Source: Archangium violaceum (GTDB taxonomy: Bacteria > Myxococcota > Myxococcia > Myxococcales > Myxococcaceae). From it: a DNA stretch of 64,000 nucleotides. The notes beneath the pieces are model-generated. The model was not told the DNA's origin and did not search any database. It saw only the letters and a program-made list of their open reading frames with translations. The stretch is from the NCBI RefSeq assembly GCF_016859125.1, contig NZ_CP069338.1, positions 5,271,501 through 5,335,500 on the forward strand. The letters run 5' to 3'. Position 1 is the first letter of the stretch; every line of letters starts with the position of its first letter. This document shows, one piece after another, positions 1 through 64,000 of the stretch. The translations under genes and the position numbers were made by a program.

Positions 1-454
<454 letters not shown>

Positions 455-467
455 GCCGTGCCTCTGC

Positions 468-2549
468 TCAGTTCACCGTGAACTCGCGTGACGTGCCGCT
501 GTAGGCGCGGATGAGTCCGTCCCAACCGGACTTCCAGTCACCGTCATGGCGGATGCGGTAGGTGCCCGGCGGGGTGTCCGCCGGAATCTTCCACTCGATG
601 GTGACATGCGAGCACCCGAAGGTGGGCGCGCAGTTGTTGCGCTCCCAGCGGTACTTCGTCTCCCAATCCCAGTCGTTGGCCACCGTCACCCACGAGGTGC
701 CCGACTTGCGCTGCACCTGCAGGTAGCTGCCCTGACGGCGGAGGTTGTTCTTCGGGTGGCCGCCCCAGAACTTCACGCTCACCGTCTCGCCCCGGAGGTA
801 GGCGGCGCGTGCGTCCGTGACGACGCCACCGAAGCTCGTCATCAGCGGTTTGTCGTCGTACACCACGCCCGTCTGCACCGTCGTCTGGTTGTTGCGCAGG
901 TCTCGCGGAGTGGAGCCCGGCGCCACGCTGGCGCCCGTGCGCATCGCGATGGCCAGCTTGTCCACCTCTTGATGCACCGCCGCGAGCTGCCATGGGCCGA
1001 AGTGGGTGGAGGCGCCCTCGTAGTCCTGCTTCGCGTACTCCTCGCGCGTGGTCAGGTAGCCGGCGTAGGCGTTGGACAGGCCGGCGATGATCACCTGGTC
1101 CACGCCCAGCGGAGAGAGTTGCGCGAGCACCTGCTTGCGTAGCCTTCGGCCGGACATGGTGGTGGGCTCGAAGGGCACCGCCACCAGCGCCACGTTGCCC
1201 AGCCTCACCACCTGGAGCGGCAATACCTCGGGCGTCCACGGGTAGGGTTGCATCGTGCCCATCTCGAGGACGATGGGCTTCTCTCCCTGACACGGGGTGG
1301 TGAAGAGGGTGCAGTTGAAGACCTTCCAGACGTCGTCGATGCTCTCGCAGGTGGCACCCTCGGAGCCGAAGCCCGGGCCGTCCTCGGCGCCCGCCAGCAT
1401 GGAGTCACCGATGGCCGCCTCGCAGGTGGTGTGCGAGAGGCCGTCCGCGTACTGGGGCGCCACCTGCACCTCGTCCATCTCCACGTAGGCGTGCCGGTAG
1501 TCCACCCCTCCCGTCACCGTCGTCGAGGCGGTGTCGTAGAGCGCCCTGGCCAGGTCGAACTGCTTGCCGCCGGAGAGCTCCGTGCTCTCGAAGTCGTCGG
1601 CGCCGCCGCCGTTGGTTCCGCCGTGGATGTTGGGCGTCACGTCGCCCTCGTTGCTCTGCGCGAAGGCCGCCACGAAGGTGCGCTGCTCGGTGTAGCTCGT
1701 CCCCTTCAGCTTCTCGAAGAGGTAGGACGCATAGCCCTTGTTGTCGCCGCTGATGAGCAGGTTGTCGTTGCCCATGGACGTGCCATGCACGGCGAACCAG
1801 TTGATGAGGCCCACCTCGCGCCCGTCATCTCCTTGCAACCGCAGCAGCGTCATGTGCTTGTCGGTGTCGTGGTCGAACTGCGTCCGCTCGGTGGAGGGGT
1901 TGCGCAGGTAGGCCTCGGGGGAGCGGTTGATGCTCGCGTCGAGCAGGTCGCCCGAGGCGATGCGGATGCTGCCGGGCGCGAGGTTGTCATGGGCTCGGAC
2001 GATGGACTGGTAGATGCCATCCACGATGGCGTCGAAGTTCTGCCGGTCGTAGCCGAGGGTGGTGAGGTTGTAGAGCGCGTAATGCGAGAAGCCCCCCGGG
2101 CCCGAGTGGGTATGCGTGGCGCTCAGCAACACGTTCTCGTCCGTGTAGAGGGTGCTGTACTTCGCGCGCAGCCGCTCCACCACCTGCTGCTTCACGCCCT
2201 GGAACACCTGGCCGAGGTCCGCGCTCACGAACACCGCGCGCTTTCCGTTGCAGGGCGAGGAGATGACGAACGCGCGCGAGCGCAGGCGCTGGTGGATGCC
2301 CGCCGTCTTCTGCTCCACCATGGCGTAGCCCATCATTCCCAGCTCGGCCGCCGGGCCGGTGATGTCATACAGGCCCGCGCCCAGCTGGAAGCTCTGGTTG
2401 GTCGAGCACGGATCGGCGAGCGCGGCGCTCCGGGTCGAGAGCGGGTCCTCCTTCTGGGGGTCCGGGGTCTCCGAGGTGCACGCGCCCAGGGTGAGCGCGA
2501 GCACCACGGCCGTCATCCATCGCGGCGAGGGGAAGAGATGTCGTTGCAT
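468..2549 (-). CDS. neutral/alkaline ceramidase-like lipoprotein
   Basis: 693-residue protein of the neutral ceramidase family, whose members hydrolyse the amide bond of ceramide. The N-terminus is a lipoprotein signal (hydrophobic stretch ending LTLGAC, lipobox Cys near residue 20). The family segments DITGPAAELGMMGYA, ATHTHSGPGG and SGDNKGYASYLFE are present, followed by a C-terminal Ig-like domain. The family's catalytic hexapeptide GDVSPN reads GDVTPN here, putting Thr305 at the nucleophile position. The ATG at 2549 is chosen over upstream ATGs because it begins the signal peptide and has AGGAG about 6 bases before it. It probably acts at the cell surface or periplasm. It is a single gene facing away from the gene at 2899. 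Whether it still cleaves ceramide is uncertain. Confidence 0.85.
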   Translation of the reverse strand: MQRHLFPSPRWMTAVVLALTLGACTSETPDPQKEDPLSTRSAALADPCSTNQSFQLGAGLYDITGPAAELGMMGYAMVEQKTAGIHQRLRSRAFVISSPCNGKRAVFVSADLGQVFQGVKQQVVERLRAKYSTLYTDENVLLSATHTHSGPGGFSHYALYNLTTLGYDRQNFDAIVDGIYQSIVRAHDNLAPGSIRIASGDLLDASINRSPEAYLRNPSTERTQFDHDTDKHMTLLRLQGDDGREVGLINWFAVHGTSMGNDNLLISGDNKGYASYLFEKLKGTSYTEQRTFVAAFAQSNEGDVTPNIHGGTNGGGADDFESTELSGGKQFDLARALYDTASTTVTGGVDYRHAYVEMDEVQVAPQYADGLSHTTCEAAIGDSMLAGAEDGPGFGSEGATCESIDDVWKVFNCTLFTTPCQGEKPIVLEMGTMQPYPWTPEVLPLQVVRLGNVALVAVPFEPTTMSGRRLRKQVLAQLSPLGVDQVIIAGLSNAYAGYLTTREEYAKQDYEGASTHFGPWQLAAVHQEVDKLAIAMRTGASVAPGSTPRDLRNNQTTVQTGVVYDDKPLMTSFGGVVTDARAAYLRGETVSVKFWGGHPKNNLRRQGSYLQVQRKSGTSWVTVANDWDWETKYRWERNNCAPTFGCSHVTIEWKIPADTPPGTYRIRHDGDWKSGWDGLIRAYSGTSREFTVN

Positions 2550-2609
2550 GGGGGCTCCTGTGTCGGGATGCCGGAATTGTCCACCCGATGACGCCGCGGG
2601 TGCACTTCC

Positions 2610-2832
2610 ATGGACCTCGAAGCGGTGCCGGACACCCTCGATTTCCAGGGACCGGGCTCCATGTTGGCCTCCCGGCGCGAGGTGCTTCGCTACGGGAACA
2701 CCTTCGGCCCGCTGCTGGTGCAGCTGTCGCTGGAGCGGCCGCTGCCCGAGCTCACGCTCTCGAACCCGGACACCCAGGAGCGTCGGGGACAACGCGGTGC
2801 GGCTCATCTTCTCCACCCGGTTCTTCTATTGA
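2610..2832 (+). pseudogene. possible 3' remnant of an outer-membrane protein gene
   Basis: The frame from 2610 reads MDLEAVPDTLDFQGPGSML then LRYGNTFGPLLVQLSLERPL and ELTLSNPDTQER. Near 2790 a one-base shift moves to a frame reading VGDNAVRLIFSTRFFY followed by a stop. Alternating hydrophobic residues ending in a terminal aromatic residue resemble the last strand of an outer-membrane beta-barrel. The piece sits between the divergent genes at 2549 and 2899, and has no upstream body. No family could be named. It may be a chance coding-like stretch, but the protein-like composition across the shift favours a decayed gene end. Confidence 0.35.
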
Positions 2833-2898
2833 GCGAGGGTCCGGCGGTGGACGCGGCAAATCGAATAAGGTGCCAATCCGTCCGTCTGGGAGCCCATC

Positions 2899-3660
2899 AT
2901 GAACCGTTTCCTCGGCCCCGCCTCCTTTGGCTTGTCCGTCCTGGCACTCGTGGTCGCCCTCTGGGGCTCGCGCGGTGAGACGGTGGTCCCCCCTCCCTCG
3001 CCCGCCGAACGGCCTTCCGCCCCCTCTTCACGGGAGATGAAGGATCTCGAATTGAGGGTGAAGATCCTCGAGGACGCCTCGCTGAGCCTCTCCAAGCGGC
3101 TGATGCTGCTCGAGCAGCGGCCGGTGGTGTCCTCGGATGGCGGCGTGGTGGCCGTGGCCCCGTCCCTGGCCGCGGAGGTGGAGCAGCTCCGGTCGGAGGT
3201 GCGCGGCCTGGTGGCCGGCGAGGCGCTGAGCTCCGAGGGGGGGCGCCAGTACCTCAAGGAGATGGTGCGCTCGGTGCAGGACGACATGCGGACCGAGCAG
3301 CGGGAGCTCCGGCAGCAGCAGTTCCAGCAGGCCCAGGCGCGGGCTCAGACGGAGCGCGCCGAGCGCCTGCGCCAGTTCGTCTCGGACGCGCGGTTGAGCT
3401 ACAGCCAGGAGCAGGAGCTCTCGCGCCGCCTGCAGAACGAGGACGCCCAGCGTCAGGCGCTCTTCGAGGGGATGCGGACCGGCAACCAGTCGCCGCGGGA
3501 CATCCGGCAGGAGCTCCGCCAGTTGCGTGACCAGACGGACAAGGAGGTGAAGGCCGTCCTCGATGAGTCGCAGCAGGCGAAGTACGACGAGATGCGTCGC
3601 GAGGAGCGGCAGGGCGCGCGCGGGGGATGGGGACGGGGGCGGGGCGGCGGCCAGCCCTGA
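2899..3660 (+). CDS. membrane-anchored coiled-coil protein of unknown function
   Basis: 253 residues with one N-terminal hydrophobic segment (residues about 8-24, GLSVLALVVALWG), probably a signal anchor. A Pro-rich linker follows, then two charged helical regions with coiled-coil character (about 45-75 and 115-235) rich in Gln, Arg and Glu. The tail is Gly/Arg-rich. The C-terminal half, with its repeated LRQ and RREL-type helices, loosely recalls Spy/CpxP-like periplasmic helical proteins, but no LTXXQ motif was found, so no function is given. ATG at 2899 directly precedes the hydrophobic segment. It is transcribed alone and converges on the hydrolase gene ending at 3668. Confidence 0.7.
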   Translation: MNRFLGPASFGLSVLALVVALWGSRGETVVPPPSPAERPSAPSSREMKDLELRVKILEDASLSLSKRLMLLEQRPVVSSDGGVVAVAPSLAAEVEQLRSEVRGLVAGEALSSEGGRQYLKEMVRSVQDDMRTEQRELRQQQFQQAQARAQTERAERLRQFVSDARLSYSQEQELSRRLQNEDAQRQALFEGMRTGNQSPRDIRQELRQLRDQTDKEVKAVLDESQQAKYDEMRREERQGARGGWGRGRGGGQP

Positions 3661-3667
3661 GGGCTGG

Positions 3668-4696
3668 TCAGGTGTGGCCCGAAGGCTGCTCCTCGGAGGG
3701 AAGCTGGATCGCCTCGACGCGGGAGAACGCATCGAGGATGGCACGGATGATGGCCGTCCTCCCGGTGAGGAAGGCGCTCACGTGTCCTCCCGACAGGTAG
3801 CGCAGCTCCGCTCCCCGCCAGTGCTGCAGCAGGCGCAGGGTCGCGGAGGAGGGGACGAAGCCATCCCGGCGCGCGGCCATGAGGATGGCGCGGCGCGGGT
3901 TGGACAGCGGTGGCAGCGCGGTGGTGGAGGCCGCGGAGAGGAGCTCGCCCAACCGCTGGCGCGCCGCCTCGGGGCCTCCGGTGGTGCGGCCCAGTGCCTC
4001 CCAGTCGGGGACGGCGGACAGCACGCCCTCGGTGAAGACGGGCGCCGACGAGGCGGCGGCGGCCAGGGGGATGACGGCCGCGGGCAGTGGGAACATCGCG
4101 GCGGCATAGGCGGCGATGCTGCCCCCCATGCTGTAGCCAGAGATGCCCACCTTGGGGTGGCCGCGCGCGAGCAGCCACCCGAGCAGCGCCGTCGCCTCCA
4201 CCGCCGTGGCGCGGAACATGAGCAGCAGATCCACCACGGTGCGCACCGCCGCTCCCTTCTGGCCGGGCGGGCGGCGCGAGCCGTAGTAGGGATTCTCCAG
4301 CAGCAGCGCGCCCACCCCGTACCGGGCCAGCTCCCCCGCGATGAGGCGGCGCAGGCCGAAGCCCTCGTCACCGGAGGCGGCCAGGAAGACGCACACCGGA
4401 GGGCGCGGGCCCGCGTCGTGCGGCAGCAGCAACTGGAAGCGCGCCTCCCTGCAGGTTTCGGGCAATGACCCCACCGCGGCGGGGCTGGGGAAGCGTCCCT
4501 CCTGGACGAGCAGGTGCCCCTCGCGCCGGGGCTGGCTCATCGTCACCTCGGAGAGCTCGGGGAAGGCGAAGCCCTGGGGGCCTCGGGTGAGCTTCTCCAG
4601 GAGCACCTGGGAGCCCCACCCGTCCTCGAAGAAGCGGGGCTGGCGCGCCACCATGAACCTCGCGGCGAGCGCGTCCAACCAATGCATGCGATTCAT
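3668..4696 (-). CDS. ABHD18-type alpha/beta hydrolase
   Basis: 342-residue alpha/beta-hydrolase-fold protein resembling the ABHD18 (DUF2048) family. The motif LLLENPYYGSRRPPGQ at about 132-147 is characteristic. The nucleophile elbow is GYSMGG with Ser189, and a likely catalytic His lies in GGHVSAFLTGR near the C-terminus. There is no signal peptide, so it is probably cytoplasmic. Substrate unknown; bacterial members are uncharacterised esterase/lipase-like proteins. Two ATGs lie close together (4696 and 4687). The first is used, with GGGAG upstream. It converges on the gene at 2899-3660. Confidence 0.8.
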   Translation of the reverse strand: MNRMHWLDALAARFMVARQPRFFEDGWGSQVLLEKLTRGPQGFAFPELSEVTMSQPRREGHLLVQEGRFPSPAAVGSLPETCREARFQLLLPHDAGPRPPVCVFLAASGDEGFGLRRLIAGELARYGVGALLLENPYYGSRRPPGQKGAAVRTVVDLLLMFRATAVEATALLGWLLARGHPKVGISGYSMGGSIAAYAAAMFPLPAAVIPLAAAASSAPVFTEGVLSAVPDWEALGRTTGGPEAARQRLGELLSAASTTALPPLSNPRRAILMAARRDGFVPSSATLRLLQHWRGAELRYLSGGHVSAFLTGRTAIIRAILDAFSRVEAIQLPSEEQPSGHT

Positions 4697-4777
4697 CCTC
4701 TGACTCCCGGGGAAGGCCGCCCGGCATCCTCGCCGCGTCCGGGCGGCATTCCAACCGGAAGTGATGGAGCTACCGCA

Positions 4778-6721
4778 CTACTGCTGCTCGCGAACGAAAC
4801 CGTGCGCCGGCTCGGGGGCATCCGCCACCGACTCCGGGGTGTCCGCGGGGGGAACCGGCTTCTGGCCCAGGAACGCGGGCTGCTCGTTGGGGTCATACGT
4901 GGGACCCTGGGGCGCCGTGTCCTTGGAGAGCGCCGAGACGTTGGACGTCTGGGGCGCCGCGGCGGGCAGCGTCTTCTTCAGCGTGAGGGTGTCGCGCACG
5001 GTGCCGCCCGAGTCGATGAACTTCGTGGTCAGCGTGCCGCCGTCCACCACCACGTCCAGGTAGCCCACGTGGGTGTTGTTGCGGTAGGCCGTCCAGCTCG
5101 GCTGGGAGCCGGGGAAGGTGCGCAGGGTCGCGCCACCGCTGCCCACCACCAGGTACGGAATGCCGCGCGTGCCCGAGGCCGCCACCGCGTTACCCTTCAT
5201 GGGCTTGGAGCGCTCGTAGTTGTGATCATGTCCGGTGAGGACCACGTCCACCCCGTACTGCTCGAGGATGGGCGCGAACTCGCGGCGCATGGCGGTGCTG
5301 GAGCCGTGCTCACCGCTCGACCAGAGGGGGTGGTGGAAGAAGACGATCTTCCAGGGCCGGGTCGTGGCGGCCAGGTCCTGGGCGAGCCACGTCTTCTCGA
5401 GGGACAGCGAGCAGTCCGGGAGCGTGTAGCCGAAGGGGCAGTTGGAGTCGAGCGAGACGAAGTGCACCGGACCCCAATCGAACGAGTAGTAGCGCTCGCT
5501 CTTCGACGGGTTGTTGGCCGGCAGGTAGAAGTTGTCCAGGTACGGCTGGCCCTTGTTGGTGACGTACTCGTGGTTGCCCGGCGAGGGGAAGAGGGGCACC
5601 TGGCGCAGCAGGGCCGCCATGGGCTTGAACATGTTGCTCTGGAACTCGGCGTCGGTGCCGGAGGAGTACGCGTTGTCGCCGAGCGTGAGGAGGAACTCGC
5701 CCGCGCGCGACGGCTGGCCGAGCAGCTTGAGCACCTGGGCCTGCAGCGAGCCGCCGGTGCCGAAGTCACCCATGGCGGTGAAGTGCACGCGCGTCGTCTC
5801 CGGGCCCGTGGCGGTCTGGAAGCGCCGCACGCCGGTGACGGAGCCGCACGCCTCGACCACGTAGCTGTACGTCCTGCCCGGGAGCAGGCCGCTCAGCTTC
5901 ACCGCGTGCTGCCAGCCGGCCGCGGTGGCCGTGGCCGTGCGGGAGATGTCCGAGCCCTCGCCATAGCGGACGAAGGGCGTACAGGACACGCCGGTGCGGA
6001 AGGCCACCAACGCGCTGGTGGTGCCCACGCTCTGGAGGTACGGCTGGCGCGGCAGCGCCGGACCCGAGTCCGTGGTGGGCGGCGTGGGCACCGTGGTGTC
6101 CTCGCCACAGACGCGCGCCTCGGTGATGGAGGCCCAGTCATTCACGGTGTTGCCGTTGACGGTGACGCGCAGGTAGCGAGCCTTGCGCGTGCCGGTGAAG
6201 CGGTACGTCTGGGCCGCGGTCGTCAGCGCGCTGTCGGCCGCGTAGGCCTGGCTGTAGGTGGTGCCGTCCTCGGAGGTGGAGAGCGTGAAGTGGTTCTGAC
6301 GCTGGTTGCCCTGGTGCCAGGCGATGGCCGCGCCAGCGAGCGTCTGCGAGGAGCCCAGGTCGAGCGTGAGCCACGCGCCCTTGCCGGGGCCGCTCCAACG
6401 CGTGCTCAGGTTGTCGTCCAGGGCGTTGGCGGCCACGCTGCCCGCGCCGTCGTCGCCGCTGGCGCTCGCGGTGGCGGTGGCGAGCACGCGGCAGTTGCTC
6501 ACGGTGAGCGGAGCGTCGGTGCTGCCCACATCCCCCGCGGGGGGCGTGGGGGTATCGGTGGCGGGGACGTCCGTGGCGGGTGTGTCGGTCCGAGGGGCCT
6601 CGGCCACGGGAGGCTGCGCGGGAGGCGACGCGGGAGTGGGGGGGGAGGGTGCGTCACAAGCCGTGGTGAGCAGGACGCCCAGCAGACACGAGGATGAGAG
6701 CAGTCTGTTTCGATTACGCAT
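4778..6721 (-). CDS. secreted purple-acid-phosphatase-like metallophosphoesterase with discoidin domain
   Basis: 647-residue lipoprotein (LLTTAC lipobox at the N-terminus, then a Pro/Thr/Ala-rich linker to about residue 70). Domain order: an F5/8 type C (discoidin) carbohydrate-binding domain at about 75-195; a fibronectin-like N-terminal domain of purple acid phosphatases at about 210-295; a calcineurin-like phosphoesterase domain at about 300-530. Metal ligands are visible in order: GDFG, GDNAYSSGT, PGNHEY, FFHHP and GHDHNYER. The enzyme probably releases phosphate from esters outside the cytoplasm, with the discoidin domain anchoring it to polysaccharide. A roughly 110-base gap separates it from the upstream minus-strand gene at 6831, so the two may be cotranscribed. 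Confidence 0.87.
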   Translation of the reverse strand: MRNRNRLLSSSCLLGVLLTTACDAPSPPTPASPPAQPPVAEAPRTDTPATDVPATDTPTPPAGDVGSTDAPLTVSNCRVLATATASASGDDGAGSVAANALDDNLSTRWSGPGKGAWLTLDLGSSQTLAGAAIAWHQGNQRQNHFTLSTSEDGTTYSQAYAADSALTTAAQTYRFTGTRKARYLRVTVNGNTVNDWASITEARVCGEDTTVPTPPTTDSGPALPRQPYLQSVGTTSALVAFRTGVSCTPFVRYGEGSDISRTATATAAGWQHAVKLSGLLPGRTYSYVVEACGSVTGVRRFQTATGPETTRVHFTAMGDFGTGGSLQAQVLKLLGQPSRAGEFLLTLGDNAYSSGTDAEFQSNMFKPMAALLRQVPLFPSPGNHEYVTNKGQPYLDNFYLPANNPSKSERYYSFDWGPVHFVSLDSNCPFGYTLPDCSLSLEKTWLAQDLAATTRPWKIVFFHHPLWSSGEHGSSTAMRREFAPILEQYGVDVVLTGHDHNYERSKPMKGNAVAASGTRGIPYLVVGSGGATLRTFPGSQPSWTAYRNNTHVGYLDVVVDGGTLTTKFIDSGGTVRDTLTLKKTLPAAAPQTSNVSALSKDTAPQGPTYDPNEQPAFLGQKPVPPADTPESVADAPEPAHGFVREQQ

Positions 6722-6830
6722 CGTGGGGGCACCAACGGGAGAGCCCGGGAGCCATTCCTCGATGCACCCTGGCCTTGCCCTTGCCCGGACGCTGGCCTGT
6801 CAGGCTCCGCGCCTCCTGGACAGCCGGGCT

Positions 6831-7526
6831 CTAGAGCGCCTGGAGGAACGGGCGCAGGAAGTCATCCGCCTCGGCGGCGATGCGTCCGAGCGAGTCCACC
6901 AGCTCGTGCCCGTCATCCACCTCGACGAGGCGCACGTGGCGCTTGTCGCGTGCCCACTCGCGCGAATAGCGGATGTCCGTCGTCGTATCCCGCCGCCCGT
7001 GGATGAGGAGCGTGGGCACGCGCACGTCCGGCCAGCCGCCCGAGCGCGCCTCGATGGTGTCGAGGTCCTGGATGAGGCCGAAGTGCACGCGTGCCTCGCG
7101 CTTCTCCGCGTAGTCCTGCGTCTCCAACCAGCCCGTCTCCCGCCAGCGGCGCAGGCCCTCCTCGCCCACGGTGCGCCGCATCTGCTCCGAGGCACGCAGG
7201 GCCGGCGCCAGCAGCACCAGCGCGCACACCCGCGCGTCCTCCTCCGCCACGCGACAGGCCGTCAGCCCTCCCAGGCTGGAGCCGAAGACGATGGCCCTGT
7301 CCCGCTCGCCTCCAATGGCGTCGCGCACCGTGCGCATCATCGCGCCCAGGCTCAGGTACTCGAGCGAGGGCCGCCGCAGGTTCAGCCGCTCCAGGTGGAT
7401 GCCCTGGCGCGCGTAGTGCTCGGCGAGCGCCACGCCCTTGGCGGACTGGGGCCCCGAGGCGAAGCCATGGAGGTAGAGCCAGCGAGGACCCGCGAGGGCC
7501 GGAGAGATACCGGGCGCGACGTTCAT
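6831..7526 (-). CDS. YqiA-type alpha/beta hydrolase (esterase)
   Basis: 231 residues matching the small YqiA/UPF0227-like hydrolases. It has an early YLHGFASGPQSAKG oxyanion loop (about 18-31), nucleophile elbow FGSSLGG with Ser84, acid residue in HGRRDTTTD and catalytic His in DDGHELVDSL. There is no signal peptide. Family members hydrolyse short acyl esters; the physiological substrate is unknown. The ATG at 7526 immediately precedes the conserved core. A perfect 13-bp hairpin lies upstream at 7599-7631. Confidence 0.85.
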   Translation of the reverse strand: MNVAPGISPALAGPRWLYLHGFASGPQSAKGVALAEHYARQGIHLERLNLRRPSLEYLSLGAMMRTVRDAIGGERDRAIVFGSSLGGLTACRVAEEDARVCALVLLAPALRASEQMRRTVGEEGLRRWRETGWLETQDYAEKREARVHFGLIQDLDTIEARSGGWPDVRVPTLLIHGRRDTTTDIRYSREWARDKRHVRLVEVDDGHELVDSLGRIAAEADDFLRPFLQAL

Positions 7527-7598
7527 GGCGGCGCACTCTACCCTCGGGATTTCAGGAGACCCGTCGGGCGATGGAGACCGGGCTCCAGAAAGAGGATG

Positions 7599-7631
7599 AG
7601 GGCCCCGGGTTGGTGGGGAACCCGGGGCCCT
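7599..7631. terminator. strong GC hairpin, possible terminator or RNA element
   Basis: A perfect inverted repeat: the left arm (7599-7611, AGGGCCCCGGGTT) pairs with the right arm (7619-7631) around a 7-base loop. That is a 13-bp, almost entirely G-C stem. There is no T tract on the plus side; on the minus side the following bases read catcctctttc. It lies upstream of both neighbouring genes, so it would not terminate either annotated gene. It could end a transcript coming from the intergenic region to its right. Confidence 0.5.
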
Positions 7632-7670
7632 CCAGCTCGCGTCGATTCCGACGGAGACTCGACTCTCGGT

Positions 7671-7733
7671 GCGGGGCTACAGCACCATCCGTGCCAATGG
7701 GCCAAGTGGCCGGACTTCCTGGCACAGCCCCGC
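7671..7733. ncRNA. candidate structured RNA between divergent genes
   Basis: The 404-bp gap between the divergent genes at 7526 and 7931 holds a nested structure. GCGGGGCT (7671-7678) pairs with 7726-7733, GTGCCA (7691-7696) with 7720-7725, and GGCC (7700-7703) with 7708-7711 around an AAGT tetraloop. The three stems are collinear with a 12-base left bulge. To the right (7765-7800) the base composition becomes AT-richer, including TAAAATGAATATACA, which may hold a promoter. No known RNA family was recognised. The alternative is a protein-binding DNA site or chance. Confidence 0.35.
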
Positions 7734-7930
7734 CCGATTCGCGGACGGGTGGAACATGCTGGCGCGGTGCGTTTGTAAAATGAATATACACCGCGAGTTC
7801 CAATTCCCTGGATTTCCTGGGGGAATCGACCGTGTGAAGGCCTGTCCTGAAACAGGACGATTTCGTGGGAGGGTGACTCGAATCAGGACACCCCCCGGGC
7901 GTCCGGCGCCAGGGCACAGGTGAAGGTGGT

Positions 7931-8737
7931 ATGCCCGGGCGCATGACGAATGCTCCCGTGGCGCTCATCACCGGCGGCTCGCGTGGCGTGGGCCGCGCCC
8001 TCTCCCTGCGGCTCGCGAAGGCCGGTTACGACATCGTCTCCACCTACCGGCGCGACGCCGAGGCCGCCGACGCGCTGTGCAAGGAGGTGGAAGCGCTCGG
8101 ACGCCGCTGCCGCACCGTCATCGCGGATCAACTCGAGCCGGCCAGCCTCCATGCCGCTTTCGATGTGATCCAGCAGGAGTTCGGCGGGCTGGATGTCTTC
8201 GTGGCCAACGCCGCTTCCACGGCCTTCACTCCACTGATGCAGATGAAGCTCCACCAGATGGACAAGACGTTCAACGTCACGGTGAAGAGCTTCCTGCTGG
8301 CGGCCCAGCGCTCGGTGCCGCTGATGGAGGGCCGCAAGGGCCGCATCGTGGCGGTGTCCGGCATGGACTCGCGCATGCCGCTGCCCTTCCATGGCTTCCT
8401 CGGCGCGATGAAGGGCGCCATGGAGATATTGGTGAAGTACCTGGCCGCCGAGCTGGCCTCCTCCGGCATCCGCGTCAACGCCGTCAACCCGGGCTACATC
8501 GACACCGACTCCAGCCGCTTCTACATGGGCGATGCGTGGGCCGCGCTCGAGGCCCAGGTGAAGGACAGCGTGCCCGTGGGCTACGTGGCCAGCGCGGATG
8601 AGATCGCCAAGACGATCGAATGGCTGTGCTCCGAGGGCTCCTCGTACGTGAACGGCCAGACGCTGGTGGTGGATGGGGGCCTGGAGGTGAACTACGCCAT
8701 GCAGTTCGCCAGCGCGCTCACCCAGTCCTCCAAGTGA
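7931..8737 (+). CDS. FabL-like short-chain dehydrogenase lacking the catalytic Tyr
   Basis: 268-residue SDR. The cofactor motif is [11 protein letters not shown] (13-23). The region NAASTAF and the C-terminal [10 protein letters not shown] place it near the FabL type of enoyl-ACP reductase, in which the active-site spacing is Tyr-X6-Lys. Aligned to that pattern, Lys161 is kept but the Tyr position is His154 (FHGFLGAMK); Ser143 lies in AVSGMD. It may therefore reduce poorly or have a different chemistry. ATG at 7931 has GAAGGTGGT just upstream; an in-frame ATG at 7943 is possible. It is followed 75 bp later by the PhzF-family gene in the same direction. Confidence 0.82.
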
Positions 8738-8812
8738 AGTCCGTTGCTCCGCCCGTGTTCCGGGCCCCCGGTTCGCACGACTCCTCGGGTTGAGGTAGAA
8801 AAGGGCCACCCC

Positions 8813-9604
8813 ATGACTACCCGCCTCCGCCTCTACCAGGTCGACGCTTTCTCCTCGCAGGTCTTCGGGGGCAACCCCGCCGCGGTCTGCCCGCTCGACG
8901 CCTGGCTGCCGGACGATGTGCTCCTGGCCATCGCGGCGGAGAACAACCTCTCCGAGACGGCCTTCGTGCTGCGCGATGAGATTCGCGGCTGGCAGATCCG
9001 CTGGTTCACCCCCGCGCAGGAGGTGGACCTGTGCGGTCATGCCACGCTGGCCGCGGCCTACATCCTCTTCACGCGCCTGGCGCCGGGGTTGGAGAAGGCG
9101 CAGTTCAACTCGCGCTCGGGGCCGCTGGTGGTGACGCAGCAGGAGGGCGAGTGGATGGAGATGGACTTCCCCGCTCGGCCGCCCGAGCCGTGCCCGGTGC
9201 CGGAGGGGCTGGTGGAGGCCCTGGGCGCCGAGCCGCGCGAGACGCTGCTGTCGCGTGACTTGCTGGCCGTCTTCGACAGCGAGGAGCAGGTGAGGGCGCT
9301 CAACCCCGACATGGCGAAGCTGGCCCAGCTGGACTTGTTCGCGGTGACGGCGACGGCGCGGGGCTCGGAGGCGGACTTCGTCTCGCGCTTCTTCGCGCCC
9401 CGGGTGGGCGTGCCGGAGGATCCGGTGACGGGCTCGGCGCACTGCACGCTGGTTCCCTACTGGGCGCAGAAGCTGGGCAAGAAGCAGCTGCTGGCGCACC
9501 AGGTGTCCGCGCGCGGCGGCGTGCTCCAGTGCGAGGACCGCGGCGAGCGCGTGGGCATCTCCGGACAGGCCGTGCTGTACCTCGAGGGCCACATCATCTT
9601 GTGA
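8813..9604 (+). CDS. PhzF-family isomerase/epimerase-like protein
   Basis: 263 residues of the PhzF superfamily, with a duplicated diaminopimelate-epimerase-like fold. Family landmarks are YQVDAFSSQVFGGNPAAVC at 8-26, the general base Glu48 in NNLSETAFV, the WFTPAQEVDLCGHATLA segment and EDPVTGSAHCTL near 210-220. The best-known member isomerises a phenazine precursor; most members have unknown substrates. No other phenazine genes are nearby, so a phenazine role is not supported. ATG at 8813 chosen because upstream codons in frame show no family similarity. It probably shares a transcript with the SDR gene. Confidence 0.88.
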   Translation: MTTRLRLYQVDAFSSQVFGGNPAAVCPLDAWLPDDVLLAIAAENNLSETAFVLRDEIRGWQIRWFTPAQEVDLCGHATLAAAYILFTRLAPGLEKAQFNSRSGPLVVTQQEGEWMEMDFPARPPEPCPVPEGLVEALGAEPRETLLSRDLLAVFDSEEQVRALNPDMAKLAQLDLFAVTATARGSEADFVSRFFAPRVGVPEDPVTGSAHCTLVPYWAQKLGKKQLLAHQVSARGGVLQCEDRGERVGISGQAVLYLEGHIIL

Positions 9605-9677
9605 GGCTCCCTCTCGCTCTGGCTGGTGTTTCGCCCTTCAAGAACTCGAATCAAAAATGGACCAGAGTAGGCACGTA

Positions 9678-9699
9678 ACCCCACCGTATTCGCGACGAC
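9678..9699 (+). repeat. orphan IS1380-type terminal inverted repeat
   Basis: The stretch from 9678, reading ACCCCACCGTATTCGCGACG, is nearly identical to the right terminal repeat of the IS1380 element at 42109-43848 read inward from 43850, with one substitution in the first 20 bases. Similarity ends after about 22 bases. It is probably the last trace of a related element next to the IS110 remnant, though coincidence cannot be excluded. Confidence 0.4.
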
Positions 9700-9764
9700 A
9701 CGCTTGTTGATGGAGGTTTGGACCGGCTGGTTGATGGGCATCAGCGAGGACGCACGGGCGCGCA

Positions 9765-10181
9765 TCACACCATGAAGGCAATCTGCTCGTTGAGGTGCAG
9801 CATGAGACTCAGCAGCGGGGCCACCTGGGCCATGAGCCTGCCCGGTAGCGCCAGGGCCGCCACTATCCGCAACCCCTCGTGCCGCACCAGGGCACTCACC
9901 AGGGAGATGGAGCGGGTGCGTGTGCGCACCAGCGCCTCGCGCACCGCCAGCTGCGCCTTCATGTGCCTCCTGGCGTCCGAAGTGCGGTGCGCCGGCCGGT
10001 ACGCTCCCAGCCTGCACGCCTCCGCCAGACTGCGAGCATCCCTCTAGTCTGTCTGACCCGACGGCTGCGCGTGGCGTACCCGTTGCGTCCGAACCCGCTG
10101 CTCCAACACCACCACGCCTCTCTCGCCCAGGATGCACACCTGGCTGTCCCGCTTGTGCACGTCGATGCCGATGTACTCCAT
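9765..10181 (-). pseudogene. IS110-family transposase, degraded
   Basis: Minus-strand reading from ATG at 10181 gives MEYIGIDVHKRDSQVCILGE, the DEDD-domain start of IS110 transposases, then stops early after RVRHAQPSGQTD. Downstream, in shifted frames, it reads ACRLGAYRPAHRTSDARRH and then (9765-9962) REALVRTRTRSISLVSALVR and GRLMAQVAPLLSLMLHLNEQIA. Most of the catalytic core and the C-terminal Ser-containing domain are gone. At least one internal deletion and two frameshifts make it non-functional. The element's ends could not be set. Confidence 0.75.
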
Positions 10182-10270
10182 CGCCCATTCCTCCCACTTC
10201 GGCGGTTACGTCCGCACCGCCGCAATGTAGGGCTCGGTGGACCTCCACTCGATGCCCGTCTTCCGGGCTA

Positions 10271-11137
10271 TCAGTCAGGGATGCGGTGGCCGAAGAAGTA
10301 GCGGACGCCGTCCTCGTACTTCGCGGCGTCGGGGCTGTTGAGGAAGGACTCGGCGATGCGCGCGGCCGCGAGTGGTTGGAAGACCTTGTCCACGAACATG
10401 TCGTGGCAGTCGATGCCGGTGGATGCCTCGAAACGGCGGCGGAGATCAACTTCGGCACGGCGCGCTGGGCCGAGATCATGGGCGAGTCTGTGGGCGAAAT
10501 ACTTAACACTTGCAAGCTCGCCGTTGAAGACGAGGACGTTGCCACTGCCGTATTGGGCACACAAGGCTTCGTAGCGGTGCATGACGAGGCCGAGGTACTC
10601 CTCCAGTGCATCCTCCGGTGGCTCCACTGCGAGGAGGCTCCACTCCCGCTCCATCATCAGTGACAGCATGATGGGGAAATAATCAACATCCTTTATCCTG
10701 GCGAGGCGGAGGGTGATGTAATGGTCGACAATGACGGGGACGGCGTCGAGAAAACCCCAGTTGACGAACGCGTCACAGTAGGCGGAAGCCTTGTCGCGAT
10801 AGTAGTAGAGCGCCATTTTGTCCTGGGTTTTCCGCTCCGCCTCGAGTTCCTCCCGCATTTGCTGGAAGCAGGAGAAGGTGCCCGCATCCCCCAAGAGGGT
10901 GCGAATGGTGGCACGCAGGACTCCATCCTCGGTCTTGCGGTAGATCTCCAGGAGTTCTTCGACTCGGCTGAAGTCACCCATTTTGAGCAAGTTGAATATC
11001 TCTTCCGTGCGAAGCCAGAGGCGCTTGTCGGGCTCCTCCTGTAGTTCGGGAAAGTCCGGAGGCGTGGGGCGAGGGAAGTACCCGTCGTAGAGAGGAATGA
11101 GTTGGTTCTCGTAGAACGTTCGGCGCTTTGGGGGCAT
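10271..11137 (-). CDS. putative immunity protein of the adjacent toxin
   Basis: 288 residues, largely alpha-helical, beginning MPPKRRTFYENQLIPLYDGY. No domain was recognised with confidence. The repeated helix pairs (LLKMGDFSRVEELLEIYRKT, RDKASAYCDAFVNWGFLDAV) suggest a HEAT-like superhelix, as in many immunity proteins. It lies 35 bp downstream of the toxin-like gene ending at 11173, the usual order for toxin then immunity. Base composition is lower in GC than in flanking genes. ATG at 11137 is preceded by GAGG at suitable spacing; the upstream extension overlaps the toxin gene and looks non-coding. The function is inferred from position only. Confidence 0.55.
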   Translation of the reverse strand: MPPKRRTFYENQLIPLYDGYFPRPTPPDFPELQEEPDKRLWLRTEEIFNLLKMGDFSRVEELLEIYRKTEDGVLRATIRTLLGDAGTFSCFQQMREELEAERKTQDKMALYYYRDKASAYCDAFVNWGFLDAVPVIVDHYITLRLARIKDVDYFPIMLSLMMEREWSLLAVEPPEDALEEYLGLVMHRYEALCAQYGSGNVLVFNGELASVKYFAHRLAHDLGPARRAEVDLRRRFEASTGIDCHDMFVDKVFQPLAAARIAESFLNSPDAAKYEDGVRYFFGHRIPD

Positions 11138-11172
11138 GGAAATGGAGCGTGCCTCGTAGGAGTTGGTAGGGA

Positions 11173-11664
11173 CTAGTTTCGCTTCCAGGAGGAGGGGGTC
11201 CGGCCGGAGAGTCTTGTCCTGCTGGCGCCAGACTCCCGGAAGTGCTGGTGCCACTTGTCGGGTGTGCCGGCTTGCCAGTCGGTAAACTGGTCGTCGATCT
11301 TCTTGCACACCCGGCATAAGAGATCGTGAGGCTGGAGATTGCCTGCACCTGTTGGACAGCCGCCCGCGGTCTTGGGCGTGAGATGGTTGACTTTCTTGAA
11401 GCCGTCCGTCCTCTTGGGAGGCTCCTCCTTGGGATTGGCGGCGACAAAACGTTCAGTGATTCCTGGATTGTTTTTGAGGAATTCTCTTTGATATGTTTTT
11501 GATATGTTTATGCGTTCCCCGGTGCGTCTGTTCTCTACCTGGCACTTCCATGCTGCTTCGATGGACGCCGTGGAGACGGCACCGCGTGAGCGGAAGACGT
11601 CGCAGGGCGGCTCGGGGAAGACGCGCCCCTCGCAGGTGCACTCCTTGTCCTTCATGGCCTTCAT
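11173..11664 (-). CDS. toxin C-terminal domain, HNH-like nuclease, probably 5'-truncated
   Basis: 163 residues from ATG 11664. The C-terminal part has FKKVNHLTPKTAGGCP, then GNLQPHDLLCRVCKKIDDQF. This is a His-Asn plus Cys pattern typical of compact HNH/treble-clef nuclease toxins (inference). Two Cys in CTCEGRVFPEPPCDVF precede it. There is no signal or delivery domain. The open frame runs upstream directly into the left end of the IS21 remnant at 11703, so the original N-terminal part may have been lost to that insertion. Followed at once by the immunity-like gene at 10271-11137. Confidence 0.5.
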   Translation of the reverse strand: MKAMKDKECTCEGRVFPEPPCDVFRSRGAVSTASIEAAWKCQVENRRTGERINISKTYQREFLKNNPGITERFVAANPKEEPPKRTDGFKKVNHLTPKTAGGCPTGAGNLQPHDLLCRVCKKIDDQFTDWQAGTPDKWHQHFRESGASRTRLSGRTPSSWKRN

Positions 11665-11734
11665 GGTGGCCAGGATGTCCCTTCGCCACTGGGTGCGTTT
11701 CCGGCCATCGTGATCACCCAGATCGGTCGATCGT

Positions 11735-12056
11735 GATCCGTAATCACCACGTTCTGGTGCTCGGCCACCCAGCGGCACGAGCCCAGCTGGCGCACCAGAC
11801 TCTTGTCCAGTTCGCGCTTGGGTGCGTAGTCGATGTCCTCCAGGCTCGCGCTGCTCAGCCGCAGCTTCGCCTCGCGCAGGCAGCGCGCCGTGCGCGCGTT
11901 CTCCCGGTGCAGCCACTCGGCGTCCACCAGCATTCCCAGCCGCTCGTCGAAGGACAGCTTCGCCAGCTCGGGGTCCTTCTGCTGCCGCTCCCACTCGGCG
12001 GCCAGGACGGAGAGCTTCAGGGCGTGCAGTTTCTGCATCGTCGGTTCGTTCAGCAC
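11735..12056 (-). pseudogene. istB: IstB, N-terminal fragment
   Basis: From GTG 12056 (GAGGAG upstream) it reads VLNEPTMQKLHALKLSVLAA, then DPELAKLSFDERLGMLVDAE and SLEDIDYAPKRELDKSLVRQL. This is the N-terminal helical domain of IS21 IstB helper ATPases. Homology stops at EHQNVVIT, just before the Walker A loop, where the sequence joins the element's left terminal repeat. Without Walker A and B the product could not hydrolyse ATP. Confidence 0.75.
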
Positions 12057-12182
12057 GTGCTTCTCCTCGGGTGTATGGCACCTGCCGGGTGCCGCGGTGT
12101 TGGAGGGCCTCGTCGTCGCGCGCCGGCGCACGCAGTGCGACGGCGCGCCCCTCACGCACGAGGCTCCCAGGTGGCGTGAGGG

Positions 12183-13152
12183 TCAGTGATAGTAGTCGCC
12201 GCCGCGCATGTTCTCGTGCGTCTGCGCGGCGGGCTCCGGCTGCACTTCGTCCGTTGGTGGGGCGAGCCGGTCCAGCCCGTTCTGGAGAATGGAGTCGACG
12301 TGCCGGAAGGAGCGGGCGCTCACTGCCAGGGCTCGCGTGCACGCCGCCTCCAGCCGCTCGTTACCGTAGCGTTTGGCCAGCCCCAGTATCCCCAGGCAGG
12401 AGCGGTAGCCCATCTCCGGGTGGGGACGCTCGCGCAGGATGCTCTCCACCAGCTTCTGGGTGTTGGGGCCGATGGTGCCCGCCCAGTGCACCAGCCGCGA
12501 GGGCGTCCACTCCAGGTGCTTCTGGTGCGCCTTGGGCATGTGCTCGGGCTGCGTGGTGTGCCGGCCCCGCTCGTCGCTGCGCACGTGGCTCGCCACGCTG
12601 GTACAGCTCCACCAGTGGTGGTGCACCTGCACGTGGTAGTCGATGTTGACTCTCACCTGCGTCCACTCGCCGTAGGTGAAGGACTCGGCCGGTAGCGGCC
12701 TCAGCGCGGGCTTATCCAGCCGCTCGAAGAGCTCGCGCCGGCTCGCCTCGTACAGCCGCATCTTCCGGTTGTTGATGTCCTCGAGCAGCTCGCCAATGCG
12801 CTCATTGAGCGCCTCCAGCGAGAAGAAGGTGTGGTGGCGCAGCCGCGCCAGCAGCCAGCGCTGCACCACCAGCACGCCCACCTCCACCTTCGCCTTGTCC
12901 CGGGTCGGGCAGGGGCCGCTGGGCCGCTGGCTTCGGCGCGGCGCCATACAGCCGCTCCTCCAACTCCTCCTCCCGCATCTGCTCCACCTGCTCCCCGTCC
13001 AGCTTCGCCGCCGTGGCGCGCGCCAGCACGCTCCCCACCGCCCCCGCGCTGATTCCCAGGCTGCTGGCCACCTCCCGGTGGCTTCTCTTCTGCACCCACT
13101 TCTGCCGTAGCACTTCTCGTATGTGACGCATGGACAGTCGCTCCGTGGCCAT
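12183..13152 (-). pseudogene. istA: IstA transposase with deleted DDE core
   Basis: ATG 13152 starts [20 protein letters not shown] and a helix-turn-helix ([20 protein letters not shown]). Homology then jumps, near 12905-12920 and in another frame, to the C-terminal part: [40 protein letters not shown], and on to the end at 12183. The RNase H-like DDE region between them is missing. Junction and frame change together make it inactive. Confidence 0.75.
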
Positions 13153-13501
13153 CGGCCCTCCTCGCGGAGGGCCGTCGACGAATGCCGTCCAGCGTGCTCG
13201 CTCGGCTCGCCCGCCCTCCCGCGTCCGGTGCTACCAGCCGACGGGCCCCGTAGGGCGAACCACCTGACCTCCAGCGTAGTCCTCGGACCCAAAGGCCCGC
13301 GGAGCACGATGGCCGATCCCGGTGAGCACGATGGGCCGACGCGCGCCCTCTGCGCTACCTCCACCTACCTCTGCCCGCCAGTTTCAGGCCGCGACGCTCG
13401 GCTCGTACAAATTCCCGCGCTTCTCGGTGAGCATCGACAATTTGAATGCAGGGGTGAACTCCGGGGCCCAAACGCCCCGGACCAGGCGAAGGGGGGCGCC
13501 A

Positions 13502-13681
13502 ATGGGACAATTCTCCGTGGAGCATCCGACACCGCTGACCTTCGAGGCGCTGACGCTCGCCAACGAGGAACTGCGTCCCTTGCCGCTGCTGTGGCGCGGA
13601 CACCTTCCACTGCACGAGGGGCTTCACGAGGCGCACGCCCTCGCCGTGCGCGTGAATGGCCTGCCCGCGAGGAAGCCTTAA
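13502..13681 (+). pseudogene. short ORF, possible DUF2169 N-terminal remnant
   Basis: 59 codons from ATG 13502: MGQFSVEHPTPLTFEALTLA and then NEELRPL. This start is similar in style to DUF2169 proteins, which begin with a TPF/TPL-containing strand followed by a sentence like DEEGRPLLVPVVKATF. The rest (WRGHLPLHEGLHEAHALAV) does not fit and ends at 13681. DUF2169 genes usually sit just upstream of DUF4150 genes, and the next gene here is DUF4150, which supports the guess. The region 13338-13500 to its left has no recognisable coding content. It may instead be a spurious ORF. Confidence 0.3.
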
Positions 13682-13724
13682 ACCCTCGTTCCTGCCGCTC
13701 GAGTTTCCCTCAAGGAGTCACCTC

Positions 13725-14189
13725 ATGGCCAACACCGTCGGTGTCAACAAGATGTCCGTCATCACCAAGGACTCCAACGGCACCACCGTCGCCTTCCCGG
13801 ACGTATGCAAGACTCCCAGCCCAGTCGGCCCCGTCCCCATTCCCTACCCCAACATTGCCCGCTCCTCGGACACGGCCCAGGGCACCAGGAGCGTGCTGGT
13901 AGAGAGCAACCCGGTGTGCGTGAAGGACTCGAACTTCAGCACCAGCACGGGCGACGAGGCAGGCACGGCGGGGGGTGGCGTGGCCTCGAGCAAAACCAAG
14001 GGCAAGGCCGAGTTCGTCAACTTCTCCTTCGACGTGAAATTCGAGGGGAAGAACGTGGCCCGCGCTTTCGACCTCATGCTGCACAACGACAAGAACACCC
14101 CGCCCTTCCCCGTGATGCAGCCCCCCGTGGTGGCCCTCGGCAGGGACAAGGAAAAACCCAGGTGCCTGGTATGCGACAAGGACCTATAG
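13725..14189 (+). CDS. DUF4150 PAAR-like protein
   Basis: 154 residues. MANTVGVNKMSVITKDSNGT, PDVCKTPSPVGPVPIPYPNIA and the VKFEGKNVARAFDLMLHN segment are the DUF4150 (PAAR-like) signature. PAAR-like proteins cap the spike of contractile injection systems and carry effectors. It ends shortly after the domain with CLVCDKDL, so it carries no toxin domain of its own. ATG 13725 has AAGGAG seven bases upstream. It leads a tightly spaced plus-strand operon running to the AHH toxin. Confidence 0.87.
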   Translation: MANTVGVNKMSVITKDSNGTTVAFPDVCKTPSPVGPVPIPYPNIARSSDTAQGTRSVLVESNPVCVKDSNFSTSTGDEAGTAGGGVASSKTKGKAEFVNFSFDVKFEGKNVARAFDLMLHNDKNTPPFPVMQPPVVALGRDKEKPRCLVCDKDL

Positions 14190-14217
14190 CCGCCGCCTGC
14201 ACATGGAGGACTGACGC

Positions 14218-14781
14218 ATGAAGACAGACGACACGCAACAGCCGGGCGGCCCTGCTGTGCTCGAGCCCATTCTCGCTCCACGGCAGGGCTGGGTGGCCGG
14301 GCTCGCCACTGACGGGGGAGTGTTGGTGGACTTCCCGGGCAACTCCAGAGGCCCCGTGGGGGCGAAGCTGGGGTTGCCGCTCGATGCACGCGCGGTGCGG
14401 GAGGCCGTGGCCCGACGCCAGCCCGTCATGCTCCTTTTCGAGGAGGGGGACCCGCGCCGTCCCTTCCTGCTGGCCTTCGTCTACACCCCCAGCCCCACGC
14501 CCATGCTGGACTCGCTGCTGGAGAACACCGCGACATACCCGCCCGAGCACGTGAAGGTGGACGGCCAGCGCATGCCGCTCAAGGTGAAGGGCCGTAGCGA
14601 GGTGTCCTTCTCGTGTGGCGACTCGCGCGTCACCCTCACGCCCAACGAGCTGTCGCTGGTGTGCGGCGAGGCCAGCCTCACCCTGCAGCGCAACGGCCGG
14701 GCCGTGCTGCGGGGCGTGCGGGTTGAGTCACGCGCGGAGGATGTCAACCGGATAAAGGGTGGCGCGGTGGAGGTGAACTAG
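14218..14781 (+). CDS. DUF6484 domain protein, T6SS accessory
   Basis: 187 residues with an OB/beta-rich look. It begins with ILAPRQGWVAGLATDGGVLV DFPGN, then ARRQPVMLLFEEGDPRRPFL, typical of the DUF6484 domain found beside DUF4150/DUF2169 genes in type VI effector clusters. The C-terminal half (LKVKGRSEVSFSCGDSRVTL and RVESRAEDVNRIKGGAVEVN) resembles the VgrG-like beta-helix coat. No enzymatic motif. Starts 29 bp after the DUF4150 gene and stops one base before the next GTG start, so cotranslation is likely. Confidence 0.75.
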   Translation: MKTDDTQQPGGPAVLEPILAPRQGWVAGLATDGGVLVDFPGNSRGPVGAKLGLPLDARAVREAVARRQPVMLLFEEGDPRRPFLLAFVYTPSPTPMLDSLLENTATYPPEHVKVDGQRMPLKVKGRSEVSFSCGDSRVTLTPNELSLVCGEASLTLQRNGRAVLRGVRVESRAEDVNRIKGGAVEVN

Positions 14782-14782
14782 C

Positions 14783-16093
14783 GTGGAGGCGCTCAGCGAC
14801 GAGCTGTTCCTCAACTGGGAGGTATACGAGGAGCACCTGGAGGAGGCGGAGTTCCTCTGGGGCCAGAGGGAGCGGCAGGGTGGGTCTCCCGAGTACCGGC
14901 TGCCGGAGGTGGCCGAGGGAGAAGAGCGGCTGCTGGCCCGGGTGGATGCACTGGTGTTGGGAGGCACACCGGTAGCAGAGGGGTTGCTGGTGCCGGCACT
15001 GGAGTCCGAGCTGCCCACGCGCACCAGCGCCGCGGCGTACACGCTGCTGGTGGGGGGCGTGCCCGGCGCGAGCCAGGCGGTGCTGGAGGCGGTGAGGAAG
15101 GAGGTGCCCGGTGTGTTGGAGGCCATGGCGAAGGCCCTGGCCCTCCTGGAGCCTGGTGCCTTGCCGGCCTGGGTACCGCAGCTTTTGGAGGCACCGGAGC
15201 CCGCACTCCAGGCGCTGGCGCTGGGCGTGCTGGGGACACACGGGGGCGTGCCGACGGCCCGGTTGTTGGCCCTCCTGCAGCACGAGGAGGAGGAGGTGGT
15301 GGCTGCGGCCCTGCGGGCCCTGGCTCGCAGTCGCACGGCCGTGGACGGCAGGACTCTGCAGCACCTGCTGGCCTCGCCCGTGCCGGCGGTGCGCGACGCC
15401 GCCATTGAGGCCGGGCTGGCGGGAGGCCAGCGCGCCGCCTGGGCCGCGTGTCAGGCCACGCTCGCCGTGCCGGATGCGCACCTCTCCCGGCTGCTATGGG
15501 CCCTGGGGGGAGACGACAGGGACGTGCAGCGGCTGGTGGCACTGCTCGACACTCCTGCCCTGCGTGCGGACGTGCTGTGGGTGCTCGGCTTCTCCGGCCG
15601 CCTGGCCGCAGCCGACGCCTGCATGGTGTGCCTGGCAGACCCCTCCGTGACTGCTCTGGCCGGCGAGGCCTTCTCCGCACTGACGGGCCTGCGCCTGAAG
15701 GGCCCTTACGCACTGGAGCGCTCCGAGCCGTCAGAAGCCGAGTTGGATACCAACCCGGACATGGACATCCGCCGCTCGATGGAGGACTTGCTGCCCCTGC
15801 CCGCCCCGGACGCGGTAGCCGCATGGTGGAAGGAGGCACGCCCGCGCTTCACCCCGGGGCAACGCTACCTTCTCGGTGAGCCACTCACCGCGGGCTCCCT
15901 GCTGGAGGCGCTGGAGACAGCCCCCATGCGCCGCCGGCACGTATTGGGCCTGGAGGTGACGCTGCGCAGCCAGGGCCAGGTGCGTGTACCCACCCGCGCG
16001 TGGGCCCGTACCCAGGAGGCCGCCCTGCGCGCGGCTCGAGCCCTGCCCCCAGCACATTTCGCACGCCCCTTCACGGAGGGACTCTCCTCATGA
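14783..16093 (+). CDS. TIGR02270-family HEAT-like repeat protein
   Basis: 436 residues from GTG 14783. LNWEVYEEHLEEAEFLW at the start and a run of short helical repeats rich in Leu/Ala (residues about 50-300: LLEAPEPALQALALGVLGTH, and similar) match the TIGR02270 family found in type VI-related loci of proteobacteria and myxobacteria. The C-terminal part (WWKEARPRFTPGQRYLLGEP) is also conserved in that family. It is probably a scaffold or adaptor; no catalytic residues are apparent. The stop overlaps the next ATG in an ATGA arrangement. Confidence 0.8.
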   Translation: MEALSDELFLNWEVYEEHLEEAEFLWGQRERQGGSPEYRLPEVAEGEERLLARVDALVLGGTPVAEGLLVPALESELPTRTSAAAYTLLVGGVPGASQAVLEAVRKEVPGVLEAMAKALALLEPGALPAWVPQLLEAPEPALQALALGVLGTHGGVPTARLLALLQHEEEEVVAAALRALARSRTAVDGRTLQHLLASPVPAVRDAAIEAGLAGGQRAAWAACQATLAVPDAHLSRLLWALGGDDRDVQRLVALLDTPALRADVLWVLGFSGRLAAADACMVCLADPSVTALAGEAFSALTGLRLKGPYALERSEPSEAELDTNPDMDIRRSMEDLLPLPAPDAVAAWWKEARPRFTPGQRYLLGEPLTAGSLLEALETAPMRRRHVLGLEVTLRSQGQVRVPTRAWARTQEAALRAARALPPAHFARPFTEGLSS

Positions 16094-17259
16094 AAGCGGC
16101 ACCATGGCAGCTCGAGCTGCCTCCGGGCCATGTCGCCATGACAGGCCTGGGCATGACGTCCTCGCTGGGACTCAATGTGGTGGCGGGGTGCGCGGCGGCC
16201 CGCGCGGGGGTAACGCGCTTGAGCCACCTGGAGATTGAGGAGTCGGACGTGAAGACGCTGGAGAGTGTGCCCCTCAAGGGCCATACCGTGCGGGGCTTCA
16301 CGGACGGTTTCGAAGGAGTGGGACGCCTGCTGCGGCTGGCGGATGCGGCCCTGGGGGACATGCTGGAGTACTCGCGACTCAAGCCCGAGGAGGCCGGGCG
16401 CCTGGGCTTCTTCCTGTGCTTGCCCGGTGAGCTGTATGCGCGCATGCGCAGTGAGTCGGTGCGCACGCTGGAGGGAATGACGCCCACACTGGCGCAGGCA
16501 CTTGAGGAGGAGGACGCCCTGGAGCGCAAGCAGGCCCGGGAGGCCATGGAGCGGCGGCTGCTGCCGGAGTTGCTCACCCTGCACGGACTCACAGTGCCCC
16601 CTGCCGCGCGGGCCTGCTTTCCAGGGGGAGCGGCCACCTTCGCCCTGGCGCTGGCGCGTGCGGCGGATCTCCTGCGGACAAGAGAGCTGGAGCGCTGCGT
16701 GGTGGGGGGCGTGGACTCACTGGTGTACGGGGCCGCGTTGGAGGACGTGTACGAGCTGGGCTTGGTGCACACACCGGAGTCCGCCGTGGGCTTCTTCCCG
16801 GGAGAAGCGGCGGCCTTCGTGCTGCTGGAGAGGGCGGACGCCGCAAGGGCCCGAGAGGCCCGTGTGGAGGCATGGCTGGGCAACGTGGCCCTCGAGGCGG
16901 AGCCCTTCCACCGCTTCTCCGGCGAGGTACCTCTGGGGGCGGCGCTGCAGCGCGCCGCAGCGGCCTGCTGCAACGGGCAGCAGGTGGGCCTGGTGGTGGC
17001 CAACCTCAATGGGGACGAGTGGCGGGCGCGCGACTTCGGCACGGCCCTGCTGGCCATGAAGGAGGCGGGCCTGCCCACGGAGGCGCCGCGGTGGTACCCA
17101 CCGGCCTCCTTCGGCGAGGTGGGAGCCGCGACGGGCGCCGTCTCCACGTGCATGCTGGTGAGGGCTTTTGCCCGGGGCCATGCGGGTAGCCCCCACGCGC
17201 TCGTCCTCCTGCTGGCGGACGACGAAACCCGGAGCGCCTACCTCCTTCACGCGGCCTGA
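16090..17259 (+). CDS. beta-ketoacyl-synthase-like (thiolase-fold) protein, probably non-catalytic
   Basis: 389 residues. Start VAMTGLGMTSSLGLNVVAGC and RCVVGGVDSLVYGAALEDVY are thiolase-fold landmarks of ketoacyl synthases. The GHxxGAAG region carrying an active-site His in real synthases reads FGEVGAATGA, with Glu in place of His. The nucleophile region reads ARACFPGGAATFALA, which keeps a Cys in a non-standard context. The ATG at 16090 overlaps the previous stop (ATGA). A paralogue with similar losses occurs at 21820, also beside a DUF4150 gene. The association points to a role in effector loading or folding rather than fatty-acid synthesis (inference). Confidence 0.75.
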   Translation: MKAAPWQLELPPGHVAMTGLGMTSSLGLNVVAGCAAARAGVTRLSHLEIEESDVKTLESVPLKGHTVRGFTDGFEGVGRLLRLADAALGDMLEYSRLKPEEAGRLGFFLCLPGELYARMRSESVRTLEGMTPTLAQALEEEDALERKQAREAMERRLLPELLTLHGLTVPPAARACFPGGAATFALALARAADLLRTRELERCVVGGVDSLVYGAALEDVYELGLVHTPESAVGFFPGEAAAFVLLERADAARAREARVEAWLGNVALEAEPFHRFSGEVPLGAALQRAAAACCNGQQVGLVVANLNGDEWRARDFGTALLAMKEAGLPTEAPRWYPPASFGEVGAATGAVSTCMLVRAFARGHAGSPHALVLLLADDETRSAYLLHAA

Positions 17260-17290
17260 GGTGGCCGGTACACGACGAGGGAAGTCACCA

Positions 17291-18325
17291 ATGGAGCAGG
17301 ACAGAGCCCGACAGGAAGCCCAGGCACGGCTGGAGAAGGCCAGAGCGGAAGCCGAAGAGGCCCGCAAGAGGGCTGAAGAGGCCCGCGCTCGCGCGGATGC
17401 CAACGAGGAGCGGCTGAAGAAGGCCCGCGAGGAGTTCGACAAAGCGCGCCAGGAGCGCAAGGGCGGCATCGGCAAGGCCGAGAAGGAGTTGAAGGAAGCC
17501 GAGCGGCCGGAGAAGGAAGCGGAGAAGGCGGAGAAGAGCGCCAGTGCGAAGGCGCGCGAGGAGCACCTCTCCTCCCTGCTGGCAGCTGACAGTCACCAGC
17601 ACGGAGAGGAGAGCGGCTGCGTCACCCGGTGCCTGTGGGACAAGGCTCGGCCCCCCACCTGGAGGCGCCGGTGCCTCTTCCGAGGCCACAACCACCGGGA
17701 GAATGGGGTGAAGTACCAGCTCGCCAACGAGTCCGACTGGTACAACCTGGACTTCAGGGAGCGCAATAGCGAGTCGCGCAAACGACTGAACAAGGAATTC
17801 AGCGACGCACAACTCGGCGTGCGCAAGCCCGTCAACAACCCCACCATCAGCAAGGACTGCTGGTGGATGAGCAAGTACGGCGCCAACTTCCGGATAAACA
17901 ACCGTCCCTGGAAGAACGAAGCCCACCACATCATCCCGATAGAGGCCCTCGCCACACACTTCGATGGAAAGCTGCTTCTACTCCAAGCAGTCAAATACAA
18001 CGTCAACATTGGCGTTAATATCATCATGCTTCCCATCAATGAAAAACACGCACGGGTGTACCAGCTCCCCTCACACCCATCAAACCACCCTGACTACAAC
18101 AGATCCCTCAAGCGCATGCTAGACAGCATATCCAATAAATTCGGGAAAGAGAAAGAAAAACAAGGCGGGCACCCGGAAATGTCGGCAGAAAACCCAGGCA
18201 ATCATCGAACCAACCTCAACAACTTCTCCCTCGGGATGCGAATCCAGTTACGCGACTTTGCAATCGAAAAGGCAAAGGCAGGCGCACCCCTACACATCAA
18301 CGATATTTTCAAACCAATTCGATAG
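17291..18325 (+). CDS. AHH-motif nuclease toxin with coiled-coil N-terminus
   Basis: 344 residues. Residues 1-100 are an Arg/Glu/Lys/Ala-rich coiled coil (repeats of EEARKRAEEARARAD type). After a Cys-containing linker the C-terminal domain has NEAHHIIPIEALATHF, then NIGVNIIMLPINEKHARVYQ and PSNHPDYNRSLKRMLD. This is the AHH branch of HNH/EndoVII nucleases, with AHH and the downstream H..PSH..Y pattern. Around 17,700 the DNA changes from very GC-rich to visibly AT-richer, suggesting that the toxin tip was acquired separately. Two immunity-type genes follow in the same direction. Confidence 0.8.
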   Translation: MEQDRARQEAQARLEKARAEAEEARKRAEEARARADANEERLKKAREEFDKARQERKGGIGKAEKELKEAERPEKEAEKAEKSASAKAREEHLSSLLAADSHQHGEESGCVTRCLWDKARPPTWRRRCLFRGHNHRENGVKYQLANESDWYNLDFRERNSESRKRLNKEFSDAQLGVRKPVNNPTISKDCWWMSKYGANFRINNRPWKNEAHHIIPIEALATHFDGKLLLLQAVKYNVNIGVNIIMLPINEKHARVYQLPSHPSNHPDYNRSLKRMLDSISNKFGKEKEKQGGHPEMSAENPGNHRTNLNNFSLGMRIQLRDFAIEKAKAGAPLHINDIFKPIR

Positions 18326-18365
18326 AACCGGCACCATCAACAGCCCCCCCTCTGCTCAAGACACC

Positions 18366-18953
18366 ATGCACAACTACTTCATTCTCGAATCACACCCCTC
18401 TCCCGAGAACTGCACTATCAACAAGTGCCCCGAGCCGCTCGATAGCAAGAAATGGCGGATCGCCGAAGGCGAACCCATGGGGGGACATTACAGCCCTCCG
18501 GTTCGCCTCGACATGGACAAGAGCCATGGCGGAATGCACATTCCAGACTTTATCGACAACAACCTCCATCTCCCGCTCGTTAGCGGCAAACTCAAGCAAC
18601 TACTGGAGCGCGAGTCAAATGCCGAGATAGAGTTCTTGCCATTCATGCTCTATAATCACAAAGGCAGGGTCGCCTGCGACGACTGCTACATCGCCAACGT
18701 CCTGGGCTCACAGGACTGTGTCGATAGAACCAGGACCGAAGGCCAGGAGGACGCCTCTGAACCTGGTCAGTACATTGGCCTGTTCAGACTCTTCCTGGAC
18801 CCAGCACGGATTGATCCTCAGAGCAGGCTCTTCCGTATCAGCGCCAAACCATCCGTCCTCATAATCCGGGATGATCTGCGTGCCCTCTTCGAACAGAATG
18901 AGGTGACTGGCGCGAGGTACATCGCCATGGGCGAGAAGTGCATGCTCTACTGA
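18366..18953 (+). CDS. Imm11/DUF1629-family immunity protein
   Basis: 195 residues from ATG 18366. MHNYFILESHPSPENCTINK, then RLDMDKSHGGMHIPDFIDNN, and the diagnostic C-terminal part YIGLFRLFLDPARIDPQSRL, SVLIIRDDLRALFEQNEVTG. This follows the pattern of DUF1629/Imm11 proteins, which are common beside polymorphic toxins in myxobacteria. It starts 40 bp after the AHH toxin and is most likely its cognate inhibitor. Lower GC than the core genes, like the toxin domain. Confidence 0.75.
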   Translation: MHNYFILESHPSPENCTINKCPEPLDSKKWRIAEGEPMGGHYSPPVRLDMDKSHGGMHIPDFIDNNLHLPLVSGKLKQLLERESNAEIEFLPFMLYNHKGRVACDDCYIANVLGSQDCVDRTRTEGQEDASEPGQYIGLFRLFLDPARIDPQSRLFRISAKPSVLIIRDDLRALFEQNEVTGARYIAMGEKCMLY

Positions 18954-18987
18954 TGCGTGCAATGTTTTTGCAAGAGGGCTCAACGCC

Positions 18988-19794
18988 ATGAACCTGGAGA
19001 CCGTTCGGGAGAACGCCCACGTATACCTAATGGAGGCGCTTGACAGCATCTCACAGAGAACGGCCGATGAGCAGTCCGGTCTAGCCTATATAACCGCGGC
19101 TTATTTTTACCGACGAATCGCCATCTGCGAACTGCTCGCCGAGGCACGAATGGATCGGTTTGCAACTTTTCTGGCGAAGTCCGCGTTGGTGCGTATCCAC
19201 TTCCTTCGCCTCGTCACGCAGGGGCACGCAGCCGCCCCGCTCCATACCTGTGCAAGCCGGAATTTCTCCTTTGTTGACTCACTCGTCGCTGGCCAACTTC
19301 ACATGGCGGTGGAGCTTGCCCGGCTGACTCCGGATCGGCATACACCAAGCATCGAATATGAGGACGACTTCCTCCTGCATCGCTTCCTCCAACGGCTCAC
19401 CCTTCACCTCCATGTAGGTGACAACTTCGACCTTGCAGCCATGTTGGAGCGCTGGGAGACAGTGCTGGAAGGAGAGTATGACCCGTACCTGGGAGCATGC
19501 AAGGCATTGCTGCAGAAAGACACCCGGGCGCTCAATGAGGCGCTGCGTGACGCCATCGCTATTCGTAAGCGCTCCTTTCAAGACGAGAAGAAGCAGTCGG
19601 TCCCCCCTGACAGACGTCTTACCGAGGGCTTTGTCTTCATGGATGGGTTGGCCTTCTTGCGGCTCGCCGAGACGCTCGGCATGCCGGTTCAACGCGAGTA
19701 CCCCACCATTCCCAAGTTCGCACGCATTCCCCTGGGGCGAGCACCACTGCCTCATGACTCGTGGATGCGCCCCGAGCAGGCGGTACCCGCGTAG
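18988..19794 (+). CDS. Imm49-family immunity protein
   Basis: 268 residues, helical. The C-terminal half has YDPYLGACKALLQKDTRALN, AIAIRKRSFQ and FVFMDGLAFLRLAETLGMPV followed by a conserved Tyr-Pro, matching Imm49 proteins. It is the second immunity gene after the AHH toxin. Either both protect against it or this one guards against a toxin since lost. The IS701 left end begins 19 bp after its stop, so anything that once followed has been removed. ATG 18988 lies 34 bp after the Imm11 stop. Confidence 0.75.
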   Translation: MNLETVRENAHVYLMEALDSISQRTADEQSGLAYITAAYFYRRIAICELLAEARMDRFATFLAKSALVRIHFLRLVTQGHAAAPLHTCASRNFSFVDSLVAGQLHMAVELARLTPDRHTPSIEYEDDFLLHRFLQRLTLHLHVGDNFDLAAMLERWETVLEGEYDPYLGACKALLQKDTRALNEALRDAIAIRKRSFQDEKKQSVPPDRRLTEGFVFMDGLAFLRLAETLGMPVQREYPTIPKFARIPLGRAPLPHDSWMRPEQAVPA

Positions 19795-19812
19795 GGCAAT
19801 GCCTCCCTTAGC

Positions 19813-21658
19813 ACTACAGTTGTAGGTTCAAAAATAGACGGAAATCCACTTCCTTCTGGGGCAGTGTCCGTCCTGTCCTTGCTTCATCCTGGGAACATGC
19901 GAGGGCCAGGGTGACTTCCCGAGTCAGGCGGTTGTAGCTACCTGACAGGGTAGTAGCCAGGGAGACGAGAAACGAGGGGGGATGGAAGTGACGGTGGAGG
20001 TGATGTGGTTCCAACCTATGGGAGAAGTCGCATCCAAAGGGGGAGCACATGTCCAAGTCCATCACGGCGGAGTCCACCCGTGTCGTGCCCGCCGACACGG
20101 AGGCCACCTTCGTTGCGAAACTCTCCGGGGAGTTGAAGCGGGTGCTGGGGTGGCTCAATCAGCACTTTCGCCGTCCCGAGACACGGCGCAATGTGGAGGA
20201 CTTCCTGCGAGCCCTGCTGGCGCGCGTGGAGCACAAGAATTCCTGGGGATTGAGCGAGGAGGCGGGCCGACCCACTCCGTACGCCTTCCAGTACCTGTTG
20301 GGGCGCGCCAGATGGGAGCCGGACGAAGTGCGCGACTCCATGCAAGCCGATGTCTTGCGCAAGCTGGGCCCCAAGGGGGACCTCATCCTGGATGAGACGG
20401 GCTTCCTCAAGAAGGGGGACATGTCCGCCGGTGTCGCGCACCAGTACACCGGCACGGCCGGCGGCATCGCCAACTGCCAGATGGGTGTCTTCCTCGTCTA
20501 TGCCACCCCCCAGGGGCATACCCTGCTCGACCGGGAACTGTACCTGCCCGAGGAGTGGACTTCTGACAGGGAGCGCTGCCGCCGGGCAGGTATTGCAGAT
20601 GAGGTGGAGTTCGCCACCAAACCGCAACTGGAGCAGCGGATGCTTCAGCGGGCCTTTGGAGCGGGGTACACGCCGCGTTGGGTGCTTGGGGATGAGGTGT
20701 ATGGCCGGGATGGCAAGTTGCGCGCTTTTCTGGAGCAACGTCGCCAACGCTATGTCTTGACAGTCGCCTCGAACACTCCGGTTGAGCGAGGACTGCGCAA
20801 GATGACTCCCGCCCAGATACTCCTCGAGGAGGTGCACCCGGAGGACTTCCAGCGACTGTCCGCGGGCGACGGCGCCAAGGGTCCTCGCGAGTCGGATTGG
20901 GCTCGGGTGCGGCTCAATCCCCGGACGTGGAGAGCCTCAGCCGCTGGCTGCTGGTGCGGCGAGATGTGGACAAAACCCTTGAAACACTCACCCTGAGCAA
21001 CTACGACTTCTTCCTGGTGCACGCGCCCGCGAATACCTCGCTGGAGGCCATGGTGGAGGCGGCGGGAGGCCGCTGGCCCGTGGAGTCCTGCTTTGAATCC
21101 GCCAAGCAGGAGGTAGGGCTGGATGAATATGAAGTGCGCTCGTGGACGGGGTGGTACCGACACATGACGTTGTGCCTGGTGGCGCACTCCTTTCTCACGA
21201 CGGCGCATCTGGAGCTCAATGCGATGCGAATTCAGGAGCCGGCGAACTCTGGCTCCGGCCACCCGGAGACAGCTACGGCTGACACGCGGGAGCAGTCTCC
21301 TGCTCCAGCACACCAGATTCCCGCGCGGGCAGGGACTGTGCGGGAGACGGCAGGCCGCAAACACGCTTCTCCGGAGTCCCTCCTCCCAAAAGTCCTGGGC
21401 CCGCCGTGCAAGAAGAGCAGCATGCATCTCTTTCTGCACCGGCGCGGCCTTCGCTCTCCAGCCTCGGCGTCCAACTCGTCCTCTTCAGCATCCAGGAGGT
21501 GAGACGGCTCTTCATCCGTCTGCTGCAATCATGGCAACCCCCGAGCGCTTTTTCCCTCCGATGGAGTTTCTGGCGACGTCGGCATCAAGCCATTGCCAGG
21601 CTCTGTCACTACCGCAAACGCACCTCTCAGCCCTGGTAGTGAGCTTGCAACTGTAGTG
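19813..21658 (+). mobile_element. IS701-family insertion element, inactive
   Basis: Imperfect inverted repeats bound the element: CACTACAGTTGTAGGTTC at 19813-19830 and, reading inward from 21658, CACTACAGTTGCAAGCTC (14 of 18 identical). The length is about 1.85 kb. No matching target duplication is evident. The right end lies inside a DUF2169 gene whose 3' part survives. The left end lies just behind the Imm49 gene. The missing 5' part of the DUF2169 gene is not on the other side, so a deletion accompanied or followed insertion. Confidence 0.7.
20049..21639 (+). pseudogene. IS701-family transposase, frameshifted
   Basis: Frame 1 from ATG 20049 carries the N-terminus and the first catalytic segment GDLILDETGFLKKGDMSAG, up to about 20915 (ESDWARVRL). 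The frame then shifts: SLSRWLLVRRDVDKTLETLT, ESCFESAKQEVGLDEYEVRS, GWYRHMTLCLVAHSFL. A second shift before 21460 leads to FSIQEVRRLFIRLLQSW and WRRRHQAIARLCHYRKRTSQ at the end. All parts of an IS701 transposase are recognisable, but no single frame covers them. No slippery-site design is apparent, so this is decay rather than programmed frameshifting. Confidence 0.8.
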
Positions 21659-21823
21659 ATTGGCACTCGGCGCGAGCAACACTGCTCGCGCGTGGTAACG
21701 GTGCTCGTGGAACCTGATGAAAGGCGCCTCTCCCTGGTATGGCAGAGCGTGCTGCGCGTTCCCGCACCTGAGGCGGACTATCTCGACGAGACGGAAATCG
21801 TCGAACAAAGGAGCGCGACGTGA
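21659..21823 (+). pseudogene. DUF2169 protein, C-terminal remnant
   Basis: Immediately right of the IS701 end the frame reads SRVVTVLVEPDERRLSLVWQ then SVLRVPAPEADYLDETEIVE and stops at 21823. The VTVLVEPDERRLSLVW motif is the C-terminal signature of DUF2169 proteins, accessory proteins of T6SS effector loading. Only about 55 residues remain. Its stop overlaps the GTG start of the next gene (GTGA), showing the original operon arrangement. Confidence 0.65.
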
Positions 21824-22869
21824 ACGCCCAGGTCGAGGTGGTGGCCGTCGCCGCACGAACCCCTGTCGGGCTTACTGCGGAGAGCAGCGCGGCCTCCGTG
21901 CGCGCTGGCATCTGCCGGTACGCCGAGTATCCCTTCATCGATCCACGCGGCGAGCCGGTCGTGGTCGCCGCCGACCGACTGTTAGAGCCTGGACTTGAGG
22001 GGCGAGACCGTCTGGTGCCCATGGCCGGGAGTGTTCTCGAGGAGATCGAGGCCAAGATCGATCACAAGGTCCTCTACGGGGGCAGGCTCAGCGTGTTGCT
22101 CGCGCTTCCAGAAACCCGCCCGGGATTTTCCGAGGAAGACGCGGCATGGGTCGTGGGCGCCCTGTCCGCGCGCTTGCGAGCGAAAACGTCCAGCGCCCAT
22201 GTCGAGCTCGCCGGACGCGGGCACGCCGGAGCCATTCGGGCGGTCGAGCAGGCGGTACGGGAGTGCTCCGAGAGCAGGGAGACTCTGTTCCTGGTCATTG
22301 GCGTCGATAGCTATCACCACGCGGACACGTTCGCTTGGCTGGAGCGCGGTCGCAGGTTCGCGCAGCCCGGGATTCGCAGTGGATTCACCCCTGGCGAGGG
22401 AGTTGGATGCCTCGCACTGATGAGCGCTGGACTGCGCCGTCGCTTGCGCCTCCCCCAATTGGCCGTCGTGCGAGGGGCACGCACGGCACAGGAGCGACTC
22501 CTGCGCGACAGCGACACGGGCTCGTTCGGCGTCGGAATGACGCAGGCCGTTCAGGGCGCGGTCGCCGGGCTCGACCTTCCGAGAGAGCGCGTCGACGTCC
22601 TGTACACGGACATCAATGGCGAGCGTTATCGCAGCGAGGAGTGGGGCTTCGTCGCGTTGCGTGCGCCGTCGGTCTGGAAGTCACCGGGGTACAAAGCCCC
22701 GAGTGACTGCTGGGGCGACGTGGGCGCAGCGTTTGGGGCCCTCGGTGGCGTGCTGGCGATCCGGGCGTTCGCACGAGGCTACGCGCGAGGCCCGCGAGCG
22801 CTGGTAATGGCAGGTTCCGATAGCGGGCTGCGGGGGGCCATGCTCCTGCAAGCTCCGCAGGTGTCATGA
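21820..22869 (+). CDS. beta-ketoacyl-synthase-like (thiolase-fold) protein, active site lost
   Basis: 349 residues from GTG 21820 (AAAGGAG upstream). It is a paralogue of the protein at 16090. VVAVAARTPVGLTAESSAAS at the start, LFLVIGVDSYHHADTFAWLE in the middle and VGAAFGALGGVLAIRAFARG at the end follow the thiolase fold. The nucleophile position reads VELAGRGHAGAI, with no Cys, and the GHxxGAAG motif reads CWGDVGAAFG, with Asp for His. It cannot work as a ketosynthase. Operon order: DUF2169 remnant, this gene, then the DUF4150-toxin fusion 13 bp later. Confidence 0.75.
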   Translation: MNAQVEVVAVAARTPVGLTAESSAASVRAGICRYAEYPFIDPRGEPVVVAADRLLEPGLEGRDRLVPMAGSVLEEIEAKIDHKVLYGGRLSVLLALPETRPGFSEEDAAWVVGALSARLRAKTSSAHVELAGRGHAGAIRAVEQAVRECSESRETLFLVIGVDSYHHADTFAWLERGRRFAQPGIRSGFTPGEGVGCLALMSAGLRRRLRLPQLAVVRGARTAQERLLRDSDTGSFGVGMTQAVQGAVAGLDLPRERVDVLYTDINGERYRSEEWGFVALRAPSVWKSPGYKAPSDCWGDVGAAFGALGGVLAIRAFARGYARGPRALVMAGSDSGLRGAMLLQAPQVS

Positions 22870-22882
22870 GGAGGCAATCCCA

Positions 22883-24076
22883 ATGCCGAGCGTATCAGTG
22901 AATGCTCCGAAGACCCCGGTGACCGAGGATAGCAACGGGCTCGCCGCGGCGACGTTACCCAACGTGTGCAAGATGCCGGGGCCGCCAGCGCCGTTCGTCC
23001 CGACCCCGTTGCCCAACATTGGCGAGAGCGGGACAGACCCGAAGAATTATTCCAAGAGCGTTACTATCGAAGGCAAGAAGGTCGCCATCCGGGGCGCAAC
23101 CTTCGGCTCCATGGGCGACGTGGCCAGCAAGGGGACCGGCGGTGGGGTGGTCTCCGCGAACGTGGAAGGACCCACGAGCTTCGTGGGTCCCGGGTCCATG
23201 GACGTGAAGATCGAGGGAAAGAACGTCCAGTTGCTCGGCGATCCAATGCTCAACAACTGCGGGCCGAGCGGCAGTCCGGCCAACGCGGCGACGATGATGG
23301 GCGTGATCCAGATGAATGGGACCGTCACATTCGTCACCGGAGATGACGAATGTCCTGTGTGCGGAAAGAACCATGGCAAGCAGGGCGCATTGAAAGAGAT
23401 AAAAGCAACAAAGGTCAACGCCCAGCGGTTGACCAAGCAGCTCACCGAGAAGAACTATCTTGCCAATAGCGAGCCCCCCAGCACGATGCTTGGTGTCGTC
23501 CGGTGCCTGTGCAAGAAGAAGCATTACGCGGACCGATCGAGCGAAACAGACGATGTGCTCCGCGCGACCATCAAAGACATTGGATGGCATGGTCCCAATG
23601 GCGATTCCAATAAAGAGCCTGATGCCAAAGACACTGCCGCCCCCAAGAAAGACGAGGCAGACACCAAGAAGGGCGGGGTTCTCAATTTCCTGAAGACTCG
23701 TTTCGAGAATGCCCCAGAGCGAGTGGAGAGGATAGAGGAGGTATGGGAGGATGCCGAAGATCTCTGTCAACGAAGAAGGCGTAACAAAACATTGCCTTCC
23801 GCCTACAAACCGGGGCGTTGTGCCGCCCCCAAAACGCTCCTGCTTGTCATGCAGGATGGTGCCCACGCTGGCGGCATCACCGAGCAGTGGTTCCACAACC
23901 AGGGCAATCCAACCGTGGGTTTGATCAAATACCATGATAGGGAGAGTGGCTCACCGATGGTGAGACAATTTGCCCACGGCGAAACCGTCCCTCTGTGTGA
24001 GAGTTGCAACCTCATTCTCCCCTTGCTGCTCTGCCCCAACGACGAAGAAAGGCAAAAATGCCAACACAAGACCTAG
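22883..24076 (+). CDS. DUF4150 PAAR-like protein fused to a C-terminal toxin, possibly deaminase-like
   Basis: 397 residues. Residues 1-140 are DUF4150 (PNVCKMPGPPAPFVPTPLPN, VKIEGKNVQLLGDPMLNNCG). A middle region has Cys pairs (DECPVCGKNH, VRCLCKKKHY) and a charged linker. The last 90 residues read YKPGRCAAPKTLLLVMQDG, then TEQWF, then AHGETVPLCESCNLILPLLL. The paired CAAPK and CESC motifs look like the two zinc-binding parts of a nucleic-acid or nucleotide deaminase fold; this is a proposal, not a firm match. GAGG precedes ATG 22883. Overlaps the following SMI1-like gene by 19 bp, typical of toxin-immunity pairs. Confidence 0.7.
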   Translation: MPSVSVNAPKTPVTEDSNGLAAATLPNVCKMPGPPAPFVPTPLPNIGESGTDPKNYSKSVTIEGKKVAIRGATFGSMGDVASKGTGGGVVSANVEGPTSFVGPGSMDVKIEGKNVQLLGDPMLNNCGPSGSPANAATMMGVIQMNGTVTFVTGDDECPVCGKNHGKQGALKEIKATKVNAQRLTKQLTEKNYLANSEPPSTMLGVVRCLCKKKHYADRSSETDDVLRATIKDIGWHGPNGDSNKEPDAKDTAAPKKDEADTKKGGVLNFLKTRFENAPERVERIEEVWEDAEDLCQRRRRNKTLPSAYKPGRCAAPKTLLLVMQDGAHAGGITEQWFHNQGNPTVGLIKYHDRESGSPMVRQFAHGETVPLCESCNLILPLLLCPNDEERQKCQHKT

Positions 24077-24813
24077 AGTTGGAAATGGAGGAATTGCTCC
24101 TGAGAATCGTGCCTGGGCTCTCCGAGCAGTGGAAGGGTGCCACACCCGACGCGATTGCGCAGATCGAACGAATTGCAGGCCGTCCCTTGCCTTCATTTTA
24201 TCGCTGGTTCCTGAACCGCATGGGCCAGAGCATGGGCCCTCTGGCCTATCCGACTCTGGACTTCTCGGCGCAGCGAGTGCTCTCTTGTTACGCCAAGAAA
24301 CTGGTCGTGCCTGAACAGCGGTTCTTGCTCATCGCATATGAGTCCGATGAGGTGATGCCTTTGCATCTCTTCTACGACTTCACCGCGCCAGCACGAGAAG
24401 ATGCATTGGTAACGACACGTGCCGCTCAGGAGGGCGAGCTCTCGGACGATTTCGAGACCCTGCGCGAGATGCTGGCATGGGGTGCATTCTCATTGTTCCG
24501 GGTCGAGGGCATGCCGCAGATGTGCAGCGGCAGTCTCAAGGGGAACGATCCAGACTTTCTCTCGGACCTCGATCTGCTGATGAGCAGCCTTGGGTTCACG
24601 AGCCCGATTTCCACCGGGCCCCTCTGCCGGCTTTACGAGCGGCACGATGCGACCATGATATGCAGGGGCACGCCGAGGGCAGGACGTGGTAACAGGCGGA
24701 CCTTCAACCTCGGAGGCCGTAACGCGGGAACTCTCAGGAGAATCCTGGGCGAGATAACTACGCAATCCTCGCTGGAGGTCAAAGTCAAGGATTGGGCTCC
24801 AGCGCTCCGGTGA
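24058..24813 (+). CDS. SMI1/KNR4-type immunity protein
   Basis: 251 residues. The N-terminal part DAIAQIERIAGRPLPSFYRW FLNRMGQ is the SMI1/KNR4 (SUKH) pattern, in which a helix and LP..Y...L open the domain. Members are frequent antitoxins of diverse nuclease and deaminase toxins. The start at 24058 overlaps the end of the toxin gene; AGAAAGG lies just upstream. It is the probable cognate inhibitor of the preceding DUF4150 fusion. A weak hairpin (CCCGCCT/AGGCGGG, 24841-24860) follows and may end the transcript. Confidence 0.65.
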   Translation: MPTQDLELEMEELLLRIVPGLSEQWKGATPDAIAQIERIAGRPLPSFYRWFLNRMGQSMGPLAYPTLDFSAQRVLSCYAKKLVVPEQRFLLIAYESDEVMPLHLFYDFTAPAREDALVTTRAAQEGELSDDFETLREMLAWGAFSLFRVEGMPQMCSGSLKGNDPDFLSDLDLLMSSLGFTSPISTGPLCRLYERHDATMICRGTPRAGRGNRRTFNLGGRNAGTLRRILGEITTQSSLEVKVKDWAPALR

Positions 24814-24860
24814 AGTACCAGGCCTGCTGTTGGCCAGGAACCCGCCTCGCTCAAGGCGGG

Positions 24861-25806
24861 CAGTGAAGAAGAAGCGGTAAAAGCCGCCCACGCTTGAAGA
24901 ATCCCCACCAGTTCTGCGCGGCATGACAGCACCGTAAGCGTAGCCCGTTAAATACTCGCGTGCTCCTCGGCATAAGAGCCTTGGCGGTCATTCCCGCTGA
25001 TGTTCTGGCTGTTCGGCCAGTGCATCTTCATCCAATCCACCCGAGGAGGAGTCCAGATGGAACACATCAGCCTCTCCGCTGAGCTGGGGGAAATTCGTTA
25101 CGCCATCGAGGGCGCCCACTGGATCGCGGACAGCATCGCCATGGAACCGCGGTGCGGGCCTCCTCGGAGCGCGAGCTCCGCCGCTCCTCGCGCCCAAACC
25201 GGCTGGCTCCTTTTCCCGCGCTTCTTCGTGTTCAGCGACATTGAATGACCTGGAGGTCCGCCATGTTCCGAGAGGCTCGCGGAGGCCAGTTGGGGCAGCT
25301 CCGGCGTAGTTGTGTCCTGTACGTGGAGCCATGAACCCACCGTCGCGGCGACTGGATCAAGACATGCAATTGCTACCGCGCAGCTTGGATGGAGGAAATC
25401 GGCCCGGAATCGGACCGACTGGATGATGGAAAGGGGGCCCGGGTCGTGGTGCGCCCCATCACCTGGCGGTTCGGGTCAGAGCCTGACGGCCGAAGTAGTT
25501 GGGGCGCAGGAGGGCGGAGCTGAAATGGCATGAAGCCGTCCCCGATGTACCGGCGAGGGCGGGGGAAGAAAAACAGGTACAGGCCCCATGGCCCGGGGAG
25601 GCGATGGAGAAGCAGACAGCAGGCCGTCAGCAGCTGGTGCGCAGTCGGGTGGGAGTGGACAGGTGAGAAAAGGCCCTCTCCATGTAGGTCCTACCCTTAC
25701 GGTTGGCACCGCGCCCGCCAGCGGGCACACTGCGCGCCGCCTGAACGTGCGAGCAGGAGGCGGTCTCCTCCCGTGCTCGTCGCGGACACAGGAGGGGATC
25801 GCACGG
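24861..25806. other. region without a confident gene, decayed coding traces
   Basis: No complete gene was found. At 25057 an ATG with a strong GAGGAGG site opens MEHISLSAELGEIRYAIEGA HWIADSIA, which looks protein-like for about 30 residues and then degenerates before a stop at 25246-25248. At 25350 another frame reads DWIKTCNCYRAAWMEEIGPE SDRLDDGKGARVVVRPITWR and ends at 25524 with no plausible start. Both may be pieces of broken genes at the right edge of the island. The last 250 bases before sbcD show nothing distinct apart from AGGAGGGG before its start. Confidence 0.4.
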
Positions 25807-27051
25807 ATGCGCCTGCTGCACACTTCGGACTGGCACCTGGGGCACACGCTGTACGACACCTCGCGCGAGGCCGAGCACGCCGCGTTCCTCGAGTGGTTGC
25901 TCGACACCCTCGAGGCGCAGAAGGTGGACGCGCTGCTGGTGGCCGGCGACATCTTCGACACCGCCAACCCCAGCGCCGAGGCCCAGGCCTCCTGGTACCG
26001 CTTCGTCGCCCAGGCCCGAATCCGCTGCCCCAAGCTGGACGTCGTCGTGATCGGCGGCAACCACGACTCGGCGGCGCGGCTGGATGCGCCGGATCCACTC
26101 TTCTCCGCGCTCGACGTGCGGGTGGTGGGCGGGCTGCCCAGGGCGCGGGGCTCGGTGGACCTGGAACGTCTGCTGGTGCCGCTGAAGAACGCCCAGGGCA
26201 AGGTGGGCGCGTGGGTGGCGGCCGTGCCCTACCTGCGGCCCGCGGATCTCCCTCTCGTCTCGGAGGAGGCGGGGGACAGGCTCGTCGCGGGCGTGCGCTC
26301 CGTGTACGCCGAGGTGCTGGAGGGGGCTCGCTCCAAGCGCAAGCCGGGCCAGGCGCTCGTCGCCATGGGCCACTGCTACATGGTGGGCACCGAGCTGTCC
26401 GTGCTCAGCGAGCGCAAGATTCTCGGGGGCAACCAGCACGCGCTCCCGGTGGACCTCTTCCCCGAGGACGTGGCGTACGCGGCGCTCGGGCACCTGCACA
26501 AGGCGCAGCGCGTGGGCGGGCGCGAGGGCGTGCGCTACAGCGGCTCGCCCCTGCCCCTGTCCCTCTCCGAGGCCAGCTACGCGCACCAGGTGCTGCTGGT
26601 GGAGCTCGAGGGCGAGCAGCTCTCCTCCGTGAGGCCGCTGCACGTGCCTCGCCGCGTGGAAATCGAGCGCGTGCCCAAGCGTGACGCGGCCACGCTGGAT
26701 GACGTGGTGACGATGTTGGAGGCCCTGCCCGAGCTGGAGCCGGAGACGCCCGACTGGCGCCGCCCCTACCTGGAGGTGTGCGTCGCGCTGCCCCGCCCCG
26801 AGCCCGCGCTGCGCCGCCGCGTGGAGGCCGCGCTCGAGGGCAAGGCCGCGCGTCTGGTGAAGCTCACCCCCGCCTATACTGGCAGCGGCAACACGCTCGC
26901 GGATGCCGGGCCGGGACTCTCCCTCAAGGAGCGCACCCCCGAGGACGTCTTCCGCGCCCGCTACGCGCGCGACTACACCGAGCCGCTCGATCCGACGCTG
27001 CTCGAGGCCTTCCACTCGCTGCTCACCCAGGTGCAGGAGGACGCGTCATGA
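25807..27051 (+). CDS. sbcD: SbcD nuclease subunit
   Basis: 414 residues. Metallophosphoesterase motifs are in order: HTSDWHLGHTLYD at 4-16, VAGDIFDTANPS, GGNHDSAARLD, then MGHCYM and GHLHKAQ. SbcD is the Mre11-like nuclease that with SbcC cleaves hairpins and protein-blocked DNA ends. ATG 25807 follows AGGAGGGG at good spacing; upstream codons in frame look non-coding. The stop overlaps the sbcC start (ATGA), so the two subunits are translationally coupled. Confidence 0.93.
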   Translation: MRLLHTSDWHLGHTLYDTSREAEHAAFLEWLLDTLEAQKVDALLVAGDIFDTANPSAEAQASWYRFVAQARIRCPKLDVVVIGGNHDSAARLDAPDPLFSALDVRVVGGLPRARGSVDLERLLVPLKNAQGKVGAWVAAVPYLRPADLPLVSEEAGDRLVAGVRSVYAEVLEGARSKRKPGQALVAMGHCYMVGTELSVLSERKILGGNQHALPVDLFPEDVAYAALGHLHKAQRVGGREGVRYSGSPLPLSLSEASYAHQVLLVELEGEQLSSVRPLHVPRRVEIERVPKRDAATLDDVVTMLEALPELEPETPDWRRPYLEVCVALPRPEPALRRRVEAALEGKAARLVKLTPAYTGSGNTLADAGPGLSLKERTPEDVFRARYARDYTEPLDPTLLEAFHSLLTQVQEDAS

Positions 27052-30000
27052 GGATCCTCTCCATCCGAGGCCGCAACCTGACGAGCCTCGCGGGCGACTT
27101 CTCCCTGAACCTGGATCAGCCGCCGCTCGACAAGCTGGGGCTGTTCGCCATCACCGGCGCCACGGGCGCGGGCAAGAGCACGCTGCTGGACGCTTTGTGC
27201 CTGGCCCTCTTCGACCGTACGCCCCGGCTGGGCGAGCGCGGCGGTGTTCCGGTGGGGCGCCCCGAGGAGGACGAGGACGCGCGGCTGATGGCCAACGACG
27301 TGCGCGGCGTGCTGCGCCGGGGCGCGGCCGAGGGCTTCGCCGAGGTGGACTTCCTGGGCAAGGACGGCCGGCGCTACCGCGCGCGCTGGTCCGTGTGGCG
27401 GGCGCGCAACCGCGCCGAGGGCCGCTTCCGCCCCCAGGAGATGACCCTCACCGACGTGGGCTCCCAGCAGCAGTTCGGACGCACCAAGTCCGAGGTGCTC
27501 AAGGCGATTGAAGAGCGGCTGGGCCTGTCCTTCGACCAGTTCCGGCGCTCGGCGCTACTGGCGCAGGGCGAGTTCGCCGCCTTCCTGCGCGCGGATGCCA
27601 ACGAGCGCGCGGAGCTGCTGGAGCGGATGACGGGGACGGAGGTGTACAGCCGCGTGTCCATGGCCGCGCACCAGCGCCACAAGGAGGTGCAGGAGGAGCT
27701 GGCGAAGCTGGCGCAAGGCGTGGCGGCCATTCCCCGGCTGCCAGACGAGGAGCGCGCGGTGGTGGAGGCGCAGCGCTCTCGCGAGGAGGCGGCGCTGGCC
27801 GAGGCCCAGGCGGCGCAGGTGAAGGCGGAGCAGTCGCTCCAGTGGTACACGGAGCGGGCGCGGCTGGTGGCGCTGGAGGCCGAGGCGGAGCAGGCACGTC
27901 AGCGCGCGGCCCAGGCGCTGGAGGCCGCGGAGCCTCGGAAGGCGGAGCTGGAGCGGGTGCGCGCGGCGGAGGTGCTGCGGGCCCCGCTGAACCGGGTGGA
28001 CGAGGCCTCGCGGAGGCGGGCGGAGGCGGAAGCGGCGCTCGCGGCGCGGCGCGCGGAGGCGGAAGCGGCACGGGCCCTGGCGCTGGTGCGCGAGGAGGCG
28101 CGGGCGAAGGCGGAGGCGCGGCGGACCGCGGCGGAGGCGGCGGAGGCGGTCGCGCGCCCGGCTCTGGAGGAGGCGCTGAAGCTGGACGCGGAGCTGGAGC
28201 GGGCGCGGCTCGATGAGCAGAAGGCCGCGCGCGAGCTGGAGGCCGCCCGCGAGTCCGAGCGGGTGGCCCAGGAGGCGCTGGCGCGGGTGGTCCGGGAAGA
28301 GGAGGCCGATCGCGCGGAGGAGAAGGCGGCGGAGGCGTGGCTCGGTGAGAACAAGCGCCTGGAGGCGATGGCTCGCGAGTGGCCCCGGTGGGATGCGGAG
28401 CTCACCCGCTACGGCCGCGCGGCGCAGGACGAGACCAGGGCGCGCGAGTCACTCGCGCAGGTGCGGTCCCGGGATGGAGCGCTGCGCGCGGAGGCCGAGC
28501 GCCGGGGCGAGGAGCAGCGCAAGGCGCAAGAGGCCCTGGAGGCCGCGAAGGCCCGTGTGGCCAGTGCCGAGGCCGCGCAGGGCAGGGAGGCCGGTGCGGA
28601 ACGGCGGGCTCGCCGGGTGGAGCTGCAGTCCCGGCAGGAGGGGCTGCGGGCGTTGACGGATGCGCGCGGGAGCGCGAGCGAGGCGGCCCGGGCGGAGCAG
28701 GAAGCCGCCGAGGAGGCTGGGAAGGCTCGCGCCGAGCATGCGTCCTCGACGGCCGAGGCCGAGGCCGCGAAGGTGGGCCGTCTGGAGCGGGAGGCCGCGC
28801 TGAAGGAGGCTCGCCGGGCGTTCGCCGAGGCGCGGGCGACGTTGGACCTCGCGGAGCACCGTGCGGAGCTGCGGGCGGGCCAGCCCTGTCCGCTCTGTGG
28901 TGCCACCGAGCACCCCTACCGCCAGCCGGGCACCGCGCTGGAGGGGCTCGCCACCAGGGCGCGGGCGCGGGTGGAGGAGCTGGAAGCAGAGGCCGCGGGG
29001 ATGACCCGGGCGGAAGCCGAGGCCAGTGCGCGGGCTACTGCCGCGGCCTCTCGTGCGGCGCAGGCGGAGGCCCGGAAGGAAGCCGCGGCGCAGCGGCGTG
29101 CCCAGCAGCGCACGGCCTGGAGCCACTCCCGGGCGAAGCTCGTGGGGACGTTGCCCCCGGAGGACGTGGAGGCGGAGGGCCTCGAGGCCTGGTTGGAGGC
29201 GGCACTCGCGGAGGTGAAGACGCTGCAGGCCCAGCTGAATGCCGAGGAGGAAGCGGCGGAGAAGCAGGAGCGTGTGGTGAAGGAGGCCCGCCTCGCGCTC
29301 ACCGCCGCGCTCGAGCGCCAGGAGGTGGTGGAGAAGGCCGCGCGTGAGGCCGGGGAAGCGCTGCGCCAGAATACCGAGGCCGAGTCCGCCGCCGCGCGCG
29401 AGGTGGAGCAGGCCGCGCGCATCCGCCAGGAGGTGCTGGAGGTTCTGGGGATTCCCTTCAAGGAGCTGCCGCGCTGGCAGGAGTCGCTGTCCGCGAAGCC
29501 GGGCGACTTCCGTGCACACTGCGCGAAGCGGGTGGCGGAGTGGAATACCCGCGAGCAGGCATTGAAGGACGCCCAGGCGCGCGTGGCGCGGGCCAGGGAC
29601 AAGCGCGCGCCGGCGGAGGCCGTTGCCGAGGTGAAGCGCACCCAGGCCGCGAGCTGTGCCCAGGAGCTCTCCCGGGCTCAGGAGGCGCTGCGGGAGAAGC
29701 AGGCCGCGCGTGGGGCGGTGCTCGGCGGGCGTCCCACCGCCGAGGTGCGTGACGGGCTCGAACGGGAGCTGCAGGAGGCGTCCCAGGCCTACGAGTCCGT
29801 CCGCGCCGACGCCGAGAAGGCGAAGCAGGATGCCGCCACCGCGGCTGCGCGTGCCCAGGACGCGGCGCAGGCTCATGTGTCCGCGGACACCGCCAGGGCC
29901 GAGGCCGAGGCGGCGCTCTCGGCGCTGCTATCGGCGCGAAGTCTCACGCTGGAGGCCGCGCGTCTCCTGCTCGCGAGGGATGCCGCCTGGTGCGAGGCCG

Positions 30001-30833
30001 AGGAGCGTGCGCTGTCCGCGCTCCATCAGGCACATGAGCACGCGCTGGCCGTGTTGACGGAGCGCCAGTCCCAGCGCGCCCGGCACGAGTCGTCCGGGCT
30101 CCCGTCCATCGCCGAGGCGGAGGCCGCCGCCGTATGCGAGCGGGCCCGCGCGGACACCGAGGCCCGGCGTCAGTCCACCGCCTCGTTGAAGGCCCGGCTC
30201 GACCAGGACGACGAGGCCCGCCGCCGCCACGGTGAGCAGGCCCGGCTCCTCGAGGAGAAGCAGCGCGCGAGCGGCGTGTGGCGCACCCTCAGCGAGCTCA
30301 TCGGCTCGCACGACGGCAGGAAGTTCAAGGTGTTCGCCCAGAGCCTCACCCTGGACGCGCTCCTGCACTACGCCAACGCGCACCTCGAGGAGCTGGCCCC
30401 GCGCTACCGCCTCATGCGCGTGCCGAAGTACGACCTCGACCTCCAGGTGGTGGACCGGGACATGGGCGACGAGGTTCGCGGTGTCTCCAGCCTCTCGGGT
30501 GGGGAGAGCTTCCTCGTGTCTCTGGCCCTGGCCCTGGGGCTCGCCTCGCTCTCCTCGGAGACGACGCAGGTGGAGACGCTCTTCATCGACGAGGGCTTCG
30601 GCACGTTGGATCCGGAGACCCTGGAGATGGCCCTGGCCACGCTCGACGCGCTCCAGGCCACCGGCCGGCAGGTGGGCATCATCTCCCACGTGTCCGGGCT
30701 CGCCGAGCGCATCGGCGTGCAGGTGCGCGTGGTGAAGCAGGGCGCCGGACGCAGCCGGCTCGTCGTCATGGGCGAGCCGGGACTCCTCGGCGCCTCGGTG
30801 CCCGATGTGCGGCCCGCGGCCTCGGTGGGGTAG
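27048..30833 (+). CDS. sbcC: SbcC, SMC-like ATPase subunit
   Basis: 1261 residues, Rad50-like. Walker A is GATGAGKSTLLDA near residue 40. Long coiled coils rich in Ala/Glu/Arg flank a central zinc hook, PCPLCGATEHPY, near 620. The ABC signature SSLSGGESFLVSLALALGLA and Walker B ETLFIDEGFGTLDPETLEMA are near the C-terminus. With SbcD it processes DNA ends during repair and replication. The alanine-rich coil is longer than in E. coli SbcC (about 1050 residues). ATG 27048 overlaps the sbcD stop. Confidence 0.93.
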   Translation: MRILSIRGRNLTSLAGDFSLNLDQPPLDKLGLFAITGATGAGKSTLLDALCLALFDRTPRLGERGGVPVGRPEEDEDARLMANDVRGVLRRGAAEGFAEVDFLGKDGRRYRARWSVWRARNRAEGRFRPQEMTLTDVGSQQQFGRTKSEVLKAIEERLGLSFDQFRRSALLAQGEFAAFLRADANERAELLERMTGTEVYSRVSMAAHQRHKEVQEELAKLAQGVAAIPRLPDEERAVVEAQRSREEAALAEAQAAQVKAEQSLQWYTERARLVALEAEAEQARQRAAQALEAAEPRKAELERVRAAEVLRAPLNRVDEASRRRAEAEAALAARRAEAEAARALALVREEARAKAEARRTAAEAAEAVARPALEEALKLDAELERARLDEQKAARELEAARESERVAQEALARVVREEEADRAEEKAAEAWLGENKRLEAMAREWPRWDAELTRYGRAAQDETRARESLAQVRSRDGALRAEAERRGEEQRKAQEALEAAKARVASAEAAQGREAGAERRARRVELQSRQEGLRALTDARGSASEAARAEQEAAEEAGKARAEHASSTAEAEAAKVGRLEREAALKEARRAFAEARATLDLAEHRAELRAGQPCPLCGATEHPYRQPGTALEGLATRARARVEELEAEAAGMTRAEAEASARATAAASRAAQAEARKEAAAQRRAQQRTAWSHSRAKLVGTLPPEDVEAEGLEAWLEAALAEVKTLQAQLNAEEEAAEKQERVVKEARLALTAALERQEVVEKAAREAGEALRQNTEAESAAAREVEQAARIRQEVLEVLGIPFKELPRWQESLSAKPGDFRAHCAKRVAEWNTREQALKDAQARVARARDKRAPAEAVAEVKRTQAASCAQELSRAQEALREKQAARGAVLGGRPTAEVRDGLERELQEASQAYESVRADAEKAKQDAATAAARAQDAAQAHVSADTARAEAEAALSALLSARSLTLEAARLLLARDAAWCEAEERALSALHQAHEHALAVLTERQSQRARHESSGLPSIAEAEAAAVCERARADTEARRQSTASLKARLDQDDEARRRHGEQARLLEEKQRASGVWRTLSELIGSHDGRKFKVFAQSLTLDALLHYANAHLEELAPRYRLMRVPKYDLDLQVVDRDMGDEVRGVSSLSGGESFLVSLALALGLASLSSETTQVETLFIDEGFGTLDPETLEMALATLDALQATGRQVGIISHVSGLAERIGVQVRVVKQGAGRSRLVVMGEPGLLGASVPDVRPAASVG

Positions 30834-30837
30834 CGCG

Positions 30838-31707
30838 TCAGCTCGCTGGCGAGCCGGCCAGGCTCGCCAGGTAGCGATCCAACGTCTCGGCGAAGCGGGT
30901 GTCGTCGTTGAGGAAGGCGAGCCCCACGCCTCCCTTGTAAGGGTCATCCACCACGTGCACCACCAGCGCGTCTCCCTGCAGGCGCTCGCCGTTGGGCAGC
31001 TTCACCTGGACCGTCACCACGCTGTCCACGGGCGGGCGGTGCGCCGTCCTCACGAAGAGGCCCCCGTTGGAGATGTTCGTCGCGTGCTCGCGCACGAAGT
31101 CCAGCTCCGTGCGGAACTCCATCTCCAGCTTCACCGCGAAGCGGCGCCCCCGGCGGTGCGTGTCGAAGGTCTCGTAGGCCGGGGTGCCCGGCTTGGGGGG
31201 CTCTTCCGCCGAGGGTGCTTCCGGGGGGGCTGGCTCCGGGCTCGGGGCGGGGGCCTGGGCGTTGCTGGCCGCTGTGTCGAAGTAGGCGATGCGGACGGAG
31301 GCGGGGCCCTGGGGCGGCCCATCCGGAATGGGCTCGCGGACGGCGAGCTGCTGCAGGTGCCCGTGCAGCACGATGGCCGCGGCCTCGAAGTCCTCCAACT
31401 CGTGGATGTCCGGTCCGGTGAGCGCGCGGGCGCGGAACGCATCTCGCTCCGCCTTGGGCAGGCGCCACAGCTCCACGAGGATGCCGCCGCTCTCCTGGAC
31501 CTCCTCCGTCAGGGCCTCCACCGCCGAGCGCGGGTAGCTGGGCACCTCCACCTTCAACTCCAGGGTGGCTTCTACGTCCCGTAAAGCCACGACGATGCCA
31601 GGCGGCCTCGGCGAGGGCAGCAACGCCCCCAGCCCCTCCACCAGAGCTCTGACCCGCTCTGCACGGGCCGAGCCATTCCACAACGCCGCGAGACCGAACA
31701 CTGGCAC
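30838..31707 (-). CDS. PilZ domain protein of the TIGR02266 type
   Basis: 289 residues. The N-terminal 150 residues have no recognised domain and end in a Pro/Ala-rich linker. The C-terminal PilZ domain begins HRRGRRFAVKLEMEFRT (RxxxR-type motif, here RRGRR) and includes the NISNGGLFVRTA motif of the myxobacterial TIGR02266 group, followed by GVGLAFLND. It may bind cyclic di-GMP, or have lost binding as many of this group have. It converges on sbcC with only 4 bp between stops. Divergent from the cglD-like gene at 31955 across 247 bp, which must hold both promoters. Confidence 0.85.
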   Translation of the reverse strand: MPVFGLAALWNGSARAERVRALVEGLGALLPSPRPPGIVVALRDVEATLELKVEVPSYPRSAVEALTEEVQESGGILVELWRLPKAERDAFRARALTGPDIHELEDFEAAAIVLHGHLQQLAVREPIPDGPPQGPASVRIAYFDTAASNAQAPAPSPEPAPPEAPSAEEPPKPGTPAYETFDTHRRGRRFAVKLEMEFRTELDFVREHATNISNGGLFVRTAHRPPVDSVVTVQVKLPNGERLQGDALVVHVVDDPYKGGVGLAFLNDDTRFAETLDRYLASLAGSPAS

Positions 31708-31954
31708 GTCGACGGAGGATAGCCGAGGCGGCGCTCGGGTGGGTCAATCATCGTGCATTTCCCGCCATTGAACGCTCCGCGAGCAGGCGAGCACGGGACG
31801 TGGGGTCTCCAGAGGCGCTCCGTGCGGCGCTGGTCAATCCGGAGAGGTGGCACCCGGTACGCGAGGGCAGGTTCCAGGAAACCCACCTGGGCAATAGGGG
31901 AGCGCGTCTCCAGCTTCGCGGGCCGTTGTCACACCCCCTCCCCCGAGGCAGATC

Positions 31955-34900
31955 ATGCGTGTCCCTTTCCGAGTCCTCCCGGCCGCGCTGCTCGTGGCCG
32001 CGCTCGCTACGGGCTGTGGTCCAGACAAGGCGGGCACCGACCCCGCGCAACCCGGTGGGGGTGGGCAGAGCGAGGAGCCCTCCAACGGAAACCCGACCCC
32101 GGCGGAGCCACCGCCCCCCGTGGAGGATCCCTTCGCGGATCCTCCGGGCCCCAGTCATCCCGACAACCGGGCGCTCGACTCCGACTGCGATGGCCTGACG
32201 GACGCGGAGGAGTGGGGCAACGTCTATCCGGGAGGCCTGATGACGGATCCGGGCCGGTGGGACTCGGACGGGGATGGTCTCCGCGATGGGCTCGAGGCGG
32301 GCCGTACCACCTCCCTCAACGCGGATCCGGAGTGCAAGCGGCTCTTCCGCGCGGACGCGGAGCCCTCGAGCCGGACGAACCCGGGCAACGCGGACACGGA
32401 TGGGGATGGGCTGAAGGACGGTGAGGAGGATCGCAACCGCAACGGCAAGGTGGAGCCGGGCGAGACGGATCCGATCAACCGGGACACGGATGGAGACGGC
32501 CTGCTGGATGGCGAGGAGGACGGAAACAAGAACGGCCAGGTGGACCCCGGCGAGACGGATCCTCGCAAGCGGGACTCGGACGGAGATGGCCTCTCGGATT
32601 CGGTCGAGTTGAGCACCACCCACACGGATCCGCTCGACGCGGACACGGATGGGGATTCCTGCCGGGATGGTGCCGAGGACATCAACGGCAACGGTGTGAA
32701 GAACCCGGGGGAGACGGATCCTCGGGACGGCTCCGACTGCGGCGCGGGCGGCCTCCCGGACACCGATGGCGATGGAGTGCCGGACACCGTCGAGGACGTC
32801 AATCACAACGGCGCGAAGGATGGGTCCGAGACGGACTGGCGCAACGCGGACACGGACGGAGACGGGCTGAAGGACGGCACGGAGGATCGCAATCACAACG
32901 GCGTGGTGGACTCCGGCGAGACCGACCCGCGCGTGAAGGACTCGGACTGTGACGGCCTGCTCGATGGCGCGGATCAGGGGGCCTTCAAGGGCGAGGACAC
33001 GAACGGCAACGGCGTGCGCGACCCGGGGGAGACGGATCCGGCCCGCAGGGACACGGATGGTGACGGCCTGTTGGATGGCGTGGAGCGCGGCATCCCCGCG
33101 GGCTCGGCGCCCCTCACCACCTGTGGCTATCCCGGCGACGCGGATCCCGGCACCACCACGGATCCGGGCAACGCCGACTCCGACGGGGATGGCATCGCCG
33201 ATGGTGCCGAGGACTCGAACCAGAACGGCCGCAAGGACCCGGGCGAGTTGGATCCTCGCACTGGGAGCGACGGGGCCAGCAGCACGCCCGCCGGCCAGGC
33301 CTGCGCGGCGCGGAACCTGCGGCAGGTCATCTTCAAGGAAGACAGTGGTGGGGACATCCGCCTGGCGCTCCGGCCCGAGTTCCAGGAGGTGAAGCAGCTC
33401 GTCGTGGGCGGCAAGAGCCGGGGCTTCGTGGGCTACGACGACACGCACAAGGTGGCCTTCATCGCCTACAAGCGCGCGCAGGCGGGCAGCTCGACGACGG
33501 TGGTGGGCGACGAGCTGTTCGTTCGCGGCCAGTTCTCCCCGTCTGTGACGGCGGGCACCACCCAGACGTTCACCACCTGGGACGGCCACCCCGCGCTGCA
33601 GGCCTTCTATGACCAGGGCGCGACCACCAACCTGCGGGACTACACCAACGCGGTGGCCAACGCGCTCGTCGGCTCGGGGGCCGGAGTGCTCTCGGGCGGC
33701 GCGGCCGTGAACGGGCCGTACAAGCTCCAGGCGCAGTACGTCCATCGCTCCAACGCGAGCGTGCTGGTGGTGCTGGCCATCACCCCCAAGGCGCGCTTCG
33801 TGGAACCTGGAATCTTCACCGTGGGGGACACGGCGGGCGGCACGGCGCTGGCCCAGTTCGGTGACGCGGACGCGGTGCAGTGCGAGACCTTCACCGCGGG
33901 CAACGGCATGGTGGACTTCCTCTTCGTGGTGGACGACAGCGGCTCCATGCAGACGTCCCAGAGCGCGGTGGCCGACGCCGCCGCGGCCGTGGCCAACCGG
34001 CTGGGCAACTCGCAGCTCGACTGGCGCATCGCCATGGTGACCTCGACCTATACGCAGACGGGCTATGGCCTCCCCAACGCCGGGGTGTTCCGTGGCTTCA
34101 CCCGGAACATCGACCAGTTCAAGGCGTGGTTGCAGCAGGGCGCGCCGTGCCCCGACCCCAGCCAGTACTGCTGGGTGGGCATCGACGGCTCCAGCGAGGA
34201 GCGCACCCTGGAGAGCGCGAGGGCGGCGGTGGACCTCATGACCCAGGCGAGCACCCCCGCGGCCAGGAAGTACCGTCCGGGTGCCCGGCTGGTGATCATC
34301 CTCCTCACCGACGTGCGCGACCAGCCGGACACCCCGCCGGTCAGCACGTACATCGACTACTTCAAGGGCACCAACCCCATCGGCCAGCTCATCCAGATGC
34401 ACGGCATCATCTGCGACCCGGCCGGCGGCGAGTGCTACCCGAGCGAGCCCGTCCATGACCCCCGGCACCTGGACGTCATCCAGGCCACCGGCGGTGTCGT
34501 GGGCAGCATCCGCAGCACCGCGTCCATCCAGAATACCATCAACACCATCGTGGACAGCGTGATTGCCTCCACGGGCTACCGCACGCTCAAGCCGCCCATC
34601 GGCGCGTCGGTGCGCGTGGCGATGGAGGCGGTGCAGGACCCTTCGCGGTGCACGGCGAGCGATCTGCCACGCAGCCGGACGAACGGCTTCGACGTGGACG
34701 GAGTCAGCCGGGCGTTGTCCTTCTACGGTGCGTGCCGTCCGGCCGCGGCGGGGACGACGAAGGCCGCTGTCTCCTACCGGTACTGGAGCGACCTCACGCT
34801 CAACAAGGATGGCAACCCGCCGCCCTGCTCGACGGACACCGGCTACTACGACGGAAGCGAGCCGGACTTCTGCCAGGGCAACCTCACGTGCAACCGGCAG

Positions 34901-35269
34901 ACGAACCGGTGTGAGTGCCCGTCGGACTGTGGCGGTGGCGGCTCGCCGGGCGAGGTGTGTGATTCCCGCAGGGACGTATGCGACTTCACCTGCACGTCGG
35001 ACTGCGGAGGCTCGTGCGGCAGCTTCCAGATGTGCAACACGTCCACGTGCGCCTGCCAGTGCGTGGCGTCCGCGACCTGCGCTCCTGGCTTCAAGTTCGA
35101 CCCGGCGGCCTGCGCCTGCGTCTGTGACACGGCGGCGCTCGAGTGTGGTCCCACCTACCGGGCCGATGCCGATGCCTGTGCCTGCGTCTGCCGGGACAAC
35201 TGCGGCTCCTGCCCGTCGCTCACGGAGTGCAACATGAGCACCTGTACCTGTGAGCCGATGCTGAACTGA
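31955..35269 (+). CDS. cglD: CglD-like gliding-motility lipoprotein with TSP3 repeats and VWA domain
   Basis: 1104 residues. Lipobox ALATGC near residue 22, then a Pro-rich linker. Residues about 70-440 are thrombospondin type-3 calcium-binding repeats (many DTDGDGL and DSDGDGL units). A VWA domain at about 640-870 has the MIDAS-like DFLFVVDDSGSM and later LVIILLTDVRDQ. The C-terminal 150 residues carry Cys-rich EGF-like repeats (CTSDCGGSCGSFQMCNTSTC and similar). This architecture matches Myxococcus CglD, an outer-membrane lipoprotein needed for adventurous gliding that can be transferred between cells. A terminator hairpin follows at 35311. Confidence 0.82.
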   Translation: MRVPFRVLPAALLVAALATGCGPDKAGTDPAQPGGGGQSEEPSNGNPTPAEPPPPVEDPFADPPGPSHPDNRALDSDCDGLTDAEEWGNVYPGGLMTDPGRWDSDGDGLRDGLEAGRTTSLNADPECKRLFRADAEPSSRTNPGNADTDGDGLKDGEEDRNRNGKVEPGETDPINRDTDGDGLLDGEEDGNKNGQVDPGETDPRKRDSDGDGLSDSVELSTTHTDPLDADTDGDSCRDGAEDINGNGVKNPGETDPRDGSDCGAGGLPDTDGDGVPDTVEDVNHNGAKDGSETDWRNADTDGDGLKDGTEDRNHNGVVDSGETDPRVKDSDCDGLLDGADQGAFKGEDTNGNGVRDPGETDPARRDTDGDGLLDGVERGIPAGSAPLTTCGYPGDADPGTTTDPGNADSDGDGIADGAEDSNQNGRKDPGELDPRTGSDGASSTPAGQACAARNLRQVIFKEDSGGDIRLALRPEFQEVKQLVVGGKSRGFVGYDDTHKVAFIAYKRAQAGSSTTVVGDELFVRGQFSPSVTAGTTQTFTTWDGHPALQAFYDQGATTNLRDYTNAVANALVGSGAGVLSGGAAVNGPYKLQAQYVHRSNASVLVVLAITPKARFVEPGIFTVGDTAGGTALAQFGDADAVQCETFTAGNGMVDFLFVVDDSGSMQTSQSAVADAAAAVANRLGNSQLDWRIAMVTSTYTQTGYGLPNAGVFRGFTRNIDQFKAWLQQGAPCPDPSQYCWVGIDGSSEERTLESARAAVDLMTQASTPAARKYRPGARLVIILLTDVRDQPDTPPVSTYIDYFKGTNPIGQLIQMHGIICDPAGGECYPSEPVHDPRHLDVIQATGGVVGSIRSTASIQNTINTIVDSVIASTGYRTLKPPIGASVRVAMEAVQDPSRCTASDLPRSRTNGFDVDGVSRALSFYGACRPAAAGTTKAAVSYRYWSDLTLNKDGNPPPCSTDTGYYDGSEPDFCQGNLTCNRQTNRCECPSDCGGGGSPGEVCDSRRDVCDFTCTSDCGGSCGSFQMCNTSTCACQCVASATCAPGFKFDPAACACVCDTAALECGPTYRADADACACVCRDNCGSCPSLTECNMSTCTCEPMLN

Positions 35270-35310
35270 AAGAGCACGCGACGGCCTGGCTCTCTGACAT
35301 GGCCCGGATC

Positions 35311-35334
35311 CTCCCCTGACTCTCGTCAGGGGAG
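35311..35334. terminator. bidirectional terminator hairpin
   Basis: A perfect 10-bp stem, CTCCCCTGAC (35311-35320) with GTCAGGGGAG (35325-35334), around a TCTC loop. It lies between the convergent cglD-like gene (stop 35269) and DUF2914 gene (stop 35350), so it can serve both. No T tract follows, as is common in high-GC genomes. Confidence 0.7.
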
Positions 35335-35349
35335 AAGTGCCGGGAGGTG

Positions 35350-35739
35350 TTACTGCACCTGCACCTGGAAGCTGGTGGAGCCCAGCTCGCTGCCATCCGA
35401 GCCCAAGACCCGGGCCGTCCAGGCGCCGGTGTCACCCGCGCGGAATGTCCGGTAGGCGTGCGTGCGGTACGACGCGCGGGGGACCTTCAGCTCCGTCTTG
35501 GAGACCTCCTTGCCGTCCTTGGACCAGACGATGGTCACGGTCCCGGGCTCCACGTCGGTGACCTTCGTGGCGGCGTAGATGCGGGTGTTCGGGGCGACCG
35601 TGAAGCTGTCGGACGCGCCGGTGACTTCGTACTTCTCGATGCCGGTGCCGACCTTCACGTCGGCCGAGCCGGCGGCGAAGGCGGTGGTGGTGAGCAGCAG
35701 GGCGGGCAGCACGTACTTCAGCCAGGAATGCCTGGACAT
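35350..35739 (-). CDS. secreted DUF2914 protein
   Basis: 129 residues. Signal peptide MSRHSWLKYVLPALLLTTTA with AFAA cleavage region. The mature part is a single beta-sandwich domain of DUF2914 type (IYAATKVTDVEPGTVTIVWS, then YRTHAYRTFRAGDTGAWTAR). These domains occur in periplasmic or surface proteins and have no assigned activity. ATG 35739 has GGAGACACC directly upstream and begins the signal sequence; the ATG at 35763 is in frame but lacks this. It lies 24 bp downstream of the start of intergenic DNA shared with the cyclase gene stop at 35764. Confidence 0.8.
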   Translation of the reverse strand: MSRHSWLKYVLPALLLTTTAFAAGSADVKVGTGIEKYEVTGASDSFTVAPNTRIYAATKVTDVEPGTVTIVWSKDGKEVSKTELKVPRASYRTHAYRTFRAGDTGAWTARVLGSDGSELGSTSFQVQVQ

Positions 35740-35763
35740 GGTGTCTCCTCCGGTGAGGGACAC

Positions 35764-38700
35764 CTACGCTAGTCCATCTCCCTGACGCGTCGCACTGTCA
35801 CGGGTCTGTGTCCCACGCACCTGCGCGAGCAGCTCGTGGTGCGCGGGGATGGCCAGGAACGAGTGCCGGAGCTGCCTGTCGTGGAGCCTCTTCGCGCTCT
35901 CCTGGATCTGCCGGTGGGCCGTTTCCAGGACCCATTGCGCACGGGAATCATCTTGAGCGCGAAGCACCTGGAAGCACGTCAGCCAGATCTGGAAGGGATC
36001 CTCCACGCCATGGAGGGTGACGCGTTGCAGGTGGGAGAGGATTTCCTCGGCGTACCCGAGCGCCTCCTGCCGGGCACCGGTCGCCAGCGCGACGGCGGCC
36101 AGGCCCGCGACGGACTCCATCTCCAGGTGTGGCATGCGCGCCTCCACGCGGATCCTCCGGGCCTGCTGGTAGGCCTCCCGGGCCTCGGGGAAGCGCCGCA
36201 GGGTGGCCAGCGCGTGGCCCCTGCTCATCCACGCATAGCCCTGGTACCGGGCGCTGCCGATCTCCTGACCGATGCGCAGGCCCTGCTCGGCGAGCTCGAG
36301 CGCGGCGGGGGCGTCTCCCAGGTGGTAGTGGATGAGCGCCAGGTTGCAGATGTCCGTGCACTCCCAGAACCGGTAGCCGATGACCCGGCTGAACTGGAGG
36401 GTCTGCTCGATAGCCTCCCTGGCTCCGGCGAAGTCGCCCAGGCTCTTGCGCACGTAGCCCAGGTGCCGGAGGGCCGAGAACTCCAGCCAGCGGTCTCCGA
36501 TCGACCGGCAGAAGGGGAGCACCCGCTGGATATAGGAGAGGCTCCCCTCCACGTCTCCCATCTCGTGGATGACCGCGCTCAGGTTGAGCAGACTCTCCAC
36601 CTCCAGCTGGGCGAGCCGCGCCGATTCGGCGAGCATCAGGCTCCGCTCGAGGTGGTTGCGGGCGCTCGCGAAGTCACCCTGGTGGTGCCGCAGCATCCGC
36701 GCCCACCGCAGGTGGCCGAGTGCCTCGCTGCCGATGTCTCCCACCTCCTGGGCCAGCAGGATGGCCCTGCGCACCGCCTCCTCTCCCACCGCGAACTCAC
36801 CGACCTCCGAGGCGTAGAGGGCGCGGCGCAGGGCCGCCTCGATCTGCCGCCGCTCGTCGCCCAGCCTCCTGGCCAGTGACTCCATCGTCTCGAGATCCAT
36901 CTGCTGTGCCTGCCGCTCGCCCTGGACGGCGTGGATCTTCTCTCGGGCCGCGACGATGGCGTAACGCTCGGGGAGGTCCGTCTCGGGCGTCAGCGCCAGG
37001 GCCCGCTCCAGGAACGAGCGCGCCTCCGCGTTGGCGAACAGGGACAGGGCCTCCTCTCCCGCCCGTCGCAGGTAGACGGCCGCCCGGACTCCCTGCCCGG
37101 ACGCCTCCAGGTGGTCGGCGATCAGCCCGAGGTGCTCCCGGGAGCGCTCGCCTCCTCGCGCGAGCAGCCACTCGGCCACGCGTCCATGGAAGGCACGCCG
37201 CTCGCGCTTGAGCACGGTGTCGTAGGCCACCTCGCGGACGATGGCGTGCTTGAAGATGTACTCGCGCGTGCCGGCGAAGGCGGGGGTGGATTGCTCGAAG
37301 ATGAGCTCCCGCTCCTGGAGCGCGGCCAGGGCCTCGTGGAGCTTGACGGGGAGATCCTCGTTCCGGCCCATCCCCGCGAGCGCCTCGTCCCAGAAGATGC
37401 GTCCCACCACCGAGGCCCGCTGGAGGATCTCCCGCTCGTGGAGGGGCAGGCTGTCCAGCCGGGCCTGGAGGACGCCGCTCAACGTCGGGGGCACCCGGAG
37501 CGAGGTCAACCGGTGCGGCTCGACGCGCCAGCGCTCGCCGTCCGCGAGGATGACGCCCTCCTCGAGCAGCATCTGGATGAGCTCCTCGAGGTAGAACGGA
37601 TTGCCCTCGGCGCGGGAGACCACGAGCTCGTGGAGGACGGGGGGAATGGCCTCCACCTTGCGCAGCAGCTCCGCCACGAGCCGGTGGCTGTCCTCCAGGG
37701 AGAGCGGCCGGAGCTCGAGCCTCACGTGAGAGGGCGCGAGCGCCCATTCCGGCCGCCGCTCGAAGAACTCCGGCCGCGCGGTGCTCACCACGAGGAGCCG
37801 CTCCGGTGCCAGCGTCTGCAGCAGCCGCTCCAGGAGATCGAGCGCGCTGTCATCGGCCCAGTGGACGTCCTCGAGGAAGAGGACCATGGGCTCGCGGCCC
37901 AGCAGGGCGCGGAAGTATTCGCTGAGCGAGGCGAGGCCGCGGGCGCGCAGGCTCTGCTCGTCCGTCGACGAGCCCTTCAAGTGGGGGCTGTCGCTGAAGT
38001 CGAAGCCGATGAGGGAGCCGGCGAGATGGGCGTGCAGGCGGCTCGAGTCCTCGGGGCCGAGCGCATCGAGGAAGCTCTCCTCCAACCGGGCACGCACCAC
38101 GCCGGGCACATCGCTCTCCTGCACCTGCAGGTGGAAGGAGAACAAATCCCTGAGCAGGGCGTTGGGATGTCTGCGCATCTCCGGGCTGGCGCGGCCTCGC
38201 AGACACCGGGGCGGAGAGGGGAGCGACTCGAGCCAGGTCTCGAACTCCCCGAGCAGTCGCGACTTGCCGATGCCGGCCTCGCCGGTGAGGGTGATGCGCT
38301 GGCAGCCGCCTCCGGAGAGTGTCGTGGACAGGGCGGAGCGCAGGTGGTGCAACTCCTCCTCGCGTCCCACGAGCCGGGCCCAGATGCCCTCCAGGCCGCG
38401 TCCCTGCCGGAGGAAGGCGCGGGGCCGGGCCGCCGTCACCCGGTACACGTGGAGCGGCTCCTGCTTGCCCTTGAGCTTGAGGGGGGCGAGGGGCTCGGCC
38501 TCGAAGGCCCCGCTCACCTGGCGGTACGTGCCGTGCGAGATGAGGATGCCGCCCTCGGGCGCGGCCTGCTCCAGGCGGCTGGCCGTATTGACGGTGTCGC
38601 CCATCACCGTGAGCTCACCGAGTGTCCCCACCACGCCCAGGAGGACGGGGCCCGTGTGGATGCCGATGCGCATGCGCAGGACTCCCGAGGGCACGGCCTG

Positions 38701-39105
38701 GAAGGAGGCGAGCTGGGCCTGGATGTCCAGGGCGGCGTGGAGGGCCTGCTCCGCGTCGTCCTCGCGCGCGCCATCCGAGCCCCAGAGCGCCATCACGGCA
38801 TCGCCGATGTGTTTGTCGATGCGCCCCCCGTGCCGGACGATGGCCGCGTCCACGCGCTCCCAGAGGCGGTTCATCAGCTCGCTGACGTCCTCGGGATCCA
38901 TCCGCTCGCTCAGGGCGGTGAAGCCGCACAGGTCACCGAAGAGCACCGTGACATGCCGGCGCTCGAGGGGAACGCGGGAGGCCAGGGCCGCGAGCCGTGC
39001 GCGCAAGGCCGCCAGCGCGGCCTCGGTGGCCTCGTGGCCCAGCGTGGGACGCTGAGCCTCCAGCAGGGCCATGGCCTGCTCCAGCAGGTCCCTTTCGTTC
39101 CTCAT
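35764..39105 (-). CDS. adenylate/guanylate cyclase with ATPase and TPR domains
   Basis: 1113 residues, a signalling protein. Residues about 50-220 form a class III nucleotidyl cyclase domain (VTVLFGDLCGFTALSERMDP, KHIGDAVMALWGSDGA; metal-binding Asp present). Then an AAA/NACHT-like ATPase with Walker A LTGEAGIGKSRLLGEFE near 275 and VLFLEDVHWADDSALDLLER as Walker B. The C-terminal third is TPR-like helical repeats. This layout (cyclase, ATPase, TPR) is common in myxobacteria and actinobacteria and probably senses a protein or ligand through the repeats. ATG 39105 follows GAGAGGACG. Single gene. Confidence 0.9.
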   Translation of the reverse strand: MRNERDLLEQAMALLEAQRPTLGHEATEAALAALRARLAALASRVPLERRHVTVLFGDLCGFTALSERMDPEDVSELMNRLWERVDAAIVRHGGRIDKHIGDAVMALWGSDGAREDDAEQALHAALDIQAQLASFQAVPSGVLRMRIGIHTGPVLLGVVGTLGELTVMGDTVNTASRLEQAAPEGGILISHGTYRQVSGAFEAEPLAPLKLKGKQEPLHVYRVTAARPRAFLRQGRGLEGIWARLVGREEELHHLRSALSTTLSGGGCQRITLTGEAGIGKSRLLGEFETWLESLPSPPRCLRGRASPEMRRHPNALLRDLFSFHLQVQESDVPGVVRARLEESFLDALGPEDSSRLHAHLAGSLIGFDFSDSPHLKGSSTDEQSLRARGLASLSEYFRALLGREPMVLFLEDVHWADDSALDLLERLLQTLAPERLLVVSTARPEFFERRPEWALAPSHVRLELRPLSLEDSHRLVAELLRKVEAIPPVLHELVVSRAEGNPFYLEELIQMLLEEGVILADGERWRVEPHRLTSLRVPPTLSGVLQARLDSLPLHEREILQRASVVGRIFWDEALAGMGRNEDLPVKLHEALAALQERELIFEQSTPAFAGTREYIFKHAIVREVAYDTVLKRERRAFHGRVAEWLLARGGERSREHLGLIADHLEASGQGVRAAVYLRRAGEEALSLFANAEARSFLERALALTPETDLPERYAIVAAREKIHAVQGERQAQQMDLETMESLARRLGDERRQIEAALRRALYASEVGEFAVGEEAVRRAILLAQEVGDIGSEALGHLRWARMLRHHQGDFASARNHLERSLMLAESARLAQLEVESLLNLSAVIHEMGDVEGSLSYIQRVLPFCRSIGDRWLEFSALRHLGYVRKSLGDFAGAREAIEQTLQFSRVIGYRFWECTDICNLALIHYHLGDAPAALELAEQGLRIGQEIGSARYQGYAWMSRGHALATLRRFPEAREAYQQARRIRVEARMPHLEMESVAGLAAVALATGARQEALGYAEEILSHLQRVTLHGVEDPFQIWLTCFQVLRAQDDSRAQWVLETAHRQIQESAKRLHDRQLRHSFLAIPAHHELLAQVRGTQTRDSATRQGDGLA

Positions 39106-39224
39106 CGTCCTCTCGGCGTCGTCCGGGGTTGAACCTATCCCACATGACGGGACGCTTGACACACCACGTTAGGAGGGACGCTCGGTTGGCTTCAACCCAC
39201 GGGGAGTGAGGGTCGCGAGGAGCC

Positions 39225-40982
39225 TCAACGCCCCGGTTTCAGGCCCGAGGGGGCCGAGTCCGTGCGGAAGACGGGGTAGAGGTTGAGGCGCGTGTCGTGG
39301 GCGGGGTGGCGCTCGGCGAAGAAGCGCAGGCGGGCGCGCGGGTTGGAGGCGAACTCCTTGTCCTTCAACTTCTCCTCCCAGGCGGCCTTCACGGCGGGGT
39401 CCTTCGCCAGCAGCTCGCGCGCGAAGGGCTCCACCACGTAGTCCTCGACGTACTCCTTCTGCTCGAAGTGGTTGTTGAAGAAGCCCCAGGCGAGCAGCGA
39501 GTCCGGTCCGAGCGGCTCGAAGAGGTGGGCGAGCAGGTGGGCGCTCTTCTGCGCGGCCGGTACGTAGAGCGTCCCCGCGGGCAGCGGCTGCTTCTCCTTC
39601 TTCCATTCGCCCTTCACCGAGAGGAGCTGATGGCCCTCGAAGGAGCCGGGGCGCGGCCTGGCCTCGGTGGCGCGGAACACCTCCACGTCGGCCGCGGGCA
39701 CCCCCTGGCCGAGCCGCTGGAAGCGCAGGCCGTGCGCGGTGAGCTTCTCCGCCACCCAGGCCGCGTGCGCCGGAGGGACCAGGTAGCCACCGGCGGGCAG
39801 CGTGGCGGTGAGGACCGGCCGCGGCTCGTCGTAGTAGGGAATGGTCCACACCTGCGGCTTCGTGTCGTCGTAGCGGATCCAGAGCTGCTGGGTGAGCTCG
39901 GAGGGCGTGCGCTCGTAGGCGTAGCCGCGGAAGGCGATGGGGTGGTTCTTCTCCGTGTTGTCCCAGAGGAGCACGACCTCGCGAGCCTTGCCGGACTCGG
40001 CCTCGGCGTCCGCCGCCTTCCGGGCCGCCTGCAGCGCCGCCCCATCCCGGCCGACGAGCCGCAGCAGTCCCTCGAGCACGTGGCGCGTGGTGGCCACGCG
40101 GTGCGCGTAGGGCTTCCACGAGTGCGTCTCCACCAGGACGCCATAGCGCCGGTTCACCGCCCAGTACGGGTGGCTGAAGCGCGGAGGCGCCACGCCGTAG
40201 TTCACGCCCGAGGTGGGGTCATCGTTCTCCCGGAAGGACGGGTAGAAGGGGAGGGGCAGGTGGCCCTTGGACTCCAGCTCGGTGAAGAGCTCCTCGCGCA
40301 GCTTCGTGCCCAGGGCCTGCATCGTCTCCGGGCCCGTCTTCTGCGGTTCCATCTGCACGCTCACGTCGTGCTCGAATTTGGCGCCATCCGTGACGTGCAG
40401 GTCCACGTAGAAGAGCGGATCCCACGCGTGCAGCAGCTTGAGCAGCGCCACCATCTCCGGGGCGTCCGCCTTCACGTAGTCGCGGTTGAGGTTGTAGTTC
40501 TGCGCGGTGACGCGCCAGCCCATCTCCTCGGGGCCCACCTGGTTGGGGCGGTTGTTGGGGCCGAAGCGCTCGTGGCCATCCACGTTGAAGACGGGCACGA
40601 AGACGGCCGTCACCTGCTTCAGCACGCCCGGGAGCGCCTTGCCGTCGAGCAGGTCTCGCAGCATCCAGAAGCCGGCGTCCTTGCCATCGATTTCACCGGC
40701 GTGGATGCCCCCCTGGAAGAAGACGACGGGGCGGTTCTTCTTCGCGGCCGAGGCGGGAGTGAGGGTTCCATCCGCGCTGGCCACGAGCACGAGCATGGGG
40801 CGGCCCTCGGGCGTGGTGCCGAAGGTCTCGCAGCGCACCTTTCCGGGGTAGCGCTTGGGGAAGGCGGCGCACAGGGACTCCACCTCCGCGTAGCGGCCGG
40901 TGCGAGTCCAGCCGCTCTGCTCGGAGACGGTGGTGAGGGGAGCCTGTTGGAGCGTCAGGGCGAGGAGTACGGGCAGGAGCAT
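39225..40982 (-). CDS. secreted M14-family zinc carboxypeptidase
   Basis: 585 residues with an N-terminal signal peptide (MLLPVLLALTLQQA). Zinc ligands lie in GGIHAGEIDGKDAG (HxxE) and YVDLHVTDGAKFEHD (His). The substrate-contacting NYNLNRDYVKAD segment lies between them, and a candidate general-base Glu is in LVETHSWKPYA. The M14 domain ends near residue 310, leaving about 270 C-terminal residues of beta-rich sequence. It probably trims peptides outside the cytoplasm. Separated from the cyclase gene by 119 bp. Confidence 0.87.
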   Translation of the reverse strand: MLLPVLLALTLQQAPLTTVSEQSGWTRTGRYAEVESLCAAFPKRYPGKVRCETFGTTPEGRPMLVLVASADGTLTPASAAKKNRPVVFFQGGIHAGEIDGKDAGFWMLRDLLDGKALPGVLKQVTAVFVPVFNVDGHERFGPNNRPNQVGPEEMGWRVTAQNYNLNRDYVKADAPEMVALLKLLHAWDPLFYVDLHVTDGAKFEHDVSVQMEPQKTGPETMQALGTKLREELFTELESKGHLPLPFYPSFRENDDPTSGVNYGVAPPRFSHPYWAVNRRYGVLVETHSWKPYAHRVATTRHVLEGLLRLVGRDGAALQAARKAADAEAESGKAREVVLLWDNTEKNHPIAFRGYAYERTPSELTQQLWIRYDDTKPQVWTIPYYDEPRPVLTATLPAGGYLVPPAHAAWVAEKLTAHGLRFQRLGQGVPAADVEVFRATEARPRPGSFEGHQLLSVKGEWKKEKQPLPAGTLYVPAAQKSAHLLAHLFEPLGPDSLLAWGFFNNHFEQKEYVEDYVVEPFARELLAKDPAVKAAWEEKLKDKEFASNPRARLRFFAERHPAHDTRLNLYPVFRTDSAPSGLKPGR

Positions 40983-41038
40983 GGCACCCGCCTACTGAGC
41001 ACACCGCCCGCCCCCGCTCAACCCCGATGAAGCGCGGC

Positions 41039-41076
41039 GTGACGGACGGTGAGGCTCTCGCCGACGGCGAGCACGT
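41039..41076 (+). repeat. 38-bp direct repeat, left copy (module boundary)
   Basis: Identical over all 38 bases to 44042-44079. Read on the minus strand it encodes the last residues of the MBL-fold gene (VLAVGESLTVRH). In this left copy the frame continues AALHRG and a stop at 41020, the probable original end of that gene. The left repeat therefore marks the displaced original 3' terminus. Confidence 0.85.
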
Positions 41077-41081
41077 CTTCG

Positions 41082-41690
41082 TTACACACTCTCAGGCGTA
41101 CCTGAGTGCTCTCCCGTGTCGGCGTTCCGCTCCGGCTCCTGGGTGGTAACGGGCAAGGGATGGAGCGCGCGGTGGTTGATGATGCGGTGGTAGATGGCGA
41201 CGTGGTACTTGCCCGAGATCAAGACGAACGCATTCCTTGGCGGCTCGGGCTGGCTCTGGAGCCATGCGTCCGCCTCCTCGCGTGTGCTGAATGAAGCCAC
41301 CGGGGCCGTGGGGCCGCTGCGCGCGAGGTCCGCGAGGTAGTAATCGATGACGGGGAGCTTGATGAGGCTGCGGATGTCCGACTCCCTGCGATGAGCGACG
41401 AGGTGGTATTCATCCGCGACCAGCACGTGTGCTCCATGTGGAGGCTCGGGGTGATTCCTGAGCCAGACGTCCGCTTCCTCGCGTGTCTTGAACGAAGCCA
41501 CCGCGTAGGGCGGGTCCTCCCTGCCGAGCTGGAGATAATCTTCGAACGAATGGATTCTGCCGGTCTCCGATATGTACATGAGCGCCGCGGCGGCGCTCCT
41601 GAAGAGTTCCTTTTCCGCGGGAGATTGAGTGTTGTTGAGGGTCCGGCCAAGAAGGCCCTGGACGTCATGAAGAAGCTTGTCGATGTTCAT
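41082..41690 (-). CDS. two-repeat protein, partner of the module lipoprotein
   Basis: 202 residues from ATG 41690 (a GTG at 41702 directly after the upstream stop is an alternative). The C-terminal part contains an internal duplication: YAVASFKTREEADVWLRNHP and PVASFSTREEADAWLQSQPE, each followed by a PEPP...VL...YH segment. No known domain name was recognised. The N-terminal 60 residues are helical. It lies directly downstream of the lipoprotein gene within the repeat-bounded module. It is plausibly the immunity or accessory partner of the lipoprotein, but this rests on position only. Confidence 0.65.
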   Translation of the reverse strand: MNIDKLLHDVQGLLGRTLNNTQSPAEKELFRSAAAALMYISETGRIHSFEDYLQLGREDPPYAVASFKTREEADVWLRNHPEPPHGAHVLVADEYHLVAHRRESDIRSLIKLPVIDYYLADLARSGPTAPVASFSTREEADAWLQSQPEPPRNAFVLISGKYHVAIYHRIINHRALHPLPVTTQEPERNADTGEHSGTPESV

Positions 41691-42108
41691 GGAGGGAGCC
41701 ACTCACGAGGCGACGAGGAGAACGGGAGCGAGCATGACGGCTCCCGCCCCTGCGGAAACCACGGCAAAGGCCACTCCCGCTATGACGACGGTGGTTCCCA
41801 CCAGGAGCGTTTCGCGGTTGCGCTTCAACCAGTCGACTGCGGCATCAATCGCCGAAAACTCCTGGGGACGGAGTTTCTCCAGTTCCTTGCAGTCCAGGTA
41901 GGGAGGCAGGCACTGCTTGTTGCAGTAATCCGCGCGTCCGCTGAGCCCGCGGTTGTACTCGTATTGGTTGTACTCCGGGGGAACGGGATGTTTCATGCAC
42001 TCCCTGTGGCAATCCACGAATTCCTGGTCACAGTCGCGTTGACTGGCTGAGACGAGCAGGATGCGTCCGGGTGCGCCGAGGGGAGTTGCTCGGTGCCCAT
42101 AAGGTGAA

Positions 42109-43848
42109 CCCGCCTTATTCACGAGAGGTGCAGGAGGATGACCGGAAAAGGAGGGTGACGCGCCTGACCTCCCGAGTGGTAGAGGGGTGTTGTTCAGACA
42201 TCCACCACCACAAGGCAGGAGGCGCGTCATGGGTGAAATCCTCAACGACTTCGGGCTGGAGTTCAACGGCTCCGTGAAGCTGGAGGCGAGGGCGGAGCGG
42301 TTGACGTCGGAGGCAGGTGCGGTGCTGCTGAGGGAGGTGGACGAGCGGTTGGGGCTGACGCGCTGGCTGGGGGAGATGTTGACGGACACGCGAGACGAGA
42401 AGCGGATAACCCACTCGCTGAGGGAGTTGGTGCGCACGGACCTTCTGCTGTTGGGGCAAGGGTGGAGAGACCACGACGACGCGGACGCGCTCAGGAGGGA
42501 CGCGGCGTTGAGGTTGGCGGTGTCGGACAGCAAGAGCAGCGTGCCGCTGAGGGGGAAAGAGGGGGGAGCGGAGGGGTTGGCCTCACAGCCCACCTTGTCG
42601 CGGCTGACGGCCATGTTGGCGCGAGAGGAAAACCGGAAGGTGCTGCACGAGGCGCTGGTGTGGCAGACGGGGCGGAGGCTGAGGGCGCAGCAGCCCAAGG
42701 GCCAGAAGCTCAAGCAGGTGACGGTGGACGTGGACGGGTTGCCGGTGGAGGTGCATGGGCACCAGGAGGGCAGCGCGTACAACGGGCACTACGGAGTACG
42801 CATGTACCACCCGATTGTCGCCAGTCTGGCCGAGACGGGAGACCTGCTGGACGTGAGGTTGCGCGAGGGAAACGTGCACAGCGCCAATGGAGCGCTGGAA
42901 TTCATCGACGAGTTGCTGGGGCGAGTGGAGAAGGAGGTGTGTGAGGTGGCGGCGGTGCGCTTCGACGCGGGCTTTCCCGAGGAGAAGCTGCTGGCGAAGC
43001 TGGAGGAGCGAGGCACGCCCTACGTGGCGCGCGTGCGCAACACCAGCGTGTTGCAGCGGGAGGCGGCGCTGCCGCGCTTCATGAATTCGGGAGTGCCGCA
43101 GGGGGAGCCGGGCACCCACCTGTACGAATGGGAGTACCAGGCGCAGGGCTGGAGCCGTGCGCGGCGCGTGGTGTTGGTAGTGCTGGAGAGGAAGGACGAG
43201 CTCTTCCCGCACGCCTTCTGGCTGGTGACGAGCTGGAGCAAGGAGCAGATGCCGGCACAGGCGCTGCTGGAGCACTACCGCCAACGCGGCACGGCGGAGG
43301 GCCACTTCGGAGAGCTCATGGACGTGCTGGCCCCGGCGCTCTCCTCGGCCAGACGGCCCAAGTCCAAGTACCGGGGGCAGCCGCCCGTCCAGCGCGCGGT
43401 GTCCATCGACGCCTTCGCCAACAACGAGGTACGCCTGTTGCTCAATGCCCTGGCCTACAACCTGGTGCACGCCGCGCGCGTGCTGATGGAGCAGGCCACG
43501 GGCGAGGGCTGGGGCTGCTCCGTGTGCGCGAGCGGGTGCTCAAAGTAGCCGCGCGGGTGCTGTTACACGCCAGAAGAGTGGTGCTGGTCATTGGCCGGGA
43601 GTCGGCCAGCCTCTGGCAGAAGCTGTGGACGAAGCTGGGCTCGCTGAGCACAGCGCACATCACGTAGCTGCCTGGAGTCAATTGCAGCTCACGTGTCGCA
43701 CTCTCCCCACTCCCCTCTCCATCTCCTCCTGCTTGCTACCCGCTGCCCCGGGGCGGGCTTCCTCTGCCTTGTGCCCGATAACTCAACCCAACGCGCTCGA
43801 CCTCAGCCTTCATGCATGTCTTGAGCCAGTCGTCGCGAATATGGTGGG
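42109..43848 (+). mobile_element. IS1380-family insertion element
   Basis: The terminal inverted repeats begin CCCGCCTTATTCACGA (42109) and, reading inward from 43848, CCCACCATATTCGCGA. A perfect 5-bp target duplication GTGAA flanks it (42104-42108 and 43849-43853). The length is 1740 bp. It interrupts the module lipoprotein gene. The intact duplication indicates a simple, fairly recent insertion. Confidence 0.88.
42229..43548 (+). CDS. IS1380-family transposase, C-terminus frameshifted
   Basis: 439 residues in this frame from ATG 42229. Characteristic segments: LTSEAGAVLLREVDERLGLT, QVTVDVDGLPVEVHGHQEGS (first catalytic Asp), VAAVRFDAGFPEEKLLAKLE (second) and LEHYRQRGTAEGHFGELMDV (Glu). The last 10 codons (WGCSVCASGCSK) are out of frame. 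The expected end LLRVRERVLKVAARVLLHAR continues in the next frame to 43667. The catalytic residues lie before the shift, so activity may be lost or reduced. Confidence 0.85.
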   Translation: MGEILNDFGLEFNGSVKLEARAERLTSEAGAVLLREVDERLGLTRWLGEMLTDTRDEKRITHSLRELVRTDLLLLGQGWRDHDDADALRRDAALRLAVSDSKSSVPLRGKEGGAEGLASQPTLSRLTAMLAREENRKVLHEALVWQTGRRLRAQQPKGQKLKQVTVDVDGLPVEVHGHQEGSAYNGHYGVRMYHPIVASLAETGDLLDVRLREGNVHSANGALEFIDELLGRVEKEVCEVAAVRFDAGFPEEKLLAKLEERGTPYVARVRNTSVLQREAALPRFMNSGVPQGEPGTHLYEWEYQAQGWSRARRVVLVVLERKDELFPHAFWLVTSWSKEQMPAQALLEHYRQRGTAEGHFGELMDVLAPALSSARRPKSKYRGQPPVQRAVSIDAFANNEVRLLLNALAYNLVHAARVLMEQATGEGWGCSVCASGCSK

Positions 43849-44035
43849 GTGAAAGCTCCTCCTTTCTTTTTCGCGCGCTGCCAGTCGTGAGTGACCTGAC
43901 CGTCAGGCAACTCCTGGATGATGAGTACGAAGCCAGGGAGCGCTTCGGTACTGACAGAAGCCGTGTGGCGGGCAGCGCTACAAGAGACGAGCAGTATGCC
44001 AAGGCCCGCGGCAATGAGTCTTGCTGGAGTCATGC

Positions 44036-44971
44036 TCACGTGTGACGGACGGTGAGGCTCTCGCCGACGGCGAGCACGTGGAGCGGCTCGCGAGGCAGTG
44101 CGCGGCGGTTCCACTCGGCGTCCAGCCGCTGGGGCGGCTCGTCGAGGGGCTCGTCGGTGAGCTTGAATGTGCCCCAGTGCATGGCGAGGAAGCGCCGGGC
44201 CCCGAGGTCCTCATAGGCCTGCACCGCCTGCTCGGGGTTCATGTGCTGCTTCTTCATGAACCACTCCGGATCATAGGCGCCAATGGGCAGCATCGCCGCG
44301 TCCAGCCCGGGGAAGCGCCGGCCGATCTCCTTGAAGCCCTCGAAGTACGCGGTGTCGCCCGAGTGGTAGACGCGCGCGCTGGAGCCCTCCACCACGAAGC
44401 CGCCCCAGAGCGTCTCGTTGGCGTCCTTGAGGCCGCGGCGGCTCCAGTGCTGGGCAGGGACGAAGTGCACCGTCACCGCGCCCACCTTCGTGGAGCCCCA
44501 CCAGTCCAGCTCGGTGACGGGCGGTGCGCCTCGGGGGAAGTAGCGCGCCATGCTCAACCCGGTGATGACGGGCGCGCCCACCTGGCGCACGGTGGGCATG
44601 TCCAGGTGGTCGAAGTGGTTGTGGGACACCAGCGTGGCGGCGATGGGGGGCAGCTTCTCCATCGTCACGCCCGGCTCCACGTTGCGGCGGATGAAGCCGG
44701 TGATGGTGTCGCGCAACACCGGGTCGATGAGCAGCGACACGCCGTCGAGCTGCACCAACCAGCTCGCGTGGCCCAGCCAGGTGAGGCGCGCGCCCTCGCC
44801 AGGGGCGGGCGGGTTCGCCAGCGCGGCGAGGTCCGGCTCCACGCGGCGCATGGGGGCCTTGTCCGGGCTCTTGCGGCGCCTGCCGGCCAGCTTGTCCCCC
44901 ACGGCCCACTTGAAGACATTGGCGAAGGGCTGCGGGCCGCTGCCATCCAGGTTCTTGAAGCGCAACGGCAT
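44036..44971 (-). CDS. metallo-beta-lactamase-fold hydrolase, NAPE-PLD-like
   Basis: 311 residues from ATG 44971. ARLTWLGHASWLVQLDGVSL LIDPVL opens the fold and the metal motif is SHNHFDHLD. Further ligands lie in PAQHWSRRG, HSGDTAYFEG and the C-terminal AMHWGTFKL. This is the NAPE-PLD/UlaG-like branch of the superfamily, acting on phosphodiesters or lactones; the substrate is unknown. Its last codons lie in the right 38-bp repeat and now end TVRHT with a stop, instead of the original TVRHAALHRG. The gene thus stays intact despite the 3-kb insertion. Confidence 0.88.
   Translation of the reverse strand: MPLRFKNLDGSGPQPFANVFKWAVGDKLAGRRRKSPDKAPMRRVEPDLAALANPPAPGEGARLTWLGHASWLVQLDGVSLLIDPVLRDTITGFIRRNVEPGVTMEKLPPIAATLVSHNHFDHLDMPTVRQVGAPVITGLSMARYFPRGAPPVTELDWWGSTKVGAVTVHFVPAQHWSRRGLKDANETLWGGFVVEGSSARVYHSGDTAYFEGFKEIGRRFPGLDAAMLPIGAYDPEWFMKKQHMNPEQAVQAYEDLGARRFLAMHWGTFKLTDEPLDEPPQRLDAEWNRRALPREPLHVLAVGESLTVRHT
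44042..44079 (+). repeat. 38-bp direct repeat, right copy (module boundary)
   Basis: Identical to 41039-41076. It forms codons near the 3' end of the MBL-fold gene. Only two codons lie beyond it before the stop at 44036-44038, and the module's first gene starts at 44033. The pair behaves like the attachment-site duplication left by site-specific integration at a gene's 3' end. Confidence 0.85.
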
Positions 44972-45138
44972 GTGGGGCTCTCCCTCGGGCCCGGGCGAAG
45001 GGGTGGGCCCGGCCCTGTCATGTTCCGGAGCCCCACATAGATGCAAGGAGCATGTGGGAACGCGTTTGCTCACACAGGGCACGGGAGGACTGTCCGGTGT
45101 GAACAACGCGGGAATGAATTCTTTCCATTGCTCAGCAG

Positions 45139-46701
45139 ATGAGAGGCTCGCCTGAGGCCTTCCAGCGGGGAGGCCAGTACACCGTCGTCGCCTCCAATGG
45201 AGTGGGTGGGCGCCTGGGCGCGTCGCCGCTGGACCGTGCGACCTTCACCGGATTCGGTCCGCTCGTGAGCCGCTTCCAGGACGGGCCGGTGCAGGTGGAC
45301 CCGTTCGCCGATGGAGTCGCCTCCACCTCCGTCGTCTCCTACCGCGGGCGGCTGTACCTGGGCACCGACGCCCAGGGTACGCGCGCGGTGGGCATGGACC
45401 TGGATGGCCTCCGGCCCGATGACCTGGACTTCCGCTTCCGCAAGGACACCCAGAAGCTCGCCGGCTCGAGCAGCTCCAACACCGCCGGCTCGCTCTTCCC
45501 GTCCATCGGCTTCGCGGGCTGCCAGGCCAACATGTTCCAGTGCGGCCCGGACAACGAGGACGGTCGCGCGCTCTTCGCCTCCGGCTCCCTCGATGGCTCC
45601 GAGTGGCTGATGATCGGCGGCACTCGAAGCTCGGGTGGGCTCGATTACGTGTACCTGTCCCGTGATGACGACGCGACGCTGGACATGAAGTACGTGGACC
45701 TGAGCCAGGCGCTGGACTCGACGTCGGTCCGGAGCTTCTCCGCCATGGGCTTCCTCGAGGGGCGCGCGTACCTGGGCATGCCCTCCCGTGACGGGTCGCG
45801 CCGGCCCGAGCTCCTCGCGCTCCTGCGTGCTCCGGCGGCGAATGTCAGGGGCCTGGAGGCCCGGGGCAACGGCATCAAGGGTGGAGCGTGCAATCCCTCG
45901 GCGCATGACGTGTGCAACCTGTCCGCGCACCGGATGCCGGGCATCGGCGCGGCGGGCTCTCCCGCCAACCCGGCGCGCACGGTGGGCATCGACTTCGTCG
46001 GCGAGCTCAACGGCAGGCTCTACCTGGGCAACAACGGAGGACTCGTCCGCGCCACCGTCTCGCAGCCGCTCGACTACGAGAGCTCGCCCTCGCACTGGGT
46101 GTCCATCACCCCGAGCGCGCCCGAGTACCTCGCCAGGGAGTCCATCACCACCGACAAGACCGTGGACCTGGAGCCGTCCGACCGGGCCTGGTCGCGGATG
46201 GTCGTCTTCGAGGGCCACGTGTACCTGGGCCGCAACACCACCGAGGGCCCTCAGCTGTGGCGGTGCGAGCCCGTCCGGGTCTCCGGTCCGGCGCCAGCCA
46301 CCGCCGAGGACTGCGACGCGGGGGACTGGGTGCTCGTCGCCGCCAACGGCCAGGGGGACGCGCGGCTCAGCCAGTTCGACAACCCGAACAACACCCGGCT
46401 GACGCTGCTGACCGTCAACCGCGGCCACCTGTACGTGGGCTTCGACAACGCGGTGGAGGGCGTGGTCGTGTACCGCTCGGCGGTGGCGCCCTCGAGCCGC
46501 TCGGACTTCACGGGCCAGGGCGGGTGCTCGGCGGCCATGGCGGGCTGCGCGGGCCTCGGGGGCAATGGCTTCGGCCAGCCCTGGCTCCACACGCGGTTCG
46601 GGGATGCCACCTCCGTGGGCTCGGAGGAGCAGGGGGTCCTCTATGTCCCGGTGAGCGGAGGCCCGGGGACGCCCGTGCGTCTCTACCGGCAGCGGGACTG
46701 A
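45139..46701 (+). pseudogene. C-terminal part of a beta-propeller-like surface protein, probably 5'-truncated
   Basis: 520 residues from ATG 45139. There is no signal peptide, and the protein starts in mid-domain (GGQYTVVASNGVGGRLGASP). Recurring units of the form YRGRLYLGTDAQGTRAVGMD, LEGRAYLGMPSRDG, LNGRLYLGNNGGLVRA, FEGHVYLGRNTTEG and NRGHLYVGFDNAVEG mark propeller blades. Such proteins are normally exported, so the 5' end seems lost. No ribosome binding site precedes the ATG, and an in-frame stop lies at 45100. Family otherwise unknown. Confidence 0.6.
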
Positions 46702-46797
46702 GGCCGTTCGCACCCGCACCGGCCAGGGAAACGGCCCGCGCTTCTTTCCCTGGCTGTTTTCTTCGCGAGTCCCTCCGGCCGGGTTGAATATCCGGCC

Positions 46798-48195
<1,398 letters not shown>

Positions 48196-48237
48196 GGGGG
48201 GTTGAATCCCCACGGGCCTCGGATAGTAGACGGAGGA

Positions 48238-48260
48238 CGGGCACGCACGGCGCGTGCCCG
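48238..48260. terminator. hairpin after sthA
   Basis: Perfect 9-bp stem CGGGCACGC (48238-48246) with GCGTGCCCG (48252-48260) around ACGGC. It lies 43 bp after the sthA stop and just before the sigma-factor start, so it probably ends sthA transcription. It might also sit in the 5' leader of the sigma-factor gene. Confidence 0.5.
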
Positions 48261-48278
48261 GTGAACCCGAGGCACGGA

Positions 48279-48866
48279 ATGCAGGACATGGAGGGAGTGG
48301 GGGAGTTGAATCCGGCGGTCGTGGAGTCGCTGGTCGGGAACCACCGGCGCTTCCTGAGCTTCCTCGAGCGACGGGTGGGCAACCGGGCGCTCGCCGAGGA
48401 GCTCCTCCAAGCCGCCTATGTGCGGACGCTGGAGAAGGGAGGAGAGCTCCAGGAGGGCGAGGGCGCCGTCGCCTGGTTCTACCGCCTGCTGCGCAACGCG
48501 CTCGTGGACCACTACCGCCGGCAGGGCGCCGAGGGCCGGGCCCTGGAGCGCGAGGCCCGTGAGGTCTCCGAGTTGGGGCCGGATCCGGAGCTGACGCAGA
48601 CGGTCTGCGCGTGCATCCACGAGCTGCTGCCCGCGCTCAAGCCCGAGTACGCCGAGATGGTGCGGCAGGTGGACCTGGAGGGCCGCGGAGTCCCCGAGGT
48701 GGCCCGGGAGGCGGGCATCACCACGAACAACGCCGGGGTGCGGCTCCACCGGGCGCGTCAGGCGCTCAAGAAGCAGCTGGAGCGGAGCTGTGGCACGTGC
48801 GCGTCACATGGGTGCCTGGACTGCACCTGCGGCAAGCCGGGCGGAGGCTGCAAGACGCCCGCTTGA
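48279..48866 (+). CDS. ECF-type sigma factor with Cys-rich C-terminus (CorE-like)
   Basis: 195 residues. Region 2 (LAEELLQAAYVRTLEKGG, AWFYRLLRNALVDHYRRQG) and region 4 (LKPEYAEMVRQVDLEGRGVP EVAREAGITTNNAGVRLHRA) form an extracytoplasmic-function sigma factor. After region 4 comes a Cys-rich tail, SCGTCASHGCLDCTCGKPGG. In Myxococcus xanthus, CorE-type sigma factors use such a tail to sense copper or other metals directly, without an anti-sigma factor. The next gene is a copper-type ATPase, which supports metal-responsive control. ATG 48279 has GAGG six bases upstream; GTG 48261 is less likely because it abuts the hairpin. Confidence 0.8.
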   Translation: MQDMEGVGELNPAVVESLVGNHRRFLSFLERRVGNRALAEELLQAAYVRTLEKGGELQEGEGAVAWFYRLLRNALVDHYRRQGAEGRALEREAREVSELGPDPELTQTVCACIHELLPALKPEYAEMVRQVDLEGRGVPEVAREAGITTNNAGVRLHRARQALKKQLERSCGTCASHGCLDCTCGKPGGGCKTPA

Positions 48867-48922
48867 CGGGCAGGCGGCCCCGGTTACCTCCTGGGCCGAA
48901 CCGAGGCGTGCGGCGTGACCAC

Positions 48923-48950
48923 TGTAAGGGTCTGGCGTTCGTTCCGTTTG
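48923..48950 (+). promoter_or_regulatory. candidate ECF-type promoter of the ATPase gene
   Basis: In the 111-bp gap before the ATPase, TGTAAG (48923-48928) and CGTTTG (48945-48950) are 16 bp apart, a spacing typical of ECF sigma promoters. GAAAGGAG follows as ribosome binding site at about 48958. It might be the target of the adjacent sigma factor. No second copy was found upstream of the sigma gene. Confidence 0.25.
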
Positions 48951-48977
48951 CCCGGGTGAAAGGAGCAGTTCCTTCTC

Positions 48978-51599
48978 ATGGCCCACGAGCACACCCATTC
49001 GCACGACTCCCATGCCGCCCACTCGCACGGCGCTCCTCCCAGCGCGGAGGGCAAGGTGTTGGATCCGGTCTGCGGCATGATGGTCGACCCGGCGACCGCC
49101 AAGGGCGGCAGCCATGTCCACAAGGGCGCGACCTACCATTTCTGCAACCCGAAGTGCCGCGAGCGCTTCGCCGCCGAGCCCGAGAAGTACCTCCCCAAGG
49201 ATCCCGTCTGCGGGATGTCGGTGAACCCGAACGCGCCCAGGGGCGGCACCCACGTCCACGAGGGGAAGACGTACTTCTTCTGCAACCCGAAGTGCCGCGA
49301 GCGCTTCGCCGCCGAGCCCCAGAAGTACCTGGAGGCCAGGTCCGAGCCGGAGCCAGTGGAGGCCCCACCGGGCACGATGTGGATCTGCCCGATGGACCCC
49401 GAGGTCCGCCAGGACCACCCGGGCGCCTGCCCCAAGTGCGGTATGGCGCTGGAGCCCGAGCAACCGGTGACGCTGGCGGCCCGCACCGAGTGGGTGTGCC
49501 CCATGCACCCGGAGGTGGTGCAGGACCATCCAGGCACGTGCCCCAAGTGTGGCATGGCGCTGGAGCCGCGCACGGTGCTCCCCGAGGAGCAACCGGACCC
49601 CGAGCTGCGGAGCATGACGCGGCGTCTCTGGGTGAGCGTCATCCTCTCGCTGCCGCTGCTCTTCCTGGGCATGTCCGAGATGATTCCGAGCCAGCCGGTG
49701 CAGCGCGCCTTCGACGCGCGGATGCTGGCGTGGATGCAGCTCGCGCTGGCCACGCCGGTGGTGCTCTGGGGCGGCTGGCCCTTCTTCGAGCGCGGCTGGG
49801 CCTCGGTGAGGAACCGGCACCTCAACATGTTCACCCTCATCGCCATCGGCACGGGCGCGGCGTACCTCTTCAGCGTCTTCGCCACGTTGGCGCCGGGGCT
49901 GCTGCCGCATGCCTTCACCGGCCACGCCGGCGCGGTGCCCGTCTACTACGAGGCGGCGGCGGTCATCGTCACGCTGGTGTTGCTGGGGCAGGTGTTGGAG
50001 CTCCGGGCACGGCGTGCCACCTCGGGAGCCTTGCGCGCGCTGCTCAGCCTCGCCCCGTCCGTGGCCCGGCGCATCCGCGAGGATGGCCGCGAGGAGGACG
50101 TCTCGCTCGAGCAGGTGAAGGTCGGTGACTCGCTGCGCGTGCGCCCTGGCGAGAAGGTGCCGGTGGATGGCGTGGTGGTGGAGGGCGAGAGCGCGGTGGA
50201 CGAGTCCATGGTGACGGGCGAGTCCATCCCCGTGGAGAAGGTCCCCGGCGCCCGCGTCACGGGTGGCACCGTCAACGCCACGGGCAGCCTGGTGATGAAG
50301 GCCGAGCGGGTAGGGCGGGACACGCTGCTCGCGCGCATCGTCCAGCGGGTGAGCGAGGCCCAGCGTTCGCGCGCGCCCATCCAGAAGCTGGCGGACAAGG
50401 TGGCCGCGATCTTCGTGCCGGCGGTCATCGCGGTGTCGGTGGTGACATTCCTCGTGTGGGCCTTCTTCGGCCCCGAGCCGCGATTGGCGCACGCGCTGGT
50501 GAACGCGGTGGCGGTGCTCATCATCGCCTGCCCGTGTGCGCTGGGCCTGGCCACGCCCATGTCCGTGGTGGTGGGGACGGGCAAGGGCGCGGGCGTGGGC
50601 GTCCTCATCCGCGACGCCGAGGCGCTGGAGCTGCTGGAAAAGGTGGACACGCTGGTGGTGGACAAGACGGGCACGCTCACGGAGGGCAAGCCGAAGCTGG
50701 TGTCCGTGGTGGCGGCGGACGGCGTGGACGAGGCGAGGCTGCTTCACCTGGCGGCGAGCCTGGAGCGGGGCAGTGAGCACCCGCTGGCGGCGGCGGTGGT
50801 GGCGGGAGCCGAGGAGCGTGGGGCCGTGCTGACGGCGGTGCAGGGCTTCCGCTCGGTGACGGGCAAGGGCGTGACGGGGCGCGTGGATGGCGCGGAGGTG
50901 GCGCTGGGCAACGTGGCGCTGCTGGAGTCACTGGGCGTGGACGCGGGGGCGCTGCGGCCCCGCTCGGAGGCGCTCCGGCGCGAGGGCCAGACGGTGATGT
51001 ACGTGGTGATGGACGGGAAGCCGGCGGGGCTGCTCGGGGTCGCGGATCCGGTGAAGGCGACCACGTCCGAGGCCCTGGCCACGCTGCACCGCGAGGGCGT
51101 ACGCGTGGTGATGCTCACGGGCGACAGCCGCACCACGGCCGAGGCGGTGGCGCGCCAGCTGGGCATCGACGAGGTGGTTGCGGAGGTGCTGCCCGAGGGC
51201 AAGGGCGACGTGGTGAAGCGGTTGCAGGCCGAGGGCCGCACGGTGGCGATGGCGGGGGACGGGGTGAACGACGCACCAGCGCTGGCGCAGGCGGACGTGG
51301 GCATCGCGATGGGCACGGGCACGGACATCGCGATGGAGAGCGCGGCGGTGACGCTGGTGAAGGGAGACCTGCGGGGCATCGCCCGGGCGCGGAAGCTGAG
51401 CCGGGGCACGCTGCGCAACATCCGGCAGAACCTCTTCTTCGCCTTCGTCTACAACACGCTGGGCGTGCCCATCGCCGCGGGGGTGCTGTACCCCTTCTTC
51501 GGGCTGTTGCTGAGCCCGATGCTCGCGGCCGCGGCGATGAGCCTCTCGTCGGTGTCGGTCATCAGCAACGCGCTGCGGTTGCGCAAGCTGGACCTGTAA
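48978..51599 (+). CDS. copper-type P1B ATPase with two YHS and two Cys-rich N-terminal modules
   Basis: 873 residues. His-rich start ([18 protein letters not shown]), two tandem YHS domains ([16 protein letters not shown]... and [16 protein letters not shown]...), then two heavy-metal-binding modules ([20 protein letters not shown] and [20 protein letters not shown]). The core has [14 protein letters not shown] at 518-520 ([13 protein letters not shown]), phosphorylated Asp562 in DKTGTLT, SEHPLA and [10 protein letters not shown]. It exports copper or silver from the cytoplasm. The double YHS plus double Cys module is unusually elaborate. The last 227 bases are copied at 54949. Confidence 0.92.
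51369..51595 (+). repeat. 227-bp direct repeat, copy 1 (ATPase 3' end)
   Basis: From CTGCGGGGCATC in the ATPase gene to GACCT just before its stop, identical base for base to 54949-55175, offset 3580. Identity this high across 227 bp suggests a recent duplication or ongoing gene conversion. Confidence 0.9.
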
Positions 51600-51608
51600 C
51601 CCCGGCTT

Positions 51609-54311
51609 TCAGTTGGCCGTCAGGGTGGCCTTCAGCGTGTAGTCGGCGGTGGCGTCGAACGCCCCGTTGTAGCCGAGGACCTTCACCCAGTAGGTTCCGC
51701 TCTCTCCCACGGTGTAGTCGATCCACTCGTTTCCGGTGCCGGGTGCACCGGACATCCCGACCGTCGAACCGGTGGGGTGGATCAGCTGCAGGTTGTAGTT
51801 GGCGGGCAGTTGGGTCAGGTCCACGCGGAGGTGGGCGCCTGCTCCCAGCTCGATGCGGAAGTAGTCCACATCCGATGCTCTGCTGATCTTGCTGGTGTAG
51901 GTAGTGCCAGCGGAGATGGGATGGGCCGTGGTGAGGCTGTCGTTCGGCTCATACGGGTCGATGGCCCACGACGGTGGAGGGTCGGTCACCGTCAATTTCA
52001 ACGCATAGGCGCTGCTCGCGTCGTACGCCCCGTTGTAGCCGAGGATCTTCACCCAGTAGGTTCCGCTCTCTCCCACGGTGTAGTCGATCCACTCGTTCCC
52101 GGTGCCGGGTGCACCGGACATCCCGACCGTCGAGCCGGTGGGGTGGATCAACTGCAGGTTGTAGTTGGCGGGCAGTTGGGTCAGGTCCGCGCGGAGGTGG
52201 GCGCCTGCTCCCAGCTCGATGCGGAAGTAGTCCACGTCCGATGCGTTGTCGATCAGGCCGCGGTAGGTGAGGTTTGGCAGAAGCGGGTACGCAGCGGAGC
52301 GGCTGTCGTTCGGCTCGTACAGGTCGGTGGCCGGCGGTGGCGTCGGGTCGTTCAGGGTCAGTCTCAACGCATAGGCGTTGCTCTGGTCGTACGCTCCACC
52401 GTAGCCGGAGACCTTCACCCAATAGGTTCCGCTCTCCGCCGCGGTGTAGTCGATCCACTCGTTCCCGGTGCCGGGTGCACCGGACATCCCGACAGCCGAG
52501 CCAGTGGGGTGGATCAATTGCAGGTTGTAGTCGGCGGGCAGTTGGGTCAGGTCCACGCGGACGTGGGTGCCCGCGTCCACTTCGATGCGGAAGTAGTCCA
52601 CGTCCGATTCGCTGCTGATCTTGCTGCTGTAGGTGATGTCGGCGGAGATGGGATGAGCGGCGGTCAGGCTGTCATTCGGCTCGTAGGCGTCATGCGGCGC
52701 CGGAGTGCCCACGCCCACGCCATTCCATGCGTAGATGACCGCGTACGTCTGCGCGGAGGCCGAGCCGAACAGGTCGTTCGCCGCCTGGATCGTCGCCATG
52801 CGCGCGTCGCTGAACTGCGAGGTGCTCGTCATGTAGTTCTTCAATGCCCGGTACCAGATCTGCCCGGCCTGGTCCTTCGTGACCCCCGGTGCGGTCGCGA
52901 CGAGATAGAAGGCCCGGTTCGGAATACCGGAATTGGAGTGAACGCCACCCAGATCGTTGTCTCCGTCGATGGGCAGGTTCAGGTAGTCGCTCATGTGGGC
53001 TGGATCGTCGTGGTCCGACGGGGAGCGGAGCGAGCGGATGGCTCCGTTGGGCAGGTCTTCCCCGATGAGCCATTGATCGTCGTCGTCGATCAGCTCGCCG
53101 AACACGTCCGCCCACGACTCGTTGAGCGCACCGGATTGGGCCTCGTAGATGAGCCTCGCCGTGTACGCCACCACGCCGTGCGTGTACTCATGGCCGACGA
53201 TGTCGAGCCTGCCCCATTCCGGACCGAAGTGGAGGGTGCTGGCAGCGGTATCGTAATAGGCATTGGCCATGGTGCCGAAGTTGGCGTACGCCTTCACGGT
53301 GCGGCCGTGATCGTCGAACGAATCGCGGCCCAGCTTGTTCTTGAAATAGTCGTAGGACAGGCCGGTGAAGGCGTGCACGTCGACCGCATCCGGGTTGCTG
53401 GCCCACAGGTTGTCCTCGTCCGTGGCGATCGGCGAGTCCGGCATCTCCATCCTGTTGGCGTCATGGGTTTCGATTCGCGCGCCGCGAGTCAGATCGCGCA
53501 TCTCGTAGATGCCATTCACATAATCGGAGTTCACGGTCCGGGTGACCCCTCCGAGGCCGGAGCCGGAGCCGACCGCAGCCCAGGATTCCAGTCGGGGAAT
53601 TCGGTGCAGGAGCGTGCCGCCATGCGCATCGACGAACACCCACTCGCTGAACGGAATCTCCGTTTCGAGGGTCGCCAGGCTGACCACGTAGGCCAGGTGG
53701 TAGGAGCCATCGTGCGCTCGGTAGACATTCAATTCGGCGCTTTGCTCCTGGAAGGACTGGACCGTCCGCAGGCCGAGCGCTTCCTTCGCCGCCGCAACCG
53801 CTTCCCCCTGGCTCAGTCCGGGCCGGGTGTTCAGGCCATCGAGCCTGGAGACCGGCTCATAATGGCCGTTGATCGTCCTCACGTCGTCGTGCAGATCGGT
53901 GTTGACGACCAGTTCCCTGCCGAAGACCGGGATCCCCTTGTAGCGCTGCTTGAACTTGAACGTCCTGCCGTATTCGTCCTGCTGCTGGCTCTCAAGCGTC
54001 AACTCGTCGGCGGCCAGCTGCATATCGAACAAGGCTTTCTTCTCTTCGAGCACCCGCAGGGCATCGAGCGCGTTCGATGCCTTCTTGTCGCTGAGCTTGC
54101 CGAAGACAAAGGTCGGAATGCCCTTTTCCGCGTTCCAGCCGATCCGCTCTTCGCCCTGACTATCGGTCGTCAGTTGGTTCAGGAGGCGGAGCTTTTCCTG
54201 GCGGGAGTCGAGGTCTTCTTCACTGACCTGACTGCATGCGTTGAGCGTGGTGGCCAGCGGCAGTGCGCATGCGAGCAGGAGTGCCCTCCGGCTCGACCTT
54301 TCTTGTCTCAT
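51609..54311 (-). CDS. thermolysin-like M4 metalloprotease with three PPC domains
   Basis: 900 residues. Lipoprotein-like signal (LPLATTLNAC), a FTP/PepSY propeptide (residues about 30-240), and an M4 catalytic domain with zinc motif HEYTH at 374-378 and NESWADVFGELI carrying the third ligand Glu. A C-terminal run of three bacterial pre-peptidase C domains has a period of about 120 residues (YEPNDSLTAAHPISADITYS, and two similar). It is secreted and probably degrades proteins, as expected of a predator. ATG 54311 starts the signal peptide. It lies between the ATPase and the chimeric gene, convergent with the ATPase. Confidence 0.9.
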   Translation of the reverse strand: MRQERSSRRALLLACALPLATTLNACSQVSEEDLDSRQEKLRLLNQLTTDSQGEERIGWNAEKGIPTFVFGKLSDKKASNALDALRVLEEKKALFDMQLAADELTLESQQQDEYGRTFKFKQRYKGIPVFGRELVVNTDLHDDVRTINGHYEPVSRLDGLNTRPGLSQGEAVAAAKEALGLRTVQSFQEQSAELNVYRAHDGSYHLAYVVSLATLETEIPFSEWVFVDAHGGTLLHRIPRLESWAAVGSGSGLGGVTRTVNSDYVNGIYEMRDLTRGARIETHDANRMEMPDSPIATDEDNLWASNPDAVDVHAFTGLSYDYFKNKLGRDSFDDHGRTVKAYANFGTMANAYYDTAASTLHFGPEWGRLDIVGHEYTHGVVAYTARLIYEAQSGALNESWADVFGELIDDDDQWLIGEDLPNGAIRSLRSPSDHDDPAHMSDYLNLPIDGDNDLGGVHSNSGIPNRAFYLVATAPGVTKDQAGQIWYRALKNYMTSTSQFSDARMATIQAANDLFGSASAQTYAVIYAWNGVGVGTPAPHDAYEPNDSLTAAHPISADITYSSKISSESDVDYFRIEVDAGTHVRVDLTQLPADYNLQLIHPTGSAVGMSGAPGTGNEWIDYTAAESGTYWVKVSGYGGAYDQSNAYALRLTLNDPTPPPATDLYEPNDSRSAAYPLLPNLTYRGLIDNASDVDYFRIELGAGAHLRADLTQLPANYNLQLIHPTGSTVGMSGAPGTGNEWIDYTVGESGTYWVKILGYNGAYDASSAYALKLTVTDPPPSWAIDPYEPNDSLTTAHPISAGTTYTSKISRASDVDYFRIELGAGAHLRVDLTQLPANYNLQLIHPTGSTVGMSGAPGTGNEWIDYTVGESGTYWVKVLGYNGAFDATADYTLKATLTAN
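51640..52690 (-). repeat. three tandem PPC-domain coding repeats
   Basis: Three units of about 360 bp (for example the same phrase at 51855 and 52215) encode the three C-terminal PPC domains of the M4 protease. Similarity at DNA level is high between the first two units read on the plus strand and lower for the third, pointing to duplication within the gene. Confidence 0.75.
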
Positions 54312-54540
54312 GTCTTCAAACCCTTGTCTTTCATTGGGCTCATGCCCAATGAAGGCGCGGTTTATAGCGCGGAGTTCGAAGGAGTTGGTGTGACGAATGG
54401 AGTATGGGCGCGGATGAGCGACCTCGTTCGTTGGTATGACCCGGGTGCGCCACGGTCGGAGCAGGGATTCATGGACCTCCGCACGGAGTGGGCCCGCCCG
54501 TTCTCTCCACGACCAGCGGATCAGCGGGGCCCCCCCATCG

Positions 54541-54942
54541 CGAGGGAACAGACACCAGTCTTCCTCCGCGAGGTGGAAGATGCGCGCTCTCATCCTGTCC
54601 GCGGGCCTGCTCCTGGCCCTTTCGGCTCGGGCCCAGACGCAGGATCCCGGACATGGGCATGAGACCCATGGCGGGCACGAGGCACCTGGAGAGCCCTCGG
54701 CTCCTGGCGGGCACGAGGCCCACGAAGCGCAAGAGGCTCATGGCGCGCATGGCGCCGGACACAGGGGCCATGGGGGCGGAGAGTCCCTGGAGGTGCGCTC
54801 ACTGCGGGACATTCCCCTGATGCGACGGGGCTCGGGCACCTCGTGGCAGCCGGACCTCATCCCTCCGTCGATGCTGCACTGGGACGTGGCGGGGTGGGGC
54901 TTCATGTTCCAGGGCCTGCTCTTCGGCGGCTACGACGTGCAG
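54541..54942 (+). repeat. 402-bp repeat, copy 1 (His-rich gene 5' part)
   Basis: From GGGAACAGACACCAGTC upstream of the start to TACGACGTGCAG, this matches 56619-57020 without gaps (offset 2078) and with only scattered substitutions, for example around the signal peptide. It forms the first part of the chimeric gene at 54580. Confidence 0.88.
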
Positions 54943-55179
54943 GGCGGGCTGCGGGGCATCGCCCGGGCGCGGAAGCTGAGCCGGGGCACGCTGCGCAACA
55001 TCCGGCAGAACCTCTTCTTCGCCTTCGTCTACAACACGCTGGGCGTGCCCATCGCCGCGGGGGTGCTGTACCCCTTCTTCGGGCTGTTGCTGAGCCCGAT
55101 GCTCGCGGCCGCGGCGATGAGCCTCTCGTCGGTGTCGGTCATCAGCAACGCGCTGCGGTTGCGCAAGCTGGACCTCTAG
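54580..55179 (+). CDS. chimeric ORF: His-rich secreted N-terminus fused to ATPase C-terminus
   Basis: 199 residues. Residues 1-123 equal the N-terminal part of the His-rich protein at 56658: signal peptide [19 protein letters not shown], a His/Gly/Glu-rich stretch, and [20 protein letters not shown]. Residue 124 onward is the last 76 residues of the copper ATPase ([20 protein letters not shown] to LRLRKLDL), including its final two membrane segments. The junction is in frame and lies in a short shared GCGGGCYGCGGGG-like string. The product would be an exported His-rich domain with a membrane tail. Function unknown; it may be a duplication by-product. Confidence 0.8.
54949..55175 (+). repeat. 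227-bp direct repeat, copy 2
   Basis: Identical to 51369-51595, here forming the 3' part of the chimeric ORF. After it the sequences diverge at the stop (TAA in the ATPase, TAG here). Confidence 0.9.
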
Positions 55180-55299
55180 CCCTCGGAGATGGGGAGTCCT
55201 CCCGAGGGCCAGGCAGGCTGCCTGGCCGAGCTGGTGCGATGCTGGGGAGCCCCTACCTTCGAAAGGGTTCCAGGGGGAAGGGATTCCGGAGGTGATGAC

Positions 55300-56295
55300 A
55301 TGGACGTGAAGCGGGAAGTGGTGGTGGTGACGGGGGCGTCCGCTGGCGTGGGCCGGGCCGTGGTACGGGAGTTCGCCCGGCGCAAGGCGTGTATCGGCCT
55401 GCTCGCTCGCGGGCAGGATGGGTTGAGGGCGGCCGCGCGCGAGGTGGAGGAGCTGGGTGGCGAGGCGCTCCTCCTGCCATGTGACGTGGCGGATGCCGCC
55501 GGGGTCGAGAATGCCGCCGCCGAGGTGGAGCGGAAGTGGGGTCATATCGACGTCTGGGTGAACTGTGCCATGTCCACCGTCTTCGCTCCCGTGATGGAGA
55601 CGACACCCGAGGAGTTCCGGCGTGTCACCGAGGTGACGTACCTGGGTTATGTGCACGGCACCCAGGCGGCGCTCCGGCGGATGAAGCCGCGCAATCAGGG
55701 CACCATCGTGCAGGTGGGCAGCGCGCTCGCCTTCCGGAGCATCCCGCTGCAATCGGCCTATTGCGCGGCCAAGCACGCCATCACGGGCTTCACCGAGTCG
55801 CTCCGGTGCGAGCTCGTCCACGAGCGCAGCAAGGTGCACGTCACGGAGGTGCATCTGCCCGCCGTCAACACGCCGCAGTTCGACATCCAGCGCAGCAAGA
55901 TGCCCCGGCAGGCCCAGCCGGTTCCTCCCATCTTCCAGCCTGAAATCATCGCTCGCGCCATCGTGTACGCGGCGCACCACCGGCGCCGCTCCATCTGGGT
56001 GGGCTTCCCCACGGTGAAGGCCATTATCGGGGACAAGTTCATCCCCGGGCTGCTGGACTGGTACCTCGGGAAGAAGGGCTACAACAGTCAGATGACGGAG
56101 GAGCCCGCCCGGAAGGACCGTCCCGACGCCCTCTTCTCCCCCGTGCCGGGAGACCATGGCGCTCACGGCCGCTTCGATGCGCGGGCCAAGAAGCGCAGCT
56201 TCCAGGTATGGGCCAACCTCCACCGGGGCTGGCTGGCGGTCGCGGGCCTCGTCGCCACGGGGGTTGTCGGAGCCGGGCTGGCCGCACGCCGGTAG
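55300..56295 (+). CDS. short-chain dehydrogenase with C-terminal membrane segment
   Basis: 331 residues. Cofactor motif VVVTGASAGVGRAVVREFAR at the start, catalytic Ser in IVQVGSALAF and the intact YCAAK motif. The C-terminal 80 residues extend beyond the usual SDR length and end in a hydrophobic segment (WLAVAGLVATGVVGAGLAAR), likely a membrane anchor. Substrate unknown. ATG 55300 follows GGAGGTGATGAC. It lies between the chimeric ORF and the full His-rich gene. Confidence 0.88.
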   Translation: MDVKREVVVVTGASAGVGRAVVREFARRKACIGLLARGQDGLRAAAREVEELGGEALLLPCDVADAAGVENAAAEVERKWGHIDVWVNCAMSTVFAPVMETTPEEFRRVTEVTYLGYVHGTQAALRRMKPRNQGTIVQVGSALAFRSIPLQSAYCAAKHAITGFTESLRCELVHERSKVHVTEVHLPAVNTPQFDIQRSKMPRQAQPVPPIFQPEIIARAIVYAAHHRRRSIWVGFPTVKAIIGDKFIPGLLDWYLGKKGYNSQMTEEPARKDRPDALFSPVPGDHGAHGRFDARAKKRSFQVWANLHRGWLAVAGLVATGVVGAGLAARR

Positions 56296-56618
56296 TGCTC
56301 AGGGGACACCGCTCGTCCAGGAAGCCCCACACGTCGCGCGCGCCGCCCAGCTCCAGCCGGAGCTGGTCTCCCTGGATGGCCCGTGAGCATGGAGAAGAAC
56401 TCCGCGCGGAACGCCATCAGCAGGGCCTTGCCCTTGCTGTCGGTCATCCTCGAGGAATCCCCAATCCATGAGTGGAGGCTTCGGTAGGGGCTCCAAGGTG
56501 GCAACTCACTCCTGGCGGACGCTCTCTTGCTCATGCGTTGGCACGCTGGACCTGAATCACACGGGGCTGCCCGCCCGTCCTCCCGGCGGCCGGCGGAGCA
56601 ACCCAGTCCCTCCCTCCG
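56296..56618. other. intergenic region with a possible minus-strand remnant
   Basis: On the minus strand about 56447 downward reads MTDSKGKALLMAFRAEFFSM LT, and after a shift LRLELGGARDVWGFLDERCP, which look like pieces of one protein in two frames. No family was recognised. The right 100 bases up to the repeat at 56619 hold nothing recognisable. Confidence 0.3.
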
Positions 56619-57020
56619 CGAGGGAACAGACACCAGTCTTCCTCCGCGAGGTGGAAGATGCGCACTCTCATCCTGACAGCGGGCCTGTTCCTGGCCCTTT
56701 CGGCTCGAGCCCAGACGCAGGATCCCGGACATGGGCATGAGACCCATGGCGGGCACGAGGCACCTGGAGAGCCCTCGGCTCCTGGCGGGCACGAGGCCCA
56801 CGAAGCGCAAGAGGCTCATGGCGCGCATGGCGCCGGACACAGGGGCCATGGGGGCGGAGAGTCCCTGGAGGTGCGCTCACTGCGGGACATTCCCCTGATG
56901 CGACGGGGCTCGGGCACCTCGTGGCAGCCGGACCTCATCCCTCCGTCGATGCTGCACTGGGACGTGGCGGGGTGGGGCTTCATGTTCCAGGGCCTGCTCT
57001 TCGGCGGCTACGACGTGCAG
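56619..57020 (+). repeat. 402-bp repeat, copy 2 (intact His-rich gene)
   Basis: Matches 54541-54942 with no gaps. This copy continues into the full-length gene, so it is probably the original. Confidence 0.88.
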
Positions 57021-58064
57021 AGCGGGCCGCGGGGAGACAGCGCGTTCACCGCACTCGGCTGGCTGATGCTCATGGTGAACCGGGAGCTGCCCTCGGGGCA
57101 GCTCGTCGGGAGCATCATGGTGAGCCCCGAGCCCTTCACGGCCGGCGCGGATGGCGGCTATCCGCTGCTGCTCCAGACGGGAGAGACCTACCAGGGCGAG
57201 CCCCTGCGCGACCGTCAGCACCCGCATGAGCTCTTCATGGAGCTGGCCGTCTCGTACTCGCACTACTTCTCGGACACCTGGGGGCTGCTGCTCTACGCGG
57301 CGCCCGCGGGCGAGCCGGCGTTGGGCCCGGTGGGCTTTCCGCATCGGGCCTCGGCCTGGTACGACCCGCTGGCACCACTGGGACACCACTGGCAGGACGC
57401 CACGCACATCTCCTTCGGGGTGCTGACCGCGGGCCTGCTCACGCCGACGGCGAAGCTGGAGTTCTCCTGGTTCAACGGCCGCGAGCCCGACGAGGACCGC
57501 TACGGCCTGGACCTGCGGGCGCCGGACTCGTTCTCCGTGCGGCTGTCGGCCAACCCCACGGCCCGGGTGAGCGCGCAGGTGTCCTACGGCTTCCTGCGGA
57601 GCCCCGAGCTGCTCGAACCGGACGTGTCGCTGCACCGGCTCACCGCGTCGGCCACGTACCACGCGCCCTTCGGAAGCAGGGGCTTCTGGGCGACCACGGC
57701 CATCTACGGCCGCAACGTGGAGGGCGAGGAGGCGCCCACCGACTCCTTCCTCCTGGAGAGCAGCCTGGACCTGGACGGGCACCACGTCGTCTTCGGCCGC
57801 ACCGAGTACGTCCGGAAGGCGGGGCACGACCTGGTGCTCCCCGAGGCGCTGGAGCACTCCGTCTTCGATGTGGGCAACCTGGTGCTGGGCTACGTCTACA
57901 ACTTCGGCCCCTTCGGGCCGGTGCGGCCGGGGGTGGGCGTGCGGGGCGCGCTGAACGTGGTGCCGGAGGGGCTCGAGCCCTTCTACGGCAGCCGCACCCC
58001 GGTGGGCGGCATGGTGTACGTCCGCCTGACCCCCGCCGGGAGCCCCCCCATGGGCAATCCCTGA
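56658..58064 (+). CDS. His-rich secreted, outer-membrane barrel-like protein linked to copper export
   Basis: 468 residues. Signal peptide [19 protein letters not shown], then about 50 residues rich in His, Gly and Glu ([20 protein letters not shown]), suited to metal binding. The remainder is beta-rich with alternating aromatic residues (KLEFSWFNGREPDEDRYGLD, ARVSAQVSYGFLRSPELLEP) and ends PVGGMVYVRLTP, typical of an outer-membrane barrel. Conserved RQHPHELFMELAVSYSHYF suggests a further His-based site. Such proteins occur near copper ATPases; here it is separated from the ATPase by the duplicated segment. Exact role unknown. Confidence 0.7.
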   Translation: MRTLILTAGLFLALSARAQTQDPGHGHETHGGHEAPGEPSAPGGHEAHEAQEAHGAHGAGHRGHGGGESLEVRSLRDIPLMRRGSGTSWQPDLIPPSMLHWDVAGWGFMFQGLLFGGYDVQSGPRGDSAFTALGWLMLMVNRELPSGQLVGSIMVSPEPFTAGADGGYPLLLQTGETYQGEPLRDRQHPHELFMELAVSYSHYFSDTWGLLLYAAPAGEPALGPVGFPHRASAWYDPLAPLGHHWQDATHISFGVLTAGLLTPTAKLEFSWFNGREPDEDRYGLDLRAPDSFSVRLSANPTARVSAQVSYGFLRSPELLEPDVSLHRLTASATYHAPFGSRGFWATTAIYGRNVEGEEAPTDSFLLESSLDLDGHHVVFGRTEYVRKAGHDLVLPEALEHSVFDVGNLVLGYVYNFGPFGPVRPGVGVRGALNVVPEGLEPFYGSRTPVGGMVYVRLTPAGSPPMGNP

Positions 58065-58114
58065 GCGGCCACCAGGAAGCGTGCACTCCCCGGGCGCCTC
58101 ATTAGACTGGGAGC

Positions 58115-59200
58115 ATGTTTTCTTCTCGTGAGGAAGCCCGCGGGCCGGGCGCGCCGTCGTCAGGACTCGTCTCGGTGGTCCGGCTCCCCCAGAGCTGGTT
58201 CATCCTCTGCTCCTCGCGCGAGCTGGGGAACAAGCCGCTCGCGCGCACGCTCCAGGGCCAGCCGCTCGTCCTCTTCCGCAACGAGACCGGCAAACCCGCC
58301 GCGCTGGTGGACCGCTGCCCCCACCGCAACGTGCCCCTGTCCATGGGGCGCGTGGTGGGGGGCCAGCTCCAGTGCGGCTATCACGGCTGGCGCTTCGACG
58401 CCTCGGGCCAGTGCCGCGCCATCCCCGGCCTCATCGGCGAGCCCGGCGCGAAGTCCCGCTGCGCCTCCTGGCACGCCACGCGCGAGCAGGACGGCTTCAT
58501 CTGGGTGTACTCCACCCCCGGCGTCGAGCCCTCGCACGAGCCCTACCGCTTCCCCCTGCTGGACGCCCACGGCTACAGCACCGTGCGCCGCACCCTGCGC
58601 GCGAAGGGCTCGCTCCATTCCACGCTGGAGAACACGCTCGACGTGCCCCACACGGCCTTCCTCCACGGCGGCCTGTTCCGCACCGAGAAGAAGCGCAACG
58701 AAATCGAGGTGGTGGTGCGCCGGGGCGCGGACCGCGTGGAGGCCGAGTACATCGGCGAGCCACGGCCGGAGGGGCTCGTGGGCAAGCTGCTGGCCCCCGG
58801 CGGTGGCGTGGTGCAGCACTTCGACCGCTTCCTGCTGCCGTCCATCGCCCAGGTGGAGTACCGCATCGGCGACGACAGCCATCTCCTCGTCACCTCGGCG
58901 ATGACGCCCGCGGACGACTGGGACACGCTGGTGTACGCGGTCGTCACCTTCCGCATGCCCCTGCCGCACTGGTTGGTGAAGCCGTTCCTCACCCCGGTGG
59001 CGCTGCACATCTTCCAGCAGGACGCCCGCATCCTCGCGCGCCAGACGGAGACCATCCGCCGCTTCGGCTCGGAGACCTATGCGTCCACCGAGGTCGACGT
59101 GCTCGGCCCGCTCATCCTCCGCCTCCTGCGCCAGGCCGAGCGCGAGAAGGTGGTCAACTCGGTGGAAGTTCAGGAGACGCGGCTGAAGATGCAGGTGTGA
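58115..59200 (+). CDS. Rieske non-heme iron oxygenase
   Basis: 361 residues. Rieske ligands in CPHRNVPLSMGRVVGGQLQC GYHGW (C-x-H ... C-x2-H). The mononuclear iron motif is LENTLDVPHTAFLHGG with Asp and two His. This is the oxygenase-component architecture of ring-hydroxylating and related (for example cholesterol- or choline-type) enzymes; no reductase or small subunit lies nearby, so the substrate is unknown. ATG 58115 begins MFSSREEARGPG. A 50-bp gap separates it from the His-rich gene. Confidence 0.88.
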   Translation: MFSSREEARGPGAPSSGLVSVVRLPQSWFILCSSRELGNKPLARTLQGQPLVLFRNETGKPAALVDRCPHRNVPLSMGRVVGGQLQCGYHGWRFDASGQCRAIPGLIGEPGAKSRCASWHATREQDGFIWVYSTPGVEPSHEPYRFPLLDAHGYSTVRRTLRAKGSLHSTLENTLDVPHTAFLHGGLFRTEKKRNEIEVVVRRGADRVEAEYIGEPRPEGLVGKLLAPGGGVVQHFDRFLLPSIAQVEYRIGDDSHLLVTSAMTPADDWDTLVYAVVTFRMPLPHWLVKPFLTPVALHIFQQDARILARQTETIRRFGSETYASTEVDVLGPLILRLLRQAEREKVVNSVEVQETRLKMQV

Positions 59201-59322
59201 ACGGCGCACCTGCGCTGCAGCGGACATTCCGGGACCCGCGGGGCTCACCCACTTTCCACCAGTGCACACTGTGCCCCGGTGGGGCATGGCCGGAAGTTGG
59301 GGGGGATTGTCACCCTCCCGTC

Positions 59323-59925
59323 ATGCCCTCCGCGCTGACCAACGAGAAACTCATTTTCGCACAGTCCGTGGATGCCCTCTTCGTGCGCGCCCTGGGGCCG
59401 CACCTCACCCGGGAGGGACGGCGCCGACTGAAGGACGTGGGCCTGGACCTGAACGAGCCGCTGCGGCCGGCCTACGCGCTCGAGCAGTGGAAGGCCTTCC
59501 TGCGCGTGGCCGCGAGCGACGTCTTCCCGGCGTCCTCGCCCCGGGAGGCGTGGTTCAGCCTGGGCGAGCGCTACCTGCAGGGCTTCCGTCAGACGGCGCA
59601 GGGGCGCGCGAGCATGTCGCTCGTGACGCGGCTGGGCCCCCGGCACACGCTGGAGCGGGTGCCGCACAACGTGCGCGCGGGCAACAACTTCAACGAGGTG
59701 CGGGTGGAGGAGCTGGGCACCCACGCGGCCACGCTGTGGATGAAGGACGTCATCGCCGACAACCCCTTCTTCGCGTGTGGCTTCCTCTCCGAGACGCTGC
59801 GCGCGGCCGGGGCCGGTGACATCTCCGTGCACCCGGTGGCCTTCGACGGGACGGCCGCCACCTTCCGGCTCACCTGGACGCACGCCGCCACCCGGCCGGC
59901 CGCCGTGGCGCTGACGCTGCGCTGA
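59323..59925 (+). CDS. DUF2378 (TIGR02265) protein
   Basis: 200 residues from ATG 59323. DALFVRALGPHLTREGRRRL near the start, then HTLERVPHNVRAGNNFNEVR and the C-terminal DISVHPVAFDGTAATFRLTW follow the Myxococcus DUF2378 (TIGR02265) family, which is expanded in myxobacteria and otherwise of unknown function. No signal peptide. It stands alone behind the Rieske gene. Confidence 0.85.
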   Translation: MPSALTNEKLIFAQSVDALFVRALGPHLTREGRRRLKDVGLDLNEPLRPAYALEQWKAFLRVAASDVFPASSPREAWFSLGERYLQGFRQTAQGRASMSLVTRLGPRHTLERVPHNVRAGNNFNEVRVEELGTHAATLWMKDVIADNPFFACGFLSETLRAAGAGDISVHPVAFDGTAATFRLTWTHAATRPAAVALTLR

Positions 59926-59927
59926 GG

Positions 59928-60256
59928 CTCGGGACCACGGGCGCCAACTACGTCGCCAGCACGGAGTACGCCCTCTCGCTCGCGGGCGGGCCGTCTGGCA
60001 TTGCCTCGGATGACCCCATCCAGCCCAACCTGTTCCCCTCGGACGTGCAGGTGGACTTCACCACGGCCGCCGTCGCGGACACCACGCCTCCGTTGTTTCC
60101 TGGAGGGGGGCCTGGTTTCCGCGCACCTCATCCAGGAGGCGGCATGAAGGCAGGCAAGGCGAGTGTCATCGCGGTGCTTTCGTGTGCGCTGGGCGCATCC
60201 CTGGAGGACTCGGGCTCCGCGCGGTGGGACACCTTCCTGCTCACCCTCGAGCCCTG
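59928..60256 (+). pseudogene. gene remnant truncated by IS1182
   Basis: No start codon. The frame from 59928 reads LGTTGANYVASTEYALSLAG then SDDPIQPNLFPSDVQVDFTT and runs to TFLLTLEP, where a stop is formed by the first bases of the IS1182 element (CCC then TGA at 60255-60257). The first half looks like the end of an extracellular beta-rich protein; the second half is doubtful. Nothing on the far side of the element clearly continues it. Confidence 0.4.
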
Positions 60257-61997
60257 AAGAGCAGTCGATAAATCCCTCGCGGGAGCAGAGCGCGATCAGG
60301 AAGTGGAGGGGAGGGCGGAGGAAATCGCCCATCCCGAGGCGCGGAGTTGGAGGGGGGGGTTGTACAGGTGGGAAGCAGGCGAGAGCGGGATTCAACCACA
60401 CAGCCCGGGGGCTCATCGCCTGGTTGGAGCCTGAGAGGCCCGGTCACACCACACGCGGCAGGGGGCTGGCCGTCAGAAGCCAGCAGGCAAGGCGGTGACC
60501 TGGTCCACCGGCACCGGACTGATGCCGCCACCGAGAGAGGCCGCGTTGCCTGGAGCCAGCTCGAGGAGGTGAGCCGGCTCGGCAAGCGCGCTCTGGCGCG
60601 CCAGCAGCGCATCCACCAGAGGCTGGCCGTGTGCGGCCAGGTTGTGCGCCAGGGCCACCAGCAAGGCGACACACTTCACCTTGTCCAGCCCCCGCACCGT
60701 CACCTGCGTCAGGCCATAGCGCCCCTTCACCTGCGCGTTGACGTTCTCCACCAGGCCGGCGCGGGCCTTGTACTGCTCCTTGGCCTCGTCGGTGCGCATG
60801 CGCTCACGCCACGCCTCTACCTCGGGGGAATGGTCCCCCTGCTGCCCGGCCTGGGCCATGCGCTCGGGCACCGAAATGAGCGCTTCAACCCCCTTGGCCG
60901 CGCACTGCTTCACGTCTGCGCACGTGGCATGGCCGCCATCGGCCAGCACGCGCTCGGGCACCTGGCCCGTGCGTTGCTCAATCTGCTCCACCATGGGGCT
61001 CACGCTGCCCATGTCGCTGCCCTGGTTGGTGACTTCCACTCCCACAATCGTTCGCGGCCCTCCCAGCGCCTCCCCAGCCACCGCGAATTGCAGGTTGTAG
61101 GCGGGTCGGAAACCCCCATCGGCCATCTTCATCACCCGTGCATCCGCATCCGTGGAGGAGGCGCGCACCTTCTCCTTGTCCGCCCCCTTCTTCCTGGCCT
61201 GCTGTTGCTTTATCGCCTCCAGCGCCGCGTCCACCCGCGCCTGGTAGTCACGCGCCTTGGCCTCTCGTGTCGCCTGCTGCCCACGCGTCAGCTCCGGGTC
61301 GTCCTTCTGCGCCAGCACCGCTTGCAAGTGCAGCTCGGCCTGCTCCTGGCACTCCCGCAGCGACTGCTCCCGCCGGAACGAAGGCGCCGAGGCACTGGCC
61401 CTCACCCGCGTGCCGTCCTGCGCCACCTGCTCCAAACTCACCAGCCCCTGCTGCAACAGCACCGAGAGCACGTCGGTAAACACCTGCTGCAACACCTCCA
61501 GGTGCTCCACCCGGAACTGGCTCAGCTTGTCGTGGCTCACCTTCACTCCACCGGCCAGCCACTGGTACGCCCTGTCCTCCTCGCACCGGCGCGCCAGCTC
61601 CGTCGCCGTCCCCACTCCCTGCTGAATCCCGTACACCCACAGCGCCAACAGCAACCGGGGACTTGTCACCGGGCGTCCCGCATGTCCCTCCACCGCCTTG
61701 GCCCCGGCCAGAAAGCCTCTCAGGTCCAACGCCTCCACCGCCGCCGCCACTACCCGCACCGGGTGCTCCGGCTCCACCAACTGCTCCGGCATCTGCTTGA
61801 ACAGCCAGCCTTGCGACCTGTCCGGCTCTTTCGTCCGGACTCTTCCCTCTGCTGCCCGCGCTTTCTTCTGGCTCACTCCCCCTGCCTACTTCACATGGTA
61901 CCTCTTGCACCCGAACCCCAGGGGTGGGGCTTTGCCTTCCCCACCCACCTTTGGATCACCCAGCTTTCACTTCCTGGGATTTATCGAGCGCTCTTGA
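60255..61997 (-). mobile_element. IS1182-family insertion element
   Basis: Inverted repeats TGAAGAGCAGTCGATAAATC (from 60255) and, inward from 61997, TCAAGAGCGCTCGATAAATC (17 of 20 identical). A 4-bp target duplication GCCC flanks the element (60251-60254 and 61998-62001). The length is 1743 bp. The transposase gene is intact, so the element may still be mobile. Confidence 0.88.
60473..61876 (-). CDS. IS1182-family transposase
   Basis: 467 residues, intact. N-terminal PDRSQGWLFKQMPEQLVEPE HPVR and SPRLLLALWVYGIQQGVGTA TELARR are typical of IS1182 transposases. Then VAQDGTRVRASASAPSFRRE (first Asp), a coiled insertion, VRASSTDADARVMKMADGGF, RVLADGGHATCADV (second Asp) and a C-terminal Glu region (ARAGLVENVNAQVKGRYGLT). 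No frameshift. The 220 bases left of its stop to the element's end hold no gene. Confidence 0.9.
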   Translation of the reverse strand: MSQKKARAAEGRVRTKEPDRSQGWLFKQMPEQLVEPEHPVRVVAAAVEALDLRGFLAGAKAVEGHAGRPVTSPRLLLALWVYGIQQGVGTATELARRCEEDRAYQWLAGGVKVSHDKLSQFRVEHLEVLQQVFTDVLSVLLQQGLVSLEQVAQDGTRVRASASAPSFRREQSLRECQEQAELHLQAVLAQKDDPELTRGQQATREAKARDYQARVDAALEAIKQQQARKKGADKEKVRASSTDADARVMKMADGGFRPAYNLQFAVAGEALGGPRTIVGVEVTNQGSDMGSVSPMVEQIEQRTGQVPERVLADGGHATCADVKQCAAKGVEALISVPERMAQAGQQGDHSPEVEAWRERMRTDEAKEQYKARAGLVENVNAQVKGRYGLTQVTVRGLDKVKCVALLVALAHNLAAHGQPLVDALLARQSALAEPAHLLELAPGNAASLGGGISPVPVDQVTALPAGF

Positions 61998-62002
61998 GCC
62001 CG

Positions 62003-62071
62003 CCCTCCGGCCTCACTTTTCTCCAACCTGTCCGACAATCGGACAAGTTGCGGAAGACAGCGCCCGGAGGG
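62003..62071. repeat. nested inverted repeat beside IS1182
   Basis: Outer arms CCCTCCGG (62003-62010) and CCGGAGGG (62064-62071); inner arms TGTCCGA (62029-62035) and TCGGACA (62039-62045) around CAA. It lies between the element and the stop of the GNAT gene, so it may act as that gene's terminator. Confidence 0.4.
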
Positions 62072-62095
62072 TCTCCTGCTTCGACGGGCCCCTCT

Positions 62096-62905
62096 TCAGT
62101 GGCCCTTCGCCGCGGCCATGTAGAAGTGGATGCGCGTCACGGCCCGGTAGCCCATGCGCAGGTAGACGGGGTAGCCGGCCGGGGTGGCGTGCAGCGTCGT
62201 GCGCTGCAGCCCCTGGGTGCGGTGCGTCTCGGCGAGCGCCTTGCGGATGACGGCCTCGGCGCAACCGAGCTTGCGGTGCTCACTCATGGTCGCCACCAGC
62301 GCGACGTAGGCGATGCCGTCCACCGGGAGGACGGTCGCGCAGCTCGCGGGCTTCCCATCGCGGTAGCTCACGTAGCCCACGCCCTGGTTGTCGCCCGAGA
62401 AGTAGGCCGGCACGTCGAGGGGTTCGCGCACCAGGTCGCGTGGGGTGTCGTAGGAGTGCGCGTTGATGTCCGCCACGTCATTGCGGCCTTGTGAATCCAC
62501 CGCCTGTCGGAACTCGAGGGCGGGCAGGGGCCGCACGGGCTCCACGAGGCGGTCGGTGACCATGCCGGTGGTGTCCAGGCCCGGATTGAGTCCGTAGGGG
62601 GCGAGCAGCTCGGCGGCCCGAGAACGGAACCCCGGCGCCAGCCAGTCCTCGCACACGGCGAACATCCACGCGCACCCCCGGGATTCGAAGTAGCGGGCGG
62701 CGGCGGCGGCGCTGCGCTGCAGTTCCTCCGCCGTCTCGTGGGGGCCTCGGGGCATGGCGATGTTCAGCATCTGCCAGACGCCATTGGCCGAGGCGATGTG
62801 CACTTCGGGCAGATCGAGCACCTCGCCGTTGGGGCTGTGCCGGGCGAAGAAGCGCCAGGCGCCGAGGAGCTGCGTATTGGATTCGAGGATTTCGTCGATG
62901 GGCAT
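62096..62905 (-). CDS. GNAT-family acetyltransferase
   Basis: 269 residues. The C-terminal half is a GNAT domain: GYVSYRDGKPASCATVLPVD, then IAYVALVATMSEHRKLGCAE AVIRKAL as the acetyl-CoA loop, with KLGCA in place of the commoner G-x-G/A. YPVYLRMGYRAV is the usual end motif. The N-terminal 130 residues are a less conserved, possibly degenerate second GNAT domain. Substrate unknown. ATG 62905; divergent from the helicase gene at 63014. Confidence 0.8.
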   Translation of the reverse strand: MPIDEILESNTQLLGAWRFFARHSPNGEVLDLPEVHIASANGVWQMLNIAMPRGPHETAEELQRSAAAAARYFESRGCAWMFAVCEDWLAPGFRSRAAELLAPYGLNPGLDTTGMVTDRLVEPVRPLPALEFRQAVDSQGRNDVADINAHSYDTPRDLVREPLDVPAYFSGDNQGVGYVSYRDGKPASCATVLPVDGIAYVALVATMSEHRKLGCAEAVIRKALAETHRTQGLQRTTLHATPAGYPVYLRMGYRAVTRIHFYMAAAKGH

Positions 62906-63013
62906 GTGTTCTCCAGTTTACAGATGTCCCATCCCACGGCAGCCCACCCTCCGTCCAGGCGGGTGCGTTGACGCCTCCCCTAAACCGGTGTTCAGTCAGA
63001 GGGAGAGAGCGCC

Positions 63014-64000
<987 letters not shown>

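What the first reader, a model, noticed from the sequence alone, without database searches (positions are those of the whole stretch)
7599..7800. Perfect 13-bp hairpin and a three-stem nested structure between divergent genes
This 404-bp gap has a 13-bp perfect stem (7599-7631) and, 40 bases on, collinear stems 7671-7678/7726-7733, 7691-7696/7720-7725 and 7700-7703/7708-7711. An AT-richer patch follows at 7765-7800. Together they could be a small RNA gene on the minus strand: promoter, structured body, terminator.
Basis: partly seen in the sequence, partly recalled or inferred. Interest (0 to 1): 0.5.

Follow-up and report, generated by a model that had tools for sequence, protein, structure and literature searches.

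The report
Gutted sigma-54 protease gene remnant
This hairpin is most likely the stop signal of a small transcription unit whose enzyme gene was lost in this soil bacterium, leaving the gene's special promoter and its terminator side by side; it looks like a small-RNA gene but probably began as an emptied protein gene.

Summary
On the minus strand it is terminator-like. The "three-stem body" is mainly promoter DNA: it holds a sigma-54 -24/-12 site (TTGGCACG-N4-GTGCT, 7697-7681), and its pairing in four genomes does no better than column shuffles. A dyad, TTTACA and this site form a layout found in 48 of 96 family genomes (reversed control 2 of 96). In 28 of 35 loci examined a trypsin-like lipoprotein gene follows directly. 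One relative, G002, carries such a gene here, between the same promoter and hairpin; the window, G001 and G004 lack it. A second locus (G085) keeps only the protease's last ten codons between promoter and terminator. Best reading: promoter and terminator left after loss of the coding sequence. A noncoding RNA of about 80 nt (not 150-200) is predicted; whether it is made or does anything is untested. Outside the window, the same layout drives a conserved sRNA-like unit in 6 of 6 Archangium-group genomes.

The parts
7873..7891 (-). First activator-like site, GTGTCCTGATTCGAGTCAC (imperfect dyad)
   Evidence: Sequence; the bases GTGTCCTG and TCAC are kept in G001, G002 and G004. Role inferred.
7843..7858 (-). 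Second activator-like site, perfect dyad GTCCTGTTTCAGGACA, 79 bases before TTTACA
   Evidence: in 14 of 20 compared promoters a GT[CT]C..GACA dyad lies 77-79 bases before TTTACA. The strict dyad GTCCTG-N3-CAGGAC itself is not rare in the genome: 4 places, reversed control 6.
7774..7779 (-).
   Evidence: role unknown
7750..7758 (-). CATGTTCCA, counterpart of the GGAGCA..GCTCC/GCACC element of related promoters
   Evidence: Kept in G001 and G002, deleted in G004; correspondence judged by eye
7681..7697 (-). Sigma-54 promoter -24/-12: TTGGCACG-GATG-GTGCT
   Evidence: Only match of TGGCAC[GA]-N5-TGC on either strand of the window; 13 of 13 specified bases same in G000, G001 and G002 against 136 of 233 other aligned columns; consensus TGGCACG-4N-TTGC(T/A) in PMC9765219 (passage), one mismatch
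7591..7671 (-). Predicted noncoding transcript, about 81 nt (start placed about 12 bases after the GC of -12 by rule of thumb; end approximate)
   Evidence: no ATG, GTG or TTG in it. Inferred, not observed.
7598..7632 (-). 14-bp hairpin, terminator-like on the minus strand
   Evidence: 33, 34 and 31 of 35 bases shared with G001, G002 and G004
7588..7597 (-). T-rich tail ATCCTCTTTC behind the hairpin (no unbroken run of T)
6831..7526 (-). Alpha/beta hydrolase gene (UPF0227/Abhydrolase), left flank
7931..8737 (+). Short-chain dehydrogenase/reductase gene, right flank

Best explanation
The stretch 7588-7891 is, on the minus strand, what is left of a sigma-54-dependent transcription unit that held a secreted trypsin-like (Trypsin_2) lipoprotein gene. 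Activator-like dyads, TTTACA and the -24/-12 promoter remain upstream and the unit's terminator remains downstream; the coding sequence between them is gone. If the activator and sigma-54 polymerase still act there, the unit makes a noncoding RNA of about 80 nt that ends at the hairpin. Shown by comparison: the promoter layout, its tie to this protease family, the intact gene at this very place in one relative, and the hairpin's conservation. Inferred: that the change was loss rather than gain, the start site, and that transcription still happens.
For: The cassette exists only in G000, G001, G002 and G004; the same gene pair is about 65, 64, 2 and 85 bases apart in G003, G005, G015 and G008. 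In G002 a 260-aa ORF, Trypsin_2 by Pfam, lies between DNA matching the promoter part and DNA matching the hairpin. The layout TTTACA-N65..95-TGGCACG-N5-TGC is in 48 of 96 family genomes, reversed control in 2 of 96, and the protease gene follows in 28 of 35 loci examined. The own genome keeps one intact protease gene with this promoter. G001 keeps bases matching the gene's last codon, stop and 3' UTR. G085 shows the same outcome elsewhere: promoter, last ten codons VKARLAEIGL and stop, terminator.
Against: On the tree of the flanking genes loss needs three events (G000, G001, G004), whereas one gain in G002 plus a loss or deletion in G004 needs fewer. The remaining 3' parts in G000 and G001 begin near the same point, which independent deletions would not predict. 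The G002 protein is closer to a G032 protein (78%) than to the own-genome copy (65%), and the G032 gene lacks this promoter. No protease codons are recognisable in the window itself. Activity of promoter and terminator is untested, and the terminator scan alone is not above chance (1 found, shuffles mean 0.4, sd 0.8).
Confidence: 0.7

Rival explanations
1. A working sigma-54-dependent small RNA of about 80 nt kept by selection, whatever its origin.
For: Promoter core and hairpin are better kept than their surroundings in G000 and G001, both without the gene: 13 of 13 core bases and 33 of 35 hairpin bases against 159 of 250 upstream positions. The same layout drives a separate conserved sRNA-like unit in 6 of 6 genomes of the genus.
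Against: The part before the hairpin folds like its shuffles (z -0.36) and is about as diverged as background (27 of 39 aligned positions between G000 and G001, my count on the alignment). In G004 only 8 bases lie between promoter and the hairpin core, so no RNA body is left. No Rfam match and no match to the model of the other unit.
Confidence: 0.15
2. The cassette began as a short sigma-54 unit without a gene, and the G002 lineage gained a protease gene in it.
For: Fewer events on the tree; G000 and G001 have similar 3' parts; the G002 protein is nearest to one from another genus.
Against: The promoter layout is that of this protease family; a gain would have to land in frame behind a fitting promoter and before a terminator; G001 holds bases matching the gene's end; G085 shows direct loss in a similar unit.
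Confidence: 0.12
3. Leader with attenuator: the sigma-54 promoter drives the hydrolase gene (6831-7526) and the hairpin is a regulated terminator before it.
For: Same strand; only 71 bases lie between hairpin and gene start.
Against: G003, G005, G015 and G008 have the gene without the cassette. TAGAGTGCGC directly before the gene is present in G000-G005, six of the eight gaps compared, and could be its own -10 region. No Rfam leader.
Confidence: 0.03

Closest known systems
Sigma-54 promoters of Myxococcus xanthus, e.g. Nla28 targets (PMC9765219, passages seen)
   Same: -24/-12 sequence fits the published consensus with one mismatch; repeated sites upstream
   Different: The dyad GTCC-N8-GGACA does not resemble the published Nla28 half-site CT(C/G)CG(C/G)AG; activator unknown; no gene behind the promoter
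Trypsin_2 lipoprotein genes of Myxococcaceae with this promoter layout (found here)
   Same: Same upstream elements in the same order; in G002 such a gene stands at this place
   Different: No coding sequence in the window
Pxr, sigma-54-dependent sRNA of myxobacteria (PMC5568312 and PMC5684412, passages seen)
   Same: Short unit behind a sigma-54 promoter with an upstream enhancer region, ending in a stem-loop
   Different: All pxr homologues examined in that paper lie between nla19 and an NADH dehydrogenase gene; this unit does not. Sequences were not compared.
Transcribed pseudogene remnants in bacteria (e.g. PMC2753549 and PMC7067036, search listings only)
   Same: Regulatory signals outlive the coding sequence
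   Different: Here nearly the whole coding sequence is gone and promoter and terminator stand 50 bases apart

Membership tests
Sigma-54 promoter | GG and GC of -24/-12 at the right spacing, close to TGGCACG-N4-TTGC(T/A) | tested here: met
   TGGCACG-GATG-GTGCT, one mismatch to the consensus in PMC9765219
Sigma-54 promoter | Dependence on RpoN and an activator | not testable with these tools
   Needs expression data
Intrinsic terminator | GC-rich hairpin followed by a T-rich tail | tested here: met
   14 pairs, tail ATCCTCTTTC; the tail has no unbroken T run, so strength is uncertain
Promoter family of the Trypsin_2 lipoprotein genes | TTTACA 65-95 bases before the sigma-54 core, dyad 77-79 bases further up | tested here: met
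Promoter family of the Trypsin_2 lipoprotein genes | Protease gene directly downstream | tested here: not met
   Absent in the window locus L138 and in G001 L131; present in G002 L130
   70.6% of cells paired against 67.7% in shuffles (67 of 500 reach it); helices at 64.5, 87.5 and 53.8%. Against this: slid versions give only 25-36%. Only four sequences, so weak.
   No RNA data; about 81 nt predicted
Pxr sRNA | Place between nla19 (pxrR) and an NADH dehydrogenase gene | tested here: not met
   Flanks are a hydrolase and a dehydrogenase/reductase; place of pxr from PMC5568312
Pxr sRNA | Sequence similarity to pxr | not tested
   No pxr sequence was at hand; no pxr family came up in the Rfam scans

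The most novel reading that the evidence does not exclude
Loss of the coding part of sigma-54-controlled protease genes has more than once left promoter-terminator units that live on as new small RNAs under the same activator: this locus and the one in genus g15 would be small RNAs born from gutted genes, beside an established sRNA of the same regulon.
Probability: 0.15. Interest if true: 0.75.

Novelty: new variant of a known kind. Interest (0 to 1): 0.42.

Why it matters
A hairpin that looks like an sRNA gene is explained by gene history, a warning for sRNA prediction from stems alone. The comparison also exposes a small sigma-54 regulon of secreted hydrolases in Myxococcaceae with a conserved sRNA-like unit, and gives loci where the idea that small RNAs arise when a coding sequence drops out between a live promoter and its terminator can be tested directly.

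Tried and rejected
Sigma-70 promoter in the AT-rich patch: none in 7400-8000. Rfam: no gathering match in the window; in nine related loci one weak match only, ar14 in L175 (31.1 bits, gathering 58.8), which concerns another unit. tRNA/tmRNA: none. The hairpin as a dispersed repeat: the strict pattern has one place in the own genome, counted on both strands because it is a palindrome; weaker matches of the search (L005, L006, L008) were looked at by eye, two of them are similar hairpins elsewhere. Pxr: rejected on position only. Model R1 of the conserved sRNA-like unit against the window and three relatives: no match up to E 10. Short matches of the G002 promoter DNA in other genera (L114-L126, L128, L129) were dropped; those printed (12 loci) looked like coding DNA or chance by eye. 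Nla28 as activator: its half-site does not fit. Papers: searches of the held open library listed nothing that describes this unit or regulon; only passages of PMC5568312, PMC5684412 and PMC9765219 were seen, the rest as listings.

Full report
Observation. The four stems are present as described. The first has 14 pairs, not 13. It is the only perfect hairpin of at least 13 bp in the window; none appears in 10 shuffles of the window, and 1 of 2000 shuffles of the gap has one. The three-stem stretch also folds better than its shuffles (z -3.3, 0 of 500). The 404-base gap lies between an alpha/beta hydrolase gene on the minus strand and a short-chain dehydrogenase gene on the plus strand.

Where it is. 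The window lies in a 12.68-Mb single-contig genome. Two congeneric genomes have contigs of the same length as records of Archangium lansinium (G001) and Archangium violaceum Cb vi76 (G004), so the genus is Archangium or very near it; this is an inference.

What relatives show. The same divergent gene pair is found in the five other genomes of the genus and in G015 and G008. The stretch between the genes is long only in G000, G001, G002 and G004; it is about 65, 64, 2 and 85 bases in G003, G005, G015 and G008 (lengths depend a little on the start codons taken). So the finding sits in a cassette that only part of the genus has. In G002 the stretch is about 1182 bases and holds a complete 260-aa ORF. 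Pfam calls it Trypsin_2; NNHC, DMTAL, GSSGSP and a lipobox-like LTAC are in it (their meaning is recalled).

What the three-stem body is. On the minus strand it contains TTGGCACG-GATG-GTGCT (7697-7681), a sigma-54 promoter by the consensus printed in PMC9765219 (passage), with one mismatch. It is the only match of TGGCAC[GA]-N5-TGC on either strand of the window. The 13 specified bases are the same in G000, G001 and G002, against 136 of 233 other aligned columns upstream. Across four genomes the drawn pairs do no better than column shuffles (70.6% against 67.7% of cells, 67 of 500 reach it; two pairs changed on both sides, reached by 161 of 500). Versions with slid partners pair at only 25-36%, which speaks for the structure, but it was drawn from one of the sequences and rests partly on the invariant promoter bases. 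With four sequences the test is weak.

A promoter family. A dyad GTCCTGTTTCAGGACA (7858-7843) stands 79 bases before TTTACA (7779-7774). The layout TTTACA-N65..95-TGGCACG-N5-TGC was sought in 96 genomes of the family: 48 have it, 43 of them once; the reversed pattern hits 2 of 96. In the six genomes of the genus there are 11 places and no control hit. Of 54 places listed (my count) I examined 35 loci (L130-L164): in 28 a match to the trypsin-like lipoprotein gene comes next in the same direction. The seven others are the window locus, its G001 counterpart, two loci before a metalloprotease lipoprotein gene (L134, L157; L134 by Pfam Peptidase_M10 and PPC), one before a lipoprotein gene that looks amidase-like to the eye (L159), one sRNA-like unit (L139), and L158, below. 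Of 20 promoters compared, 14 have the dyad 77-79 bases before TTTACA and 6 do not by the pattern used. Among 36 KTTACA sites in 49 sources (413,503 bases, chosen because they hold such loci, with overlap) all 8 sites with the dyad also have a sigma-54 site behind; 4 have only the latter and 24 neither. The own genome keeps an intact protease gene with this promoter at G000:C1:10176361-10177119.

A second gutted unit. In G085 (L158) the promoter is followed after 4 bases by the last ten codons VKARLAEIGL and the stop, then a terminator-like hairpin. G084 and G086 have a promoter of this type (with CGGCA in place of TGGCA) and a matching 3' end, and no protease match between; the other 4 of 7 genomes searched of that genus have no match to this stretch at all. 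Neighbouring ORFs on both sides match those around the intact gene in G034 (mechanical ORFs). G085 and G086 are draft assemblies, so a fault there cannot be wholly excluded.

Loss or gain. On the tree of the two flanking genes G002 and G004 are sisters, G001 joins them, and the place of G000 is unresolved. Loss needs three events; a gain in G002 needs fewer, and the 3' parts left in G000 and G001 begin near the same point, which also fits gain or one shared loss. I still favour loss: the promoter is that of this protease family, G001 keeps bases that match the gene's last codon, stop and 3' UTR, and G085 shows the process directly. Against it, the G002 protein is nearest to a G032 protein (78%) whose gene lacks this promoter.

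How it would work now. If sigma-54 polymerase and its activator still act, a transcript would start near 7671 and end near 7590, about 81 nt without a start codon. The part before the hairpin folds like its shuffles (z -0.36) and is about as diverged as background (27 of 39 positions between G000 and G001, my count). So there is no sign of selection on an RNA body. Promoter core and hairpin (33 of 35 bases) are better kept than the surroundings (159 of 250) in these two genomes without the gene. That leaves room for a function, or for recent loss. G004 has lost TTTACA and nearly all bases between promoter and hairpin, which looks like decay.

An sRNA-like unit of the same regulon, outside the window. 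In 6 of 6 genomes of the genus the same layout drives a separate unit of roughly 85-115 nt, with no convincing ORF. In four genomes it shows CCGTCA-ACTCCTCCTCCTC-TGACGG (the loop is two bases shorter in G002) and a hairpin with a run of T; G003 and G005 have a shorter form with CTCCTC in a loop. A covariance model built on those four with a structure that I named finds 12 of 96 genomes at E 0.01: the four (by construction), G005 and G003 at 1.9e-11 and 2.4e-10, and six others only weakly (5.6e-4 to 0.007). RNAalifold on six sequences supports the terminator (two pairs changed on both sides) but draws the 5' hairpin differently. That the loop acts against Shine-Dalgarno sites is a guess from its letters.

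Verdict. The hairpin is a terminator and the body is a sigma-54 promoter; together they are most likely the shell of a lost protease gene. The single locus is modest; the repeated pattern and the sRNA-like unit in the same regulon are worth a specialist's look.

Noticed in passing
G000:C1:5050790-5050904 + (L180/L200); L175, L177, L183, L139, L182: Conserved sRNA-like unit behind the same sigma-54 layout in 6 of 6 genomes of the genus, with a C-rich loop (CUCCUCCUC) and a strong terminator; no ORF seen.
   Followed up: partly
L158/L190 (G085), L172/L191 (G084), L171/L192 (G086): At a place where G034 has the intact protease gene, these genomes keep promoter and terminator; G085 still has the last ten codons.
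   Followed up: partly
G000:C1:480557-480652 - (L134); L157 in G080; L159 in G018: The same promoter layout stands before other secreted-hydrolase-like lipoprotein genes: a PPC/Peptidase_M10 metalloprotease and an amidase-like one (by eye).
   Followed up: partly
L009 (G001) and L010 (G002), cassette between the flanking genes: GCGTCAG/CTGACGC in G001 and GCATCAC/GTGATGC in G002 could pair with two compensating changes; in G002 the arms flank the whole protease ORF (seen by eye).
   Followed up: no
window 7527-7545: TAGAGTGCGC directly before the hydrolase start is present in G000-G005 and absent in G015 and G008; it may be the -10 region of a leaderless mRNA.
   Followed up: no
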